A DNA stretch of 64,000 bases from Saprospiraceae bacterium (lineage in GTDB: Bacteria > Bacteroidota > Bacteroidia > Chitinophagales > Saprospiraceae), in contig JALHLK010000004.1 of assembly GCA_022844565.1 (NCBI GenBank), positions 1 through 64,000 of the forward strand, read 5' to 3'. The number at the start of each line of letters is the position of its first letter. Position 1 is the stretch's first letter. The translations under genes were made by a program, and so were the position numbers. The notes under the pieces were generated by a model that saw only the letters and a program-made list of their open reading frames with translations, had not been told where the DNA came from and did not search any database. Below, piece after piece: positions 1 through 64,000 of this stretch.

Positions 1-2610
1 GAGTTGACAGAGGAAGATGTATTGAATAATACGGTGAGGGCTAGAATAAACGATTTCAGAGAATTTGGTCAAGAAGGATGTTTTATAAAGGGACAGTTTC
101 CAGTAAATTGTACAGTAGATACATCAATAATAGGTTTGTGTGAAGGTGAAAATGGAGAAGATCCAAAACTACCTTATACAATGCTTGAAACTTCAGATAA
201 TTGTGGAAACTATTTCAATGGTAGACCTGGTCCGGTAAGTACCAATGGGTTTACTCCAAATGGATTACCGAGGTTTAATCCTAATTTCAAGGATCCAGGA
301 TGTAACGTATTAGGTAGAAAAATCACGATAGAAGAATATAGTGTGGGCGAAGGTTGCAAAAAGTGGATTGTAAAATTTGACTACATCAACTGGTGCTGCA
401 ATGAAAAAGCAGCCTGCAGAGAGACCATCTACAAATACGAAGACACCGTAGCACCTGAGATGGTAGTCTGTCCAAGCGTAGATACAGACATATTGGATGC
501 GAATTGTAGAGCCCAATTCACCTTGAGCCCAGAAGCAACAGACGAAGGATTATGCGATGCAGGTTTATCATGGAGAATTAGAATATATCCAAACATAGCC
601 AATCCAACAGCAATGCAAATCAACAACGCTAGCCTGTACACAGAGTTTAGAACAGTCAATGGACTAAGTACCGGTTTAGAATTAAGAGGAACAAATCCGA
701 CATTCACGCACCCAACAGGATTATCAGCAGGGGTGCATGGAGTACTATATATCGTAAGAGATGGATGTGGCAATGTGACAGAATGTAGAAACACGATAGG
801 TATCTGGCCAAAAGCAGCGACACCATATTGCGTAAGCTTAAGTAGCGCAGTTATGAAGAATGGATTAGTAGAGTTGTGGGCAAAAGACTTCGACAGAGGA
901 AGTTTCACAAATTGTGGATCAGGAGGTATGTTATTCACATTCAATAGAGGAGGAAATTTCGAACACCCAGCAGGAGCAGGTACAGATTCAATCACTTATA
1001 GACACTACTTTACGGGTGCGGGTAAATTTTTATCATATGATAATAGTGAAGTAGACGGAAGAAGAAGTTCAGATGCTGCTTATGCATTAGCATTGGAAGC
1101 GTACAATAAAGGAACTGCACAGTTGTGGATACCAGATGTATCAATAAGAAAGAGACCAACTTTACCAAATGGTACTGCTCAGCCAGACGAAAGAGTTCTT
1201 ACAGGGGGTACATCAGGCATGCAATTTGGCTGTAAGGTAGATTCATCACAAGTAGGAGCCCCAGTGATAGTAGAGATGCGAGTGTGGGATCTGAGAAGGT
1301 TCAAAGCAGGTACAATACAAGGCAGTGACTTCTGTAGCACAAGATTGACCTTAATAGACAATCAAAGTGGCTGTGGAGCAAAAACGTTAGTGACATTAGG
1401 TGGTACAGTACAGACAGAATCAGTAGAGATGATGAACGCAGTAGAAGTAAGCTTGAAAGCTGAATTACCAGATTATCCAATAGCGACGAAGACAGATAAA
1501 GATGGTAAGTATGAATTCAATTCATTGCCAATCGGGGTAAACTATACGATCGAAGCCAAGAAGGTTGGAGACTACATGAATGGAGTGAATACGCTAGACT
1601 TAGTACAGATACAAAGACACATCTTAGGTATTAAGAAGTTGGAAAATCCATATCAGATGATAGCAGCGGATGCAGATGGAGATGAGGCGGTCCGAGTGAA
1701 CGATATCGTGACATTAAGAAAAATGATCTTGGGTATCACCGACAAAATCGAAGATATGCCAAGTTGGAGATTTATCGATGCAAGCGATAGGATGGAGAAC
1801 GGTCCATGGCCATTCCGAGAAGTGATAAGCCACGGAGTATTGACGGAGACCACTTTTAATAACAACTTCATAGGCGTAAAACTTGGTGATGTAGACGGTA
1901 CAGCGAGTGCCAATGCGGTAAGCAAATCTACACAACCTAGAAGCACAGGTGTGAGATTGAGCGTAGAAGATAGGGCAATGAAAGCAGGTGAAGAGGTAGA
2001 AATATCCCTAACAGCAGAACAATTCAACGAAGTACACGGTATGCAGCTGACGCTAAGCCACGATGGAATGGAGGTAATAAGCATAGACGGTAGAGCGATA
2101 GAAATGACAGCAGACCACGTAGGAAAAGTAAGCAAAGACAAAACTACGATGAGCTGGGCATCTGCAAATGGCACCACAGTATCCCAAGGCAGTGAAGTGA
2201 TGCGACTGACATTCAGAGCTACGAAAGCACTGCAATTATCAAATGTACTCCAGATCACAAGTGAAGTGACAGGAGCAGAAGCATATGTAGGTGCAGACAT
2301 GGAGCGAAGCGGCATTGAACTAGAAGTGAGAGGCAAGGAAGGCCGATCATTCGCAGTAGGCCAAAACGAGCCAAACCCATGGAAGACAAGTACCGTGATC
2401 AACTACACATTGCCTGAGGCAGGTACAGTAAAACTGACCGTCCTAGACATAACCGGTAAAGTCATACGGACATATGACGCTAAAGGCGAAGCTGGGCAAA
2501 ATCAAGCGACGATCACGCGTGAGCAATTGAACGAAGCATCAGGTATCTTGATCTATAAGGTTGAATCAGGAGCCTTTAGCGCACACAGAAAGATGTTAGT
2601 TATAGAATAA
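1..2610 (+). CDS. C-terminal part of a large T9SS-secreted surface protein (5' end outside window)
   Basis: The reading frame is open from the first base, so only the last 869 codons are present. In order it shows cysteine-rich HYR-like modules (DTVAPEMVVCP near residues 148-158), a carboxypeptidase-regulatory/SdrB-like domain (about 464-524), a dockerin-like pair of calcium loops (about 524-590, with DLVQIQRHILG and DADGDEAVRVND), a cohesin-like beta-sandwich (about 645-770) and a type A T9SS C-terminal sorting domain (about 782-869, NEPNPWKTST through HRKMLVIE). The protein should be exported by Sec, then moved across the outer membrane by the type IX system and anchored on the cell surface. 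Cohesin/dockerin-like modules are common in Saprospiraceae adhesins. The ligand is unknown. A strong terminator follows. Confidence 0.85.
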   Translation, partial: ELTEEDVLNNTVRARINDFREFGQEGCFIKGQFPVNCTVDTSIIGLCEGENGEDPKLPYTMLETSDNCGNYFNGRPGPVSTNGFTPNGLPRFNPNFKDPGCNVLGRKITIEEYSVGEGCKKWIVKFDYINWCCNEKAACRETIYKYEDTVAPEMVVCPSVDTDILDANCRAQFTLSPEATDEGLCDAGLSWRIRIYPNIANPTAMQINNASLYTEFRTVNGLSTGLELRGTNPTFTHPTGLSAGVHGVLYIVRDGCGNVTECRNTIGIWPKAATPYCVSLSSAVMKNGLVELWAKDFDRGSFTNCGSGGMLFTFNRGGNFEHPAGAGTDSITYRHYFTGAGKFLSYDNSEVDGRRSSDAAYALALEAYNKGTAQLWIPDVSIRKRPTLPNGTAQPDERVLTGGTSGMQFGCKVDSSQVGAPVIVEMRVWDLRRFKAGTIQGSDFCSTRLTLIDNQSGCGAKTLVTLGGTVQTESVEMMNAVEVSLKAELPDYPIATKTDKDGKYEFNSLPIGVNYTIEAKKVGDYMNGVNTLDLVQIQRHILGIKKLENPYQMIAADADGDEAVRVNDIVTLRKMILGITDKIEDMPSWRFIDASDRMENGPWPFREVISHGVLTETTFNNNFIGVKLGDVDGTASANAVSKSTQPRSTGVRLSVEDRAMKAGEEVEISLTAEQFNEVHGMQLTLSHDGMEVISIDGRAIEMTADHVGKVSKDKTTMSWASANGTTVSQGSEVMRLTFRATKALQLSNVLQITSEVTGAEAYVGADMERSGIELEVRGKEGRSFAVGQNEPNPWKTSTVINYTLPEAGTVKLTVLDITGKVIRTYDAKGEAGQNQATITREQLNEASGILIYKVESGAFSAHRKMLVIE

Positions 2611-2660
2611 GCTGTGAGCTTTGAGCAATTAGCTGTTAGCTAGAGCAACGTAAATAAAAG

Positions 2661-2698
2661 AGTTTCGGTTTCAGTAAAATGAAATCGGGGCTTTTTTT
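2661..2698 (+). terminator. Rho-independent terminator of the T9SS cargo gene
   Basis: A 13-bp stem (2661-2673 pairing with 2680-2692, several G-U pairs) closes a six-base loop and runs into seven T residues. It lies 50 bp after the stop codon. Confidence 0.85.
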
Positions 2699-2730
2699 AT
2701 GGCCCAGATTGAGTGACGGCCGGCTCATTA

Positions 2731-2784
2731 TGGCTTGCCAAATTTATTTGACAAAATATAAAACCAAATAAATTTGGTTTGCCA
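2731..2784. repeat. Inverted repeat in intergenic DNA
   Basis: CCAAATTTATTTG (2738-2750) is perfectly complementary to 2765-2777 across a 14-base spacer. Outside a three-base mismatch the arms continue with TGGC and GCCA. There is no T-run, so it looks like a palindromic repeat or operator rather than a terminator. It lies between the end of a plus-strand gene and the end of a minus-strand operon. Confidence 0.6.
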
Positions 2785-2971
2785 TTAGGAAAACAATAAA
2801 AATCAGGGCAATAGGGTAAATTGAATAATTTGTTAAGGTTCAAATGGTATAATGCTCAAATGATACAATAATGGGAATGACCTAATGTTCAAATAGTTCT
2901 ATGTTCAAATAAATGATCCAATTTTCTAATATACACAATGTCGATTTTCGCTAAAAGCTAATAGCCAGCTG
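2785..2971. repeat. Low-complexity spacer with repeated ATGTTCAAAT-type words
   Basis: This stretch between convergent transcription units has no plausible gene. It carries four copies of a TTCAAATg/a-like word (around 2838, 2855, 2886 and 2902) and ends with an AGCTAATAGCCAGCTG-type word close to the eda stop codon. Both word families recur in other spacers of this window (25811-25835, 53361-53400, 22862-22885, 54079-54115). Confidence 0.5.
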
Positions 2972-3634
2972 CTAAATAACCCTTGTAATAACGTCAAGTT
3001 GGTTACGGGTTTTGTTCACCCTTAAACTTATCTCTTTAAAATGCTGGTACAAACTTACATAATCCCTATCCGCCATCATTTTACCATCAAATAATGATCC
3101 ACCCATGCCCACACCATAGGCACCCGCTTTAATGTAAGCTTCGACATTTTCTAAAGAAACCCCACCAGTTGGCAGTAATTTTAATGAACTTAATGGGGCT
3201 AGGATATCTTTTACAAATGTTGGCCCTAAAGCCGTAGCCGGGAAAATTTTAACGGCAGTGGCCCCTAATTGTGCCGCTTTATATATTTCTGAAGGCGTAA
3301 ATGCTCCGGGGAATATTGGGATGCTTTGTTTGAGGCAATAGCTTATGACTTGCTCATCGAGTATAGGACTTACTATGAAGGAAGCTCCAGAATCTACCGC
3401 AATTTTAAGTTCTTCTAGGTTACACACAGTACCTGCACCAATATTGAGGTCGGGATGATTCTTGGTCAAAGTGGCAATTGTTTTGGATAAATCAGGTGAA
3501 TTCATTGTCACTTCCAATGTGGTAAATCCAGCTTCTTTATAATAAGGAATGATTTCCTCTATGGTTGATAAAGTAAATCCTCGCAAAATTCCGACGACAG
3601 GCATTTTTTCAAACAATTCGATACTATACTTCAT
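2972..3634 (-). CDS. eda: KDPG/KDPGal-type 2-keto-3-deoxy-6-phospho-sugar-acid aldolase
   Basis: This class I aldolase should split 2-keto-3-deoxy-6-phosphogluconate or -galactonate into pyruvate and glyceraldehyde-3-phosphate in the cytosol. The 220 aa match the usual family length. Visible family motifs are GILRG (16-20), the glutamate in EVTMNS (E41), GAGTV (66-70), the Schiff-base lysine in VKIFPA (K129) and the phosphate-binding PTGGV (155-159). It lies 11 bp downstream of a DgoK-family kinase, which makes the pathway assignment firm. Sequence alone does not separate eda from dgoA specificity. Confidence 0.9.
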   Translation of the reverse strand: MKYSIELFEKMPVVGILRGFTLSTIEEIIPYYKEAGFTTLEVTMNSPDLSKTIATLTKNHPDLNIGAGTVCNLEELKIAVDSGASFIVSPILDEQVISYCLKQSIPIFPGAFTPSEIYKAAQLGATAVKIFPATALGPTFVKDILAPLSSLKLLPTGGVSLENVEAYIKAGAYGVGMGGSLFDGKMMADRDYVSLYQHFKEISLRVNKTRNQLDVITRVI

Positions 3635-3645
3635 TTATTTTGTTT

Positions 3646-4599
3646 TTAATATAGGTAATGTTGAAGTAACACATATTGCCCTTTAACCACAGCTAAGTCT
3701 ACAATATCTTTATTAACCACTTCCGTTTTAGAAGTTAAACCTACAATGTCAATTGCTCTGCTATACAATTCACTCAATTTTTTCCCAGCACATAAGATTA
3801 TTTTATCAGAGGAATTTGTCATCAACGTTTTGATCTCCTCACCAATTAATAACCCACTCAAGTAATTATAGTTTTCAAAATCATTTTTCTCGTTGAATAG
3901 TGAGTTTGTCCTAATTTTGAACAGGGAATTTAATATCGTATCATTACTTTGGGCTTTCCTAACTCCCTCTTCAAATGCTTGCCAATTAGGTTTAACATTT
4001 GTATTTTTTTGTATGGAGTTTTTTAAAATGGAATGATTCATGATTATATCAAATAATTCTCCCGTCATAAAAGTTTTACAATCAGTAATAACTCCTTTAG
4101 TGCAAAAAATGTGTTTACTGTGTGTACCTGGTAACACAAAAACTACATTTTGATCTTCATACTCTTTCTCATAAAGACCGATCAATTGTGTTTCCTCACC
4201 ACGTACGACATCTGTTTCAGACCTCAAACCAGATATCAAATATATTGGATGGGTCAAATTTGAATCAATACGCACCATGTTGAGGTTAATCTCCTTTAAA
4301 GTAAGCGGTAAAGTGCTGTAGGGTAGTTCTCGCAGCCCAATATTGGATGATGCCATCCCAGATAATACAATCGCTGTCGAAGATTCAATTTGATTTGTAA
4401 ATTGATGTATCTCCCGACCCAACAAATCTAAATAAAAAGACACTCGGTTACCACCATCATTCAGCCATTCTTGATACACTGCCTTTATGCCTTTTTCTGA
4501 TATGACTTCTTCTACAATTTCAAGTGTAGGAGTTTTGACCAATCGAATCCTCAGATTTGTAGTTCCCCAATCGACACTTATGAAATAGTTGTTTTGCAT
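3646..4599 (-). CDS. dgoK: 2-dehydro-3-deoxygalactonokinase (DgoK family)
   Basis: This cytosolic sugar-acid kinase phosphorylates 2-keto-3-deoxygalactonate (or the gluconate epimer) at C6, making the substrate of the aldolase just downstream. The 317 aa show the ASKHA-fold N-terminal phosphate loop SVDWGTTN (8-15), GMASSNIG (81-88), RGEETQ (133-138), PGTHSKH (157-163) and FMTGELFD (177-184), all typical of DgoK. It starts 10 bp after the PIN-toxin stop codon, so kinase and aldolase may be read from the antitoxin promoter. The products would link galactonate or galacturonate catabolism to lower glycolysis. Confidence 0.88.
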   Translation of the reverse strand: MQNNYFISVDWGTTNLRIRLVKTPTLEIVEEVISEKGIKAVYQEWLNDGGNRVSFYLDLLGREIHQFTNQIESSTAIVLSGMASSNIGLRELPYSTLPLTLKEINLNMVRIDSNLTHPIYLISGLRSETDVVRGEETQLIGLYEKEYEDQNVVFVLPGTHSKHIFCTKGVITDCKTFMTGELFDIIMNHSILKNSIQKNTNVKPNWQAFEEGVRKAQSNDTILNSLFKIRTNSLFNEKNDFENYNYLSGLLIGEEIKTLMTNSSDKIILCAGKKLSELYSRAIDIVGLTSKTEVVNKDIVDLAVVKGQYVLLQHYLY

Positions 4600-4609
4600 G
4601 AATATTAAA

Positions 4610-5032
4610 TTACGCTCTTGTAATTGATTCTAAATAGTTGTCAGGTGTCATAACAGATAAGTTGCTCTTTTTGTAGTCTTTTAAGTTTCTAGTTATGATA
4701 ATTTTTATATCTTCAGTTGTTTCTGCTGAAAAATTTTGTAGTCCATCCTCAAAATCCTTAAAGCCTGAATTTAATGCTTTTATGACTGAAGTTTTATCTA
4801 TTATTGAAATTTCCAATATATTAACTAATATTTTTAAGCTGCTGATTACTTTTTCATGTTTCGAATTTCTACAAAGAATGTAATAAATATTGCTCAAAAT
4901 CACAGGTGTAATAAACCCCTTAATTTCTCCAGATTCACACCGAGCTAAAATGATTGAGGCATTATCACTAAATGGTTTTCTATCTAAAAGTATATCAAGA
5001 ATTACATCACTATCAATCAAAATGTTATCCAT
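4610..5032 (-). CDS. PIN-domain ribonuclease toxin (VapC-like)
   Basis: This 140-aa PIN-domain protein probably acts as a metal-dependent RNase toxin. The N-terminal acidic residue sits in ILIDSDVILDILLDRKPF (D7). A central DFEDGLQ (from D93) and a late IITRNLKDY (N116, D119) match the PIN acidic cluster, although the second conserved acid is not obvious. Its start codon overlaps the antitoxin stop by one base (TAATG), a typical translationally coupled toxin arrangement. The dgoK gene begins 10 bp downstream. A related PIN gene in this window, at 34081, is a pseudogene. Confidence 0.8.
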   Translation of the reverse strand: MDNILIDSDVILDILLDRKPFSDNASIILARCESGEIKGFITPVILSNIYYILCRNSKHEKVISSLKILVNILEISIIDKTSVIKALNSGFKDFEDGLQNFSAETTEDIKIIITRNLKDYKKSNLSVMTPDNYLESITRA

Positions 5033-5280
5033 TACAAATATTTTTCTTCAAGACTCAACATTAATTCTTTTTTATAGTCAAAATGTTTTGGTGCTTTGAA
5101 TGATCCTTTTAGGGCTTTAACCATAGGTGTTAATTCATCTTTGGTACTTGATTTGTTTTCAACTAGCGCCTTGAAATAGTTTTCTACCAAATCAGAAAGA
5201 CTTTGTTCCTTTTTTCGAGCATATTCTTTTGCTTTCTCAATGACATCTTGTTCCATTGTTAAAGTTAGTTTTGTATTCAT
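5032..5280 (-). CDS. Antitoxin, ribbon-helix-helix-like (DUF6364-type)
   Basis: The 82-aa protein starts MNTKLTLTMEQDVIEKAKEYA, a short beta strand followed by a helix as in RHH DNA-binding antitoxins, with a basic, probably disordered tail for toxin binding. It precedes the PIN gene with a one-base overlap. By analogy with VapBC modules it would bind and neutralise the PIN protein and repress its own promoter, which must lie in the AT-rich spacer upstream of 5280. The DUF6364 assignment is from memory of family sequences. Confidence 0.75.
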   Translation of the reverse strand: MNTKLTLTMEQDVIEKAKEYARKKEQSLSDLVENYFKALVENKSSTKDELTPMVKALKGSFKAPKHFDYKKELMLSLEEKYL

Positions 5281-5637
5281 TTTAATATTTTATGTAAAGA
5301 TAAGACAATTTTTATACGTGTAATATATTTTATTATTTAACGTGTAATTTTTTATTGGTTATAAATTTTAACATTGACAAAACTCAACTTTGTGATTATA
5401 AATCTCAAAATGTAGTTTTATTTTAAACCTATCAATATGTTTAATTCACCTTACTGAATTAAATAAAATAATGCCCTAAATTCAAAGTTTATTTAAAAAT
5501 ATAATTAAAGATTTGCTTTTTTAATCTTTTATAATAAAACCTAAAATCGATTTCCTATTATTTTAGGTTTTAAATACCACCTTTTTCCAACTTTCTTATT
5601 ATTATTGACCTTGATTCAAAACTTAAATCTTGTCATT
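5281..5637. other. AT-rich divergent spacer
   Basis: This spacer separates the antitoxin operon from the secreted beta-propeller gene and should hold both promoters. No gene is visible. The only clear structure is the 13-bp inverted repeat at 5535-5572. Confidence 0.5.
5535..5572. promoter_or_regulatory. Perfect 13-bp inverted repeat upstream of the beta-propeller gene
   Basis: TAAAACCTAAAAT (5535-5547) is exactly complementary to 5560-5572 with a 12-base spacer, ending 65 bp before the start codon at 5638. It could be an operator or the hairpin of a 5' untranslated region. It lacks a T-run. Confidence 0.45.
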
Positions 5638-8600
5638 ATGAAACAATGTTGTTTTTTTATGTTCATTTTTATCCAATCTGCATTACTTATTGGACAAGTG
5701 AATTCACAAAAACCATTTGATAACCTAAAATTTCGCTATATCGGTGTAGATGGCAATAGGACCATAGCCGTAGTGGGAGAGGCTGGCAACCCCATGGTAT
5801 CCTACGTCGGTGCGGCTTCTGGAGGTATCTTTAAGACGGAAGATGGCGGAATCAATTGGAAACCCATTTTTGATGATCAGGATGTTGCAGCAATTGGGTC
5901 ATTAGCAATAGCGCCTTCTAATCAGAATCAAATATGGTGTGGAACAGGGGAATCATTTGTAATTCGTCCTGCCCATCAATATGGCAATGGTATCTACAAA
6001 TCATCTGATGCTGGCAAAACGTGGAAACATATGGGATTAGAGACTTCCGCTCGTATTGGTCGTGTCGTAGTGCATCCTCAAGATACCAATATCGTCTATG
6101 CAGCAGTATTGGGTAATACCCACGCACCTCAAAAAGATAAAGGTGTCTACAAAACGATAGACGGTGGTAAGACTTGGCAACAAATATTCTTTGTTAATGA
6201 ATATACAGGCTGTAATGAGATAGAAGTAGATCAAAACAACCCAAACATACTTTTTGCGGCCATGTGGCAAGCTGATATTAAGACTTGGGGCTTAAAATCG
6301 GGTGGAGAGGGTAGTGGGATCTATCGATCTACCAATGCTGGAAAAACGTGGGAACCGATGAATACCAAAGGCATAGAATTCGGTGCAAATCATCCTGTAG
6401 GTAAAACCTCCGTTTGTATTGCTCCATCTAACTCTAATGTCATATATGCCCTTGTCGAAGATAAAGAACCAAGACTTTACAAATCTGAAAATGGAGGAAA
6501 TGCTTGGACGCTTGTCAAAAAAGATCATTCTATGGCTCAACGAGCAGGTTATTACACCAGAGTCCGCGTCTCTACAGGAAATGCAGATGAAGTATATACG
6601 ATATGTGTCAATATAAGCAAATCTTTGGATGGCGGTAAAACTTGGGCAAAACCACTTGGCAGTCCTTGGGCAATGGGAGGTGACTGTCACGATATGTGGT
6701 TTGATCCAAAAAACCCAAACAGACAAATGGTCGCTCATGATGGTTGTATGAATATGTCTTCTAATGGCGGTATGACATGGCAAAATATCAATCTTCCTAT
6801 TGCACAAATGTACCATGTTGCAGTGGATAATCAGATACCTTATAATGTGTACGGCAATCGTCAAGACGGCTATTCCTATCGAGGTCCATCCAATAGCAGA
6901 ACGGGGAGTATCACCTTGAGTCATTGGCAAAATGTAGGTGGTTGTGAGTCAGGTTTTGCTCAGGCTGATCCTTTTCAACAAAATCTCATTTGGTCAGGAT
7001 GTTATGATGGCGGATTAGATGTCACAGATCTTAATACGGGCATCGCGCGAGATGTGCGCGTATGGCCTGAAACACAATATGGTTGGAAGCCCGCTGATGT
7101 GAAATACCGTTGGCATTGGAATTTTCCTATGGTTCTTTCTAAACATACTAAAGGTACGGTATGGGTTGGTAGTCAATTCATACACCGAACCACCAATGGA
7201 GGACAATCTTGGGAGGTAATTAGCCCAGATCTTACAACTGCAGACCCAACCAAGATGGATAACTCAGGTGGGATAGCATACGACAACCTCAATACTTGGG
7301 ATGGTTGCACAACGCTCAACATGGCAGAGTCTCCAGTCAAAGAAGGAACCTTGTGGGTGGGTACTAACGATGGTCTACTTCATTTGACTACCGATGGTGG
7401 CAAAAACTGGACAAATGTTACTAACAACATCTCAGGTCTCCCCAAAGATGGAACGGTTTCTTGTATCGAGGCCTCCCATTTTGATGCTAAAACATGTTAT
7501 GTCTCTTATCGATTAAATTACATTGGAGATACCAAATCTTACATCTTCAAAACCACAGATAATGGTAAAACTTGGACAAAAATCACAGGCGATATACCTC
7601 AAAATCAGCAATCTACAATTTTTCAAATCAAAGAAGATCCAGCTGTAAAAGGATTACTTTATGCAGGTTGTGACAACGGTCTTTATTTTTCTCACAACGA
7701 TGGTCAGAATTGGACTAGGCTCAAAAATAACCTTCCTCCAGCTCCAGTTTATGGCATTGCGGTTCAAAATCATTTTGGTGATTTGGCCATTGGTACGTAT
7801 GGTCGAGGCTTTTATATCCTTGACGACTTGACACCTATCCGAGAATGGACGCTCCAAAATAAAGAAAAGCCCATTCATTTATTTAGCATAAGACCCGCTT
7901 ACAGATTTCAAAAGCTGCAAGGCACACACGCAGAAAGTGGCTCGTTCCCGGGGCAGAATCCTTCATATGGAGCATCCATCAATTACTACCAAAAAGACAC
8001 TTTGTCAAAAGCCGCTTCTATTCTTGTTTTGGACATGAAAGGAGATACGATTAGAAAGTATACAGGTATTAATAAGACCGGTATTTTTCGCACCAATTGG
8101 GATCTTCGAGGAGAAGCAGCCAAACTCCCACGACTCAGGACCAAACCTCGTGGTATAGATTGGGTTGAGCTCGATAAAGAAGGCACAAGAGCAATATATC
8201 CTTGGGATTTGGATATGCAACCAGGCTTAAACTCACCCTTGGTTCCTGATGGTAAATACCGCATCCAATATGTAGCGGATAAAAAAGTGCAAGAACAAAT
8301 TGTAGAGGTAAAAAAGGACCCAAATATGCCCAATACCTCGGAAGATATCAAAAAGCAGTATGAATTTGGTGTAAAACTCAATCGAGATATTAAATCTACC
8401 GTTCGACTCATTGAAGACATGGAAAAACAACGAAAAACACTCATGGATGCCATTGCCACGGAAAAGTCAGATCAGAAGAAAAAAGATTTAGTCAGCCTTG
8501 AAGATCAAGTATATCAGCTTGAAAGCGGGCTTTTTGATATCATGCAGACAGGTGCAAGGCAAGATAATTTTCGTAATCCAGTCGGAGTTTTAGAGCGTTT

Positions 8601-8766
8601 TCTAGCAATCGGCAAAGAATTGTTAATGGCAAGTGGTGATCATCCACCTACTGCCCAACAAATAGAAGTATATAACCTTACAACACAAAAGCTCGCCTCG
8701 ACGATTGCAGCCCACAAAAAGTTGATGGGAACAAAAGAATGGAAAGCAATAGATGGTAATCCATAA
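5638..8766 (+). CDS. Secreted Asp-box/VPS10-like beta-propeller protein
   Basis: I place the start at the ATG at 5638, which gives a clean signal peptide (MKQCCFFMFIFIQSALLIGQ); the frame extends 11 codons upstream to a TTG. The 1042-aa product has many Asp-box repeats of the type S-x-D-G-G-K-T-W (for example IFKTEDGGINW, IYKSSDAGKTW, VYKTIDGGKTW, KSLDGGKTW), so it forms sortilin/sialidase-like propellers over about residues 30-740. The C-terminal 300 residues are helical with a charged coiled-coil stretch. Such proteins are abundant in Bacteroidota and are often annotated as glycosyl hydrolases without proof. It lies 49 bp upstream of a Gfo/Idh/MocA gene, so the two may be co-transcribed. 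Confidence 0.85.
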   Translation: MKQCCFFMFIFIQSALLIGQVNSQKPFDNLKFRYIGVDGNRTIAVVGEAGNPMVSYVGAASGGIFKTEDGGINWKPIFDDQDVAAIGSLAIAPSNQNQIWCGTGESFVIRPAHQYGNGIYKSSDAGKTWKHMGLETSARIGRVVVHPQDTNIVYAAVLGNTHAPQKDKGVYKTIDGGKTWQQIFFVNEYTGCNEIEVDQNNPNILFAAMWQADIKTWGLKSGGEGSGIYRSTNAGKTWEPMNTKGIEFGANHPVGKTSVCIAPSNSNVIYALVEDKEPRLYKSENGGNAWTLVKKDHSMAQRAGYYTRVRVSTGNADEVYTICVNISKSLDGGKTWAKPLGSPWAMGGDCHDMWFDPKNPNRQMVAHDGCMNMSSNGGMTWQNINLPIAQMYHVAVDNQIPYNVYGNRQDGYSYRGPSNSRTGSITLSHWQNVGGCESGFAQADPFQQNLIWSGCYDGGLDVTDLNTGIARDVRVWPETQYGWKPADVKYRWHWNFPMVLSKHTKGTVWVGSQFIHRTTNGGQSWEVISPDLTTADPTKMDNSGGIAYDNLNTWDGCTTLNMAESPVKEGTLWVGTNDGLLHLTTDGGKNWTNVTNNISGLPKDGTVSCIEASHFDAKTCYVSYRLNYIGDTKSYIFKTTDNGKTWTKITGDIPQNQQSTIFQIKEDPAVKGLLYAGCDNGLYFSHNDGQNWTRLKNNLPPAPVYGIAVQNHFGDLAIGTYGRGFYILDDLTPIREWTLQNKEKPIHLFSIRPAYRFQKLQGTHAESGSFPGQNPSYGASINYYQKDTLSKAASILVLDMKGDTIRKYTGINKTGIFRTNWDLRGEAAKLPRLRTKPRGIDWVELDKEGTRAIYPWDLDMQPGLNSPLVPDGKYRIQYVADKKVQEQIVEVKKDPNMPNTSEDIKKQYEFGVKLNRDIKSTVRLIEDMEKQRKTLMDAIATEKSDQKKKDLVSLEDQVYQLESGLFDIMQTGARQDNFRNPVGVLERFLAIGKELLMASGDHPPTAQQIEVYNLTTQKLASTIAAHKKLMGTKEWKAIDGNP

Positions 8767-8815
8767 TCAAAATTAGATTTGAAGTAAAAGAAAATGAAAT
8801 AATAAAATTATAAAA

Positions 8816-10135
8816 ATGAAAAATAAATCTATCCACAATCGTCGTACATTTTTAACACAAGCAGCCACCGTCATTGGAGGTTTTATGATCGTGCCTCGCC
8901 ATGTCTTGGGTGGTAAAAATGCATTTGGAGAGCTATACAAAGCCCCAAGTGACAAGATCAATCTTGGTTTTATCGGTACGGGTAAACAGGGTAGGGGTTT
9001 ATCAAATTCATTTTTGAACACGAATGAAATCCATATCACGGCCATAAGCGAAGTGTATAAAGCCAAGGCAGAATTGATGATAGAGCGGGTTAAAGATCAA
9101 TATGCTAAGAATCCTAACCTTGGGTCTTGCCCAGAAATAGGTGTATATAAAGACTATCGAGAATTATTGTCTAGAAAAGATATAGATGGAGTGGTCATTG
9201 CCACCCCTGATCATCAGCACGCAGTAATGTCAGTAAGAGCCGCAGAAGCTGGCAAGGATATCTTTTGCGAAAAGCCACTTGCCCTCACAGTAAAAGAGGG
9301 TAGAGCTATGGTCAATGCCGCAAGGAAGCACAAAAGAGTGTTCCAAACAGGAAGTATGCAGCGCTCTTGGCCAGAATTCCGTCAAGCAGCAGAAATTGTG
9401 CGAAATGGGTACTTAGGCGATATAAAACACATCAAAGTCAACATCGGAAAACCACCCGTGAAATACAATTTACCAGAGGAATCTATACCCGAAGGTCTTG
9501 ACTGGAAACTGTGGTTAGGACCTAATGAGTACGCTCCTTTTAATGCTGAATTAGCTCCTCCAACATCCAAAGACGTTTTTCCAAATTGGCGATTATACAG
9601 CGAATTTGGAGGTGGTATGGTGACAGATTGGGGTGCACACATGTTTGATATCGTGCAGTGGGCTTTAGATATGGATGATAGTGGACCCGAATCTTTCACC
9701 CCTCCAAATGGCAAAGATATTCAACACCTTACCATCAAATACAAAAATGGCATCACCATGACCCACGAACCTTGGGATTGGAATAATGCTATTCATTTCA
9801 TTGGCTCAGAAGGCGAGCTTAAAGTAGGTCGTAGAAAGATCGAAACCACTCCCGTATCTTTAGCTACCAAAGTGATAGGTCAAAATGAAAAACACGTCTA
9901 CAAAAGCGAAAATCACTATACTGACTTCCTTCAAGCCATACGAAATCGAACTAAACCCATTTGCGATGTAGAAATTGGTCACAGAACATCCTCTTTATGC
10001 AACATTGCCAATATAGCGTACCAACTGAATCGACCTTTAGTTTGGAACCCTAAAAAAGAGATATTCAAAGGAGATAAAGAAGCTGATGGGCTATTGGGTA
10101 GGAAGTTAAATGGGGAGTGGGGTGTGAAGATTTAG
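8816..10135 (+). CDS. Tat-exported Gfo/Idh/MocA-family oxidoreductase
   Basis: The 439-aa protein begins with a twin-arginine signal (NRRTFL at 8-13, followed by a hydrophobic stretch to about residue 27). A Rossmann nucleotide site follows (GFIGTGKQGRG, about 51-61), then the family motif EKPLA (152-156) and the substrate-domain motif GGGMVTDWGAH. These enzymes use NAD(P)(H) bound before Tat export and act on sugars or sugar alcohols in the periplasm. The C-terminal tail (PKKEIFKGDKEADGLL) is characteristic of secreted Bacteroidota members. It probably forms an operon with the upstream beta-propeller gene. The substrate cannot be predicted. Confidence 0.9.
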   Translation: MKNKSIHNRRTFLTQAATVIGGFMIVPRHVLGGKNAFGELYKAPSDKINLGFIGTGKQGRGLSNSFLNTNEIHITAISEVYKAKAELMIERVKDQYAKNPNLGSCPEIGVYKDYRELLSRKDIDGVVIATPDHQHAVMSVRAAEAGKDIFCEKPLALTVKEGRAMVNAARKHKRVFQTGSMQRSWPEFRQAAEIVRNGYLGDIKHIKVNIGKPPVKYNLPEESIPEGLDWKLWLGPNEYAPFNAELAPPTSKDVFPNWRLYSEFGGGMVTDWGAHMFDIVQWALDMDDSGPESFTPPNGKDIQHLTIKYKNGITMTHEPWDWNNAIHFIGSEGELKVGRRKIETTPVSLATKVIGQNEKHVYKSENHYTDFLQAIRNRTKPICDVEIGHRTSSLCNIANIAYQLNRPLVWNPKKEIFKGDKEADGLLGRKLNGEWGVKI

Positions 10136-10225
10136 GCTGATTGGCCGATTGATAAACAAATGGCATTTTGTGAAAGATATATGATATTATTTATTCAAAT
10201 TTGTGTTTTTAATGAACTATCAAAT

Positions 10226-10259
10226 TGTGGCTGTAAGTCTAGATGATTTTACAACCACA
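10226..10259. terminator. Hairpin between convergent genes (probable bidirectional terminator)
   Basis: TGTGG-C-TGTAA (10226-10236) pairs with TTACA-A-CCACA (10249-10259), leaving one internal mismatch. It lies between the ends of the oxidoreductase gene and the minus-strand GH2 gene. T-rich flanks are weak, so the termination role is inferred from position. Confidence 0.5.
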
Positions 10260-10267
10260 CCATTTTG

Positions 10268-13384
<3,117 letters not shown>

Positions 13385-13557
13385 TTAATCGATCAGTAAA
13401 GGTAATGTTTGAACGATATATATTCTAATGTACAATAAAAAAAACTTTCTTCTCATTACTATTTTCCAATGATGGTGTTTGTGTTTTGAATTTGTCAATG
13501 ATTCATTTCTATTTATTCAAATCTCTAAATGGTTTAGCTAAAAACATGTAAAATATA

Positions 13558-13587
13558 TTGTTAAACAATAAGAATTGAATATATTTG
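13558..13587 (+). promoter_or_regulatory. Bacteroidota-type promoter (TTG-N19-TATATTTG)
   Basis: TTG at 13558-13560 and TATATTTG at 13580-13587 fit the -33/-7 consensus of the primary sigma factor of this phylum. It lies 26 bp before the ATG of a short membrane-protein frame. Confidence 0.55.
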
Positions 13588-13613
13588 TAATACACAATTC
13601 GAAATTCTTCAAC

Positions 13614-13766
13614 ATGCAAAAGAAATCTGATACTTTACTCAATTTTTTGGAAGTAATGGCTTGGTTAGGTCTTGTAGGTTTTGCAATACAAACATTTAAA
13701 ATTGCATTTAATTTTGTTTATGGATTTTTCAATAGGGACGGGTGGCATTCTGAATATTATCGCTAA
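13614..13766 (+). pseudogene. Short membrane-protein frame, possible remnant of a DUF2975-like gene
   Basis: From the ATG at 13614 a 50-aa protein can be read, with one hydrophobic segment (LNFLEVMAWLGLVGFAIQTF) and a following FNFVYGFF. The start and the hydrophobic segment recall the N terminus of DUF2975 membrane proteins, which are about three times longer, so this may be a truncated copy that kept its promoter. A MITE lies 55 bp downstream. It could also be a genuine small membrane protein. Confidence 0.35.
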
Positions 13767-13820
13767 AACTTTTGACAAGGGAATTGAAATAAAGGGTGAA
13801 AATGAATTGACAGTTTGATG

Positions 13821-13985
13821 TGTGTGTATAACAAATTGCACAAAAATGTTTTTGATTTTACCCACTAACTCCCTTGAAAGGGAAAACCAAATCAAAAACA
13901 TTTTAAAATTTGGCTTATGGCTCTCTTTAGAGCTGCGGGGTAAAACATAGACCAATTTTTCAGAAGTGCAATTTGTTATTCACAA
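13821..13985 (-). mobile_element. MITE, copy A (inverted relative to copy B)
   Basis: The 165-bp element starts TGTGTGTATAACAAATTGCAC and ends with the complementary GTGCAATTTGTTATTCACA. Inside is a perfect 16-bp inverted repeat (13843-13858 with 13889-13904) and a second, weaker hairpin (about 13905-13960). The same sequence in opposite orientation is found at 33783-33956. It is flanked by near-identical 8-bp sequences (GTTTGATG at 13813-13820 and TTTTGATG at 13986-13993), consistent with a target-site duplication. It encodes no protein, so it would need a transposase supplied elsewhere. Confidence 0.8.
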
Positions 13986-14015
13986 TTTTGATGTTTTAGG
14001 TCAAAAGATTGATAA

Positions 14016-14276
14016 ATGGAGCTAGAAAGACAAAATAAAAGTCATTTTATAGATTTGTCAGAGATGGTTTTGGATCTTTGGCCAGATTGCGATATGAATG
14101 AAGAAATAGAATATTGGCAATTTTGTATAGAAAACGATGACCACTATTTTGCATTGGCTAAAATTCGGAAAACCTATGCAGGATTTATCAATATAGGTAT
14201 CAGGACAGATTATGTGTAAGGTTCAGACTCCAGTGGGACAGCCTATCTAGAAGCAATATTTATAAACGATTATTTC
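14016..14276 (+). pseudogene. GNAT acetyltransferase pseudogene, AAC(6')-like
   Basis: The frame begins MELERQNKSHFIDLSEMVLD and continues LWPDCDMNEE and INIGIRTDYV, which resembles aminoglycoside 6'-N-acetyltransferases of the GNAT fold. At the position where the family usually has glutamate (DYVEG), the codon is TAA, after which the frame continues GSDSSGTAYLEAIFINDYF before losing similarity. So it has a nonsense mutation (probably GAA to TAA) and lacks the last third, including the acetyl-CoA pyrophosphate loop. It starts 30 bp after MITE copy A. Non-functional as read. Confidence 0.7.
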
Positions 14277-14294
14277 ATTATTTATTTTCTAAAG

Positions 14295-14615
14295 CTATAA
14301 GGTTACTTCGGATACTTTTCCTTTTTGCACTTGAGTTACTTTGATGTAAATGTTTCCATACTCAATAATACCCACCACATAGTTCATGGGCAATAATCCA
14401 TCGATGGTCACTTGACTAGAAGTGATTTTTTGGGTTTTAATAGCCGTGCGCGGATCGAAAATGTTATTTTTTAAACTTGCCATGTCAAAAACACCTATTG
14501 TTCCCTCTCTAAAATCTAAGGATAATCTTACAGTGACACTACCTGTTTCCACTTCCTCCTTTTCACATGACACCAATACAATAGAAAGCAAGACAAATAG
14601 AATTAGTTTTTTCAT
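14295..14615 (-). CDS. Small lipoprotein of unknown function
   Basis: The 106-aa protein has a lipoprotein signal with the lipidated cysteine at C17 (LSIVLVSC), followed by acidic residues. The remainder is predicted beta-rich (VTVRLSLDF, VTIDGLLPMNYVVGIIEYG, IYIKVTQVQKG), resembling a small all-beta domain. No recognised family or catalytic motif is seen. It is a single gene, divergent from the downstream hydrolase. Confidence 0.65.
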   Translation of the reverse strand: MKKLILFVLLSIVLVSCEKEEVETGSVTVRLSLDFREGTIGVFDMASLKNNIFDPRTAIKTQKITSSQVTIDGLLPMNYVVGIIEYGNIYIKVTQVQKGKVSEVTL

Positions 14616-14753
14616 AATTTAAAATTTTATCTTTACAACAAGTATTTTGGACCGATAGGTTTTATTGCTCTTGAGATTTTTTACAAATGAGCAGGATATG
14701 ACAAATTTTAAGAGGTATGCTCACGTTTGTAATGGTAAATATTAATTTTTTCT

Positions 14754-15668
14754 ATGTTGAAGTATAAGATAAAAATGGTACTTGGAATGTGCTTCTTGAT
14801 TTCGTTTTGTTGCGCTCAGGAAAGTAAGTATATACCTATAAAAGACGGCATCATCCACTATCGTACATTTGGAAAAGGAAAGCCCATCGTCATTATAAAT
14901 GGTGGTCCGGGGATGAATTGCGAAGGTTTTGCAACATTAGCAGAACAAATCTCAAAACAAGGATTTTTGTGCATCATTTATGACCAAAGAGGTACTGGAA
15001 AATCAAAGATTAATGAAATAAATCAAACCACCATAAATATGCAAAATATGGTTGACGATCTTGAAATCTTGAGAAATCATTTAAATATAAAGAATTGGAC
15101 AGTGTTGGGGCAATCTTTTGGAGGTTTATTAGCAGCACAATATGCCTATACTTTTCCAAAATCGATTAACAAAATCATCTTCTCCAATTCTGGAGGATTA
15201 AACCTCGATTTTTTAAATTATGTTGGTAATCGAATTCAAAATAATCTAAGCCAAGAGGAAAGAGATAGTATGACTTTTTATGAAAGTATCCTTGCTCAAG
15301 CTCCAGAAAATAAAGATGCCCAATACGGAAGAGCTAGACAATTGGCTTCAGCATATGTCTATAATAAGCAATATAAAGCAATTATGGCTGAACGAATGCT
15401 GCAAGTGAATTTGAACATCAATCAACTGGTCTACCGAGATTTACAAAGTAATAAATATGATTTTGTAGATAAGTTTGCTCAAAACAAAATCCCAGTCTTA
15501 ATTTTTCAAGGTTTGAACGATATTATATCTCTTGAAACTGCCCAAGTCATACAAAAAACCTTTTCTGGAAGTAAATTAGTCAAACTCGAGCATTGTGCCC
15601 ATTATCCTTGGTTGGACAGAGCTGATATCTTTTGGACAGAATTTAAAGACTTTATGGGAAATGATTAA
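14754..15668 (+). CDS. Secreted alpha/beta hydrolase, proline iminopeptidase-like
   Basis: The 304-aa protein has an N-terminal signal (MLKYKIKMVLGMCFLISFCCAQ) and the S33-type fold: oxyanion motif NGGPG (49-53), DQRGTGKS (77-84), nucleophile S121 in GQSFGG, an aspartate in GLNDIISLE and a C-terminal histidine in EHCAHYPW. This is the layout of proline iminopeptidases and related secreted hydrolases. It may release N-terminal proline from peptides, but small-ester hydrolysis is equally possible. Confidence 0.85.
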   Translation: MLKYKIKMVLGMCFLISFCCAQESKYIPIKDGIIHYRTFGKGKPIVIINGGPGMNCEGFATLAEQISKQGFLCIIYDQRGTGKSKINEINQTTINMQNMVDDLEILRNHLNIKNWTVLGQSFGGLLAAQYAYTFPKSINKIIFSNSGGLNLDFLNYVGNRIQNNLSQEERDSMTFYESILAQAPENKDAQYGRARQLASAYVYNKQYKAIMAERMLQVNLNINQLVYRDLQSNKYDFVDKFAQNKIPVLIFQGLNDIISLETAQVIQKTFSGSKLVKLEHCAHYPWLDRADIFWTEFKDFMGND

Positions 15669-15905
15669 ACCCAATTATTCAATATTAATTTGATGATGTT
15701 TACGCGTACACCCATGTCCAAATACGGACAATAATTTCTTTGTAAATAGCTGTAATTAGTTGTATGTCAGTGTTATATGTATTTGGCACGAAGGTGGTTT
15801 AATAATAGTGGTTTGGGTGAAATTTGAAAGGAGAATAAGTTAAAGAAGTTAAACATATTTTTCGATCTAATTTTCAAAATTCCTTCACTAATTAAATAAT
15901 AATCG

Positions 15906-18266
15906 ATGATCATCAACAGCATTAAAACAAGCATTCGAAACCTAAAGGCGAATAAAAGCATCTCAGCGATCAATATCTTAGGACTCAGTCTTGGGTTGAG
16001 TGCCTTCCTCATCATTTTATTATGGGTCGAAAACGAATACAGTTACAACAGTGATGTAAAAGATAGAGATCAGATCGCATCCATCATGGTCAACCAATCA
16101 TTCGAAAACGGAGAAATTCAAACGTATGCTGCTACACCACCACCTTTGGCAAAAAAAATGGTAGAATCCATTGATGGAGTAATTTCAGCGGCTACGGCTT
16201 CTTGGGGTGATCAAATTCAGTTTACAGTAGGAGATAACAAATTTACAGAATCTGGTCTTTATGTAAGCCCGGAGTTCATGGACGTTTTCAGTGTAGAATT
16301 GATCTCAGGTATCAAGAAAAACGTGTTGGGAAAGCCCAATACCGTCCTCATTTCGGAACAACTCGCGACTAAATATTTTGGCAATGCCGATCCCATAGGC
16401 AAAACCATTCAAACTGGTAATCAACTAAATTATGAAGTTGTCGGAGTGCTAAAAGCTCAAGAAGGAAAATCTACCATGAGGTACAATTTTCTGATGCCTA
16501 TCAACGATTATTTTAGTTTTAACCCTTTTATGGTCAATGACTGGGGCTCAAATAATGTACGAACCTATGCAAAATTCGAACCAAACACAGATTTTAATAA
16601 AATCAATGAAAGTATTAAAACAATGCTTCATCAGCAAAGTGACAATCAAAAGAAATGTGATTTGTTCTTATTTTCGATGAAGGATTGGTATCTAAAAGGT
16701 GAATTTAAAGATGGTCACATGGTGGGAGGTCGAATCAAATATATACGCCTTTTTTCCATTGTTGCGTTAGCTATTTTATTACTTTCTATTATCAATTTTG
16801 TCAACATGAGTACCGCGAGTGCTACTCAAAGACTGAAGGAAATAGGAGTGCGCAAAAGCTTGGGGGCTCATCGTTGGGCTCTGATAAGACACTTTTTGAT
16901 GGAGTCGATTACACTCGCAGTGATATCAGGAGTCATCGCTTTAGGTATTGTTTATGCTATATTACCCATGTTTAATGACAAGTTTGATTTAAATTTAATA
17001 GTCGATATTACAGTACCAAAACGCTTATTTTTCTTTTTGGTAATTGTGGTAGTATCTGGTGTTTTTGCGGGTATTTACCCTGCTTTGGTTTTGTCAGGAA
17101 TGGATGCAATTGCAGCAATTAAAAAGAATTTAATTACTGGAGTCGGAAATACTTCACTGATTAGAAAGGCGTTGGTAACTGGTCAATTTGCTATCACGAT
17201 TTTATTGATCACGAGTGCTGTTATTGTATCTAAGCAACTGGACTATTTTCAGTCTAAAGATTTGGGTATAGATGGAAATAATTTGGTCTGGTTTCCCAAT
17301 CAAATTCCATATGAGAAAATAGAAACAGCCATGAGAGAAATTTCTGACATTAAAGGTGTCAAAAACATTGCTTTGTCCACTTCGACATTTGATCGTAGTA
17401 ATAGTCGAGGTCATGACGTGAGCTGGCCAGATAAAAAACAAGGCGATGATGTCTTCTTTAATTTTATTGTGGGTAGCCATGATTTGCCTCCATCTTTGGG
17501 ATTAAAAGTCATTGAGGGTCGGTCATTTTCGAAAGAAATCGGTACAGATACCAGTGCAGTATTGATCAATGAAACAGCTGTAAAACAAATGAATCTGAAA
17601 GATCCTATCGGTCAATCCATTGATATTCGTGGGATGAAAAGCACAATTGTAGGTGTGCTCAAAGACTTTCATTTTGAATCATTACACAATACTATTGGCC
17701 CTGTCATTATGCAATGTAGACCTACCTGGACGTGGCTTGCATATGTAAAATTGGACGGGAGTAATAATGAAATAGCACTTAAATCGATAGAAAAAACCTA
17801 TCAGAAATTTGCACCCAATCAAATTTTCGAATACAACTATCAGAAAGATCATGCCCATTGGTTTTATAGATCAGAAGGCCAAACGGGCATTTTGATTAAG
17901 TGGTTTTCTGGTTTTGCTGTGTTTTTATCCTGTTTGGGTCTGCTGGGCTTGACTTTATTTACCATCGAAAGAAAGAAAAAGGAAATTGGTATCAGGAAGG
18001 TATTGGGAGCTAACATCTCCCACTTAATGATGCTTGTTTCTGGTCAATTTATTTTTCTCGTAGGCATAGCAATCATTTTATCGATTATACCATCTTATTA
18101 TTTAACGAGTGAATGGCTGGCAAATTTTGCTTACAGTATTTCTGTGGAATGGTATTATTACATTTTTGGACCGTTGCTGGCGTTATTACTTTCGTTTATG
18201 ACAATGGGTGCATTGATATTCAAAGCTTCGTTGGTCAATCCTGTGAAGTCGCTGAGATCGGAGTAA
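15906..18266 (+). CDS. ABC transporter permease, FtsX/MacB type (first of two)
   Basis: The 786-aa protein has the duplicated MacB layout: an N-terminal membrane helix, a periplasmic MacB_PCD domain, three helices of an FtsX domain (around 285-420), a second periplasmic domain, and a final three-helix FtsX domain ending VNPVKSLRSE. The motifs KEIGVRKSLGAH and KEIGIRKVLGAN mark the cytosolic coupling helices of each FtsX half. It should work with an ABC ATPase as a mechanotransmission or efflux complex, but no ATPase gene is nearby. The second, related permease starts 121 bp downstream. Confidence 0.88.
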   Translation: MIINSIKTSIRNLKANKSISAINILGLSLGLSAFLIILLWVENEYSYNSDVKDRDQIASIMVNQSFENGEIQTYAATPPPLAKKMVESIDGVISAATASWGDQIQFTVGDNKFTESGLYVSPEFMDVFSVELISGIKKNVLGKPNTVLISEQLATKYFGNADPIGKTIQTGNQLNYEVVGVLKAQEGKSTMRYNFLMPINDYFSFNPFMVNDWGSNNVRTYAKFEPNTDFNKINESIKTMLHQQSDNQKKCDLFLFSMKDWYLKGEFKDGHMVGGRIKYIRLFSIVALAILLLSIINFVNMSTASATQRLKEIGVRKSLGAHRWALIRHFLMESITLAVISGVIALGIVYAILPMFNDKFDLNLIVDITVPKRLFFFLVIVVVSGVFAGIYPALVLSGMDAIAAIKKNLITGVGNTSLIRKALVTGQFAITILLITSAVIVSKQLDYFQSKDLGIDGNNLVWFPNQIPYEKIETAMREISDIKGVKNIALSTSTFDRSNSRGHDVSWPDKKQGDDVFFNFIVGSHDLPPSLGLKVIEGRSFSKEIGTDTSAVLINETAVKQMNLKDPIGQSIDIRGMKSTIVGVLKDFHFESLHNTIGPVIMQCRPTWTWLAYVKLDGSNNEIALKSIEKTYQKFAPNQIFEYNYQKDHAHWFYRSEGQTGILIKWFSGFAVFLSCLGLLGLTLFTIERKKKEIGIRKVLGANISHLMMLVSGQFIFLVGIAIILSIIPSYYLTSEWLANFAYSISVEWYYYIFGPLLALLLSFMTMGALIFKASLVNPVKSLRSE

Positions 18267-18387
18267 ATAAACAGAAAAATAAATGCAATTTTATGTTATA
18301 ATTTTAAATAAACTAAGGAATTGTCAAGAACGTATCAAAATGTATTTGTTATTTCTTTACAACTCTTAAACACTAAAATCAAAAAAA

Positions 18388-20805
18388 ATGATAAAGAATT
18401 ATTTAAAAATTGCCATTCGGAGCTTAGCCCAAAATAAAGTTTATTCCTTCATAAATGTCATTGGGCTCACCACAGCCTTAAGCGTTGTCTTGCTTATTGC
18501 ACTGTATGTAAAAGACGATTTATCATTTGATCGATTTAATAAAAATGGTGATCAAATATTTAGGTTGGTTTCAGATATAAAGGATTCTAAAGGTGAAGTT
18601 CGAAAATCTGGAAATACGGGCTTTATACAAGGCCCAATTTTTAAAGAAGAAATTCCTGAGATCAATACATTCTGTAGATTTAGAAATGGTTGGAATACTT
18701 TGGTGAAGAAAGGAAGTGATACTTTTAAAGAGGAGCTAATATATAGCGACCATACTGTTTTTAAAATGTTTTCTTTTGATTTAATAGCAGGAGATAAAAA
18801 TTCTGCACTCTCCAAAATGAATAGTGTCGTCATCACTGAAAAGATGGCAGAAAAATATTTTAAGACAAAAGATGTTATCGGGGAGACAATGTATATAGGT
18901 GATTTAGGAGAAGAGCTAGTACCTTTTGAGGTGACTGGTGTAGTCAAATCTCTGCCTTCAAATTCTTCAATTCAATTTGATTTATTGTGCAATATTGAGT
19001 ACAGAATAAAAAAAGATCAAATTGATCTGACAAGCCAATCCTGGTACAATACAAGCATCAATACTTTTGTAATGCTAGATCCAGGAACTAAAAATGAACA
19101 TATTACTAAGAATATTAACTCAGTAGCAAGCTCACATATTGGCAAAGAAATTTTGGCTTCAAAAATAGAAAATCCTAAAAGTGAATTCCAATTTGATATT
19201 CAATACAAATTGCAGCCTTTTTTTAATATGCACCTTGACCCACAATATTTTGCTTCTAATGGCATGAAGCATTGGTCTGATGTGAAATACCCCAAAATTC
19301 TGAGCGGCATTGCTTTATTGATTATTCTTTTGGCGACGATTAATTTTGTCAATCTATCATTAGCTAGATCCATACAAAGATCAAAAGAAATTGGTGTAAG
19401 AAAGACAACTGGAGGAACACAGATGCAATTGTTTGCACAGTTTTTGTCAGAGTCGATGCTTACTACCTTTATTGCTGCAATTCCAGCTTTTTTTATAAGT
19501 TACTTTTTATTACCTTCCTTTTCAGATTTGACGGGTAAATTTCTTGATGTTGAGATTTTATTTTCGGCCCAATCGATATTGCTATATATTGGTTTGACTT
19601 TGACTATTGCATTGTTGGCGGGAGCATACCCTGCATTTGTTATGTCAGGATTTAAACCCATGGAAAGTTTAAAAGGACAGTCACTTTTTGGTTCGAAAAA
19701 TAGATTGAGACAAGCTTTGGTTGTTGTGCAATTTACCTTAGCAGGCGTATTGATGATTGGTACTGTATTTATTGGTCAACAATTCTCTTACATCAATTCC
19801 AAACCACTTGGATATGAAACTGCTAATCGATATAGATTTTGGTTGCCTTGGGAAAAGATAGGTGAAATAGGAGATGCACTGAAAGAAGAGCTCAAAGAAC
19901 AAAGTGACATTGAAATGGTGTCAGGAAAATCTGGGGACTTTAATATGACTAAATTTAGAATAGATGGAAATGAAACAGACTATATTTATTACGAACATAT
20001 TGATGACCAACATTTACAATTGATGAATATTCCTTTAGTGACAGGCAGATATTTTTCAAAATCGTTTTCGCAAGATACGGTTTCAAATTTGGTGGTGAAT
20101 GAGTCTTTTGTTAAAAACATTTTACCCAAGAATGTGGATCCTTTACAACACGCTTTAAAAGGAACAGAAATTACCTATAATATCGTTGGAGTGGTTAAGG
20201 ATTTTCACTATGATAATTTTAAAGAAAACATCCAACCCATGGTATTTTTCATGGATAAAGGTACGGAGGCTGGAATGGTCCATGTCAAAATTAAAGAAGG
20301 AAGAAGTATACAAGCCTTGAGTGCTATTCAATCCATCTACAAACAATTTGAGCCCCATTTACCTTTGGAATACCAAACCCTTGAAGAAGTAAGAATGGAC
20401 AGATATACTGAAGAACTCAGAGAAAAGAATATCATAACCTATACATCTGTATTGGCCATTTTAATTGCTTGCTTAGGATTGTTTGGCTTAGCAACTTTTA
20501 TGACAGAGCAGCGAATAAAAGAAATCGGAATTCGGAAAGTATTGGGTGCAAAAGTTTCTGAAATTACCATTTTACTTTCTAAAGATTTCATACAATTGGT
20601 CATTTTGTCGTTCGTTTTGGCAGTACCTTTTGGGTATTATTTCGTAGATCGATGGTTACAAAATTTCACTTACCGAATCGATATAGAATGGTGGGTTTTT
20701 GGCTTAATAGGGTCAGTCGCTGTCGTAATAGCATTGATCACAGTCTCTTATCAGTCACTAAAAACTGCGTTGAGTGATCCTATAAAGGCACTTCGGAATG
20801 ATTGA
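18388..20805 (+). CDS. ABC transporter permease, FtsX/MacB type (second of two)
   Basis: The 805-aa protein has the same domain order as the preceding gene: one N-terminal helix, MacB_PCD, FtsX, MacB_PCD, FtsX. Coupling-helix motifs are SKEIGVRKTTGG and KEIGIRKVLGAK, and the C terminus is SDPIKALRND. The two genes are diverged paralogues in tandem and could form a heterodimer. Substrate and ATPase partner are unknown. The intergenic 121 bp holds no clear terminator, so co-transcription is possible. Confidence 0.88.
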   Translation: MIKNYLKIAIRSLAQNKVYSFINVIGLTTALSVVLLIALYVKDDLSFDRFNKNGDQIFRLVSDIKDSKGEVRKSGNTGFIQGPIFKEEIPEINTFCRFRNGWNTLVKKGSDTFKEELIYSDHTVFKMFSFDLIAGDKNSALSKMNSVVITEKMAEKYFKTKDVIGETMYIGDLGEELVPFEVTGVVKSLPSNSSIQFDLLCNIEYRIKKDQIDLTSQSWYNTSINTFVMLDPGTKNEHITKNINSVASSHIGKEILASKIENPKSEFQFDIQYKLQPFFNMHLDPQYFASNGMKHWSDVKYPKILSGIALLIILLATINFVNLSLARSIQRSKEIGVRKTTGGTQMQLFAQFLSESMLTTFIAAIPAFFISYFLLPSFSDLTGKFLDVEILFSAQSILLYIGLTLTIALLAGAYPAFVMSGFKPMESLKGQSLFGSKNRLRQALVVVQFTLAGVLMIGTVFIGQQFSYINSKPLGYETANRYRFWLPWEKIGEIGDALKEELKEQSDIEMVSGKSGDFNMTKFRIDGNETDYIYYEHIDDQHLQLMNIPLVTGRYFSKSFSQDTVSNLVVNESFVKNILPKNVDPLQHALKGTEITYNIVGVVKDFHYDNFKENIQPMVFFMDKGTEAGMVHVKIKEGRSIQALSAIQSIYKQFEPHLPLEYQTLEEVRMDRYTEELREKNIITYTSVLAILIACLGLFGLATFMTEQRIKEIGIRKVLGAKVSEITILLSKDFIQLVILSFVLAVPFGYYFVDRWLQNFTYRIDIEWWVFGLIGSVAVVIALITVSYQSLKTALSDPIKALRND

Positions 20806-21386
20806 TTTTTTAAAAAAATGGACTCCTCACCTGTGAACATTTATTTAACTCTAAGAAATTTAAGTTTTCTTTAAAATCAAATTCTATTAAATAGAAAGTG
20901 GAAGTACTGTAATATTCCAAAATTAGGTTCTATTCTGAGTAGTGTGGGTAAATATGGATCGTACCGATGGCACTCAATAATTATTTCTAGGTTTGTAACT
21001 ACGGTTTAAAAACCGCAGTTACAAAATTTATCAACCCTACGGGTCTTGATTCTCTTACTAATTACTTTCAAGTAAGTAGGAACTTTTTTCAACAGATGTT
21101 CCTTTATGAAAGACCTAGAAGGTCGAAAGATATTGAAACAATGGTTTTCAAACCATTGTTAGTGGTAAAAAGCAACATTGAGTACCGTAGGTACGCCACA
21201 TATAAGAGACCTTTTTACATAGAGATCATCAGAAAACCAAAACTTATTCTATTGCAGTGATTTACTTTATAGAAAGAAGTCTAAAATTCAATTACGCACA
21301 TTATTCGACATAGAGTCCAAAATTAACATTAAGAAAACATAGATAAACGTATCTTTGAGCGATTTTCTTAACAATTAGAATTAATA
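20806..21386. repeat. Intergenic array of small palindromes (core 20961-21194)
   Basis: No gene is visible. The core contains a chain of hairpins: a 16-bp stem with one mismatch at 20992-21007/21010-21025 (TTTGTAACTACGGTTT), a 10-bp stem at 21137-21146/21151-21160 (AACAATGGTT), and short stems such as ACCCtacGGGT, GACCTagaAGGTC and GTACCgtaGGTAC. The outer ends (20961-20980 and 21175-21194) are imperfect inverted repeats, 15 of 20 bases complementary. This looks like a dispersed non-coding palindromic repeat cluster, possibly a non-autonomous element. Confidence 0.6.
21350..21357 (+). promoter_or_regulatory. Candidate -7 element (TATCTTTG) for the glycosyltransferase gene
   Basis: TATCTTTG fits the Bacteroidota -7 consensus TAnnTTTG and lies 29 bp before the ATG at 21387. 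No TTG is present at the usual -33 position. Confidence 0.4.
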
Positions 21387-22040
21387 ATGTCTCCACCTAT
21401 GACAATATCCGTGATCATGTCGGTCTTTAATACCGATTACTACTTGATAGAAAGAGCAATGAATTCTGTGTTAAACCAAGATTTTCAAAGTTTTGAATTT
21501 ATCATTGTTGATGACGGTAGCAACAATGGCACTCAAGATTTAATTCTCAATTATGCAAAAAGGTACGAAGACAAAATAACGTATATCCGTCATAAAAACC
21601 GAGGACAAGCCGAATCTATAAATCAAGGTGTCTTATTGAGTAAAGGAGAATTCATTACCATTATCGACGCGGATGATGAATACAAGCCACATCACCTAAG
21701 GTTTTGCTTAAAAGAAATGCAAAATGTTGACCTCATTGCTTCAACGACAGAAACCATTACAGATCGTATCGAAGATTATTATGTCATCGACCACAATGAT
21801 TATTCACAAATTATTCATGTTGATTATTGTATTCTTTTTGCAACTTTATTTGGACGAAGGTCAGTATTTTTAGACATTAAATTTCAAAAGCAATACGCGT
21901 CTGATGCAAATTTCTACGAAAAGGCTTCGCACATATATCGTGTAAAAAAGGTCAATCTCAGGTCATATATTTATTATCGCAATAATCCAAATAGTATCTG
22001 TTCTGCGTTAAAAACAAAGTTCCCCGTGTCACTTTCTTAA
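21387..22040 (+). CDS. Family 2 glycosyltransferase
   Basis: The 217-aa protein is a GT-A-fold glycosyltransferase: ISVIMSVFNTDYYL at the N terminus, IIVDDGSNNGTQD as the nucleotide-binding loop, NRGQAESINQG, and IIDADDEY carrying the metal-binding DxD-like motif. It would transfer a sugar from a nucleotide-sugar donor, presumably to a cell-surface glycan. It is short for a GT2 enzyme, with no membrane segment. A second possible GT-A protein follows 49 bp later, so they may form an operon. Confidence 0.85.
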   Translation: MSPPMTISVIMSVFNTDYYLIERAMNSVLNQDFQSFEFIIVDDGSNNGTQDLILNYAKRYEDKITYIRHKNRGQAESINQGVLLSKGEFITIIDADDEYKPHHLRFCLKEMQNVDLIASTTETITDRIEDYYVIDHNDYSQIIHVDYCILFATLFGRRSVFLDIKFQKQYASDANFYEKASHIYRVKKVNLRSYIYYRNNPNSICSALKTKFPVSLS

Positions 22041-22089
22041 TCTTTTTCAGCGGGAAGTTGATAGCCTTACATTCAAAATAAATTGAAAA

Positions 22090-22848
22090 ATGATTGTTGA
22101 ATTGCCAAATGAATCTGAACTTATCATGGCTTGCCATATTACAGGTGTTTATGATGTAAATCGAAATAATACACTACAGGATAATGACTATAGCCTTGTC
22201 AAAGATTGGGTGGAATCTATCGCAGAATTAAAATTGAGGGGCATACTTTTTCACAATAACTTCACAGACGAATTATGTGAAGAGCTAAAAAACGATTTTG
22301 TACATTTTCAAAGGATATCATACCATTCAAAGTTTAACCCCAACGTATTTCGATATTTTGTGTACCAAGATTTTTTAAATACCAATGCACATAAAATAAA
22401 GAGTCTATTCATTACAGATGTTTCCGACGTCGTTGTGATAAATAATCCTTTCATTCATCCGCTTTTTACCAATAACCCAAACGCACTTTTCTGCGGAGAC
22501 GAACCATCAAAGCTGGAGAATGAATGGATGAGAAATCATAGTACGCATCTTAGGAATCGAATAAAGGATTATGTAGATTTTGAAAATCATTTTAAAGAAA
22601 GTGCTTTGTTAAACTGCGGTATCATCGGTGGGAATATCAAAATCATGAAAATTTTTATTGACAAGCTTTGCGCTACTCACGCTAATTATAATGAGGATAA
22701 CACGACCGCTTATACAGGTGATATGGGTGCCTTCATTTATTTAATTCGTACCCAATTCAATAATCAAGTTTTACACGGTGCTCCAATAAATACCATTTTC
22801 AAGGGTTATGAGTCCTCACGGAGGGATTGTTGGTTTAGACATAAATGA
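22090..22848 (+). CDS. Putative GT-A-like glycosyltransferase
   Basis: I do not recognise a named family with certainty. The 252-aa protein has features of nucleotide-sugar transferases: a central LFITDVSDVVVINNPF segment resembling a strand plus DxxD metal site, a later SALLNCGIIGGN, and DMGAFIYLIRTQF, as in GMA12/MNN10-like galactosyl- or mannosyltransferases. There is no signal peptide or membrane helix. Position just behind a GT2 gene supports a joint role in glycan assembly. The 3' spacer contains the AGCTAATAGC word. Confidence 0.5.
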   Translation: MIVELPNESELIMACHITGVYDVNRNNTLQDNDYSLVKDWVESIAELKLRGILFHNNFTDELCEELKNDFVHFQRISYHSKFNPNVFRYFVYQDFLNTNAHKIKSLFITDVSDVVVINNPFIHPLFTNNPNALFCGDEPSKLENEWMRNHSTHLRNRIKDYVDFENHFKESALLNCGIIGGNIKIMKIFIDKLCATHANYNEDNTTAYTGDMGAFIYLIRTQFNNQVLHGAPINTIFKGYESSRRDCWFRHK

Positions 22849-22949
22849 TATTTCGTTCTAAAGCTAATCAAGGCTAATAGCTTTAAAACAAAGGCATTAT
22901 TCTTTAAAATCGAAATAGAAACATTTTTAGAAAAAAAACTTAAAAATAT

Positions 22950-22980
22950 TTGCGCAATCATATAGTAGCACATATATTTG
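22950..22980 (+). promoter_or_regulatory. Promoter of the arsR-SRPBCC operon (TTG-N20-TATATTTG)
   Basis: TTG at 22950-22952 and TATATTTG at 22973-22980 match the Bacteroidota -33/-7 consensus with a 20-bp spacer. The regulator ATG is 29 bp downstream of the -7 element. Confidence 0.65.
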
Positions 22981-23009
22981 CAACCAAATAATAGCAAATA
23001 CGATTTTTA

Positions 23010-23339
23010 ATGGAAGTAAGAAGAGATATTTTTCAAGCTATTGCTGACCCTACAAGACGTGCAATCATTGTTCTGCTTACCATGGGGGCAATGACACCCA
23101 ATGCTTTAGCAGAACATTTTGACAGTAGTAGACAGGCCGTTTCTAAGCATCTAAAAGTATTGACGGAATGTCAAATTATCAATCAACAGCAACAAGGAAG
23201 AGAAATTTATTACCACTTAGATATAGAAAAAATGAAAGAAATTGATCAATGGATTGCACAATTCAGGAAAATTTGGGAATCAAGATTCGAACAGTTAGAT
23301 CATTTATTATCAAATTTAAAATCAAACAAAACTAAATGA
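23010..23339 (+). CDS. ArsR-family winged-helix transcriptional regulator
   Basis: The 109-aa protein starts [20 protein letters not shown], the classic N terminus of ArsR/SmtB regulators paired with SRPBCC genes. The recognition helix lies in [16 protein letters not shown] (about 44-59) and the beta wing in GREIYYHLD. No cysteine metal site is present, so it is probably not a metal sensor. It overlaps the next gene by four bases (ATGA) and likely autoregulates this operon. Confidence 0.9.
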
Positions 23340-23770
23340 AACCAGAAATTGAAATCGTAAGAGTATTTGATGCTCCAATAAGCTTTGTTTGGAGAGCGAT
23401 AACTGAGAAGGAATTAATGAAACTTTGGTATTTTGATTTAGATGAATTTATACCTGAAGTAGGATTTAAATTCGAATTTAAGGGCGGACATGAAGATGGT
23501 ATTCAGTACAATCATTTATGCGAAGTAACCGAAGTGGAATTTGAAAGAAAATTGACATATAGCTGGAAATACGAAGGGTATGAGGGTATTTCTTATGTTA
23601 CTTTCTTACTTTCTGAAGAAAACGAAAAGACTAAATTATTTTTTACCCACAGTGGGTTGTCATCTTTCCCTTATGATAATCTCGACTTTGCACAGCATAA
23701 TTTTGAAGAAGGTTGGGATCACTTTATCAATCAAGCATTAACAATATTTTTATCTAAACATATTCTATAA
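23336..23770 (+). CDS. SRPBCC (AHSA1/START-like) protein 1
   Basis: The 144-aa protein has the helix-grip fold of the AHSA1-type SRPBCC superfamily: [23 protein letters not shown] at the start (split here by residues 11-33), a central beta sheet with the [12 protein letters not shown] strand, and a long C-terminal helix [17 protein letters not shown]. Such proteins bind hydrophobic ligands in a central cavity. Translational coupling to the ArsR gene suggests a ligand-binding partner of that regulon. Confidence 0.85.
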
Positions 23771-23791
23771 CAAAATCTTAAACTAAACAAA

Positions 23792-24202
23792 ATGAACAAC
23801 AAAATCACAGTGTCAGCCATCATAAACGCTGATAAAAGTACCGTATGGGATTATTACACCGATCCAAAGCACATCGTTAATTGGAATTTTGCAGACCCTT
23901 CATGGTGTTGCCCAAGTGCAGAAAATGACATGGTCATTGGTGGAAAGTACAATGCAAGAATGGAGGCAAGAGATGGAAGTTTTGGCTTTGATTTTTTAGC
24001 AGTTTACACCAAAATCGATATGGGTAATTCGTATACGTATGGCTTTGGAGATCGATTTTGCGATGTCAGCTTCAATGAATCTGATGGCAAAACTGAAATA
24101 GTGGTGTCATTTGACCCAGAAACCGAAAACCCTCTAGATATGCAACAGTTTGGTTGGCAATCTATTTTAAACAATTTCAAGGCTTATGTTGAATCACTCT
24201 AA
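23792..24202 (+). CDS. SRPBCC (AHSA1/START-like) protein 2
   Basis: The 136-aa protein reads KITVSAIINADKSTVWDYYTDPKHI at the start (a strand followed by the alpha1-alpha2 turn typical of SRPBCC). GGKYNARMEARDGSFGFDF is the central sheet and the QSILNNFKAYVESL segment the last helix. It is the second of three tandem SRPBCC genes, 21 bp after the first. Ligand unknown; the family includes Hsp90 co-chaperone-like and stress-related proteins. Confidence 0.85.
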   Translation: MNNKITVSAIINADKSTVWDYYTDPKHIVNWNFADPSWCCPSAENDMVIGGKYNARMEARDGSFGFDFLAVYTKIDMGNSYTYGFGDRFCDVSFNESDGKTEIVVSFDPETENPLDMQQFGWQSILNNFKAYVESL

Positions 24203-24214
24203 TCGCTTGAAATA

Positions 24215-25180
24215 ATGAAAAGTATCTTACAATTTGACTTTATCGTCAATAAAGAAAATAAAACAATCTCCATCAACAGAGAATTTGCGGCTGATCTTGA
24301 TCTTGTGTGGAAGGCATGGACTGATGCAGAAATTCTGGACCAATGGTGGGCACCAAAGCCATACAAAAATAAAACCAAATCTATGGATTGTAGATCGGGT
24401 GGGGTATGGCATTATAATATGACCAGTCCTGAAAACGAAGTACATTGGTGCCGTTTTGATTACAAGGAAGTTGTTCCATTGCAACATTATGATGGCATAG
24501 ATGCATTTTGTGATGAAGAGGGTAACATCAATCCAAATATGCCACGCAACAAATGGTACAATAGATTTAATGCACATAGTGAGCACACCATCGTCGAAAT
24601 GTTACTGACTTTTGAAGCATTAGAAGATTTAGAAAAAATCATTGCAATGGGCTTTAAAGAAGGGCTTACAGCAGGAATGGAAAATCTTGATCAGTATATT
24701 GAGGCAAAGTTTTATCTGCGAAAAGAGCATAAAGTAGATCATACTGCGCGTGTCACAAGCTATCTTAACTTCCCAGGAAATACAGAAGAAGCTTTTCTAT
24801 TCTACAAAAAAGTTTTTAAGTCTGATTTTTTGAATGGAATACAACGCTTCGGTGATTTGCCAGCTGATGACAATAATCCCCCAATACCAGAAAGTATTAA
24901 AAACATGGTTTTGCACGTGGAATTACCGATCTTAGGTGGACATATCTTAATGGGTACTGACGCACCAAAGGAAATGGGATTCACCTTAAAGCAAGGTAAT
25001 AATTTGCATATTTGTCTTGAGCCACATTCACGTGAAGAAGCTAAAAGAATCTTTGATGAGCTTTCTGATGGCGGAAACGTCACAATGCCGATGGCAGACA
25101 TGTTTTTTGGGGCTTATTTTGGCGAATTTTCAGATAAATTTGGCATAAATTGGATGATAAATTTTCAACAAAAGAAATAG
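24215..25180 (+). CDS. Fusion of an SRPBCC domain and a VOC (PhnB-like) domain
   Basis: The 321-aa protein joins two domains usually encoded separately. Residues about 10-165 are an AHSA1-type SRPBCC domain (FAADLDLVWKAWTDAEILDQWW, the W-W pair being typical; GLTAGMENLDQYI as last helix). Residues about 172-321 are a vicinal-oxygen-chelate domain of the PhnB type (VTSYLNFPGNTEEAFLFY, HILMGTD, FFGAYFGEFSDKFGINWMI). The fusion implies both act on the same process. It is 12 bp downstream of SRPBCC gene 2 and 3 bp upstream of the DUF998 gene. Confidence 0.88.
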   Translation: MKSILQFDFIVNKENKTISINREFAADLDLVWKAWTDAEILDQWWAPKPYKNKTKSMDCRSGGVWHYNMTSPENEVHWCRFDYKEVVPLQHYDGIDAFCDEEGNINPNMPRNKWYNRFNAHSEHTIVEMLLTFEALEDLEKIIAMGFKEGLTAGMENLDQYIEAKFYLRKEHKVDHTARVTSYLNFPGNTEEAFLFYKKVFKSDFLNGIQRFGDLPADDNNPPIPESIKNMVLHVELPILGGHILMGTDAPKEMGFTLKQGNNLHICLEPHSREEAKRIFDELSDGGNVTMPMADMFFGAYFGEFSDKFGINWMINFQQKK

Positions 25181-25183
25181 GAT

Positions 25184-25810
25184 ATGATGGCAACAATTGT
25201 AATTTTATGTAGCGTCTTGGCCCTCTTATGTTTATTAGTTTTGCATTTTGTAAGTCCCGAGTTCAAACCCAGTTGGAGAATGATCAGCGAGTATGCCTTA
25301 GGGAAGTATAAGTGGCTTATCACTGCTTTTTTCATACTTTGGGGAGTCGCATCGATGCTTTTGGCTGTGGCTTTATGGGGAGAAGTAAGCGGTATTTGGG
25401 CTAAATTAGGGGTTGTATTGGTCTTCATTTCGGGTATTGGAGCATTGATGGGAGGACTATTTGATGTAAAACATAAATACCATGGCATTTCATTTGGCAT
25501 AGGTGTCCCTACTTTACCAATTGGGTCATTACTCATATGTTATCATGTGATTGATTTACCAATTTGGCAAAGTGATAAGACCTCGATTTTGTATGCCACC
25601 CACAGTGTATGGATTAGTCTACTTTTGATGGCAGCAAGTATGATGGTCCTCATGTCAGGTTATAAAAAGACAGGATTACCTATGGGCCCAGGGGTAGAAC
25701 CGCCTAAAGTTTTGCCACAAGGTGTCATTGGTGTCAATGGATATTTTAATAGAATCTTGGTGATGTGTTATATTGTTTGGTTAATTGTTATAGCAAATGC
25801 AATGATATAA
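25184..25810 (+). CDS. DUF998-family integral membrane protein
   Basis: The 208-aa protein has six hydrophobic segments. The motif SPEFKPSWRMISEYALGKY with a following membrane helix marks the DUF998 family, whose biochemical role is unknown. It starts 3 bp after the SRPBCC-VOC gene, so it is the last member of the arsR operon. Genes of this kind commonly accompany ArsR/SRPBCC clusters in Bacteroidota. Confidence 0.8.
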   Translation: MMATIVILCSVLALLCLLVLHFVSPEFKPSWRMISEYALGKYKWLITAFFILWGVASMLLAVALWGEVSGIWAKLGVVLVFISGIGALMGGLFDVKHKYHGISFGIGVPTLPIGSLLICYHVIDLPIWQSDKTSILYATHSVWISLLLMAASMMVLMSGYKKTGLPMGPGVEPPKVLPQGVIGVNGYFNRILVMCYIVWLIVIANAMI

Positions 25811-26250
25811 TGTTCAAATCTTCAAATCTTCAAATGATCTAATTTTAAGTACGCTTTAAAAATTCGTTTTCGAGTATTTTTATAATTTTAATTAATTGAA
25901 TATCAGACATATAAAGTTATTAAAATTTGTGAATTTGTGGCTATTTGGACTTTAAAGGAAACTCCATGATTAAGTATTCAAAAGTTTTAAAAATATTTCA
26001 ATTATAAAAAAATTGTAACTATTCAGGACCCCGCGTTCAAATCATAAAAATAAGGAAATTTTAAGTCAGACGAGGCTCTTTTTTGAGTTATTAGCATCAC
26101 TATTGATGATATGAGGCTCGTGAAAAATTGATACCAATGTATCAATTTAGAGCCGAACTGCGAGTCTTCGAGCAGTACACAAAAGCTACTTAAAATGGAC
26201 ATTTTTTGGTTGAATAGTCGGGGTTCTGAATAGATACCAAAATTAAAATA
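25811..26250. other. Spacer with direct repeats and a long hairpin
   Basis: No gene is visible in these 440 bp. It opens with tandem TTCAAATC units (25814-25835). It also carries the hairpin listed at 26115-26154 and, directly after it, a second small palindrome (CTGC...GCAG, about 26157-26175). Confidence 0.45.
26115..26154. repeat. Long intergenic hairpin
   Basis: AAATTGATAC (26125-26134) pairs perfectly with GTATCAATTT (26139-26148) around a CAAT loop. After a short internal bulge the stem continues with GGCTC (26115-26119) and GAGCC (26150-26154). No T-run follows, so it is probably a palindromic repeat rather than a terminator of the arsR operon. Confidence 0.5.
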
Positions 26251-26628
26251 ATGAAAAATAAAATTTACAACGGTATTTCAATCCTTTTCGGATTGTTACT
26301 GATAAATGGTGGACTAGACAAACATTTACACTATATGCCTATTCCTGAAGGGCTACCTGAAGCACTTTTAAAAGACAATGCCGCTTTTATGGAGATAAAT
26401 TGGTTGATGCCTTTGGTGGGCATAGCCGAATTATTGGGCGGTATACTCATTTTATTTCCTAAAACAAGGGCAATAGGAGCTTTGGTGGTAGTACCCGCCA
26501 TGTTAGGTGTATTACTTACCCATATTTTTGTTGCTCCCAGTGGATTGTCCATTGCCATCATTATTTGGTTGATTTTAGGATGGATCATATATGAGAATAG
26601 AGAAAAGTATATGGGCTTGCTTGTATAA
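26251..26628 (+). CDS. DoxX-family membrane protein
   Basis: The 125-aa protein has four transmembrane helices in the DoxX/DUF4870-like layout: KIYNGISILFGLLLINGGLDK, MPLVGIAELLGGILILFPKTRA, IGALVVVPAMLGVLLTHIFV and IAIIIWLILGWIIYENR (transcribed without gaps). The conserved GG-D-K and GLE/ELLGG patterns fit DoxX relatives. Function is unknown; some relatives take part in redox or thiol stress responses. A RibD-like reductase gene begins about 24 bp downstream. Confidence 0.8.
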   Translation: MKNKIYNGISILFGLLLINGGLDKHLHYMPIPEGLPEALLKDNAAFMEINWLMPLVGIAELLGGILILFPKTRAIGALVVVPAMLGVLLTHIFVAPSGLSIAIIIWLILGWIIYENREKYMGLLV

Positions 26629-26652
26629 AACGTAACATTGAAATTGTTTAAA

Positions 26653-27237
26653 ATGAGGAAAATAATTGTTGGTGCTTTCATTTCTTTAGATGGCGTCATG
26701 CAAGGAGCAGGTGGTCCAGAGGAAGATTTTGATTTTGGTGGATGGAGTGCTCCTTATTATGATGAGGTTTTGGATAATATAGCCGAGAAGCAGAAAGCGC
26801 AAGGAAATGACATACTCCTAGGTAGGAAGACATTTGAAATTTTTGCTTCTTTTTTTCCAAATCGAGAAGACATTTGGCCAGGTGTGAATAAGATAAATAA
26901 GTATGTCTTAAGTGAAACATTAGAAAAATCTGAATGGCAAAATACTTTTATCATTAAGAATGTGGAAGGTGTTAGAGCCCTAAAAAATGCAGAAGGATCA
27001 AACATTCACATACACGGCAGTGGTACCATGGTTCAGACATTATTTCATCATGATCTTGTTGATGAAATTTGGTTATTGATTCACCCTGTTACCATTGGTA
27101 TGGGGAAAAAATTGTTTGGTGATGGTACAATACCAGCTGCTTTTAAATTAATGGAGTGCGTTACAACTCCAAAAGGTGTGATTGCAGCACATTATACTAG
27201 ATCAGGAACACTACAAAGAGGTTCTATGGGTGCCTAA
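26653..27237 (+). CDS. Dihydrofolate-reductase-fold protein (RibD C-terminal family)
   Basis: I choose the ATG at 26653, which gives MRKIIVGAFISLDGVMQ, the family's standard N terminus (a TTG 15 bp upstream is in frame). The product of 194 aa has the reductase fold: SLDGVMQG, ILLGRKTFEIF, NKYVLSETL, and a GSGTMVQTL glycine-rich NADPH-binding turn. The VTIGMGKKLFGDG motif is typical of YwjB/YyaP-like proteins. They are putative NADPH-dependent reductases of unknown substrate. Confidence 0.88.
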   Translation: MRKIIVGAFISLDGVMQGAGGPEEDFDFGGWSAPYYDEVLDNIAEKQKAQGNDILLGRKTFEIFASFFPNREDIWPGVNKINKYVLSETLEKSEWQNTFIIKNVEGVRALKNAEGSNIHIHGSGTMVQTLFHHDLVDEIWLLIHPVTIGMGKKLFGDGTIPAAFKLMECVTTPKGVIAAHYTRSGTLQRGSMGA

Positions 27238-27291
27238 GAAAAGGAGGTTTCTGTATGTTTGTGTTCATTTGCTAAATATACATATTAATTA

Positions 27292-27700
27292 GGTCTTGCT
27301 GAAAAAGTCATCAAGACCATTGCAAGCATTTATTTATGTTCTTTTGTCTTGATACAAAAGAACCAAAAAATCAAGGCTGTTAGAAATTTAACTAAAATCT
27401 TTCCTTCAATCCTAAATTCTAAAAACTCGCTTTAACCAATGTGCATCTATGTTCACTTGAGGTTATATTTACTTCATTTCAACTTTATTGAGCAGAAGTG
27501 CTCAAACAGTTTAGAATTTTTAACGGATTGACTACAAGATTTCTTAACGCTAAATTCCTAAAGGCCGACCAAGAAAAAGAAAATCCAGTAAACACATGCA
27601 CGGAAAATAAATAGACGAAGCTAAATACCTTGCAATTAAATATTTAAATTTAAAAATATTTTACTGATATCCAATTGATTAAATATTTTTCAGCAGGCCC
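27292..27700. mobile_element. Non-autonomous element with 15-bp terminal inverted repeats
   Basis: The left end GGTCTTGCTGAAAAA (27292-27306) and right end, whose complement is GGGCCTGCTGAAAAA (27686-27700), match at 13 of 15 positions. The element is bounded by TAATTA on both sides (27286-27291 and 27701-27706); because this is palindromic, the target duplication is suggestive only. Inside are a 9-bp hairpin (TTCTTTTGT at 27339-27347 with 27354-27362) and AT-rich DNA without a transposase frame. It sits against a truncated GH5 gene, which it may have helped break. Confidence 0.55.
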
Positions 27701-27711
27701 TAATTATTTTA

Positions 27712-28095
27712 TTACTTTTTCATTCCGTTCATCCAAAATTGCCCTGCTACAGTCGGTACAAATGTCCAATCTTTGATCAACATCGGTGACCAATTTGGAT
27801 CAAAAACCCATACACAATAAGAAATATTTTTCTTCTTACAATAATCAAATATTTCATCTACGTAAGATTCGTCACTGATGACAGGTATATGAGCCCCTCG
27901 GTCCTGTTCAAAGCAAAAACCAATTTCTGTCAGCACAATAGGATAATTATCAGCTACAAAGCCAAAGTCCTCATCCCATTTTTGAGCCCAAGGTTTAGGC
28001 CTTTTTTGAGGGTAAGGATGAGAGACATACCTAGCATTTGTATACCAAAAATGCTTCCTAAACGCAGCAAATGTGGGAAGCGTATCAAACCAATG
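27712..28095 (-). pseudogene. 3' fragment of a GH5 cellulase-like glycoside hydrolase gene
   Basis: An open frame without a start codon reads from about 28095 down to the stop at 27712: HWFDTLPTFAAFRKHFWYTN, then PKPWAQKWDEDFGF, then NYPIVLTEIGFCFEQDRG, YCVWVFDPNWSP and QFWMNGMKK. The TEIGF segment carries the strand-7 nucleophile glutamate of a GH5 barrel and the VFDPNW segment the following strand, so this is the last 128 codons or so of a secreted GH5 enzyme. The N-terminal two thirds, with the acid/base and signal peptide, are missing; a GNAT gene lies 65 bp beyond the break. Confidence 0.7.
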
Positions 28096-28159
28096 ACAAC
28101 AACCAAACCAACAATTTAAACAAAGATAACAATCAAATTTTAACAGTTAAGACAACAAA

Positions 28160-28624
28160 ATGAACGAGAAAATAAGACCAGTATCAAAATCCGATATTGA
28201 AGGACTTAAAGAAGTAGTTGATTCAAGTGGATTATTTCCATCTGAATATTTAGACGAAATGATTTCCGACTATTTCGATAATTCCGAATCGCAAGATATT
28301 TGGTTTGCCAGCTTTGACGGCAATAGACCAACAGCAATCGGATATTGTGTTCCTGAGAAATTGACTAATGAAACATATAATTTATTAGCAATAGGTGTAA
28401 CTCGAGACACTCAAAGAAATGGTGTAGCTACAGAAATGATGAACTACATTGAACAACAACTCAAACAAAAAGGTGGTAGATTACTTATTGTAGAAACATC
28501 GACTGACGATGCGCAAGTTGGTGCAAGAAAATTCTACAATAAAATTGGGTACACTCAAATGGCTGTCATAAAAGACTTTTGGAATGACGGAGAAGATAAA
28601 ATCGTTTTTTGGAAAAAGTTGTAA
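28160..28624 (+). CDS. GNAT-family N-acetyltransferase
   Basis: The 154-aa protein has the GNAT fold: the N-terminal IRPVSKSDIEGLKEVVDSSG, strand 4 AIGVTRDTQRNGVATEMM with the Q/R-x-x-G-x-A acetyl-CoA pyrophosphate loop (about 95-102), and the C-terminal ARKFYNKIGYTQ. Substrate is unknown (a protein N terminus, amine or small molecule). It lies at the breakpoint of the GH5 fragment, which suggests insertion or rearrangement here. Confidence 0.88.
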   Translation: MNEKIRPVSKSDIEGLKEVVDSSGLFPSEYLDEMISDYFDNSESQDIWFASFDGNRPTAIGYCVPEKLTNETYNLLAIGVTRDTQRNGVATEMMNYIEQQLKQKGGRLLIVETSTDDAQVGARKFYNKIGYTQMAVIKDFWNDGEDKIVFWKKL

Positions 28625-28949
28625 TTCGGAAAGGAGTAAAGAGAATATAGGTAGCAGCAAACCGCAACTGCCACTCCGAAATTTATTATATAACTTACGG
28701 GGTAAAAACAGAAAAGGCTTTTTACTAAACGGTCCGGCAGCCTGCTAACGGGATAAATGTTCAGTGACAAACTAAGAGGATTAGTATCAAAGTGAAGCTC
28801 CTCAAAAATTGGCCCCAAATCCTGTTTGACACAATTAGCAGCAATTCAAAAAAGAAGATTAAAATAGATATTTTCAAAATAATATTTAAATTTGACCAAT
28901 AAAATGAGTGATAAAAATGTGTGTGAGACTCAAAATTAAAAAGTAAAAT
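28625..28949. other. Spacer without recognisable content
   Basis: These 325 bp after the GNAT gene hold no convincing gene, promoter or long repeat. A small palindromic patch (CCGGCAGCCTGC, about 28733-28744) is the only structure noted. Confidence 0.35.
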
Positions 28950-29182
28950 ATGCATAACCTTCAAAAAATTTCTTTCGTCAAAATGATCGGCACCCTATTG
29001 GTTATCATGGTATGGATCAGTTCATGTTTGTTCGGACTTTACATTATTGCCTATTATGCAGGTGGCTATGCGTCTGGAAATTTATCTTACTTTTGGCCAT
29101 TATTTTTATCGCAGCAGCCACGTCTAAAGTAACAAGATATATGTGGGGTCCTGCGATTTTGGAAATGATTGGGATGGGATGA
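28950..29182 (+). pseudogene. Small membrane protein gene with an apparent frameshift
   Basis: Frame 1 reads MHNLQKISFVKMIGTLLVIM, then a membrane segment ending GLYIIAYYAGGYASGNLSYF, and stops shortly after. A shift of frame near the TTTT run at 29087-29090 continues the hydrophobic character: LAIIFIAAATSKVTRYMWGP and AILEMIGMG, stop at 29182. Read together they make a protein of about 78 residues with two or three membrane helices, which looks more natural than either frame alone. A real mutation, a sequencing error in a homopolymer, or programmed slippage are all possible. Confidence 0.45.
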
Positions 29183-29616
29183 TGGGTAAATGATTTTCTG
29201 ATTAAAAATAAAATTGATCAAAAGAAATTTGTATTTTTAAAACGTTAAAAAATAAAAGAAAATAAAAATAGAAAAGTGTTTACTCTTTGGAGAGTTGAAG
29301 GAGCTACGATCCGGTCACATTGTTTCACTACATAATAAATTGGTCGCAGTTCATACTTAAAATGACATTAAGTATTTCATTTCTTTACAGCATTCAAGTT
29401 TACTACGTAGTTAGATATCCAAGGACGTAAACTTAAAAAGTTGATGCTTTGCGGGCAACTTTCCTTCGTGTTATGTTTCTTGATAGGATGAATAAAGTAA
29501 TTGAGTATTTGATTGATAGGTACTGAAAATAATGGTAAAGATATCTAAAAAATATCGTTAAGTCTTATTATCTTTAGCTTTCATAATGGAAAAAAGGTTA
29601 AGTTTTAAATGAGTAA
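29183..29616. other. AT-rich spacer upstream of the DUF6934 gene
   Basis: No gene is visible in these 434 bp. A TATCTTTA sequence at about 29568-29575 resembles the Bacteroidota -7 element and lies roughly 40 bp upstream of the DUF6934 start. Confidence 0.35.
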
Positions 29617-30033
29617 ATGGAGTTAGAAAGATATCAGATATTAACAAGTAAGAATCAAAGGGTTTACGAGTTTACAAGCGTTGGAAAAAAAGGAAAAATT
29701 CTCAAACGTATAACCTTTTCAAAAATGACAACTGCAAATCTATTCAATTTGGCATTAGGAGATGTGGATAAAAAAACTGACAAAGTCAATTATGATATCA
29801 TTACAAACAACGGAGATAGAGACAAAATATTGGCAACGGTAGCAGCATCAGTTCATACTTTTTTCTCAAAATACCCTGATGATGCAACCCATCTGACAGG
29901 CAATACTCCAAGTAGAACCAGACTTTATCAAATGGCAATTGCCACCCATTTCGATGAACTTTCACTTGATTTTCATATTTTTGGGAAACTTAATGAAAAA
30001 GATTTACGTTTTCAAAAGGGATTGAATTATTAA
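29617..30033 (+). CDS. DUF6934-family protein
   Basis: The 138-aa protein matches my memory of DUF6934: MELERYQILTSKNQRVYEFTS at the start (21 residues shown without the last), YDIITNNGDRDKILATVAAS in the middle, and PSRTRLYQMAIATHFDEL. No enzymatic motif, signal peptide or membrane segment is seen. The family is scattered in Bacteroidota and usually stands next to a very small gene, as here (30063), which suggests a two-component module such as toxin-antitoxin; this is inference. The C terminus is shorter than in members I recall. Confidence 0.7.
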   Translation: MELERYQILTSKNQRVYEFTSVGKKGKILKRITFSKMTTANLFNLALGDVDKKTDKVNYDIITNNGDRDKILATVAASVHTFFSKYPDDATHLTGNTPSRTRLYQMAIATHFDELSLDFHIFGKLNEKDLRFQKGLNY

Positions 30034-30062
30034 GCCTTTTTCATCATTTTAAAAAACAATTA

Positions 30063-30254
30063 ATGAAAGTTAAAGATTTAATGGAATTAGATTTAAGGAG
30101 AAACCCTTTAATAACAATTGATGAATCATTGGATAAATATTCAAATGATCCAATACCTCAGATCAAAATAGATAGCTGCAATGACGCAATTCTAAATACC
30201 AACTTACTTCGGGTATTGGTAGAAATCAAAAAGGAGAAAATCACTAAGTCGTAA
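30063..30254 (+). CDS. Small protein paired with DUF6934
   Basis: The 63-aa protein starts 29 bp after the DUF6934 stop. Its most distinctive stretch is LRRNPLITIDESLDKYSND, and it is otherwise polar and helical. I recall similar small proteins with a KNPLI-x-x-DESLD-like motif next to DUF6934 genes, so this is probably a true gene rather than a chance frame. Function unknown; an antitoxin or chaperone role is only an inference. Confidence 0.5.
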   Translation: MKVKDLMELDLRRNPLITIDESLDKYSNDPIPQIKIDSCNDAILNTNLLRVLVEIKKEKITKS

Positions 30255-30308
30255 CACAGGCTTTGATGAACATCTCGTCTTATCGGGACGAGCCTTCGGG
30301 TAGTGTTA
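30252..30308 (+). terminator. Hairpin at the end of the DUF6934 module
   Basis: CTCGTC (30274-30279) pairs with GACGAG (30287-30292), and an outer TAACAC/GTGTTA pair (30252-30257 and about 30302-30307) encloses it. It starts at the stop codon of the small gene. There is no long T-run, so this may be a palindromic repeat used as terminator. Confidence 0.4.
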
Positions 30309-30384
30309 AAGGTATGGCATAGTTTCTGTTTGTTATGCGCGACTCGATTAGGCAAAATTTTCATGCGGACAACAAAATATAAGA

Positions 30385-31377
30385 ATGACACATTTTCCAG
30401 TAACAAATTCCAATCTTTCAGCGACACATATCGCTTTGTTTTTACAGGAAAAATATTCTTTGAGCAAAAACACCAAATGTCAATTGATAAAAGCTGGGAT
30501 TAATGACACCTATTTGATAACCGACAACTTTGATAAATTTGTATTCAGAGTGTATAGTTTAAATTGGCGATCTAAAACGGAGATTGATGAAGAAATTAAG
30601 TTACTCAATCAACTAAAAGAGCATGACATTTACATTTCCTATGCTTTATTAGATAAGGAAAATAACTACATTCAAACGCTTAAAGCTCCAGAAGGAGACA
30701 GATTTGCTGTGCTTTTTACATTTGCATCTGGTGAAAAATTACACATAATTTCAGAAGAAACTCATTTTCAAATTGGACAACTTATGGCCCGAATTCATAA
30801 GATCACCCATAATCAGAATTTAAATCGCATAGATTACTCAGCCGAAGTAATTCTGATTGACTCATTAAAAAAGGTATCATCCTTTTTGGCAAATGAAACT
30901 GAAGAAATGCAATTTATGAAATCAGCTCAATCATATTTGTTAAAAGAATTTGAAAATGCAGACACTTCTCAAATTCGACAAGGAGTTGTTCATCTCGACA
31001 TTTGGTATGATAATCTGAACATAACAACCGACAACAAAGTCACCATCTTCGACTTTGATTTCTGTGGCAATGGTTGGCTTTGTCTAGACATTGCTTATTA
31101 CATTATGCAGCTTCACAACATTGAGAAATATGAAGCACAAGACTATCAGCCTAAAGTTGACAGTTTTCTTAAAGGGTATGAATCCATTACACCAATAAGT
31201 ACAGAAGAGAAACGACTTATTCCAATTCTAGGCGTTAGCTTATACTTTTTCTACTTAGGTATTCAATGTCAGCGTTACGATAATTGGTCAAACTCTTTTT
31301 TGAGTGAAAACTATTTAAAAAGGTTTATCAACGGACTAGTGAAAAGATACTATGACATTTATAGGCTTGGAAAATAA
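30385..31377 (+). CDS. Aminoglycoside phosphotransferase (APH)-family kinase
   Basis: The 330-aa protein has the protein-kinase-like APH fold: a glycine loop region in AGINDTYLITDNFDKFVFRVY (first 20 residues count), LNQLKEHDIYISYAL, then the Brenner motif HLDIWYDN (H-x-D-x-x-x-x-N, about residues 199-206) and the metal-binding DFDFCG following it. All catalytic residues are present. Substrate unknown; relatives phosphorylate homoserine, choline, thiamine or aminoglycosides, and resistance cannot be assumed. No partner genes adjoin it. Confidence 0.85.
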   Translation: MTHFPVTNSNLSATHIALFLQEKYSLSKNTKCQLIKAGINDTYLITDNFDKFVFRVYSLNWRSKTEIDEEIKLLNQLKEHDIYISYALLDKENNYIQTLKAPEGDRFAVLFTFASGEKLHIISEETHFQIGQLMARIHKITHNQNLNRIDYSAEVILIDSLKKVSSFLANETEEMQFMKSAQSYLLKEFENADTSQIRQGVVHLDIWYDNLNITTDNKVTIFDFDFCGNGWLCLDIAYYIMQLHNIEKYEAQDYQPKVDSFLKGYESITPISTEEKRLIPILGVSLYFFYLGIQCQRYDNWSNSFLSENYLKRFINGLVKRYYDIYRLGK

Positions 31378-31814
31378 GTCTACCTTCAACTATCCAAAAT
31401 CAGCTAACTTTCAAAAATTAACAGCTTAATGCTGGTAAATCTCTATTCCAACTTATAAAAATTGCACGAGTTGTTCTCACCCATAAAATAAATTTTAAAA
31501 TTTGAATTCGATGTAATAATTTTGTGAGAAGTTGTACCAAGACTTATGATAAAATAGTCCAAACTATTTTATCATTTTAGTTTGGTTTATACCGAGATAG
31601 ATTGAAAATAGTGCAATTTGAGCGAGCGAAAATTGCACTATATTGAAGTCATCATCGGTATTAATTACAAGCTATCCAAAATTGTACAATTAGGAAATTC
31701 AAAAGGGCTTCAATTTACTAAAACTGCGATATAGTAGGTTCTTTAGTAGTAAGTTTAACGAACTATATAGAACATATGAGATGAAACAAAAATTAAAACA
31801 AAAATTAAAAAGTA
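31378..31814. repeat. Spacer with nested hairpins (31546-31662)
   Basis: No gene is visible. A 13-bp palindrome ATGATAAAATAGT (31546-31558) pairs exactly with 31563-31575 around a CCAA loop. Just downstream ATAGTGCAATTT (31608-31619) pairs exactly with 31630-31641, and this hairpin is itself enclosed by ATACCGA (31589-31595) and TCGGTAT (31655-31661). The arrangement resembles a small structured repeat element or an RNA, but nothing identifies it. Confidence 0.5.
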
Positions 31815-32444
31815 ATGTGGGCATTATCAATTATCGTTGGATATTTATTAGTAGGATTAATAATACATTATTGGGTTTTACCAACAAAAACTCCTGATTA
31901 TATCGACTATTTTAAAGTTGGGAAATCTTTTCATTCTAAATTAGAAGGCCTTACCCAGACAGTCGTTAAATTAGAGAATGGAAATCTAATGACAAATATT
32001 GAGATTCAACCTAAGTCAGCCGGACCAGTGACACACATCCACGAAAGATTTGACGAAACCTTCACTGTGAAAAGCGGGACGCTTTCAATGCAATATGGCT
32101 CTGAAATTAAAAAACTCACAACTGGACAGTCAATTGTAATACCAAAGAACACACCACACAAACCATTTAACGAAACTGATTCAATAGTTGAAGTGACGAG
32201 TGAAATGCCATTAGAATTTGCGTATTGTCTTTCTCAAATATATCCATTTTGGGACGAAGCTAGTGTTAATTCGAAACCACCTAAAATTCTTTTACAACTT
32301 GCTGTATTTGGTGATAAATTCGATTCTTACCCAACTGTTGATGCCCCACCAAAACCAGTTTTAAAAACGTTAAAATTTTTACTAGCACCGACCGCAAGGC
32401 TTATGGGCTATAAATACTATAATGAAGATTATCAGCCCAAGTGA
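31815..32444 (+). CDS. Membrane-anchored cupin-domain protein
   Basis: The 209-aa protein has one N-terminal membrane helix (ALSIIVGYLLVGLIIHYWVL) and a cupin_2 barrel at about 75-140. The metal-site residues are seen in GPVTHIHERFDETFTV (two histidines and a glutamate) and in IPKNTPHKPFNET (a later histidine). It could be a small dioxygenase, isomerase or ligand-binding protein at the membrane. Metal ligands look complete, but the substrate is unknown. Confidence 0.8.
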   Translation: MWALSIIVGYLLVGLIIHYWVLPTKTPDYIDYFKVGKSFHSKLEGLTQTVVKLENGNLMTNIEIQPKSAGPVTHIHERFDETFTVKSGTLSMQYGSEIKKLTTGQSIVIPKNTPHKPFNETDSIVEVTSEMPLEFAYCLSQIYPFWDEASVNSKPPKILLQLAVFGDKFDSYPTVDAPPKPVLKTLKFLLAPTARLMGYKYYNEDYQPK

Positions 32445-32722
32445 AAGTAAGCTTATTGATAATAACTATGCTTTCGTATAGTATTAAATACTTGCAAGGG
32501 CGTTTTCACAATAAATAGAGCCAAAATTTTAAATATTTTTTAGAATTTTAATTCCCAAAAAAATATGAAATGAAAAATATCTGAATTTTAAATATTTAAA
32601 GTTGGTGTGAAAATAATGTATCAAATTAAGCGTTTCCTTATTGAATTGTGATTGGTAGATACAACTTAAGAAAGTACGGTGTCGACTTGTTTTGGAGTTT
32701 CCCTTTATATAAAAAATGACAA

Positions 32723-33529
32723 ATGAAATTTAAAACTATAATTCTGCAGTTTATTCTTTTGATAATCTTTGGATGTAAACAAGGAGAACATAAAAAAGAG
32801 AATATATCAAACACTCAACCTGAAGTAATTCAATCAGAACACATTTCTGACAATCTCAAAAATTGGGCAGATGACATAAATAATGGAGATAGTAATATTA
32901 TCAAAAATTACTATGATACAAATGCTATTAAAATTATATCTGCGGATAGTATATTGGAGACCTCGACCCAAATAGCTAACTTTTATGGCAATCAGGAAGG
33001 TAAAATCACTTCGATTGAATCGATATTCAGCATAGAAGCTAATAAGGAGAGGAGAATTAATTATGAATTAGTAAGATATGAAATCGATAATATAAAAGGA
33101 TTCATCGGGATTGTTATTTGGAGAATTGAAAATGAACAGATAATTAGAGAATTTGAATTTACCGAAAAAAGTACGCTAGAATCCAAAAAAGTTGATACAA
33201 CCGATATTGCCGAGAAAAGAAAGTTATGGATTGAAATCTGTAATACTCATAACGCTGAAAACCTCGTCAAACAACTCTACAGCAACAATACCATGTACTT
33301 CAATCATAAACCAATAGTAAAAGGTACAGAAGAATTGATTAAGGAATATAGCTATATGAATGACGAAAACTACACATTAAACTTACAACCACTGAATATG
33401 CAAATAGTAAATGCCAACTTTGCTTTTGAAGTTGGTCAATGTAGTGGGAGTTATAACGGTAAATATATTATTGTGTGGAAAAAACACTCCGACGGCAATT
33501 GGAAAGTATATATTGACTCTAATATTTAA
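32723..33529 (+). CDS. Lipoprotein with two NTF2/SnoaL-like (DUF4440-type) domains
   Basis: The 268-aa protein has a lipoprotein signal with C18 (ILLIIFGC). It contains two NTF2-like domains: the first at about 45-148 (LKNWADDINNGDSNIIKNYY), the second at about 160-268 (RKLWIEICNTHNAENLVKQL, then GSYNGKYIIVWKKHSDGNWK). The strand WKKxxDGNWK near the end is a hallmark of DUF4440/SnoaL-like domains. These are ligand-binding or non-catalytic in most cases. No operon partners. Confidence 0.75.
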   Translation: MKFKTIILQFILLIIFGCKQGEHKKENISNTQPEVIQSEHISDNLKNWADDINNGDSNIIKNYYDTNAIKIISADSILETSTQIANFYGNQEGKITSIESIFSIEANKERRINYELVRYEIDNIKGFIGIVIWRIENEQIIREFEFTEKSTLESKKVDTTDIAEKRKLWIEICNTHNAENLVKQLYSNNTMYFNHKPIVKGTEELIKEYSYMNDENYTLNLQPLNMQIVNANFAFEVGQCSGSYNGKYIIVWKKHSDGNWKVYIDSNI

Positions 33530-33760
33530 AAAAATAGATTTTGTAAGGAGAATATGAACTTTAGATAATTTAAATCCAGGAATCCTCCGTTACACCGATC
33601 CCAATAAGCTGCCAAAATTCTACGAAAGTGTCATGAAGTTTAACGCCAAAATTGTTTTATCAAAAAGGGCACTCATGCACAATCAAGAAATAAAAGTTAA
33701 CATTAGGTATTGCATAAAAAAGTAAAGTATCACTTAGATCAGCAATTATGAATCATTAAA
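33530..33760. other. Degenerate coding remnants
   Basis: This start of a 1.1-kb gene-free zone contains short broken reading frames. For example, a stretch around 33590-33700 reads PNKLPKFYESVMKFNAKIVL and then breaks. No family is recognised. It leads into the duplicated leader at 33761 and the MITE. Confidence 0.4.
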
Positions 33761-33782
33761 AGAGAAGCTTCAAACTCTAAAA

Positions 33783-33956
33783 TGTGTGTATAACAAATTG
33801 CACTTCTGAAAATTTGGCCTATGTTTTGCCCCGAAGCCCTACAGGGAGCCACAGGTCAAATTTTAAAATGTTTTTGATTTGGTTTTCTCCCGACATGTTA
33901 TCGGGAGAGTTAGTGGGTAAAATCAAAAACATTTTTGTGCAATTTGTTATACACAT
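33783..33956 (+). mobile_element. MITE, copy B, with 8-bp target-site duplication
   Basis: The 174-bp element has 19-bp perfect terminal inverted repeats (TGTGTATAACAAATTGCAC at 33785-33803 and its complement at 33937-33955). It is flanked by CTCTAAAA on both sides (33775-33782 and 33957-33964). The empty form of this site, with a single CTCTAAAA, is in the paralogous repeat at 36057-36064, which defines the insertion exactly. Inside, AAAATGTTTTTGATTT-type arms form one hairpin and a second hairpin has CTCCCGA/TCGGGAG, so the element folds as an outer stem with two inner hairpins. No transposase. Confidence 0.9.
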
Positions 33957-33992
33957 CTCTAAAAATCCTTAAGCAATTCCTTCAGAAATCCT

Positions 33993-34000
33993 TATCTTTG
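33993..34000 (+). promoter_or_regulatory. Candidate -7 element (TATCTTTG) upstream of the PIN pseudogene
   Basis: TATCTTTG fits TAnnTTTG and is repeated at 36093-36100 upstream of the crp-like gene. No clear TTG lies at the -33 position in either copy. Confidence 0.4.
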
Positions 34001-34080
34001 TAGTCGGAAAAGCAGAGACATAAGTCTTGAATCAGTAATTCGCTATTTGATTATTCAAATTACTTGAATGAAAAGTATAA

Positions 34081-34499
34081 ATGAAAAACCGAATATTTTT
34101 AGATACGAAAATTATGCTCGGTCTTTTAGGAGAAAGGCAACCTTTTTATGAATAAATAGCTCAACCGGCTCTTTAGCTGATATGAAAGAAATTGTCATGG
34201 TAGTATCTCCAATTTCTTTTGCAACAGTAAATTATTTCTTAGCAAAATTTGGTACACCAAGCATTGCAGTAGAAAAACTTAGAAAATTTAAAATTATAAG
34301 TGAGATTGGTAAAAATTGATGAAAACATTGTGGAGAAGGGACTTAATTCAAATTTTGACGATTTTGAAGATGCCTTACAATTTTTTGTGCTATTGATTCC
34401 AAATGTGATATTATAATAACACGAAGTTCAAAAGATTTTAAAAGCTCATTTCTTCCTATTTTGACAGCCGAAGAATATTTAAGAAGTGTATTATTGTGA
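34081..34499 (+). pseudogene. PIN-domain toxin pseudogene
   Basis: Joining three frames gives a nearly complete PIN protein: IFLDTKIMLGLLGERQPFYE, then LADMKEIVMVVSPISFATVN, YFLAKFGTPSIAVEKLRKFK, DENIVEKGLNSNFDDFEDAL, then CDIIITRSSKDFKSS and LTAEEYLRS. A TAA stop follows FYE (34153-34155), and frameshifts occur near 34170, 34315 and 34380. The second residue of the usual DTN motif is also changed (DTK). The gene is dead, and no antitoxin remains upstream. It is distinct from the intact PIN gene at 4610. Confidence 0.8.
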
Positions 34500-34667
34500 A
34501 AAACATCGAATAACAATATCACTGTAAGTATTATCTTTGTGCGATTTACAAGCATGAATGGCAATGTTAAGGGTGTGTTCCGATAAAAAATGTTCTCAAA
34601 TCAATTTAGTTCGAAATTTATCCCGTGATGTCAATCCAAAAAGAACATTTAGGAATTAATATTTAAT

Positions 34668-35858
34668 ATGAAATTATTATTACCAATAAACGTAACTGCT
34701 TCTTTACTTTTAGTCATTGTCACCAATTGTATAGCACAAATTGACAAGTCATCAATTAAAATGGAAGCAGGAAAAGGGATTCAATTTACATCTGCAGATT
34801 CGTCCTTTACGATAGCAATTGGTGGGAGAATTCAAAGCGTATTTGAGGCCAAAAAAGATGTCACAAATGAAACTACAGGTGCAGACTTTATACTTCGAAG
34901 GAGTCGTTTAAATATACAAGGAAACGCATTTAATCCTAAGTTGTCATACCGTATTCAATTGGGTTTTGCTCATGGGGACATCACCTCTGCAAATAGTTCA
35001 GTGCAAAACAATTTAATCTTGAGAGACGCAATGTTATTTTATGATGCGAATAAATGGGTTCGTATCGGTTTTGGACAAACTAAATTACCAGGCAATAGGC
35101 AAAGACTAGTTTCTTCGGCCAATCTTCAATTGGTGGAACGTTCGATCTCAAACAACAATTTCACATTGGATAGAGATAAAGGTATATGGGTATACACCAA
35201 TTTTCAGATTAATAAAGCAGTGTTTAAATCAACAATTGCCATATCAAGTGGCGAAGGTCGAATTGTATCTGACAAAAACGGTAAGCTTTGTTATTCTGCT
35301 AGAGCTGAATTTCTTCCTTTTGGAGATTTTTCAAAAAAAGGAGATTATATTCAATCCGATATTGAAAAAGAAAAAAAACCTAAGCTTTCTATTGCAGGTG
35401 TTTATAGCTTTAATGAATCCTCACCTAGAGTAATGGGTCAGTTAGGCGATTATTTATATAATTCAGAAATTGCAAATATTCAATATTATGGAGCTGATTT
35501 AATTTTTAAATACAAAGGTTTTTCTATTGAATCAGAATTCTACACCAGAAATTCTAATACGGGTATAATTACAAATATTAAAGAATCAACACAGCGTAAT
35601 TATATAATAGCAGGAAATACATTTTTTATTCAATCTGGGATTTTTATTACCAAGAAAAATGAAATTGCAGCCAGATATGCACAAATTACTCCCGATAATT
35701 CAGTTGCTTCAGTTATGAATAGGCAAAAAGAGTATGTAATCGGCTTGTCCCATTATTTTAATAAACATAGTTTAAAATTACAATCTGATGTAACCTATTT
35801 AATAAATGGAGATGATAAAAATTTAATTTACAGACTTTCTAGCGTCGTTGCATTCTAA
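34668..35858 (+). CDS. Outer-membrane porin, OprO/OprP-like
   Basis: The 396-aa protein has a signal peptide (MKLLLPINVTASLLLVIVTNCIAQ, cut around residue 24) and a repeated amphipathic beta-strand pattern through to a C-terminal aromatic-hydrophobic end (YRLSSVVAF). The segment DFILRRSRLNIQGNAFNP followed by YRIQLGFAHGD is the N-terminal signature of phosphate-selective porin O/P-type proteins in Bacteroidota. It would form a 16-strand pore, but substrate selectivity cannot be inferred. It stands alone. Confidence 0.8.
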   Translation: MKLLLPINVTASLLLVIVTNCIAQIDKSSIKMEAGKGIQFTSADSSFTIAIGGRIQSVFEAKKDVTNETTGADFILRRSRLNIQGNAFNPKLSYRIQLGFAHGDITSANSSVQNNLILRDAMLFYDANKWVRIGFGQTKLPGNRQRLVSSANLQLVERSISNNNFTLDRDKGIWVYTNFQINKAVFKSTIAISSGEGRIVSDKNGKLCYSARAEFLPFGDFSKKGDYIQSDIEKEKKPKLSIAGVYSFNESSPRVMGQLGDYLYNSEIANIQYYGADLIFKYKGFSIESEFYTRNSNTGIITNIKESTQRNYIIAGNTFFIQSGIFITKKNEIAARYAQITPDNSVASVMNRQKEYVIGLSHYFNKHSLKLQSDVTYLINGDDKNLIYRLSSVVAF

Positions 35859-36252
35859 AAGAAAAACCCATATGGGTAGTGACTATAGAAAAAGACGATG
35901 TCAAAGAAAAAGGCCTTTGTGAAGTATTAAATACCTAGTATGTACGTGCGGTTGAATGGTACCTTCCGATAGGTCATATGCAAAATAGCACCCAGCTAGG
36001 TTTGATGTAGTAAATTTAATACTTCTTCTTTACTTTAGTACAAGAGAAGCTTCAAACTCTAAAAATCCTTTAGCAATTCCTTCAGAAATCCTTATCTTTG
36101 TAGTCGGAAAAGCAGAGGCATAAGTCTTGAACCAGTATTCCGCTCTTTTCTAAATAAAATATGGTTAAAGTAACAAAAAGTTGATATTGTGAGCCATATA
36201 ATTTTTATTTCATATATATCAAGAGACAATAACAAAACGACATCTAACAACA
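35859..36252. repeat. Spacer with nested inverted repeats and direct-repeat copy 2
   Basis: GAAGTATTAAAT (35921-35932) is exactly complementary to 36014-36025, and inside it ACCTAG (35934-35939) pairs with CTAGGT (35997-36002), forming a 105-bp hairpin-like structure. From 36043 to 36145 the spacer holds the uninterrupted copy of the 33761-34044 repeat. No gene is visible. Confidence 0.5.
36043..36145 (+). repeat. Direct repeat, copy 2 (empty MITE site)
   Basis: This copy reads CAAACTCTAAAAATCCTT without the MITE, and preserves TATCTTTG at 36093-36100. It is the reference for the insertion in copy 1 and lies upstream of the crp-like gene at 36253, so it may drive that gene. Confidence 0.75.
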
Positions 36253-36828
36253 ATGCAAAACATACTATTTGACTTCATAGCAAAATACATTACGCTGACA
36301 GAAGAGGAGAAGAACGCAATACTTTCGTTAGACCTTTTTCGCACGGTAAAGAAAGGAACAATTGTACTCAAAGAGGGACAAAAATCAAACAATGGTTACT
36401 TTGTATTAAAAGGTTGTATCAGGACATATTACGTAATAGACGGTGAAGAGAAAACTACAGCTTTTTATACAGAGATGGAAGGTTTGACACCCTCGTGTGC
36501 AATAAGTAATGGTCCATCTGAATATTATATAAGCTGTTTGGAAGACACCATCCTCGCAGTTTCAAATCCAGATATGGAAGTAGAAGTAAACAGAAAATTT
36601 CCAAAGTTTGATATCATGTGCAGAGTATTGTCAGAAGAGTTGTTAGTCAAAAAACAACTAGACTTTGATGAATTTAAAACCTCTTCCCCCGAGCAACGAT
36701 ACATCAACCTCCTAGAAAAAAGACCTGACTTGGTCCAACGTGTGCCTCAACATCAGATAGCTAGTTATTTAGGTATCAAACCTCAATCTTTGAGTAGATT
36801 GAGAGCAAGAATTTATGAGAAAAAGTAG
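36253..36828 (+). CDS. Crp/Fnr-family transcriptional regulator
   Basis: The 191-aa protein has a cyclic-nucleotide-binding-like beta barrel (about 20-115, with LFRTVKKGTIVLKEGQKSNN and YFVLKGCIRTYYV) and a C-terminal winged helix whose recognition helix is in HQIASYLGIKPQSLSRLRAR (about 167-186). The cAMP-contacting arginine/glutamate signature is not present, so the ligand is uncertain. Downstream lies an outer-membrane protein gene with a TTCAC-TTAA-GTGAA palindrome, a plausible binding site. A 39-codon remnant of a second copy is at 43199. Confidence 0.88.
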   Translation: MQNILFDFIAKYITLTEEEKNAILSLDLFRTVKKGTIVLKEGQKSNNGYFVLKGCIRTYYVIDGEEKTTAFYTEMEGLTPSCAISNGPSEYYISCLEDTILAVSNPDMEVEVNRKFPKFDIMCRVLSEELLVKKQLDFDEFKTSSPEQRYINLLEKRPDLVQRVPQHQIASYLGIKPQSLSRLRARIYEKK

Positions 36829-36906
36829 TTAATTCTACTTTGCTAACTTCAATAATTTTTTAGTTACTGCGACCTTCAGGTCGTGGAAAACAAAAAACCA
36901 CATTTC

Positions 36907-36943
36907 TTTTGGCGACATTTTTGCAACAAAAATGGTGACAAAA
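36907..36943 (+). terminator. Hairpin downstream of the crp-like gene
   Basis: CATTTTTG (36916-36923) pairs with CAAAAATG (36927-36934), and outside a symmetric GCGA/GTGA internal loop the stem continues with TTTTG/CAAAA (36907-36911 and 36939-36943). Such TTTTGGCGAC-type palindromes are common between Bacteroidota genes and probably act as terminators or are dispersed repeats. Confidence 0.5.
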
Positions 36944-37030
36944 ACTAATAAAGACATTGCCATTTTTAACTTTAATTAAATTTAGAAGCATTTTGATTTC
37001 AACTTAAAAAAGTAGAATTAAACGTATTTC

Positions 37031-37075
37031 TTCACTTAAGTGAACGACTCTCCGCAATAGACCAATCTACCTTTG
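37031..37075 (+). promoter_or_regulatory. Operator-promoter of the first outer-membrane protein gene
   Basis: The perfect palindrome TTCACTTAAGTGAA (37031-37044) has its centre 30.5 bp upstream of the -7 element TACCTTTG (37068-37075). That is the place and shape of a Crp/Fnr-family activator site (half-sites TTCAC/GTGAA). An equally spaced copy precedes the paralogous gene at 43500, and a related site precedes 37906. Binding by the adjacent Crp-like protein is inferred. Confidence 0.65.
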
Positions 37076-37097
37076 CAGTATATAAATAAATACATAC

Positions 37098-37721
37098 ATG
37101 CAAAAGAAAATTTTATTCATTGGTTTTGTCTTATTCATGACAACCACCCTCCAACTCAAAGCTCAAAATGACCCATCAGACAACACCAATAAAAAATGGT
37201 TTGTAGGGAGTTCACTCTTGATGTTAGGAAATTTTATTCCTGATGACCCAAATCCTCCCAAGTATTTACAATTGAATGTAGGGTATAGAGTTACTCCTAA
37301 AGATGTGGTGCAATTTAGATTTAAAAAGTCTCAGTATACTTGGCCACTTGGTATCCCTTTTGGACCGGATTTTGATGCACCTGGTCTAAACTACCCTGGA
37401 CATGCCCGTATCCTTGCTCCTCAAATTGGGTATCAGCGATTTTGGTGGAAAGGACTCTATTCATCTGTTTATGTCTTGAATGCTTTTGAAAAATATGTTG
37501 ATGAAAATAAAAAAAAGCTGGGAAATGGTTTCACATTGTATACAGACTTCTATTTAGGTTACCAGTTTAGGTTTTTTAAAGGCCGCTTTTTTTTCGAACC
37601 AGCAATTGGATGTAGCTATTGGCCAGTAAGATCTAATGTACCCGAATCTTTTAAAAGGGTAGAACAAAAATGGCCTAATTACTTTATTCAGCCTGGGCTT
37701 GATTTTGGGTTTAATTTCTAA
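37098..37721 (+). CDS. Small outer-membrane beta-barrel protein, paralogue 1
   Basis: The 207-aa protein has a signal peptide (MQKKILFIGFVLFMTTTLQLKAQ, cleavage after about residue 23) and about eight amphipathic strands ending in IQPGLDFGFNF, a typical C-terminal outer-membrane insertion signal. Family unknown; DUF3575-like is possible. It is 30-40 percent identical by eye to the paralogue at 43500 (shared FVLFMTxTLQLKAQ, WFVGS, LNVGYR, YQRFxWKG). It follows the crp-like gene and has its own operator-promoter. Confidence 0.78.
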   Translation: MQKKILFIGFVLFMTTTLQLKAQNDPSDNTNKKWFVGSSLLMLGNFIPDDPNPPKYLQLNVGYRVTPKDVVQFRFKKSQYTWPLGIPFGPDFDAPGLNYPGHARILAPQIGYQRFWWKGLYSSVYVLNAFEKYVDENKKKLGNGFTLYTDFYLGYQFRFFKGRFFFEPAIGCSYWPVRSNVPESFKRVEQKWPNYFIQPGLDFGFNF

Positions 37722-37820
37722 GCATTAAGAACAACACACTTTTTTGTACATAAAGACCAATTGATTTTATAAACTTAAGTCAATAGCAAGAGCTATACTG
37801 CCATTAATAAGTTTCAAAAT

Positions 37821-37864
37821 TTAACTTATGTTAATTTGTATCAATATCAATGTTATTACCTTTG
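37821..37864 (+). promoter_or_regulatory. Operator-promoter of the EreA/ChaN-like gene
   Basis: TTAACTTATGTTAA (37821-37834) has perfect half-sites TTAAC/GTTAA around a four-base spacer. Its centre is 29.5 bp upstream of TACCTTTG (37857-37864), nearly the same geometry as the sites at 37031 and 43426. The start codon is 41 bp downstream. Confidence 0.55.
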
Positions 37865-37905
37865 AGCAAATTTTATGATTTCGAGTCCTTCATTAAAGTA
37901 CTAAA

Positions 37906-39087
37906 ATGCAAAAGATCTTACTTGTTACAATTTTTTTAGTCAGTTATTTTAACACATTCTCTCAATCAGAAAGTGAGAAATATCTTTTAAAAAAAGACAT
38001 CATGAATAAGTTGACTACAGATTCTGTATCTTGGAAATTCCAAACTGCAGCTGTAGAATACTCCTTTATTGGCGATTATAAAGCAGCTCTTAGCACATGG
38101 GATCAAGGTCTTAGTACAAAATCATACATTCCTACTCAACAGGATAGTACTATATTGTCAATAGCTAATATTGTAAACGCTAAAGACTATATCATCAATA
38201 GGGCAAAAGACGAGCAAATCATCATCATCAATGAGGCCCATCACAATTCGAGACATAGGGTATTTACAGCATCACTTTTAGAAGGGTTGTACCAGCAAGG
38301 ATATCGCTATTTGGGTCTAGAAGCTATATGGGATACCACTATTAATAATCGAGCATATGCAATCCAATCAAGTGGTTATTATACTGCAGAACCCGAATTT
38401 GGCAACATGATTCATACAGCGCGAAGTCTTGGTTTTATAGTATTTGGATATGAAGCCAAGGGTGGCGAAAATGGAAAAGAAAGAGAAATAGCCCAAGCTA
38501 ATAACATCAAAGCATTTTTGGACCGAAATTCGGATGGAAAGTGTCTAATTCATTGCGGTTATGACCATGTAATGGAAGGCGAAGTACGAAGTTGGGAAAA
38601 AGCAATGGCGGGTCGAATCAAAGAATACACAGGCATCAATCCTTTCACAATAGATCAGGTTAAATTTTCTGAAAAAAGCAAAGCCGATTATTCGCACTAC
38701 TTCGTATATAGTACTCAAGAAGAAAAACCTTTCGTTTTAAAGATAAGGGATAGTCTCCTATTCAATGGTTTAACGGACCCTAAACAGACAGATGTTACGG
38801 TCATCCACCCGATATCCCATTACGATAAAGGGAGACCTAAATGGATGGCTGAGCAAAGGCAAGAATATCTATTGTCCCGAGTTCATTTAGATAAAATGAA
38901 CTTCCCTCTACAGATACTTGCCTACAGAAAAGGCGAATACCAAAACAATGGAATACCGGCTGATATCATCGAGATCGAGACTTCTGATGAAAATAAGGCA
39001 TTGTATTTAGAAAAAGGTAAATATGAGATCATCTTACGGAATGGTCGATATGAAATATTAAAACAGTTTGATATCAACATCAATTAA
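37906..39087 (+). CDS. Secreted EreA/ChaN-superfamily-like protein
   Basis: The 393-aa protein has a signal peptide (MQKILLVTIFLVSYFNTFSQ). The core segment IIIINEAHHNSRHRVFTASL, later GLEAIW and LIHCGYDHVMEGEV, resembles the EreA/ChaN/TIKI-like fold, where paired histidines and glutamates form the active centre; erythromycin esterases belong here. The assignment rests on these motifs and is moderate. It could be a metal-binding or hydrolytic envelope protein. It carries a Crp-type operator and is followed 20 bp later by an alpha/beta hydrolase gene. Confidence 0.6.
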   Translation: MQKILLVTIFLVSYFNTFSQSESEKYLLKKDIMNKLTTDSVSWKFQTAAVEYSFIGDYKAALSTWDQGLSTKSYIPTQQDSTILSIANIVNAKDYIINRAKDEQIIIINEAHHNSRHRVFTASLLEGLYQQGYRYLGLEAIWDTTINNRAYAIQSSGYYTAEPEFGNMIHTARSLGFIVFGYEAKGGENGKEREIAQANNIKAFLDRNSDGKCLIHCGYDHVMEGEVRSWEKAMAGRIKEYTGINPFTIDQVKFSEKSKADYSHYFVYSTQEEKPFVLKIRDSLLFNGLTDPKQTDVTVIHPISHYDKGRPKWMAEQRQEYLLSRVHLDKMNFPLQILAYRKGEYQNNGIPADIIEIETSDENKALYLEKGKYEIILRNGRYEILKQFDININ

Positions 39088-39107
39088 TACCTGCAAAATA
39101 AAGATAT

Positions 39108-39995
39108 ATGTCACTAAGCATCGGTTATTATATAGTACTTTTTGTCTTAAAAATTAAAAGAGTCAAAAAAGTGTTTAGCAATGACCCAATTGAGTACCTG
39201 AAAATCAGAAAAGACGATGTTTTGAATCCATCAAATAGATACCTTAGAAAAAATATAAATCGAAAATTTAAAGTATCGGACACAGAAATAACTGAAATTG
39301 CAAAAAGCGTAAAATCAGATACATTAGTGATATATATTCATGGAGGAGCTTTTGTATGCGGCCCCGCACAACACCACTGGGATACAGTGGCTGAAATATC
39401 TAAAAAGACCAAAAATGTTATTTGGATGTGTGTATATCCTAAAGCACCTGAGACTAATATCACAGACATAAATACAAATATTGATCAAGTTTATGCACAG
39501 GCTTTGACAGAATATAAAGCTCAAAATATTGTGTTATTGGGAGACTCAGCCGGTGGTACCCTGATTTTAACCTTAACACAAAGACTCATTAGCAATCAAT
39601 TTACTATTCCAAAAAAAATAATTTTAATCTCACCAGTCATAGACGCATCATTACAAAATCCTGATATCGAAAAAGTTGAACCACTGGATCCTATGCTTGG
39701 TATCAATGGAGTACGCAGTGCTAAGAAATTGGCAGCGGGTCAATTGTCTTTGATAGATTCTGCAATATCCCCAATTTATGGCACATTTAATGGATTCCCT
39801 CCTACCATTTTATTTGCGGCTGAGTACGACATCACCTATCCTGATCAAATCAGACTAGCCAAATTATTAAATGAAAATAATATTGAAAATCAGCTGATCA
39901 TAGGTGAAAAGATGCCTCATATTTGGCCTTTGTTGCCTGTCATGAGAGAAGGTAGAGCAGCCCTAGATGAAATTATTGAAGCGTTGATTGCTTAG
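39108..39995 (+). CDS. Alpha/beta hydrolase, hormone-sensitive-lipase-like family
   Basis: The 295-aa protein has the HSL-family oxyanion motif HGGAF (in IYIHGGAFVCGP), the nucleophile elbow GDSAGG, a DP-x-x-G motif (PLDPMLGI), an aspartate in AAEYDITYPDQ and a late histidine in EKMPHIWPLLP. These make a full catalytic triad for a carboxylesterase or lipase. There is no clear signal peptide, though the N terminus is hydrophobic (LSIGYYIVLFVLKI) and may anchor it. It is probably in an operon with the preceding gene. Confidence 0.88.
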   Translation: MSLSIGYYIVLFVLKIKRVKKVFSNDPIEYLKIRKDDVLNPSNRYLRKNINRKFKVSDTEITEIAKSVKSDTLVIYIHGGAFVCGPAQHHWDTVAEISKKTKNVIWMCVYPKAPETNITDINTNIDQVYAQALTEYKAQNIVLLGDSAGGTLILTLTQRLISNQFTIPKKIILISPVIDASLQNPDIEKVEPLDPMLGINGVRSAKKLAAGQLSLIDSAISPIYGTFNGFPPTILFAAEYDITYPDQIRLAKLLNENNIENQLIIGEKMPHIWPLLPVMREGRAALDEIIEALIA

Positions 39996-40089
39996 TTTTT
40001 AAAAATTCATAAAAAAATAGTCCTATCTTAGTGATTTATAATTTTTACCTAAAAATCGAATAACAGTTTAATGTTTAATAACACCTTTT

Positions 40090-40119
40090 GCAACCAAAGT
40101 TGAATTTGCTGGTCTAATA
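40090..40119 (+). promoter_or_regulatory. ECF-type promoter of the sigma factor gene (GCAACC-N16-GTCTAATA)
   Basis: The -35-like GCAACC (40090-40095) and -10-like GTCTAATA (40112-40119) are separated by 16 bp. The same pair with the same spacing precedes the membrane-protein gene at 41200. The AAC core of the -35 and GTC of the -10 are hallmarks of ECF-sigma promoters, so autoregulation is likely. The ATG is only 6 bp after the -10, implying a leaderless or nearly leaderless mRNA. Confidence 0.7.
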
Positions 40120-40125
40120 TGCAAT

Positions 40126-40689
40126 ATGAGCAATATAGTGGATCATCTTTCTGACAAAGTGATTGTTACAAATATCTTGAATGGAAACATTCAGGGCTTT
40201 GCTGCCGTGGTGGCAAATACAGAAAGATTGGTAACTCAAATTGTCCGAAAAATGATACCTGATGAAGATGATCAAAAAGACCTTGTACAAGATATATATT
40301 TAAAGGCTTACAAAAACTTGTCAAGCTTTCAATTCAAATCTAAGTTATCAACGTGGATTGGTAATATTGCTTACAATACGACTATTAATTATCTTCAAAA
40401 GAAGCGAGTGTCAATAGTTGGTATTGAAAGTCAAATTGAAAATTCTATTGTTGAATTTGATAATTCAGAGATGTCAACCATCAAAACTGAAGAACTAGAC
40501 ATTCTTGTTAAAGAAATAGCCAAACTTCCACCTTTATACAAAACATTGATTACGCTATATCATTTAGAAGAATTGCCTAACAAGGAAATTGCAGAAATCA
40601 CTAATTTACCTGAAGGTACTATCAAAAGTTACCTATATCGAGCGAGAAAAATGCTTAAAGACGGTATCAATTATCATTATAAAAATTAA
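40126..40689 (+). CDS. ECF-family RNA polymerase sigma factor
   Basis: The 187-aa protein has region 2 (VTNILNGNIQGFAAVVAN, then DDQKDLVQDIYLKAYKNLSS, about 14-75) and region 4 with a helix-turn-helix (ELPNKEIAEITNLPEGTIKS, about 150-170). It would direct transcription from promoters such as GCAACC-N16-GTCTAATA, seen upstream of itself and of 41200. It is followed 5 bp later by a gene for a zinc-ligand-bearing membrane protein, the probable anti-sigma factor. Confidence 0.92.
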   Translation: MSNIVDHLSDKVIVTNILNGNIQGFAAVVANTERLVTQIVRKMIPDEDDQKDLVQDIYLKAYKNLSSFQFKSKLSTWIGNIAYNTTINYLQKKRVSIVGIESQIENSIVEFDNSEMSTIKTEELDILVKEIAKLPPLYKTLITLYHLEELPNKEIAEITNLPEGTIKSYLYRARKMLKDGINYHYKN

Positions 40690-40694
40690 GAATT

Positions 40695-41141
40695 ATGAAA
40701 AATAACCATTTGACTGACGAAATCTTACAAACATTACTCTTAAATGAAGTACAAGATGAAATCGTAGATAAACACATTTCTGAGTGTCAAGTATGTCAAG
40801 AAAAAATGAAAAACTATCAATTTTTATTTACAAGTATCAAGAAAGTTGAGCCAGAAACCTTTTCTTTTGACGTTACTTCCCTCGTGATGGAAAAAATTTA
40901 CGAAGTGGAAATAAAAAAAGAGAAAAACGCAAACATTGCGCTGTATATGTGTTTGTCTATCATTTTAATAATTGTATTCATTTTGCTATATCCTTATGTA
41001 AAAACAATTTTTTCTCAATTCAAATCTTCTTCAATAATGGCAAATGCTTTTATGATGGTTTCTTCCTTGGGGGTTACGATTTTCTTATTAAAAGATATAT
41101 ACAGACAATACAAACGAAAAGAAATGTTGATTTTGCAATAA
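40695..41141 (+). CDS. Probable membrane anti-sigma factor
   Basis: The 148-aa protein has a cytosolic N-terminal domain with a ZAS-like H-x3-C-x2-C motif (HISECQVCQE, about 29-38) and two membrane helices (about 77-95 and 110-130). These features and its position directly after the ECF sigma gene support a role in holding the sigma factor inactive until an envelope signal arrives. The zinc-binding motif looks complete. The signal is unknown. Confidence 0.75.
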   Translation: MKNNHLTDEILQTLLLNEVQDEIVDKHISECQVCQEKMKNYQFLFTSIKKVEPETFSFDVTSLVMEKIYEVEIKKEKNANIALYMCLSIILIIVFILLYPYVKTIFSQFKSSSIMANAFMMVSSLGVTIFLLKDIYRQYKRKEMLILQ

Positions 41142-41147
41142 AATTTT

Positions 41148-41177
41148 GCAACCAAAATCTGTATTAGAAGTCTAATA
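41148..41177 (+). promoter_or_regulatory. ECF-type promoter of the 41200 gene (GCAACC-N16-GTCTAATA)
   Basis: GCAACC (41148-41153) and GTCTAATA (41170-41177) repeat the promoter at 40090 exactly in both boxes and spacing, in otherwise different flanking sequence apart from the TTTTGCAACCAAA extension. The ATG follows 23 bp after the -10 element. Confidence 0.72.
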
Positions 41178-41199
41178 AAGTATAAAAAAAGATAAAAAA

Positions 41200-41643
41200 A
41201 TGAAAAAATTATTCGTAATTATCATAAGCATAGCTTCATCAATCCTTGTTTTTGGTCAAGATTCTACTCCAACCATTCCATCATCCACACAACAATCATT
41301 GGAGGGCAATAATAATTATGCTTTAATAAGTTTCGCTCCTATTTTTGCTATTGCACTAGTTGTGATATTGGTCATTCAAGTCACAAGATATATTTTGGCT
41401 CATAAACTTAAAAATAAAATAATAGACAGAGGTATTTCCGAACAATTAGCTAATTCTATTTTAGAAAAAAGTGAAACCGATAAAAAAGAGGATAGTATTA
41501 AATGGGCTATTTTGCTTTTAGGTGTAAGCGGTGGGCTTACTGCTGCTTACTATACTAAGCCGTTAGATATACATTCTATTGCTATTATTACATTCAGTAT
41601 CGGGTTGAGTTACTTGGCTTATTACTTCTATCTCCGCAGATAA
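41200..41643 (+). CDS. Small membrane protein of the ECF regulon (DUF6249-like)
   Basis: The 147-aa protein has a signal-like N terminus (MKKLFVIIISIASSILVFGQ), a membrane helix (about 47-68), a charged cytosolic loop with KNKIIDRGISEQLANSILEK, and two final helices. It resembles DUF6249 proteins, commonly next to ECF sigma genes in Bacteroidota. Its own promoter has the same ECF signature as the sigma gene, so it is a target and perhaps part of the signalling loop. Confidence 0.7.
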   Translation: MKKLFVIIISIASSILVFGQDSTPTIPSSTQQSLEGNNNYALISFAPIFAIALVVILVIQVTRYILAHKLKNKIIDRGISEQLANSILEKSETDKKEDSIKWAILLLGVSGGLTAAYYTKPLDIHSIAIITFSIGLSYLAYYFYLRR

Positions 41644-41765
41644 AAACCACTCCTTCAAACAATCTATTTTACTGTACTATTTTAACCTTCACCTTGTGAT
41701 ATAGGTACCTTATTGCACAAAAATCAATTTATTTTTATTTAAATCATTTTTAAAATAATTAAACA

Positions 41766-43139
41766 ATGAAATATTCTTTCATCTTAACTTCTCTTTTTGT
41801 TGTTCAAATAGTTTTCGGACAAAACCGAATTCAAAAAATTGATAGCCTATTAAATACATTATACCTTGGTGGACAAATTAATGGAAATTTTTTGATAGCC
41901 GAACAAGGTCAAGTACTTTATAATAAAAGTTTTGGAATTGCAAATGAGCAAACAAGACAACCGCTCAACGAACATTCGATATTTGAAATAGCTTCTGTTA
42001 CAAAACAATTTACGGCTATGGCAACTATGATACTCCATGAAAAAGGCAAACTAAACTTAGATGATAATTTATCCAAATTTATACCTGAGTTATCTTTTTA
42101 TGAAGGCGTAACAATTAGACATTTACTTAACCATACGAGTGGCTTACCTGATTACATGGAATTATTTGAAAGCCATTGGGATAAATCAAAAATCGCAAGA
42201 AATAAAGATGTTATAACATTCCTTGCTCAGAAAAAACCTAAAGCACTTTTTGCTCCAAATACAAAGCATGAATATAGTAATACAGGCTATGCATTATTGG
42301 CATCAATTGTTGAGAAAGTATCTGGAGTCACCTACGATAGCTATTTACAAAAAGCTATATTTAAACCTTTAAAAATGAATAATACTTTTGTTTACAAACG
42401 AAGATTAGCTCCCAAAAATATCAATAACTATGCTTTTGGCTATGTCTTTTCCGATAGTTTGAAAAAATATGTTTTACCCGATGATTTAAATCAGACAAAG
42501 GAGGTTATTTGGTTAGATGGAGTTGTAGGAGATGGTGGGGTAAATTCTACTGTAAATGACTTATTGAAATGGGATAGGGCATTATATACCAACAAACTCT
42601 TGTCAAAGAAAGGAATGAAGGAAATATTTAATCTTACAACGTTAAGTGATAATTCTCAAATTAAATATGGTTACGGTTGGCAAATCGATAATCACGCTGA
42701 ATTTGGAAAAATAGTTTATCACGGTGGAGGTTGGCCTGGGTATGCTACTTTTTTTGCTAGACATATTGATGATGATAAAACAATCATCATGCTTCAAAAT
42801 CATGATAACATTACTTTGCCTTTAAATCAGATTAGAAATATTTTATATGATAAAAATGAAATATTGAAAGTAGCCATAAGTAATGAGCAATTACAAAAAT
42901 TTGTTGGAGCTTATGAAATTCAGCCAGGATTTACAATTGAAATAGAAAGGCAAAACGACCAACTTTATGGCAAAGCAGCAGGCCAACCAACCCTAGAACT
43001 TACTCCTGAAACAGAAACCAGTTTTCTATTAGCAGAGATTGGAGCTCAAATTGTATTTAATTTTAATACTGAAGGAGTCATAAAAAGCCTAACATTTTCT
43101 CAAGGAGGTATGAAAATCGAAGGAAAAAAGGTAAAGTAA
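41766..43139 (+). CDS. Serine hydrolase of the beta-lactamase/penicillin-binding-protein fold (class C-like)
   Basis: The 457-aa protein has a signal peptide (MKYSFILTSLFVVQIVFGQ), the SxxK motif SVTK (77-80), YSN (170-172) and HGGG (319-322) in place of KTG. These are the three motifs of the class C beta-lactamase/DD-peptidase/esterase superfamily. After residue about 365 comes a small beta-rich C-terminal domain (VGAYEIQPGFTIEIERQNDQ). The activity is probably peptidase or esterase, and antibiotic hydrolysis cannot be assumed. No operon partners. Confidence 0.9.
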   Translation: MKYSFILTSLFVVQIVFGQNRIQKIDSLLNTLYLGGQINGNFLIAEQGQVLYNKSFGIANEQTRQPLNEHSIFEIASVTKQFTAMATMILHEKGKLNLDDNLSKFIPELSFYEGVTIRHLLNHTSGLPDYMELFESHWDKSKIARNKDVITFLAQKKPKALFAPNTKHEYSNTGYALLASIVEKVSGVTYDSYLQKAIFKPLKMNNTFVYKRRLAPKNINNYAFGYVFSDSLKKYVLPDDLNQTKEVIWLDGVVGDGGVNSTVNDLLKWDRALYTNKLLSKKGMKEIFNLTTLSDNSQIKYGYGWQIDNHAEFGKIVYHGGGWPGYATFFARHIDDDKTIIMLQNHDNITLPLNQIRNILYDKNEILKVAISNEQLQKFVGAYEIQPGFTIEIERQNDQLYGKAAGQPTLELTPETETSFLLAEIGAQIVFNFNTEGVIKSLTFSQGGMKIEGKKVK

Positions 43140-43198
43140 CAAGTTGAAATTTGGGTTAAGAAACTTAGGTATTAGCAATTTATTATTCAATTTATGCT

Positions 43199-43361
43199 AT
43201 GCAAGATATACTATTTGACTTTATATCTAAATACATTAATCTGTCTGATGGAGAAAAGGCTTCAATCGCTTCTATTGACATTTTTTACTTTATGAAGAAG
43301 GGTACTATTATTGAATAGCTACATTTTTCAACCAGGGCTAGATTTTGGTTTTAATTTTTAG
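43199..43361 (+). pseudogene. Fused remnant of a crp-like gene and an outer-membrane protein gene
   Basis: The first 39 codons (MQDILFDFISKYINLSDGEK, then KKGTIIE, stop TAG at 43316-43318) are homologous to the N terminus of the Crp-like protein at 36253. Immediately after, in the next frame, 43320-43361 reads YIFQPGLDFGFNF and a stop, which is the exact C terminus of the outer-membrane protein family (37098 and 43500). A deletion between a crp-like gene and the following omp gene explains it. It lies 140 bp upstream of the intact paralogue 2. Confidence 0.85.
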
Positions 43362-43425
43362 TTCTATTCTCGAAAAAAAAGATTATATTAAGATTATTTG
43401 GGTGAGAAATCTGGACACACATTTC

Positions 43426-43470
43426 TTAACTTAAGTGAATGTTTTACCTAAACTTACCTATTTACCTTTG
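43426..43470 (+). promoter_or_regulatory. Operator-promoter of the second outer-membrane protein gene
   Basis: TTAACTTAAGTGAA (43426-43439) and the -7 element TACCTTTG (43463-43470) have the same 30.5-bp centre-to-TA distance as the 37031-37075 module. The left half-site has one change from the perfect palindrome. This conservation in otherwise divergent upstream DNA argues for function. Confidence 0.65.
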
Positions 43471-43499
43471 CACCATTAATTAACATAAATAAAAATTAA

Positions 43500-44126
43500 A
43501 TGATTAAAAAATTCTTATTTGTTAGTCTTGTCTTATTCATGACAAGTACGCTCCAACTCAAAGCACAATATTCTAAATCAGACACCGACTATAAACGATG
43601 GTTTGTTGGTAGTACAATGTTTATATTCGGCAATTTGTCTACCGTAAATCCCCCCAACTTTGCCCAACTCAATGTTGGCTATCGTATCACAGGAAGAGAT
43701 GTAATTACTTTAGAACCAAAAACTTGGAAATATGCTTGGCCGAATGGTATTCACCCATTTTTTAACAAAGCATACGGAAAGGATGAAGAAAAATTTCCAG
43801 GGTATGTTCGAGAGATAGGATTATCATTGTCTTATCAACGATTTTTTTGGAAAGGTATATATGCCGAACTTAATGTAATGCCTTCTTTACAGCATATTAT
43901 GAACGAAGAAGGTGAAAAAATTGAAAATGGTTTTCAGATTTTTAATACTTATCGTGTTGGTTATCATATCAAACTTTTTAAGGACAGATTTTTTATTCAA
44001 CCATCGCTTGCCATTACCCACCGTGCTCATCACACAACAATGCCTAATGGATTTAAACAGTTGGATGATAAGTGGTCTAAATTCATCTACGGAGAACCAG
44101 GTTTTCATATTGGTTTTAATTTTTAA
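43500..44126 (+). CDS. Small outer-membrane beta-barrel protein, paralogue 2
   Basis: The 208-aa protein has a signal peptide (MIKKFLFVSLVLFMTSTLQLKAQ), the shared motifs RWFVGSTMFIFGNL, LNVGYR and YQRFFWKG, and ends GEPGFHIGFNF, matching paralogue 1. It is expected to form an eight-strand outer-membrane barrel of unknown role. A DUF6326-like membrane protein gene starts 10 bp downstream, so the two are probably co-transcribed from the Crp-type promoter at 43426. Confidence 0.78.
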   Translation: MIKKFLFVSLVLFMTSTLQLKAQYSKSDTDYKRWFVGSTMFIFGNLSTVNPPNFAQLNVGYRITGRDVITLEPKTWKYAWPNGIHPFFNKAYGKDEEKFPGYVREIGLSLSYQRFFWKGIYAELNVMPSLQHIMNEEGEKIENGFQIFNTYRVGYHIKLFKDRFFIQPSLAITHRAHHTTMPNGFKQLDDKWSKFIYGEPGFHIGFNF

Positions 44127-44136
44127 CTGAAATCAT

Positions 44137-44583
44137 ATGGATACACAATATACACCTCAAAGTGCTCTGGAAGACATCAAAATCAATGTAAAACTGAAGC
44201 TTGCCTCGTTGTGGGCAAGCTTGATGTTTCTCTATATCTACATTGATTATTTCCACTTTTACATGCCTAATAAGATTGCAGATATACAAAAGGGTAGGGT
44301 ATTCGTATTTGATATTACACAAGGATTTCTTTTGGCTGCATTTTGTTCAATGACAATTCCCGCACTCATGATTTTCTTTTCTGTTTCCTTATCGGCTAAG
44401 GTAAATCGATGGACAAATATCATTGTTGCCACGATATTTATTCCCTTTACATTGTTCAATTTGGCAGGAGAGGCATGGATGCATATGGTGTTAGCCGCTA
44501 TTGTAGAAGTTGCACTTTTGTGTCTAATTGTCCACTATGCCTGGAAATGGCCTCGAATTGAAATATCAAACAAAAAGTCATAA
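44137..44583 (+). CDS. DUF6326-like integral membrane protein
   Basis: The 148-aa protein has four membrane helices (around 22-45, 62-84, 92-110 and 114-135) and a segment ALEDIKINVKLKLASLWASL that I associate with DUF6326. Function unknown. It is 10 bp after the outer-membrane protein gene, sharing its promoter. Confidence 0.7.
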   Translation: MDTQYTPQSALEDIKINVKLKLASLWASLMFLYIYIDYFHFYMPNKIADIQKGRVFVFDITQGFLLAAFCSMTIPALMIFFSVSLSAKVNRWTNIIVATIFIPFTLFNLAGEAWMHMVLAAIVEVALLCLIVHYAWKWPRIEISNKKS

Positions 44584-44772
44584 CAACGATTAATGGCAAG
44601 TAGAAGTTTAATATTGAATATCTTAGCGTAGTGCACTTTTGTTGGTTTTGTCTATAGTAATTGCTCGACATTTTCTATATTATCAAATAAAATTTGTTGA
44701 TTCTGCAAAGAAATACTAGTTTGTGCTCAAATTTAATTGCTAGAGATTTAAATAGCTTCTTCCACCATTATA

Positions 44773-45111
44773 ATGCACATCAATATTCAAAATATTATTC
44801 AAACTACGATTCACTATGGTTTTCACTTTATAATTCCCATTTTTATTGCCATCTTATTTTATAAATCAGAATGGAAAAAAGTTTACTTCATTTTTCTTGC
44901 CACTATGCTCGTAGATCTTGATCACTTATTGGCCAATCCCATTTTTGATCCTAATCGTTGTAGTATAGGTTTTCATTTTTTGCACAGTTATTATGCTATT
45001 GTATTTTATGTGCTACTTTTATTTCATAAAAACAGATATATAAAAGTGGTAGCAATTGGCCTATTGATGCATATGGTCACGGATTACCAAGATTGTCTTT
45101 GGAATAGGTAG
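44773..45111 (+). CDS. DUF6122-like membrane protein
   Basis: The 112-aa protein has three or four membrane segments and conserved histidines and acids: MLVDLDHLLANPIFDPNRCS and LLMHMVTDYQDC. This pattern of a D-x-D-H motif near a membrane boundary resembles YdjM-like membrane metal-dependent hydrolases and DUF6122. Activity is unproven. Confidence 0.65.
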   Translation: MHINIQNIIQTTIHYGFHFIIPIFIAILFYKSEWKKVYFIFLATMLVDLDHLLANPIFDPNRCSIGFHFLHSYYAIVFYVLLLFHKNRYIKVVAIGLLMHMVTDYQDCLWNR

Positions 45112-45291
45112 GCGATTTTTTTTACTTTGTTAAATTTGACCAAAAGTTGGGCCAGAAAGTAAGAATATAGTTCGAAAAAGTACATTTAAACCAGATTTGG
45201 ATTCATGCGCATAATGAATACAAATTTGGATTTAATTACATTTAATGGTAGAAGGATCTTTTTACGTTTTACCTAAGGAATCAAATTTTTT

Positions 45292-45609
45292 ATGGAAAAA
45301 CGAATCGCATTCAAGATGTACCTTAATAAAGGCAAGAAGTCTGAATATATCAAAAGGCATGATGAATTATGGCCCGAGCTTAATTCGTTACTTAAAGCAT
45401 CAGGAATATCTGAGTATTATATTTTTATTGATGGTAATACAAATGAGTTATTTGGTACCTTGGTAGTTGCTGATCAAATAAAGTTTGAAGAATTGCCTGA
45501 CCAACCCATTATGAAAAAATGGTGGGAATATATGAAAGACATCATGAAAACAAATCCAGATAATTCCCCATTTTCTACTTCCTTGGAACAAGTTTTTTAC
45601 TTATCATAA
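45292..45609 (+). CDS. rhaM: L-rhamnose mutarotase
   Basis: The 105-aa protein matches RhaM throughout: RIAFKMYLNKGKKSEYIKRH, DELWPELNSLLKASGISEYY, then FGTLVVADQ and MKKWWEYMKDIM. The active-site histidine is in KRHDELWP and a conserved tyrosine in SEYYIFID. RhaM interconverts alpha and beta L-rhamnose in the cytosol. It is the first gene of a pectin-side-chain cluster and lies 12 bp before a GH105 gene. The catabolic genes rhaA/rhaB are not in the window. Confidence 0.92.
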   Translation: MEKRIAFKMYLNKGKKSEYIKRHDELWPELNSLLKASGISEYYIFIDGNTNELFGTLVVADQIKFEELPDQPIMKKWWEYMKDIMKTNPDNSPFSTSLEQVFYLS

Positions 45610-45621
45610 TTTTATACGACT

Positions 45622-46974
45622 ATGAGATTAATATTTATTTGTATTACGTATGTCAGCATCGCTTTTAATGTGTCTTCCCAAAAGAATATTGTAAAGGCAA
45701 ATGACTCCAATACACCCCTTCATTTGGTCAAAGCTGATTATCCTGTACCATATGGTATACCAGATAAAGCGGATGTAAAGGCTGCTATCGACAGAGTGAA
45801 AAATTATTTGGAGAAATCGACACCTTTCGAAATGATCGATCAAAATGGAGGCACTATTGTAGATTTAAATAAAATTGATGCACAATCAACTTTAAAAAAA
45901 GGAGATTATCGAATAGTAAGTTACGAATGGGGCGTTACCTATGCTGCAATGCTAAAAGTAGCCCAAATCACGGGCGATCAATCCTACAAAAAATACACCA
46001 ATGATCGACTTGACTTCATTGCCAAGGTACTGCCTAATTTTACAAAACATATGGGCAAAGGAGAAGATTGGGCAGACAAAGGTCCTTTTAGAAACCTGCT
46101 TAACCCTCAAGCTTTGGATGATTGTGGAGCGATGTGCACAGCTATGATCAAGGCGACGATCGATGGGAGTAATGCCCCGTTAGGTACGCTGATCGACAAA
46201 CATATAGATTATATTCTCACCAAAGAATACAGGCTACATGACGGCACTTTGGCTAGAAATAGACCCCATCCCAATACTTTATGGCTTGATGATCTATTTA
46301 TGGGGGTGCCTGCGATAGCTTACAAAGGTAAATTGACTGGTGATGTACGTTTTTTTAATGAAGCTAGCCGTCAAGTCTTACTTTTTGAAGAAAAAATGTT
46401 TGACACTTCAAAAGGTATATTTTTTCATGGTTGGGTTCAAAGTATGGCAGATCATCCACAGTTTCATTGGGGAAGAGCCAATGGATGGGCATTATTAGCT
46501 ATCACAGAGGTATTAGACGTTTTACCCACCAATCATCCTGACAGAAATCGGATTTTACAATTGTTTCGCAATCATGTGAAAGGTTTGCAACAATATCAAT
46601 CAGGTTCTGGCTTTTGGCATCAATTATTGAATAAACATGACTCTTATTTAGAAACCTCTGCGACCGCCATATACACCTTTTGTATCGCACATGGTATTAA
46701 TGAAGGATGGATTGATAGATTGGCCTATGCACCTACAGCATTGCTTGGTTGGAATGCATTGAGTACAAAAATTAATAATCAAGGTCATGTAGAAGGCACT
46801 TGTGTTGGCACAGGAATGGCATTTGACCCTGCTTTTTATTACCATCGACCTGTGAGTTCGTTTGCAGCTCATGGATATGGCCCCACCTTGCTCGCGGGGG
46901 CGGAAATATTCAAATTGCTCAATACCAATAAATTTGAAATAAACGACAGCTCTGTTCAAATTCTAAAAAATTAG
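45622..46974 (+). CDS. GH105 unsaturated rhamnogalacturonyl hydrolase, first copy
   Basis: The 450-aa protein has a signal peptide (MRLIFICITYVSIAFNVSSQ) and an (alpha/alpha)6 barrel. Family motifs are YEWGVTYAAML, LDDCGAMC (D166-D167), TLWLDDLFMG (D223-D224) and WGRANGWALLA. GH105 enzymes hydrate and remove the 4,5-unsaturated galacturonyl group left by rhamnogalacturonan lyases. It overlaps no gene but sits 1 bp before the CE12 gene. A second, shorter GH105 follows the CE12 gene. Confidence 0.9.
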   Translation: MRLIFICITYVSIAFNVSSQKNIVKANDSNTPLHLVKADYPVPYGIPDKADVKAAIDRVKNYLEKSTPFEMIDQNGGTIVDLNKIDAQSTLKKGDYRIVSYEWGVTYAAMLKVAQITGDQSYKKYTNDRLDFIAKVLPNFTKHMGKGEDWADKGPFRNLLNPQALDDCGAMCTAMIKATIDGSNAPLGTLIDKHIDYILTKEYRLHDGTLARNRPHPNTLWLDDLFMGVPAIAYKGKLTGDVRFFNEASRQVLLFEEKMFDTSKGIFFHGWVQSMADHPQFHWGRANGWALLAITEVLDVLPTNHPDRNRILQLFRNHVKGLQQYQSGSGFWHQLLNKHDSYLETSATAIYTFCIAHGINEGWIDRLAYAPTALLGWNALSTKINNQGHVEGTCVGTGMAFDPAFYYHRPVSSFAAHGYGPTLLAGAEIFKLLNTNKFEINDSSVQILKN

Positions 46975-46975
46975 G

Positions 46976-47758
46976 ATGCCCTTAGGTAAAATAAAAATAT
47001 TAATTTTACTGTCTATTCCTCTGGTAGTAGCTTTTACTAAATCTAAACCTACTTTGCATATCATTGGTGATTCCACCGTCAAAACAGGAAGTGGTACTGG
47101 TGAAAATGATATGTGGGGGTGGGGCAGTCTATTATACAATTATATAGATACCAATAAGATAACCATCGATAATCATGCTATAGGTGGCAGAAGTAGCAGA
47201 ACTTTTATTACAGAAGGCAGATGGGATAAAGTAGTATCAAAGTTAAAAATAGGAGACTACTTGATCATCCAATTTGGTCATAATGATGAGTCTCCAATCA
47301 ATGATACCTTGCGCGCTAGAGGTACCATAAAAGGTATAGGCCACGACTATGAAGTGATAGAAAACCTTATTACCAAGAAAACAGAAACTGTTTACACCTA
47401 TGGCCATTACATGCGAAGGTATGCCAACGAAGCTAAAGCTAAAGGAGTAAAAGTAATAATTTGTTCTCCTGTGCCAAGAAACAATTTTGATACAAATGGA
47501 CAAATTAGGCGCCCTTATCCTTTCTATCAGCAATGGGCTCAGCAGATTACCACAGAGACGAAATCAGACTTTATTAACCTTCATGAATTATCAGCGAAAA
47601 TATATGAATCATTAGGAACAGATCAAGTTAAAAAGCAATACTTTACCTCTGCCGATAATACACACACCAACAAATTAGGAGCACTCTTAAATGCCCAAAA
47701 TGTAGCCGAAGGAATAAAAAATTTAAGAAAAAACAAATTAAAAAAATATCTAATATGA
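46976..47758 (+). CDS. Rhamnogalacturonan acetylesterase (CE12/SGNH)
   Basis: The 260-aa protein has an N-terminal signal (about 1-23) and the SGNH hydrolase fold: IIGDSTVKTGSGTGENDMWG (nucleophile S33), IGGRSSRTF, LIIQFGHNDE (oxyanion-hole asparagine), and ADNTHTNKLGA (D227 and H230 completing the triad). The arrangement and neighbours match RGAE, which removes acetyl groups from galacturonate of RG-I so that lyases and GH105 can act. It overlaps the next GH105 by four bases. Confidence 0.92.
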   Translation: MPLGKIKILILLSIPLVVAFTKSKPTLHIIGDSTVKTGSGTGENDMWGWGSLLYNYIDTNKITIDNHAIGGRSSRTFITEGRWDKVVSKLKIGDYLIIQFGHNDESPINDTLRARGTIKGIGHDYEVIENLITKKTETVYTYGHYMRRYANEAKAKGVKVIICSPVPRNNFDTNGQIRRPYPFYQQWAQQITTETKSDFINLHELSAKIYESLGTDQVKKQYFTSADNTHTNKLGALLNAQNVAEGIKNLRKNKLKKYLI

Positions 47759-48891
47759 TGACTTTTTTAAAAACAACAATTTATACGCTTTTATTATTAG
47801 TCTCCACACCTACCTTACTGTCAAGTCAGGCTATTCCAAAAAAGCAAAAAGTATTAAACCAAATGCTACTTGCTAATACTTACTTTATGCAAAAATGGCC
47901 CGACCCTGCTAAACCTACCGTCACCGATAAAGTAAGAACGAGTAATCTTTGGACGAGGGGAGTGTATTACGAAGGTTTTATGGAGTTGTATAAAATCACA
48001 AACGATCCCACACTCCTTCAATATGCAATCGATTGGGGTAATGGCAACAATTGGTCGCTTTGGTTTGGATCGGAATCAAGGCATGCTGATCCGATGTGCG
48101 CTGGTGAAACTTACTTAGACCTTTTTGCGATGGACCCACAACCCAAACGAATAGAAGCAATAGAAAAGGCAGTAAACGCTATGGTCAATTCTGAAAAATC
48201 TAACGATTGGACTTGGATAGATGCACTCCAAATGGCAATGCCTGTATTTGCCAAGTTCGCTGTATTGAAAAATGATATGAAATATGCAGAAAGAATGCAT
48301 GACCTCTATTTACACACTAAGAACATAGAAGGGGGTGGTTTATACAATCCAAAAGAGGGTTTATGGTGGCGAGACAAGGATTTTGTACCACCTTACAAAA
48401 CTCCAGGAGGAAAAAACTGTTATTGGTCTCGAGGTAATGGTTGGGTAGTGGCCGCTCTGGTAAGAGTGATGGATATCCTCCCTAAAGACGCTCCACAACA
48501 GGAGGAGTACAAAAAGACCTATCTTGAAATGATGAAAGCACTTATACCTCTTCAAAGAAAAGATGGATTTTGGAATGTATCTTTAACAGATGAAACTGAT
48601 TTTGGAGGGAAGGAATTGACGGGAACAGCCTTGTTTGTTTACGGAATGGCTTGGGGTATAAATAAAGGTTGGCTATCCAAAAAAGAATACCTTCCACCTA
48701 CTGTAAAAGCATGGAACGCTATGACAAAACACAGCCTTCATCCTTCTGGCAAATTGGGCTTTGTGCAAGGTACAGGTAAAGAGCCAAAAGATGGTCAGCC
48801 TGTAACCTATGATTCTACCCCCAACTTCGAAGATTTTGGATTGGGGTGCTTTTTACTAGCCGGTAGTGAGGTGTATCGATTAAAAAAGTAG
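47755..48891 (+). CDS. GH105 family hydrolase, second copy
   Basis: The 378-aa protein has a signal peptide (MMTFLKTTIYTLLLLVSTPTLLSSQ, cut after about 25) and the GH105/GH88 barrel. Motifs are LWTRGVYYEGFMELYK, HADPMCAGETYLDLF, TWIDALQMAMPVFAKF (catalytic aspartate D in WIDALQ) and YWSRGNGWVVAAL. It differs considerably from the first copy, so the two may act on different linkages or ends. Translational overlap with the CE12 gene supports a single pectin operon. Confidence 0.88.
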   Translation: MMTFLKTTIYTLLLLVSTPTLLSSQAIPKKQKVLNQMLLANTYFMQKWPDPAKPTVTDKVRTSNLWTRGVYYEGFMELYKITNDPTLLQYAIDWGNGNNWSLWFGSESRHADPMCAGETYLDLFAMDPQPKRIEAIEKAVNAMVNSEKSNDWTWIDALQMAMPVFAKFAVLKNDMKYAERMHDLYLHTKNIEGGGLYNPKEGLWWRDKDFVPPYKTPGGKNCYWSRGNGWVVAALVRVMDILPKDAPQQEEYKKTYLEMMKALIPLQRKDGFWNVSLTDETDFGGKELTGTALFVYGMAWGINKGWLSKKEYLPPTVKAWNAMTKHSLHPSGKLGFVQGTGKEPKDGQPVTYDSTPNFEDFGLGCFLLAGSEVYRLKK

Positions 48892-48936
48892 ATTTTAGGA
48901 TACATTTAAATCTGTAGAATTAATAACAATACTAAA

Positions 48937-51684
48937 ATGAGATTAAAACAAAACAACAATGCCTTTAACATGGTAAAGCTAACTACCATTATATCAATGC
49001 TATTTTTGTTTTGTTTTCAACTCAAAGCTTTCCAATTTAATGCCCCACATCATCTCAAATCTTTTGACAAAACCAACCCCATTGGTACGAATGATCAACC
49101 TTATTTTGGCTGGCGAAGTGCTGATATTCGGCCAAATGAAATACAGACAGCTTATCAAATTTTAGTTGCTTCAAGCCAAGTAAAGCTTCAGGCAAATGTG
49201 GGAGATGTATGGGATAGTGGTAAAGTTGCGTCTAGACAACAAAATTATGTTTACGCTAAAGGTCAAAAACTTTCAGCGGCCACTCAATACTATTGGAAAG
49301 TTAGGACTTGGGATAAAGCTGATAAGGCAAGTCTTTATTCTAGCTTTGCAACTTTCTCCACTGGATTACTTCAAAATGAAGATTGGTCTGATGCAAGATG
49401 GATAAAGAGGCCAACTGAAGATAAAGACGATTACACATATTATCGCAAGACATTACATTTACCCAATAAATCTATCAAAAGAGCAGTAGTTTACATTTCA
49501 GCTTCGCACAACTATGAATTGTTTATTAATGGCAACGTGGTCGGAAAAGGTTTTAATCACCATTACCCTCAATACACGTATAATCAGGCGTGGGATGTCA
49601 CTCAATATCTCAAGACAGATAGTGAAAACTTATTTTCTTGTTTTACGCACTGGTATGGAGGTGGGCAGGGTAGGGCAGCGGGAGCACCAGGTTTGCTTTT
49701 TAAAACAATCATTGAATATACAGATTCTACTGTTTCTACCATGGTTTCTGATAAAACTTGGAAATCAACACAAGCTACGCAATGGGCTACCAATCAAGCA
49801 CAGCGCAATGGTGAAGGAATAGGCCGTGTAGAAAAAATAGACAGCAGAAAGAGCATCCAAAGCTGGAATCAAGTATCTTTTAATGATAGAGAATGGTCTT
49901 CTGCTACCGAAATTGGTCCTCATCCCATCCAGCCATGGACAGGAATCCTTAGATCAGATCTTACCCGAGTAATAGAACAAGAGATCAAACCTCAATCCAT
50001 CACCCGCTCTAAAAATGGCAAATACATTATAGATCTAGGTAAAATCTATGCTGGAAATTTCAAAATTGCCTTTGATGGTGGAAATGCAGGTGATACCGTC
50101 AAAATGAAAGGTGGTTTTGTATTAAACGGTGATGGCACCGTCTCCGAGAAAGTAGATCAGCAAACAAATCTAGATTTTTCCTTCGTACTTAATGGTAAAA
50201 ATGCCATATTCAATCCTATCGTTTACCTTGGTATTCGGTTCTTACAGATAGACAATTCACCTAATGTTTTGACCAAAAATAATGTGAGTTTTGTCACCAG
50301 ACACTACGAACTTAATAAAAAGAATGCCTATTTTGAATCGTCTAACTCGATGCTCAATAAAGTATGGGAATTGATGGTACATTCATTGATGGTGGGCGTG
50401 CAGGAGGGTTTTGTAGATACACCTACAAGAGAAAAAGGTGCTTTCCTCGGAGATAGTTGGTTGCAAGCAGTACCAAGTTTGAGCGTGTTTTATGATAGAT
50501 CAATGACGCTAAGAGCCCTGAATGAGTTTTTAGATTCTCAAGATCAATATTGGCCTGATGGAAGGCTCAATGCGGTCTACCCCAACAATGATGGTGGTAG
50601 AGATATCCCTGACTACACACTTTCCTACCTTATTTGGGTTTGGGATTATTACTTGCAAACTGGCCATGAAGATTTTCTTAGATCCAACTATGCTCGGTTG
50701 AAAAAGATTGCAGATTATGCAGATGTACATACCAATAAAAATACTGGTCTTATCCAAAAATTGACAGGTGGTAAAGGGCCATACGAATTTGGAATAGTTG
50801 ATTGGCCTGCAGATATGCGGTATGGATATGATATGGCTGTTGAGTCAAGGACGGTCATTCAAGCCTATACTTATGCGGACTTTATGATCATGGCAAAAAT
50901 TGCTGATTTATTAGATATCGAAGCAGATAAATCATATTATGCCAACAAGGCAAAGCTCATCAAGCAATCCATCAACCAAAATCTAATCAATGATAAAGGC
51001 ATATACATCGATGGTTTGCACGGGGATAATTCAAAAAGTGAGCATGCATCTCAGCATGCCAATATCATGCCTTTTGCGCTAGATATCGCGCCCGACCACC
51101 TAAAAGACAACATAATCAACCAGATCAAGGCCCAGAAAATGGCCGTAGGCATGATTTGTTTGATTTGGCTACCCGAAGCACTTGGTAAGGCAAATGAAGG
51201 TCATCATCTATTCGATTTGTACACCAATACTTCTTGGAATGGCTGGGCCAAAACCATCAAGCTAGGAGGGACGGTTACTTGGGAATCATGGAATGCAAAT
51301 GAAAATAACCAGAGCCTTTCCCATCCTTGGGGAGCAGTTGGCTTATTGGGTATCCAAAATCATATACTCGGTATAAAAGCTGTAACTTCTCAACATGACC
51401 AAATTGAGATCAAACCGCTAGATTTTGGTGATAAACTTACCTATGCAAAAGGCATTTACAAAACTGACAAGGGTGATGTATTTGTACATTGGCAAAAGCA
51501 TAAAAACAAGTATATCTTAAAAATCAAGGTTCCGCACAATATCACTGCCAAGGTCTACATACCCAAATTCGAAAAATCTACCAAAGTGATCACCTTAAAT
51601 GGCAAAAAAGTTGACGGATCAGATGTTGATACACATATTTTGATTGACAATGTTGGGTCGGGCGATCATGTATTTATAAGATAA
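48937..51684 (+). CDS. Alpha-L-rhamnosidase (GH78)
   Basis: The 915-aa protein starts with a signal or short N-terminal segment (hydrophobic up to about residue 30). Modules in order: a FN3-like domain (about 45-140), a beta-sandwich Bac_rhamnosid_N domain (150-340), another sandwich, the (alpha/alpha)6 catalytic barrel and a C-terminal beta domain. The catalytic signature is DTPTREKGAFLGDSW with D494 and E499, and the second acid lies in TVTWESWN. It releases terminal L-rhamnose from RG-I or glycosides, which RhaM then equilibrates. It is the last gene of the cluster. Confidence 0.9.
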   Translation: MRLKQNNNAFNMVKLTTIISMLFLFCFQLKAFQFNAPHHLKSFDKTNPIGTNDQPYFGWRSADIRPNEIQTAYQILVASSQVKLQANVGDVWDSGKVASRQQNYVYAKGQKLSAATQYYWKVRTWDKADKASLYSSFATFSTGLLQNEDWSDARWIKRPTEDKDDYTYYRKTLHLPNKSIKRAVVYISASHNYELFINGNVVGKGFNHHYPQYTYNQAWDVTQYLKTDSENLFSCFTHWYGGGQGRAAGAPGLLFKTIIEYTDSTVSTMVSDKTWKSTQATQWATNQAQRNGEGIGRVEKIDSRKSIQSWNQVSFNDREWSSATEIGPHPIQPWTGILRSDLTRVIEQEIKPQSITRSKNGKYIIDLGKIYAGNFKIAFDGGNAGDTVKMKGGFVLNGDGTVSEKVDQQTNLDFSFVLNGKNAIFNPIVYLGIRFLQIDNSPNVLTKNNVSFVTRHYELNKKNAYFESSNSMLNKVWELMVHSLMVGVQEGFVDTPTREKGAFLGDSWLQAVPSLSVFYDRSMTLRALNEFLDSQDQYWPDGRLNAVYPNNDGGRDIPDYTLSYLIWVWDYYLQTGHEDFLRSNYARLKKIADYADVHTNKNTGLIQKLTGGKGPYEFGIVDWPADMRYGYDMAVESRTVIQAYTYADFMIMAKIADLLDIEADKSYYANKAKLIKQSINQNLINDKGIYIDGLHGDNSKSEHASQHANIMPFALDIAPDHLKDNIINQIKAQKMAVGMICLIWLPEALGKANEGHHLFDLYTNTSWNGWAKTIKLGGTVTWESWNANENNQSLSHPWGAVGLLGIQNHILGIKAVTSQHDQIEIKPLDFGDKLTYAKGIYKTDKGDVFVHWQKHKNKYILKIKVPHNITAKVYIPKFEKSTKVITLNGKKVDGSDVDTHILIDNVGSGDHVFIR

Positions 51685-51704
51685 GTCATTTTATTTATGA
51701 CTTA
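51682..51704. terminator. Hairpin between convergent GH78 and PQQ-dehydrogenase genes
   Basis: TAAGTCAT (51682-51689) pairs perfectly with ATGACTTA (51697-51704). The stem starts within the GH78 stop codon. It is AT-rich with little T-run, so a terminator role is inferred from the convergent arrangement. Confidence 0.45.
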
Positions 51705-51726
51705 CTTATTGTAAATATAAAAACAC

Positions 51727-53163
51727 CTACTTTACAGGTACCAGTTTATAAATTGCCCCCGGGTTTTCTACTGCAATGTATAAGAAACCTTGTTTGTCAA
51801 TCTGTACATCACGCATACGGCCCACACCTTTGAAAAGGAGTTCTTCATCTACCACTTTATTGTCTTTGATGATACATCTGCTAAGATAATTAAAACGTAA
51901 AGACCCAACCATTAGGTCGTTTTTCCACTTAGGATATTTATCACCTCGTACGAATGCTGTACCACTTGGAGCTATAGAAGGTATCCATACTTTTTCAGGA
52001 TTGAGCATACCTTCAATCTCTGTTTTATCAGTAAATGTTGTACCATTATAATTTATTCCGTATGAAGCCAAAGGCCACCCAAAGTTTTTTCCAGGTAAGC
52101 AAATATTTACTTCATCTCCACCTCTTGGACCGTGCTCCGAGTCCCAAATTTGGCCAGTTTCTGGGTGAATAGAAATACCTTGAGGATTGCGGTGACCATA
52201 ACTATAGATACTTTTGACAGCAGTAGGATTATTGACAAAAGGATTGTCAGCAGGGATTGAACCGTCATCATTCATCCTGTGTATTTTACCAGGATATTTT
52301 GTTAAGTCTTGAGGATTTTCTTTTTCTTTACCCCGATCGCCTATTGAAATGAATAAAAGTCCATTCTTATCAAATTCTAATCGATGACCAAAATGATGCC
52401 TTGAGGTCGAATACTCTGCTGCTTCAAAAATTTCTTTTAAGTCAGTTAGTTTATTGCCAACCAACGTACCATATACCACAGCTGTCGTGTAATTTTCTGT
52501 ACCATTAATGTCTTTCGGTTTTGTAAAACCTAGGTAAATCCTTTTGTTTACCTCAAAATTTGGATGTAATTCTACCTCCATTAGTCCACCTTGACCTACA
52601 CTCTTAAGATTAGGTAATCCTGTGATAGAGACAATTGATCCATCTGTTTTTCTAATAGAAAATGTACCTTTCTTCTCTACAAAGTACATATTTCCTGCTT
52701 TATCAAAATCCATACCCCATGGAATTTCAAGACCATAAACCATCGTGTCTAATCTGATGGTGTAATCGTTTGTTTTTACAGTGCTTGATGTTAATTTTTG
52801 AGCACCTTCAAACAAGCTTTGGTTTTCGAGCCCTTTTTGTATAAATTGTACTAAATCTGTTATCTCTTCTTTAGAAAAAGCTGCTTCATATGCCGGCATT
52901 CCTGCATCTGTAATACCAACAGCTATAGATTTATAAATTTCTTCAGTAGACTTACCGTATTTCCATTTCCTATCTACAAATGCCTGCATTTTTTCTCCGT
53001 GGCAACCTGCGCAAAACTTTTTGTAGTTTTCTGCAGCTTTCCCAAAATCATTAGAAGCTAGATCGTTGGTTGTTGATTTATCTTTGGACAGCGTAGCAGA
53101 TTTGGTGCTACAAGTGATGATCATTGGGATGATAAGTGATAAAAGAATTAGATTTCTTAACAT
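51727..53163 (-). CDS. Lipoprotein cytochrome c-PQQ-dependent sugar dehydrogenase fusion
   Basis: I take the ATG at 53163, which gives MLRNLILLSLIIPMIITC with the lipobox cysteine; an ATG seven codons upstream is in frame. A cytochrome c domain follows, with CAGCH (residues 51-55 from this start) and an axial-ligand methionine in TDAGMPAY. The rest is a soluble-glucose-dehydrogenase/Hhip-like six-bladed propeller: LEIPWGMDFDKAGNMYFVEK, QGGLMEVELHPNF, RHHFGHRLEFDKNGLLF and GRMRDVQIDKQGFLYIAV. Electrons from sugar oxidation would pass to the attached heme. Confidence 0.88.
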   Translation of the reverse strand: MLRNLILLSLIIPMIITCSTKSATLSKDKSTTNDLASNDFGKAAENYKKFCAGCHGEKMQAFVDRKWKYGKSTEEIYKSIAVGITDAGMPAYEAAFSKEEITDLVQFIQKGLENQSLFEGAQKLTSSTVKTNDYTIRLDTMVYGLEIPWGMDFDKAGNMYFVEKKGTFSIRKTDGSIVSITGLPNLKSVGQGGLMEVELHPNFEVNKRIYLGFTKPKDINGTENYTTAVVYGTLVGNKLTDLKEIFEAAEYSTSRHHFGHRLEFDKNGLLFISIGDRGKEKENPQDLTKYPGKIHRMNDDGSIPADNPFVNNPTAVKSIYSYGHRNPQGISIHPETGQIWDSEHGPRGGDEVNICLPGKNFGWPLASYGINYNGTTFTDKTEIEGMLNPEKVWIPSIAPSGTAFVRGDKYPKWKNDLMVGSLRFNYLSRCIIKDNKVVDEELLFKGVGRMRDVQIDKQGFLYIAVENPGAIYKLVPVK

Positions 53164-53459
53164 GACGTTTGATTTATGCGACAAATGTAACCAGAATTTA
53201 AAGATTTTGTCTGATTATGTGAGGCAAAAATTTAATATTTAGGGACATGGCATGTAATTTTATACAAATGAAACACATAATATTAACGTATAACACCCCA
53301 AATAATTGGTCTACAACATTTTAAAACAAGTGATATTTCTTTTTTTAAGTTATAATTCTCAACATTTGAAAATTTACAACATTTGAACATTTGAACATTG
53401 AAAATATGTATGAAACTTCAGTAAATTATTAATAGACTTAAAGTTGCATATTTGTGTCT

Positions 53460-53900
53460 TTATTCACCCCGTAGCCCACTATCCTGATTTCTGGCCCATT
53501 CCAATACAAATTTCATGGTATTAATAATGGCAAGAAAAATAATATAGCCGGCTCCTAATACGATAAATAACCATCTAAAGCTTCCTGATTCATCCATTGT
53601 TTTTTCGCTTAAATACTGAGATAATACAATACCTAAGAATGATAAAATTAAAAAAGTAAATAAGGAGTCCCTCACATATTTTGCGTTGGTTTCAGATCGA
53701 AGACTTAGTAGACAGTTAGCCACAATATAGAATAAAACCATTGCAATACAGTTTGTCCAAATCGAAGTTGCAAAAGTAGGACTGCTTTTAGAAGTAGAGA
53801 TTAAAACCACATCAAATATGAGAATTAACACCAACGCCACAATTCCTTGGTAATAAGGAGAAATGCTTTTTGGCTTTGGGAGCGTGTTTACTTCGGTCAT
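53460..53900 (-). CDS. Four-helix membrane protein of unknown function
   Basis: The 146-aa protein has four hydrophobic segments (IVALVLILIFDVVLIS, WTNCIAMVLFYIVANCLL, DSLFTFLILSFLGIVLSQYL and WLFIVLGAGYIIFLAIINTM), typical of small integral membrane proteins. I do not recognise a family. It stands alone, with about 300 bp on either side. Confidence 0.7.
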   Translation of the reverse strand: MTEVNTLPKPKSISPYYQGIVALVLILIFDVVLISTSKSSPTFATSIWTNCIAMVLFYIVANCLLSLRSETNAKYVRDSLFTFLILSFLGIVLSQYLSEKTMDESGSFRWLFIVLGAGYIIFLAIINTMKFVLEWARNQDSGLRGE

Positions 53901-54271
53901 ATTTTACTGTTTAAATATAATTTTACGCTATGATAACATAAATTGCTGAACACAGTTTAATATTAATGCTATTTTTTCATTTTCCTTTATTCTTACAAGT
54001 ATACTTACTTTGGTGCTACTGCTTATTTAATGGGAAGATCATTTTGAATAATTTAAAGGGTAGAACCATTTTTTAAAGCTAATAGCTAACTGCCCAAGGA
54101 CCTCAAGGCTATTAGCTTAAATCCATTATCCTTTTATTGCACTAGAATCTTAATTTTGATAATCATACCAACATTTATTTGATTTGATATAAAATATTTA
54201 ATTATTTTAGATTATTTTTGATTTTTATTAAAAATATCGACGATTCTTGCTTAAAATTCAAATTGAGATCA
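53901..54271. other. Divergent spacer upstream of the Lrp-like gene
   Basis: This region separates two divergent genes and is AT-rich. It contains AGCTAATAGCTAACTGCC and, inverted, AAGGCTATTAGCTTAAAT (about 54079-54115), the same word family as at 2955 and 22862. No gene or clear promoter consensus was identified. Confidence 0.4.
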
Positions 54272-54748
54272 ATGAAAAAAAGTGTTTTTGATCAGTTAGA
54301 TGATCTTGATCAAAAGATTCTAACTATTCTATTACAAGATGGTCGAACACCATATGCTGAAATAGGTAAGTTGCTACACGTATCACCTGGTACTGTGCAC
54401 GTACGAATAAAAAAACTTACAGAATTAGGTGTGATTATTGGCAATCACATTGAGGTTGACTACAAATTATTGGGTTACGATATTTGTTCCTTTTTAGGAA
54501 TCTACCTAGAAAAGTCATCATATTACGACAAAGTTGCAAACGAACTTAAAAAATTGCCCGAGGTAGTAAGTGCTCATTATACCACTGGAAATTATTCTAT
54601 TTTTGCTAAACTAATTTGTAAAGATACACAGCACTTACGAGATATACTTTCTAATAAAATTCAGTCAATAGAAGGCATCCAACGCACAGAAACATTTATA
54701 TCTCTAGAAGAAACCATTGAGCGCCCTCTAATGCTTGTAGAAATATAG
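54272..54748 (+). CDS. Lrp/AsnC-family transcriptional regulator
   Basis: I choose the ATG at 54272 because it gives the family's standard start (FDQLDDLDQKILTILLQDGR). The 158-aa protein has an N-terminal helix-turn-helix (YAEIGKLLHVSPGTVHVRIK, about 27-46) and a C-terminal RAM effector domain (VVSAHYTTGNYSIFAKLICK). It converges with arginine deiminase, 16 bp apart, but need not regulate it. Effector unknown. Confidence 0.9.
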   Translation: MKKSVFDQLDDLDQKILTILLQDGRTPYAEIGKLLHVSPGTVHVRIKKLTELGVIIGNHIEVDYKLLGYDICSFLGIYLEKSSYYDKVANELKKLPEVVSAHYTTGNYSIFAKLICKDTQHLRDILSNKIQSIEGIQRTETFISLEETIERPLMLVEI

Positions 54749-54764
54749 AGAATAAATTTAGATA

Positions 54765-56015
54765 CTAAACGATATCTCTAATCAGAGGACAAGTCATACA
54801 ATGTGATCCTCCTCTTGCACGAGACAATTCGCTACTTGGGATGGTAATGATAGTGTTTTCAATCGTATCCACATCAATCGCTCCATCTTCTACTTTATCT
54901 AGGAGTTCGTATGCTGTTATCACATCATATCCAGCTTCTTTAAATGCCACTTCTGTTCGCGGATTTCTGTCGTATGCAATAGCTACTCCAGGCTTCAGGG
55001 CAACAAGATTACAACCATCTGTCCATTGTTCTCGCTCTTGATAAGGGCTTACCCCATTACCTGCAAAAATGAATTCAGCCTTTGGGTTGATTTCGGATAG
55101 TATAAAACTTTTTACGCTATCATAAATATCTTTTTTGCCATCTGCATGAAAAACCTCAACATTTGAGCTTTTACCATCGTAAATAATAGGTTTAAAACAT
55201 ACAAAATCTTGAACGGATACTCTTGTGAAAAGTGTATCTATATGCATAAATGATCTATCAGGTGGTATGTTGATTTTGACTACGTTTTTGACTACTCCTT
55301 TTTCAAAAACTACTTTTTTAATGGCTTCGATTGCGTGGTCACTTGTTCGTTCTGATGATCCAATCAGAAGATAATCTCCATTGAGTATCATCATGTCACC
55401 ACCTTCGATACTCACTTTTTCTCCATATCTTGAAGGTGGAAATTGGTTAACATCATTCATATTGATAACCTTGTCCTCCTCTATAGTTAATTCTGGGTGA
55501 GCTTTAAAGATAAACCTGGTCAAAAGATTCTCTCTAAAACGCGCTTGTTTGGCCGCTTTTGTGATGATAATGTGGTCATTGACACTTACAGCAATATCTC
55601 TGGTGAATATAAAATTTGGAATTGGATCAAAAAATATAAAATCATCCTCCTTGAGGTATCCAGTAACTAAAACCTTAGTCAATGTTGCATTGTCCATCGA
55701 CATGAGGGTATTGATGTAGTTTTTTGGTAGCTCCTCATAATCGACTGCCATACTAACTAATTCCTCTCGAAAGTCAGAGTGAGCATTGAGACTGGCAAGA
55801 AGGAGGTCTTCTACTTCTAATACTTGATTTTTTCCAACAAAAGCGCGCAAAACCTCAGTGAAGGTTTTATGCTCGTCTACCATCAAGGGATAATAAACTA
55901 TGTCATCAAACAACAACTCTTCGGCTCTTTTAGGGCTTATTCTTGCTATGCCTTTATCAGGTCTATGTACTAAAACTTTTCGTAATCTTCCTATTTCTGA
56001 ACTTACTGAAATCAT
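54765..56015 (-). CDS. arcA: Arginine deiminase
   Basis: I take the ATG at 56015 (MISVSSEIGRLRKVLVHRPD), which restores a usual 416-aa length; the frame extends 16 codons further. Catalytic motifs are complete: IFTRDIAVSV, EGGDMM, HIDTLFTRV and the nucleophilic cysteine C406 in RGGSHCMTC. The enzyme converts arginine to citrulline and ammonia. The carbamoyltransferase and carbamate kinase genes of the ADI pathway are not seen here. Some Bacteroidota arginine deiminases serve other roles. Confidence 0.92.
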   Translation of the reverse strand: MISVSSEIGRLRKVLVHRPDKGIARISPKRAEELLFDDIVYYPLMVDEHKTFTEVLRAFVGKNQVLEVEDLLLASLNAHSDFREELVSMAVDYEELPKNYINTLMSMDNATLTKVLVTGYLKEDDFIFFDPIPNFIFTRDIAVSVNDHIIITKAAKQARFRENLLTRFIFKAHPELTIEEDKVINMNDVNQFPPSRYGEKVSIEGGDMMILNGDYLLIGSSERTSDHAIEAIKKVVFEKGVVKNVVKINIPPDRSFMHIDTLFTRVSVQDFVCFKPIIYDGKSSNVEVFHADGKKDIYDSVKSFILSEINPKAEFIFAGNGVSPYQEREQWTDGCNLVALKPGVAIAYDRNPRTEVAFKEAGYDVITAYELLDKVEDGAIDVDTIENTIITIPSSELSRARGGSHCMTCPLIRDIV

Positions 56016-56223
56016 AAAATTCAATTTTGGCACAAAGCTATGGGTTTTAATCAAATTAAACAATTTAGATGCAGAATATCTGCTATAACAAATATAATTG
56101 TGGATAATTGATATTTATAGATAAAAATATTTTTGGGACCAATAATTTGATTTTAAGCTTTTTAACATGAAGACAAACTGGATGAGAAGATTAAGGCTTT
56201 AAGTTAAGGAAAGTTAATTTTGT

Positions 56224-57012
56224 TTATTTTAGCTTGAAAGAAGTTTTGAGGTTATTTTCTAATGCTTTTGTTATTTCTTGACTGTTTTTGAAATCTATAT
56301 TTTTGAATAATTCCTGATAATTCAATGTGATAGGTATTTCTATCTGTTTTCCTCTATTTAAATGAAGCACATTGACTAAGTTGATGGGTACAACCTGATT
56401 AATTTTTAAATAAATACCATAATTAGTGACAGTTGTACCAACAGAGGTAATATTCAAAAAAATACTTTTATATTCTTTTTCTCTGTACATCCCTTCAGAC
56501 CAAGAAAGGCTGTTATCCTTGCTTATTGAGATACTGTCAGCTCTGTTAAATGCTTGGGGTAAAGAGAAATTAAATGATAACTGAGAAATTTTACCAAGAA
56601 AATTGAAGGACCCAGATCCACATTCCTGAAGTGTTCCATTTATCAAACAATAATTTTGCGTAAGATTTGTTTCTTCTCCGTCTATTGTGAAGGAATTGAG
56701 TTTTTGATTTTCAATTTCTGCATTTTTGTCATTAAATATTTTAATATCTGTAAGATAAAATTTATGACTATTTAAAACAAAAACGCTACCAACATTATTG
56801 GCGTATTGCTTTCCGTTTTGAAATATTTCTGTTCCCCATCTATGGTCTATCGTGACTAAAAGTTTGGGATAAGTGCAACACTTCGAACATTTTTCGTCGG
56901 CTTCAAAACTATAATTTTCTGCTAAAGGGTCGGTACAGCCCTCTATTGCTTCATAACAGCTATTGAAATGTAAAAGAAATAGGCAAGCAAAAAAAACAAT
57001 AATTTTGTTCAA
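56224..57012 (-). CDS. Lipoprotein of the MbnP-like family
   Basis: The 262-aa protein has a lipobox (C19 in LLHFNSC), then GCTDPLAENYSFEADEKCSK, the typical cysteine-rich linker of T9SS/Bacteroidota surface lipoproteins. The body (LVTIDHRWGTEIFQNGKQY, NSHKFYLTDIKIF and repeated beta strands) resembles the MbnP domain, a copper- or ligand-binding fold related to methanobactin partners. No MbnH-type di-heme peroxidase gene is beside it. The exonuclease gene upstream is 3 bp away. Confidence 0.7.
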   Translation of the reverse strand: MNKIIVFFACLFLLHFNSCYEAIEGCTDPLAENYSFEADEKCSKCCTYPKLLVTIDHRWGTEIFQNGKQYANNVGSVFVLNSHKFYLTDIKIFNDKNAEIENQKLNSFTIDGEETNLTQNYCLINGTLQECGSGSFNFLGKISQLSFNFSLPQAFNRADSISISKDNSLSWSEGMYREKEYKSIFLNITSVGTTVTNYGIYLKINQVVPINLVNVLHLNRGKQIEIPITLNYQELFKNIDFKNSQEITKALENNLKTSFKLK

Positions 57013-57015
57013 ATC

Positions 57016-57840
57016 TTAAGGCTTTTTAATTTTGTCACCATACTCATTTAACAGCTTAGTAGTCAGTTTTTTAACTTGGATAGAAAACTCTTTATCCTGT
57101 ATCCAATGGTAGTATTGTCTATCTTCATACATTACTTGACCGACGGGTCTACCAATATATTTTCCAAAATTAAATACAACTTCTCCATTTGGACTCGATC
57201 TAAGTTTTTGAGTTACATCGAGATTACTACCGTCATTCAAGAAATCTGCAATGGCATGGATATCATTTTTAATAGGAGTTTTGGTAATAAAGCCATCACC
57301 ATCAATATAGTCGGTATCTTCATACATTTTTATCTGGCCTTCTAGCACATCAATGGTAGCCCTCACATCTGATAGAGCATCATGTGCATCTACTAATTCT
57401 TTATTACAATAGTGCTTAAGTGCTGCCTTAAGGGTACGAGGCTCCATTCTATAAAAAATCTTTTGTACATCGATCAGTTTTCTATTTTCTATATTGAGTT
57501 CAAACCCGCATCTATACAATTCTTGCATAAGCATAGGTACATCAAATCTATCACTATTGTAGCCAGCTAAATCAGCATCGCCTATAAAGTCAAAAATGGT
57601 CTTAGCTACTTGTTCAAAAGTTGGTTTATTTTTGAGCATATCAGGTGTGATACCGTGTACAGCCATTGCTTCTTCTGCTATTGGAATACCAGGGTTTACT
57701 AACATTTCCATTTCCTTTGGCTCCGCTTTACCTGGGTAATATTTTATAAGAGCAATTTGTACAATCCTATCTCTTATTACATTAAGTCCTGTGGATTCTA
57801 TGTCAAAAAAAACAATTTCTCTTTTTAGATTGAAAAGCAT
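57016..57840 (-). CDS. DnaQ-like 3'-5' exonuclease with a C-terminal DUF3820-like domain
   Basis: The 274-aa protein has the three exonuclease motifs: ExoI FFDIESTGLNVI (D12, E14), ExoII AGYNSDRFDVPML (D at about 102), and ExoIII AHDALSDVRATI (H and D). The last 60 residues (VFNFGKYIGRPVGQVMYEDR, YYHWIQDKEF) form a small domain found in similar exonucleases and in ExoX-like proteins. It may proofread or degrade DNA ends. It is the upstream gene of a two-gene unit with the MbnP-like lipoprotein. Confidence 0.88.
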   Translation of the reverse strand: MLFNLKREIVFFDIESTGLNVIRDRIVQIALIKYYPGKAEPKEMEMLVNPGIPIAEEAMAVHGITPDMLKNKPTFEQVAKTIFDFIGDADLAGYNSDRFDVPMLMQELYRCGFELNIENRKLIDVQKIFYRMEPRTLKAALKHYCNKELVDAHDALSDVRATIDVLEGQIKMYEDTDYIDGDGFITKTPIKNDIHAIADFLNDGSNLDVTQKLRSSPNGEVVFNFGKYIGRPVGQVMYEDRQYYHWIQDKEFSIQVKKLTTKLLNEYGDKIKKP

Positions 57841-58159
57841 ACTTCTAAGTTTTGTGCAAATATATTCTTTTATCTTAATATGAAGATAGTAAAGTAGGTA
57901 TTAACGTGTCAACATTTGATCTTGACCTAATGCTCTGACACAAAGGAGCTACTAACATACTGTCGCAGTTTTTGAGTACTTTCTCATTTAGTAGCTTTGC
58001 TTAACTACCTAGTTTTCCTATATATATTTTGAATCAAACTATCCAAAAACATCTTACAAAAAAACTTAGAGTTTAGTTCTCAAAAAGTACTTTTTTAAAA
58101 GAATATTAATGATGTTAAAGTCAGTATTATTTTTTTGTCAATAGGAAAGGCATCTTCTC
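57841..58159. other. Spacer between exonuclease and PPIase genes
   Basis: These 319 bp are AT-rich. AGCTACTAA (57947-57955) is inversely repeated at 57988-57996 across a 32-base loop. No gene is visible. The exonuclease promoter should lie here. Confidence 0.35.
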
Positions 58160-59515
58160 CTATTTCACTACCTTAAATACACTAGTAGTTTCACAGCTTT
58201 CAAAAATTGGATCAACTTTCACAGAAATATTTTCTCTAATCTTATTGAGCCAATTGTTAAAATAGGTTACCTTTTTATTTTCTTTAGCAAAATTTACAAT
58301 TTTATCATAGTCAGACTCTAAGGTCATTCGATGAGGCTTTGTTTTTGAGTTGACTTGTAATATTCTATACAATTTTTCATCTCTTGGTCCTTTAAATTCA
58401 AGTACTTCAGATATTTCACCAACTTTTAATGATTCTATAGCAAAATAAGAGTCGTAATCGAGGTCCTTAATTTCAAAAAAGGAGTTGCCATTGGCAGGAT
58501 TTCTCATCTTACCACCATTGTTATAACTTGGAACCGATTTATCACCGTATCTTTTAAGAACGGCCAAAAAAGAAATACTATCTGTCATAATCAATTTTCT
58601 GAGAGAATCTAATTTTTGCTTGGCAAGGTTATTGTCTGCATCAGTTATCTCCGGAGATATCAAGATATGCTTTACTCTTACGAGGTTACCACGTCTATCT
58701 TCAAGTTTGAGAAAATGAAAACCAAATTCGGTTTCAATCACCTCACTCATTTCTCCTTTTTTAAGACTAAATGCAGTGGATTCGAACTCAGGTACATAGC
58801 TTCCCCTTCTTGCAAAACCTAAATCACCACCTGCTTTGGCTGACTCTACGTCTACACTGTATTGCTTAGCTAATTCTTCAAAACTTTCGCCACCATTGAC
58901 AATTCTTCTGTGGAGTTCCTCTATTAAATTTAATGATTTTTGCCTATTTTCTTGATTGACACTCGGCTTAAGTATAATTTCTGAAAGCTCAACTTCTGAG
59001 TTTAAAAAGGGTAAGCTATCTTTTGGTATTCCATTATAAAAACTTAATACTTCATTAGGTGTGATTTTGACTTTTTGCATCAAAGTTTGTTGCATTTGTC
59101 GAGCCAACATCTGTTGCTTTTGATCCTCTTTGTATTTTTCTTTCATCTCCGCTACAGAAGACCCATAATACTCTTTAAAAAACTCTTCGTCACCATTCAT
59201 TTGTGCCAATATTCTTTCAAATCTTATAGTCAATTCATTGTCTATTTGAGTTTCAGAAACTTCAATACTATCCAATTTAGCTTGATGTATGATTAACTTT
59301 TGATCAATAAGACCTGCCAATACATTACATCTATCAAGAGAAGTTGATTTTGGATTGCTCTTTTTTTCATAGGCTATTTGATCTTCAATATCAGATAGTA
59401 AAATATTTTCTGCTCCTACTCTGGCCACTATTTTATCTACAAGCATTCTTTCTTGGCTAGAAAGTGATATACTTAAGAGAAAAGCGAAAGATAGTAAGGT
59501 AATCTTTTTGTACAT
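58160..59515 (-). CDS. SurA-like periplasmic peptidyl-prolyl isomerase
   Basis: From the ATG at 59515 (MYKKITLLSFAFLLSISLSS) the protein has 451 aa and a clear signal peptide; an ATG six codons upstream overlaps the preceding gene. It has a SurA N-terminal helical domain (VDKIVARVGAENILLSDIED) and two parvulin-type rotamase domains (SEIILKPSVNQ through SYVPEF, then VRVKHILISPE through EISEVLEFKG). It should chaperone outer-membrane proteins in the periplasm. It is the last of three such genes. Confidence 0.88.
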   Translation of the reverse strand: MYKKITLLSFAFLLSISLSSQERMLVDKIVARVGAENILLSDIEDQIAYEKKSNPKSTSLDRCNVLAGLIDQKLIIHQAKLDSIEVSETQIDNELTIRFERILAQMNGDEEFFKEYYGSSVAEMKEKYKEDQKQQMLARQMQQTLMQKVKITPNEVLSFYNGIPKDSLPFLNSEVELSEIILKPSVNQENRQKSLNLIEELHRRIVNGGESFEELAKQYSVDVESAKAGGDLGFARRGSYVPEFESTAFSLKKGEMSEVIETEFGFHFLKLEDRRGNLVRVKHILISPEITDADNNLAKQKLDSLRKLIMTDSISFLAVLKRYGDKSVPSYNNGGKMRNPANGNSFFEIKDLDYDSYFAIESLKVGEISEVLEFKGPRDEKLYRILQVNSKTKPHRMTLESDYDKIVNFAKENKKVTYFNNWLNKIRENISVKVDPIFESCETTSVFKVVK

Positions 59516-59525
59516 GTTTTGTAAT

Positions 59526-60377
59526 TTATTCATCTAAATATGTTTTGACGTTGCTGTCACTTTGATATAGCTCAAATAAGCTTTCTTTTTTCTTTTTTAT
59601 GAGGTCTGTTTTTCTATCATTGCGAATTACTTTAGTAATTTTTGATGATATGTATTCTAACGGAGGAACCTCACCTTTGCGAAATACATTTTCTACTTTA
59701 ACATAATATTTGTATTTATTATCTTCTTTATCAATTTTTAGGTTTTCTTTTAGTCCCGACTCATTGATACTATTTTTTGGAAGGAGTATTAAAAGGCTAT
59801 TTAATAATTCCCAATCACTGGTGTTGTGATAAAAGATTGCATTTGTTTTGGCAAATTCTGTTGCCGAATCAAACTTGTTTTGAGTCCAAAGCTTATTCAA
59901 GTCATTTACTTTTGATTTATATGACTTGTTCATTTTTATAAAAGCATACTTGATGATCGTTTCGCCTAGAATATATTGTTGCTTATAGTTCTCATAGTAT
60001 TCAGCTAATTCTTGAGTAGTAATTAATGTATCAAGTTCTTTATTTACAAGGCGTTCGACGTAATTTGATTGCAACAAAGAAGCTCTATAGTCTTTAACAA
60101 GTTTTTCAATGTCAATATCTGGTGTCATATTTGCTTCTGCTTCTTTTATTAGGAGCTGGTCTTTTATCCAATTGTTGATATATCCCCGTAGTATAAGGAT
60201 ACTATCTTCTGGTGTAGTGGCAGAAGCTGTGAGACTAACTACATCTTCTAGATGAAGTTTTTTATCAAATACTTTGGCAATCACCTCACCTTTATTAGAA
60301 GGTTCAAATTTTATTTTATCGCACTTGATAAAAAGTAAGGTGGAAAGACAAAGGACTATAATTCTTAAGTTTTTCAC
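59526..60377 (-). CDS. Lipoprotein of the SurA/PpiC-like chaperone group
   Basis: The 283-aa protein starts with GTG at 60377, whose first base is the last of the preceding stop codon (TAGTG). It has a lipobox (C19 in LLFIKC) and an N-terminal SurA-like helical domain (LRGYINNWIKDQLLIKEAEA). Its rotamase region seems degenerate, so it may be a chaperone without isomerase activity. It lies between two PPIase genes in an operon-like arrangement. Confidence 0.72.
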   Translation of the reverse strand: MKNLRIIVLCLSTLLFIKCDKIKFEPSNKGEVIAKVFDKKLHLEDVVSLTASATTPEDSILILRGYINNWIKDQLLIKEAEANMTPDIDIEKLVKDYRASLLQSNYVERLVNKELDTLITTQELAEYYENYKQQYILGETIIKYAFIKMNKSYKSKVNDLNKLWTQNKFDSATEFAKTNAIFYHNTSDWELLNSLLILLPKNSINESGLKENLKIDKEDNKYKYYVKVENVFRKGEVPPLEYISSKITKVIRNDRKTDLIKKKKESLFELYQSDSNVKTYLDE

Positions 60378-62341
60378 TATTTGTATATGTTATTGAGAAT
60401 ATTTTCATTGATTTTTACGGGGTATTTTTTTCGTAGACTTTCTATCCAGCTTTTTTCTAAAGAATCTTGAAAATCTGCGACTACGTATCCACGTGTATCT
60501 TTTAAATCTTTCGGGGCTGCTGCAATAAATCCCTCAATTTTTGAAAATATATATGCATTAATTCCTAGATTTTTTTCCATTGCATTGACAGCTCCCTTTT
60601 TCCAATCTAGTCCTAGTTTTTGAGCTTCTTCTTTAGTCACATTACTTTCTGTAGACTCAATAACCTTTATTTTTTTGTTATATTTTTTTGACAAACTTGC
60701 AATACTACTTTTTGATGCTTCTTTTAATATATTGAAAGCAGTCTTTTCATCTGTGTTTTTAATCACAATTTGATGTATAAGTGCCTTTTCTTCACTCATA
60801 TATTTTTGCTTATTTACTTCGTAAAATTGTTTTAGACCTACAGTATCCTGATTTGCTTTATCCCACACTTCATTTTTAGTGATTTCGAAAAGAAGGATAC
60901 CTTCTTCATACTCTCTCATCAATGCTTTGAAATCAGGATATTTTTGTTCCATATTATTTTGTTCAAATTCAACTGTTTTTTCCTCAATATAAGCATCGAG
61001 CACTGCAGTCACAGCATCGACAGGCTTATGGTTGATATTGTCAAACCTGAGTCGAATTCTAGAATTGTTTTGTGCAAAGGTTTTAAAGTCTCCTAACGTA
61101 GATTGGAATTGATTGCCAAAAGAGATTAAGGTCATGTTATCCTCATTTTCATTTGTTTTTGACCATTTGTATGTGAAAAATTCGTCGTTTAGACCTCGTG
61201 TGAATTTTTCTATTAAGGCACTATTTTTTGAAAAACTGGCAGCTTGTCTTATGGATTCTAGGTAGTCTATCCTTGCTGTTTGCCACCTTTCATTATTTTT
61301 AATTTTTGGTTCATTTACTTTTGCAAAGTTTTCATCAATAATAATTGGGAATTTTTGAACCAACCTTACAATGTGCCATCCTGCTGATGTTTCAAACGGG
61401 GCACTGTAATCGTTTGTGTTTTTTAAGTTGAAGGCATTATCTTCAAAAGTTTTTTCGTAGTTATTAATACCAAAAGCTGGTAATACTCCTTGGTTTTGTG
61501 CTGTTTCGGTATCTTGTGAATATCGCGACACCATTTCATCCCAACGCGAACCAGATTTTATTCCGTTATAGATCTCATATATTGAATTTTTTGCTGTTGG
61601 ATTGCCTTTTGATCTAACCAATAAGTGAGCTACTTGTATCATACCTCTAGCCTCCCGCTTATCCAAAACTTTAATTATGTGCCAACCCATTTTGGATTTT
61701 AAAGGCTTTGAATACTTATTGATTGCCGTATTATACATAGCATTTTCAAATAAGTAAAAGCCATTTGGCATCATGGCTGTGTAATAACCTATTTCTCCAC
61801 CTGTATTTTTAGAGTTGTTGTCTTCAGAATATTTTAAAGCAACATTTTCAAAACTTTCTCCCTTTTCAAGTGCTGTGTGTGCCATATTTATCCTTTGCTC
61901 TGCAGATTTGCTTACACTATCCGTGGCAAAATTGGGTATGGGAATGTATATGTGAGCAATTTTTACATCATATACTATTTTTCGTTTTAAATCCTCCAAA
62001 AGATAGTCTTTCACACCTTTATCCATCAAGTAGGAATTGGCTAATTGACGTTTATAGCCATTCAATTCTTCTTTTAAACTTGGAATAGTATCTATTTTTT
62101 GAGCTTTTGCTTCGTTGACTTTTAGTTTAAATCTGGTGTAAAGATCAAGGTACTCGGCTATTGAGGCCTTGGAATAATTAGCATCTTTACCATTATTTTT
62201 TTCATAAATATATTTGAACTCACCCACACTTACTGGTAAATTTCCAACTGTAAGTAAGGTTTCTTTATCTTCTTGAGCCAGTAGTGAGGCGCTCAATACA
62301 CAAATGCTGAGTATTGTAGTTTTGATTTTTCTTAGATTCAT
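60377..62341 (-). CDS. Large periplasmic PPIase with tandem parvulin domains
   Basis: The ATG at 62341 gives MNLRKIKTTILSICVLSASL, a good signal peptide; an ATG nine codons upstream is possible. The 654-aa product has an N-terminal helical domain, two tandem parvulin domains (VKIAHIYIPIPNFA through GWHIIKVLDK, then IQVAHLLVRSKG through GWHIVRLVQK) and a third related domain near the C terminus (ALIHQIVIKNTDEK). It is likely an outer-membrane protein assembly chaperone. Three consecutive PPIase-type genes are a conserved Bacteroidota pattern. Confidence 0.88.
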   Translation of the reverse strand: MNLRKIKTTILSICVLSASLLAQEDKETLLTVGNLPVSVGEFKYIYEKNNGKDANYSKASIAEYLDLYTRFKLKVNEAKAQKIDTIPSLKEELNGYKRQLANSYLMDKGVKDYLLEDLKRKIVYDVKIAHIYIPIPNFATDSVSKSAEQRINMAHTALEKGESFENVALKYSEDNNSKNTGGEIGYYTAMMPNGFYLFENAMYNTAINKYSKPLKSKMGWHIIKVLDKREARGMIQVAHLLVRSKGNPTAKNSIYEIYNGIKSGSRWDEMVSRYSQDTETAQNQGVLPAFGINNYEKTFEDNAFNLKNTNDYSAPFETSAGWHIVRLVQKFPIIIDENFAKVNEPKIKNNERWQTARIDYLESIRQAASFSKNSALIEKFTRGLNDEFFTYKWSKTNENEDNMTLISFGNQFQSTLGDFKTFAQNNSRIRLRFDNINHKPVDAVTAVLDAYIEEKTVEFEQNNMEQKYPDFKALMREYEEGILLFEITKNEVWDKANQDTVGLKQFYEVNKQKYMSEEKALIHQIVIKNTDEKTAFNILKEASKSSIASLSKKYNKKIKVIESTESNVTKEEAQKLGLDWKKGAVNAMEKNLGINAYIFSKIEGFIAAAPKDLKDTRGYVVADFQDSLEKSWIESLRKKYPVKINENILNNIYK

Positions 62342-62403
62342 GCTTTTTGTTACGATAATATTTTGCAAAATTATAATTTTAAATCAGTTGTTAATAGAAA
62401 TAA

Positions 62404-63039
62404 TTATTTTTTAATGTTTTTGTTACTTTTATTAGTCCATTCAAAAGAATTAATGATCGCATCTATATCTTTTTTAATAAAGTCGTAAATGATTTTGGTA
62501 GAATCTTGATTTACTCTGTCATTAAAATATAAAGAAGCTCTAATAAAATGTTGAGTAGAGTCGGTTAGAAAAAATTGTAATGGTGAAGCTACGTTGCCAT
62601 CAATTTCAAATAACAAACCATACACCTTAGCATCTTTATTTTCGATAATACTTTCCTTGCGAGCTAATGCCTTGATGTTATGTTCGTTTACCATTTTAAA
62701 AGCATCATTTATATTGATATCTATGTCCTTATGGGAATTGACTTTCAAGTAACTAAAGTGTAAAGTGGTGTTGAGCGATTTTGAATTTAAATCAAACCAA
62801 CATGGATATTTATAGTTTTCTTCAAATCTAATGCTGTCTTTACCGTATGCAAGATAATCAGGGTGTTCGAAAGAAAAATCACACTCTTTATTGTCAAAAG
62901 AAATAAAATTCCTGTCAGGAAATTCTACTTTTGGAAACATCCGAGGTTTGGCAATAGGTCCTTCTGTCGAATTACACGCTATCACAAAAAAGCTTATAGC
63001 GTAGGTAAATATAAAGACAAACTGTTTATTAACTTTCAT
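62404..63039 (-). CDS. gldD: Gliding motility lipoprotein GldD
   Basis: The 211-aa protein has a lipobox with C22 (SFFVIAC) and the GldD signature: PKVEFPDRNFISFDNKECDF (the FP-D-R region), HPDYLAYGKD, PCWFDLNSKSLNTTLHFSYL, and a C-terminal FIRASLYFNDRVNQDST. GldD is needed for gliding motility and T9SS function in Flavobacteria. It overlaps the upstream gldE stop by 11 bp, matching the conserved gldE-gldD order, which supports both assignments. Confidence 0.92.
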   Translation of the reverse strand: MKVNKQFVFIFTYAISFFVIACNSTEGPIAKPRMFPKVEFPDRNFISFDNKECDFSFEHPDYLAYGKDSIRFEENYKYPCWFDLNSKSLNTTLHFSYLKVNSHKDIDININDAFKMVNEHNIKALARKESIIENKDAKVYGLLFEIDGNVASPLQFFLTDSTQHFIRASLYFNDRVNQDSTKIIYDFIKKDIDAIINSFEWTNKSNKNIKK

Positions 63040-64000
63040 TATTGTTGATGCGAAGATTGACTTTTTCCACTCTTCTTTCCGTCGATGATACTACCTTAAA
63101 CGTAAGTTCTTTAATGTTTATTACTCTTTCTGCTTTTGGAATTACACCAAATTGTTCAACCAATAGACCTCCAATTGAGTCAGCATTTTGAGTTACATCG
63201 TCAAAATAATAGTTTTTATAACTTATAACTTTGCAGATATCGTTAAGTAACGTTTTTCCCTCAAATATATAGTTATGTTCGTCGAGTTTGATATAGTCGA
63301 TTTCTTGTTCTGTATCAAATTCATCTTTGATTTCTCCTATTATTTCTTCCATAATATCTTCTAAAGTTACTATGCCAACAGTACCGCCAAACTCATTGAC
63401 AACAATGGCCATGTGCAATCTATTGGTTTGAAACTCTGTAAGAAGTTGATCAATCTTTTTTGTTTCAGGAATGTAAAGTAGCTCTTTTCTGACTAATGAT
63501 TGCCACTCAAATTCTTTTGATTCTTGGGTATACCCTAAAAGATCTTTTACATATAAAATACCACTCAATTGATCTAAATCTTCTTCATATACGGGTAGTC
63601 TACTATATCCAGCATCTTTTACAATCTTAAACATTTCGGTAAAGTCCAATGTGCGCTCCAATGCGATCACATCCACTCGGGGTTTCATAACCTGTTTTGC
63701 AGCTGTTTCACCGAAATTTACGATGCTTTTTAGGATATCAGCTTCTCTTGATTCACCTTGTACATCAGGTACTGTCAGGTCTATTGCTTTGTCAATATCC
63801 TCTCGACTCGTAGTGAAATAATTTTCCTTATGTTTATGCAACCTAAGTTCTATCAATGAAGACCAATTTGTAAGAATTTTAGTAAAGGGATGGAATAACT
63901 TCATCAAGAAGTTTAATGGATTTACCATTAACTTTGCGATAAACATCTTATTCATTCCACTATAGATCTTTGGTATTATCTCCCCAAAAAGTAATAAAAC
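63029..64000 (-). CDS. gldE: Gliding-associated GldE, CorC/HlyC-type transporter (5' end outside window)
   Basis: The frame is open to the last base, and the first visible codons (LLLFGEIIPKIYS) are the end of a DUF21 membrane domain, so the gene begins upstream. Next come a CBS-domain pair (MKPRVDVIALERTLDFTEMF, then RLPVYEEDLDQLSGILYVKD and HMAIVVNEFGGTVGIVTLED) and a C-terminal CorC_HlyC domain (IPKAERVINIKELTFKVVSS). The context with gldD identifies it as GldE, which helps GldD act in T9SS/gliding. CNNM/CorC relatives act in magnesium homeostasis. Confidence 0.9.
   Translation of the reverse strand, partial: VLLLFGEIIPKIYSGMNKMFIAKLMVNPLNFLMKLFHPFTKILTNWSSLIELRLHKHKENYFTTSREDIDKAIDLTVPDVQGESREADILKSIVNFGETAAKQVMKPRVDVIALERTLDFTEMFKIVKDAGYSRLPVYEEDLDQLSGILYVKDLLGYTQESKEFEWQSLVRKELLYIPETKKIDQLLTEFQTNRLHMAIVVNEFGGTVGIVTLEDIMEEIIGEIKDEFDTEQEIDYIKLDEHNYIFEGKTLLNDICKVISYKNYYFDDVTQNADSIGGLLVEQFGVIPKAERVINIKELTFKVVSSTERRVEKVNLRINNNES

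Follow-up and report, generated by a model that had tools for sequence, protein, structure and literature searches.

A predicted Crp/Fnr regulatory cassette with a near-constant operator in front of outer-membrane protein genes in Bacteroidota

We set out to determine whether a palindrome that recurs beside a Crp/Fnr-family gene marks a regulon of its own. To our knowledge, the operator has been identified for few regulators of Bacteroidota. An initial annotation of a 64,000-nucleotide stretch of Saprospiraceae DNA (hereafter the window) had read three such palindromes as a small local regulon with class II-like activation, serving two outer-membrane protein (OMP) genes and an EreA/ChaN-like gene. 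From the comparisons below, we consider it probable that the locus holds a self-contained regulatory cassette, whose regulator would activate one or two genes for small beta-barrel OMPs and, frequently, a DUF6326 gene as well.

Three spaced sites in the window

All features of the window described here lie on the + strand. The three TTnAC-N4-GTnAA sites, and the TACCTTTG boxes downstream of them, have the coordinates and sequences that the initial annotation gave. Site 1 is TTCACTTAAGTGAA (37031-37044), separated by 23 bases from a TACCTTTG that begins at 37068; site 2 is TTAACTTATGTTAA (37821-37834), with 22 bases before the TACCTTTG at 37857; and site 3 is TTAACTTAAGTGAA (43426-43439), again with 23 bases before the TACCTTTG at 43463. 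The Crp/Fnr-family gene said to lie just upstream of site 1 is indeed there, at 36253-36828, ending 202 bp before 37031 and encoding 191 amino acids.

The loose palindrome is not rare by itself, with five occurrences in the window against 2.27 expected. What is rare is its spacing to the promoter box. A site followed by TAnnTTTG at a gap of 22-23 bases occurs three times in the window and in none of 150 first-order Markov simulations of it, and gaps of 18-28 bases yield a mean of only 0.02 such arrangements in the simulations. The initial annotation had proposed that a lack of genome-wide enrichment would count against a regulon. The loose motif is not enriched (173 occurrences against 238 for the reversed pattern), yet this does not refute a regulon that is local. 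The tighter form TTNACTTANGTNAA occurs at nine places in the 5.6 Mb genome and its reversed control at seven; of the nine, the three in the window alone have TAnnTTTG 22-23 bases further on.

To score the sites we used a 20-bp matrix built from related cassettes, with a maximum of 36.5, a 5th percentile among its members of 23.3 and a lowest member at 2.1. Operator 1, TTTC-TTCACTTAAGTGAA-CG (37027-37046), reaches 33.4, and operator 3, TTTC-TTAACTTAAGTGAA-TG (43422-43441), reaches 32.0, while the block around 37821 stays below 4. The predicted -7 boxes of the two high-scoring promoters (37068-37075 and 43463-43470) precede OMP1 (37098-37721) and its paralogue OMP2 (43500-44126; 41% identical), respectively.

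Gene order and operator conservation in relatives

A regulator search with an alignment of 13 rows returned at least 541 confirmed relatives, of which the best 80 were taken as loci. Behind the regulator, 77 of these 80 loci have an OMP-family gene in the same orientation, within 110 bp in 73 of the 77 and at 561 bp at most. Measured from regulator end to OMP start, the median distance is 87 bp, and 85 of 96 distances fall at 70-110 bp; the same measure gives 272 bp in the window. A second gene recurs nearby. The DUF6326 family, represented in the window by a predicted membrane-protein gene at 44137-44583 (PF19851, E 1.4e-10), is found in 40 of 81 loci (the window plus the best 80 of at least 541 relatives), and the next most frequent neighbour family is found in 12. 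All 41 copies in the 81 loci are encoded on the same strand as the regulator; a single copy lies 1 kb upstream of it, the others downstream. DUF6326 is thus a recurrent third gene of the cassette, a new observation here; we did not find the family in open-licence literature. The three loci outside the 77 are informative: in two (L092 and L097) a DUF6326 gene stands directly behind the operator in the OMP's place, and in the third (L125) the OMP has shrunk to about its signal-peptide region, as read by eye, with operator and promoter intact.

Upstream of the distinct first OMP genes behind a regulator, TTAACTTAAGTGAA is present exactly in 68 of 96 cases and at 12 or more of 14 bases in 91 of 96; 34 of 44 later OMP genes also reach 12 of 14, leaving 5 first and 10 later genes with no good operator. 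"Distinct" here means differing in protein sequence, with near relatives kept and the set unthinned. Shuffled upstream regions reach 12 of 14 bases in 0.09% of cases. When no regulator was called upstream of an OMP in its locus, the operator was present in 3 of 21 cases, a count that includes the window's OMP2 and some loci that are cut.

We then aligned 130 sites (131 minus one short row), chosen for having at least 11 matches to the consensus. Since the sites were selected in this way, conservation counts for the core are biased upward; the flanks lay outside the choice. The conserved block is TTTC-TTAACTTAAGTGAA-CG, the flanks being conserved along with the core, and core positions 1, 2, 5, 9 and 10 are invariant, while the spacer past the block is far looser. 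On this alignment the predicted operator is unusually invariant. Of the 91 first promoters with the operator, 67 have an exact TAnnTTTG 22 or 23 bp further on, the spacing seen in the window; 24 lack it, and some of these carry near forms such as ATCTTTG. A possible inverted repeat within the spacer of 23 bp (seen as CGAGTTATGGCAACTCG in some loci) was rejected, as pairing was inconsistent over 107 distinct spacers, with three of eight pairs at z > 2 on the best diagonal.

The operator is also nearly restricted to cassette genes. In 27 genomes picked for carrying the cassette, one of which has no exact copy, the 14-mer TTAACTTAAGTGAA occurs 39 times, against 4 for the reversed control. Of these copies, 37 precede an OMP gene, one precedes DUF6326 beside a regulator (locus L192), and the last (in locus L190) is part of a full promoter that no OMP gene follows. 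In three Runella genomes an OMP has the same operator with no regulator within 1 kb or more. Among 20 chosen OMP-bearing genomes, 10 have the regulator at E 1e-40 and 10 do not, and none of the latter 10 has the operator, the best match being at most 10 of 14 bases. The match is imperfect among the 10 with the regulator: in three of them (G018, G223 and G416) all regulators are more distant ones (163-236 bits), and no operator is present at the OMP locus examined in each. Autoregulation through this operator was considered and rejected, since none of 99 regulator upstream regions (150 bp) reaches 12 of 14 bases.

Because the operator is conserved before OMP genes and is nearly restricted to them in relatives, the predicted sites at 37031 and 43426 can be assigned to a dedicated local regulon whose geometry is class II-like. 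The proposal of a small local regulon with an adjacent Crp/Fnr gene and constant spacing therefore stands (91 of 96 first OMP genes; 37 of 39 exact copies); its activation component follows from the geometry and is taken up below. As judged from these loci, the unit is a compact cassette of a Crp/Fnr regulator and one or more OMP genes with a near-constant operator, set in varied surroundings in many Bacteroidota. The cassette is real, dedicated and phylum-wide, ordinary in kind and, as far as our searches reach, new as a member of that kind. The exact 14-mer TTAACTTAAGTGAA was not found in open-licence literature, and the titles and opening lines of abstracts in that literature contain no description of the cassette that we saw.

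The regulator, its targets and a proposed mode of action

E. coli CRP and FNR are Crp/Fnr superfamily activators at class II promoters. The regulator resembles them in having a cNMP-binding-like sensor domain and a putative C-terminal DNA-binding region. The N-terminal domain matches PF00027 (E 8.9e-8; 32.4 bits against a cut-off of 27.5), and the C-terminal Crp-type helix-turn-helix PF13545 scores 15.5 bits, under its cut-off of 27. The whole protein aligns by sequence with FNR/DNR, and its predicted model has a Crp/Fnr fold (pLDDT 89.9), with roughly 180-190 residues alignable to GlxR, CRP and FNR (best Z 17-18). The closest solved relative by sequence is 3dn7 (E 9.4e-37), a 194-aa protein of Cytophaga hutchinsonii described in its structure entry as a cyclic nucleotide binding regulatory protein; unlike the regulator here, it shows no cysteine opposite C82 or C123 in the alignment.

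These cysteines belong to a set of four. In 54 regulator rows thinned at about 85% identity, C55 is present in 53, C82 in 46, C95 in 52 and C123 in 53, and all four occur together in 44 of 54 rows against 0 of 24 other Crp/Fnr proteins, although C55 and C95 are singly common in the latter (11 and 10). The set, a new observation here, is near-invariant in the aligned sequences of the clade. FNR is a 4Fe-4S oxygen sensor with an N-terminal cysteine cluster and one internal cysteine; the regulator differs in having no such N-terminal cluster, only 2 of 54 rows having any cysteine before residue 50. cAMP-type CRP has a phosphate-binding cassette, GE...R(S/T). The corresponding pattern GE.{6,12}R[STA] is unmatched in residues 64-103 of the 54 rows, five of which have any arginine at 84-95. 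The four clade-specific cysteines suggest a redox, metal or cluster signal as opposed to a cyclic nucleotide, and offer a concrete guess at what the regulator may sense.

NNR/DNR-type regulators are related to the protein by sequence (DNR, 3dkw; E 7.3e-7). Their TTGAC-N4-GTCAA-type site is close to TTnAC-N4-GTnAA, and they target denitrification genes, whereas the predicted target here is an OMP. In the recognition helix, Q178 is present in 48 of 54 regulator rows compared with 4 of 24 other Crp/Fnr proteins. GTCAA half-sites accompany 2 of 7 E178 regulators and 0 of 123 with Q178, yet 5 of the 7 E178 operators are Q178-like; the association of Q/E178 with half-site base 3 (Fisher p 0.0025) is uncorrected for relatedness and leaves out 10 operator-less OMPs.

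OMP1 is a predicted 207-aa protein whose model (pLDDT 89.8) forms, by DSSP, an eight-stranded beta-barrel with a hydrophobic N-terminal helix, a putative signal peptide. It resembles small OmpA/OprF/OmpW-type barrels in structure (Z 13.6 with the N-domain of OprF and 12.8 with OmpA), but sequence identity is about 5-13% among the top matches listed. A Foldseek search with the model gave no match under E 0.001. Pfam has no family for OMP1 at E 0.01, and across 80 members of the OMP family at that threshold the widest family matches 10, with a best E of 0.0015. The protein ends in Phe207, which is nearly invariant in the family. Judged by its modelled fold, the OMP may be a small pore, an adhesin or a stress protein.

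How might the regulator act on these genes? At class II promoters, CRP is centred at -41.5. In Flavobacterium psychrophilum the -7 box TAnnTTTG is placed at -12 to -5 (PMC9723704). Taking that position, a gap of 23 puts the operator at -49 to -36 with its centre at -42.5, and a gap of 22 puts the centre at -41.5; so computed from the spacing, the site overlaps the -35/-33 region as a class II site does. The operator's right edge takes the -33 position, where there is no TTTG. The arrangement is like that of E. coli CRP/FNR class II promoters in having a palindrome with a 4-bp centre near -41.5, and differs from it in its half-sites (TTAAC/TTCAC, not TTGAT), in the Bacteroidota -7 box, and in conserving a central TTAA and the TTTC/CG flanks. 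We propose that a dimer of the regulator most likely binds TTTC-TTAACTTAAGTGAA-CG near -42, in the place of the -33 element of a Bacteroidota promoter, and probably recruits RNA polymerase to the TAnnTTTG box through class II contacts. The OMP gene or genes would thereby be switched on, and DUF6326 with them, either directly or by read-through.

Activation appears likelier than repression, given that the operator sits at the class II position and occupies the -33 place, where no TTTG is found. Repression by the same regulator through the same operator, with the -33 region of the OMP promoter covered until a signal releases it, seems unlikely to us. The operator's right edge would indeed also block RNA polymerase, but OMP promoters with no -33 TTTG of their own should be weak without an activator, and repression does not need a gap of 22-23 bp to an exact -7 box. 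Still less probable is that another Crp/Fnr paralogue binds the operator and that its linkage to the 36253 gene is incidental. The window's genome has 15 Crp/Fnr matches, counting the 36253 gene and a stump described below, and the recognition residues S181-R182 are common to other Crp/Fnr proteins (24 and 23 of 24), which could bind related palindromes; against this, the operator is tied to the 36253 clade, being absent from all 10 OMP-bearing genomes examined that have no regulator at E 1e-40, and Q178 is typical of that clade. That the sites are alike through mere promoter duplication, with no regulation by the adjacent gene, is highly improbable: OMP1 and OMP2 are paralogues whose DNA aligns from operator into gene (72% over 216 bp), but across 130 sites in many genera the operator is near-invariant while the spacer that follows it has drifted, which largely contradicts this reading.

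The regulator clade, operator, promoter geometry and targets are predicted together and could be tested in culturable Runella, Dyadobacter, Spirosoma, Pedobacter and Flavobacterium. The regulator-operator pair could also be put to use in laboratory Bacteroidota strains, as a small switch.

Spread of the cassette, remnants and a weak third site

A set of 100 related genomes, including that of the window, yields relatives of OMP1 in 17, and a search with an alignment of 18 OMPs found the family in 26 of 395 genomes sampled from the phylum; its distribution is therefore patchy. Between genomes of 12 genera, median identity is 82.6% for the regulator, 70.4% for GyrB and 62.5% for the first OMP, the last mixing paralogue types. 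Regulator identity exceeds GyrB identity in 62 of 66 genome pairs, and the two are uncorrelated (rho 0.16, p 0.19). The regulator tree, with good support for only 5 of its 78 inner branches, requires 20 changes of order, whereas shuffling gives 23.5 on average; a count that low came up in just 2 of 200 shuffles, and so some taxonomic signal remains. Cassette neighbours vary between loci. Because the regulator is more alike between genera than GyrB and does not track it, horizontal transfer of the cassette is a likely reading of these sequences, and strong constraint on the regulator could account for part of the high identity. We hold more tentatively, and with some doubt, the wider picture of a horizontally spreading surface module, in which a Crp/Fnr protein with a four-cysteine sensor controls little beyond a new OMP family that travels with it and DUF6326, through an asymmetric 20-bp operator kept near letter for letter across the phylum.

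Two possible vehicles were considered, neither of which gained support from the searches. As to plasmids, a search of 72,556 plasmid records gave nothing for the OMP and 92 matches for the regulator, all below 60% identity. The idea of an integron gene cassette arose because direct repeats and a GTTGGTGGCAAG leader precede the regulator. A crude attC search did not support it: our home-made, unvalidated detector made 129 calls over 639 kb, where five simulated sets had 90-107, and one such call ends no more than 110 bp before the regulator at 5 of the 80 loci (the best 80 of at least 541 relatives).

The window also appears to hold a second, degraded copy of the cassette. A 39-codon remnant of a second Crp/Fnr gene (43199-43318; 61% identical over 38) is followed by what is left of an OMP1-like gene's 3' end (43320-43361; repeat family D2), so that the order runs from regulator stump through the last OMP1-like codons to the operator of OMP2. 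The order suggests a duplicated cassette that has undergone an internal deletion; one relative (locus L064) has two regulators with OMP genes between them. By its predicted features, the window comprises one intact cassette, of regulator and OMP1, and a second made up of the regulator stump, operator, OMP2 and DUF6326.

The EreA/ChaN-like gene (37906-39087), encoding a predicted secreted protein that matches PF04187 below its cut-off (E 0.0063), did not hold up as a regular target. Site 37821 is a weak operator candidate: it matches 12 of 14 bases, has no TTTC/CG flanks and carries T where 130 of 130 aligned operators have A. A search of 60 genomes returned the window's own gene and nine other matches in eight genomes, and none of these nine loci, some cut by contig ends, holds the operator or any site scoring 3 or more. 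Nor does the gene belong to any of the neighbour families found in five or more loci. It may still be a window-specific target of 37821, since the exact spacing to the TACCTTTG at 37857-37864 is unlikely by chance.

A further site in this interval was absent from the initial annotation. The 20-bp block at 37766 scores 10.7, above the 37821 block, and contains a probable decayed cassette operator, TAAACTTAAGTCAA (37770-37783), with TAAGTTTC 24 bp on. As relatives such as L030 have an OMP2 with its own operator after OMP1, this block may be the relic of a lost second OMP promoter.

Repeats and leader sequence upstream of the regulator gene

Within the window, a 92-bp direct repeat occurs at 33957-34048 and again at 36057-36148, the two copies being 93% identical and the second ending 105 bp upstream of the Crp/Fnr gene, the regulator of the cassette. 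These copies flank an open reading frame at 34668-35858, whose product appears by eye to be porin-like, and the pair suggests an insertion or duplication immediately upstream of the window's Crp/Fnr gene. Among loci from other genomes, L050, L058, L069, L076 and L113 carry direct repeats of ~60-360 bp upstream of the regulator, with copies kilobases apart.

A leader resembling GTTGGTGGCAAGTGTAACAGACGACAGTAACAACATAAAACA-ATG recurs at about -45 to -1 of the regulator gene (L050-L129 and others). In 29 of 98 regulator upstream regions (a raw count), at least 22 of the 29 bases of its core, picked by eye, are matched; in 11 of 99, the Bacteroidota -7 promoter box, TAnnTTTG, lies no farther than 90 bp from the start of the regulator gene. 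The recurrent leader could be transcribed as an RNA leader, be a promoter of a different type, or mark the edge of the cassette.

An inverted-repeat element in the window

Sequence comparison within the window identified two copies of a hairpin element, at 13823-13989 and 33779-33955, which lie in opposite orientations and share 85% identity over 177 aligned columns. Both are bounded by terminal inverted repeats (GTGTATAACAAATTGCAC...) and are predicted to fold back on themselves into an extended hairpin, at -73 kcal/mol for the first copy and -51 kcal/mol for the second. The element looks like a MITE.

Neighboring genes and distribution of the cassette

Between the window's two cassette copies sits a group at 40126-41643 comprising an ECF sigma factor gene followed by a gene in the anti-sigma factor position and a small membrane-protein-like open reading frame. 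A small lipoprotein-like gene (MTMKKISIYSVLLLLAVFLNSCG...) recurs in 12 of 81 loci (e.g. L086:5492-5860), mostly at +1310 to +1530 relative to the regulator start, and constitutes an occasional extra cassette member. The cassette, with a Bacteroidota-type promoter, is also present in L097 (CP034120.1), a record labelled as the gammaproteobacterium Glaciecola amylolytica, reflecting either cross-phylum transfer or a mislabelled genome.
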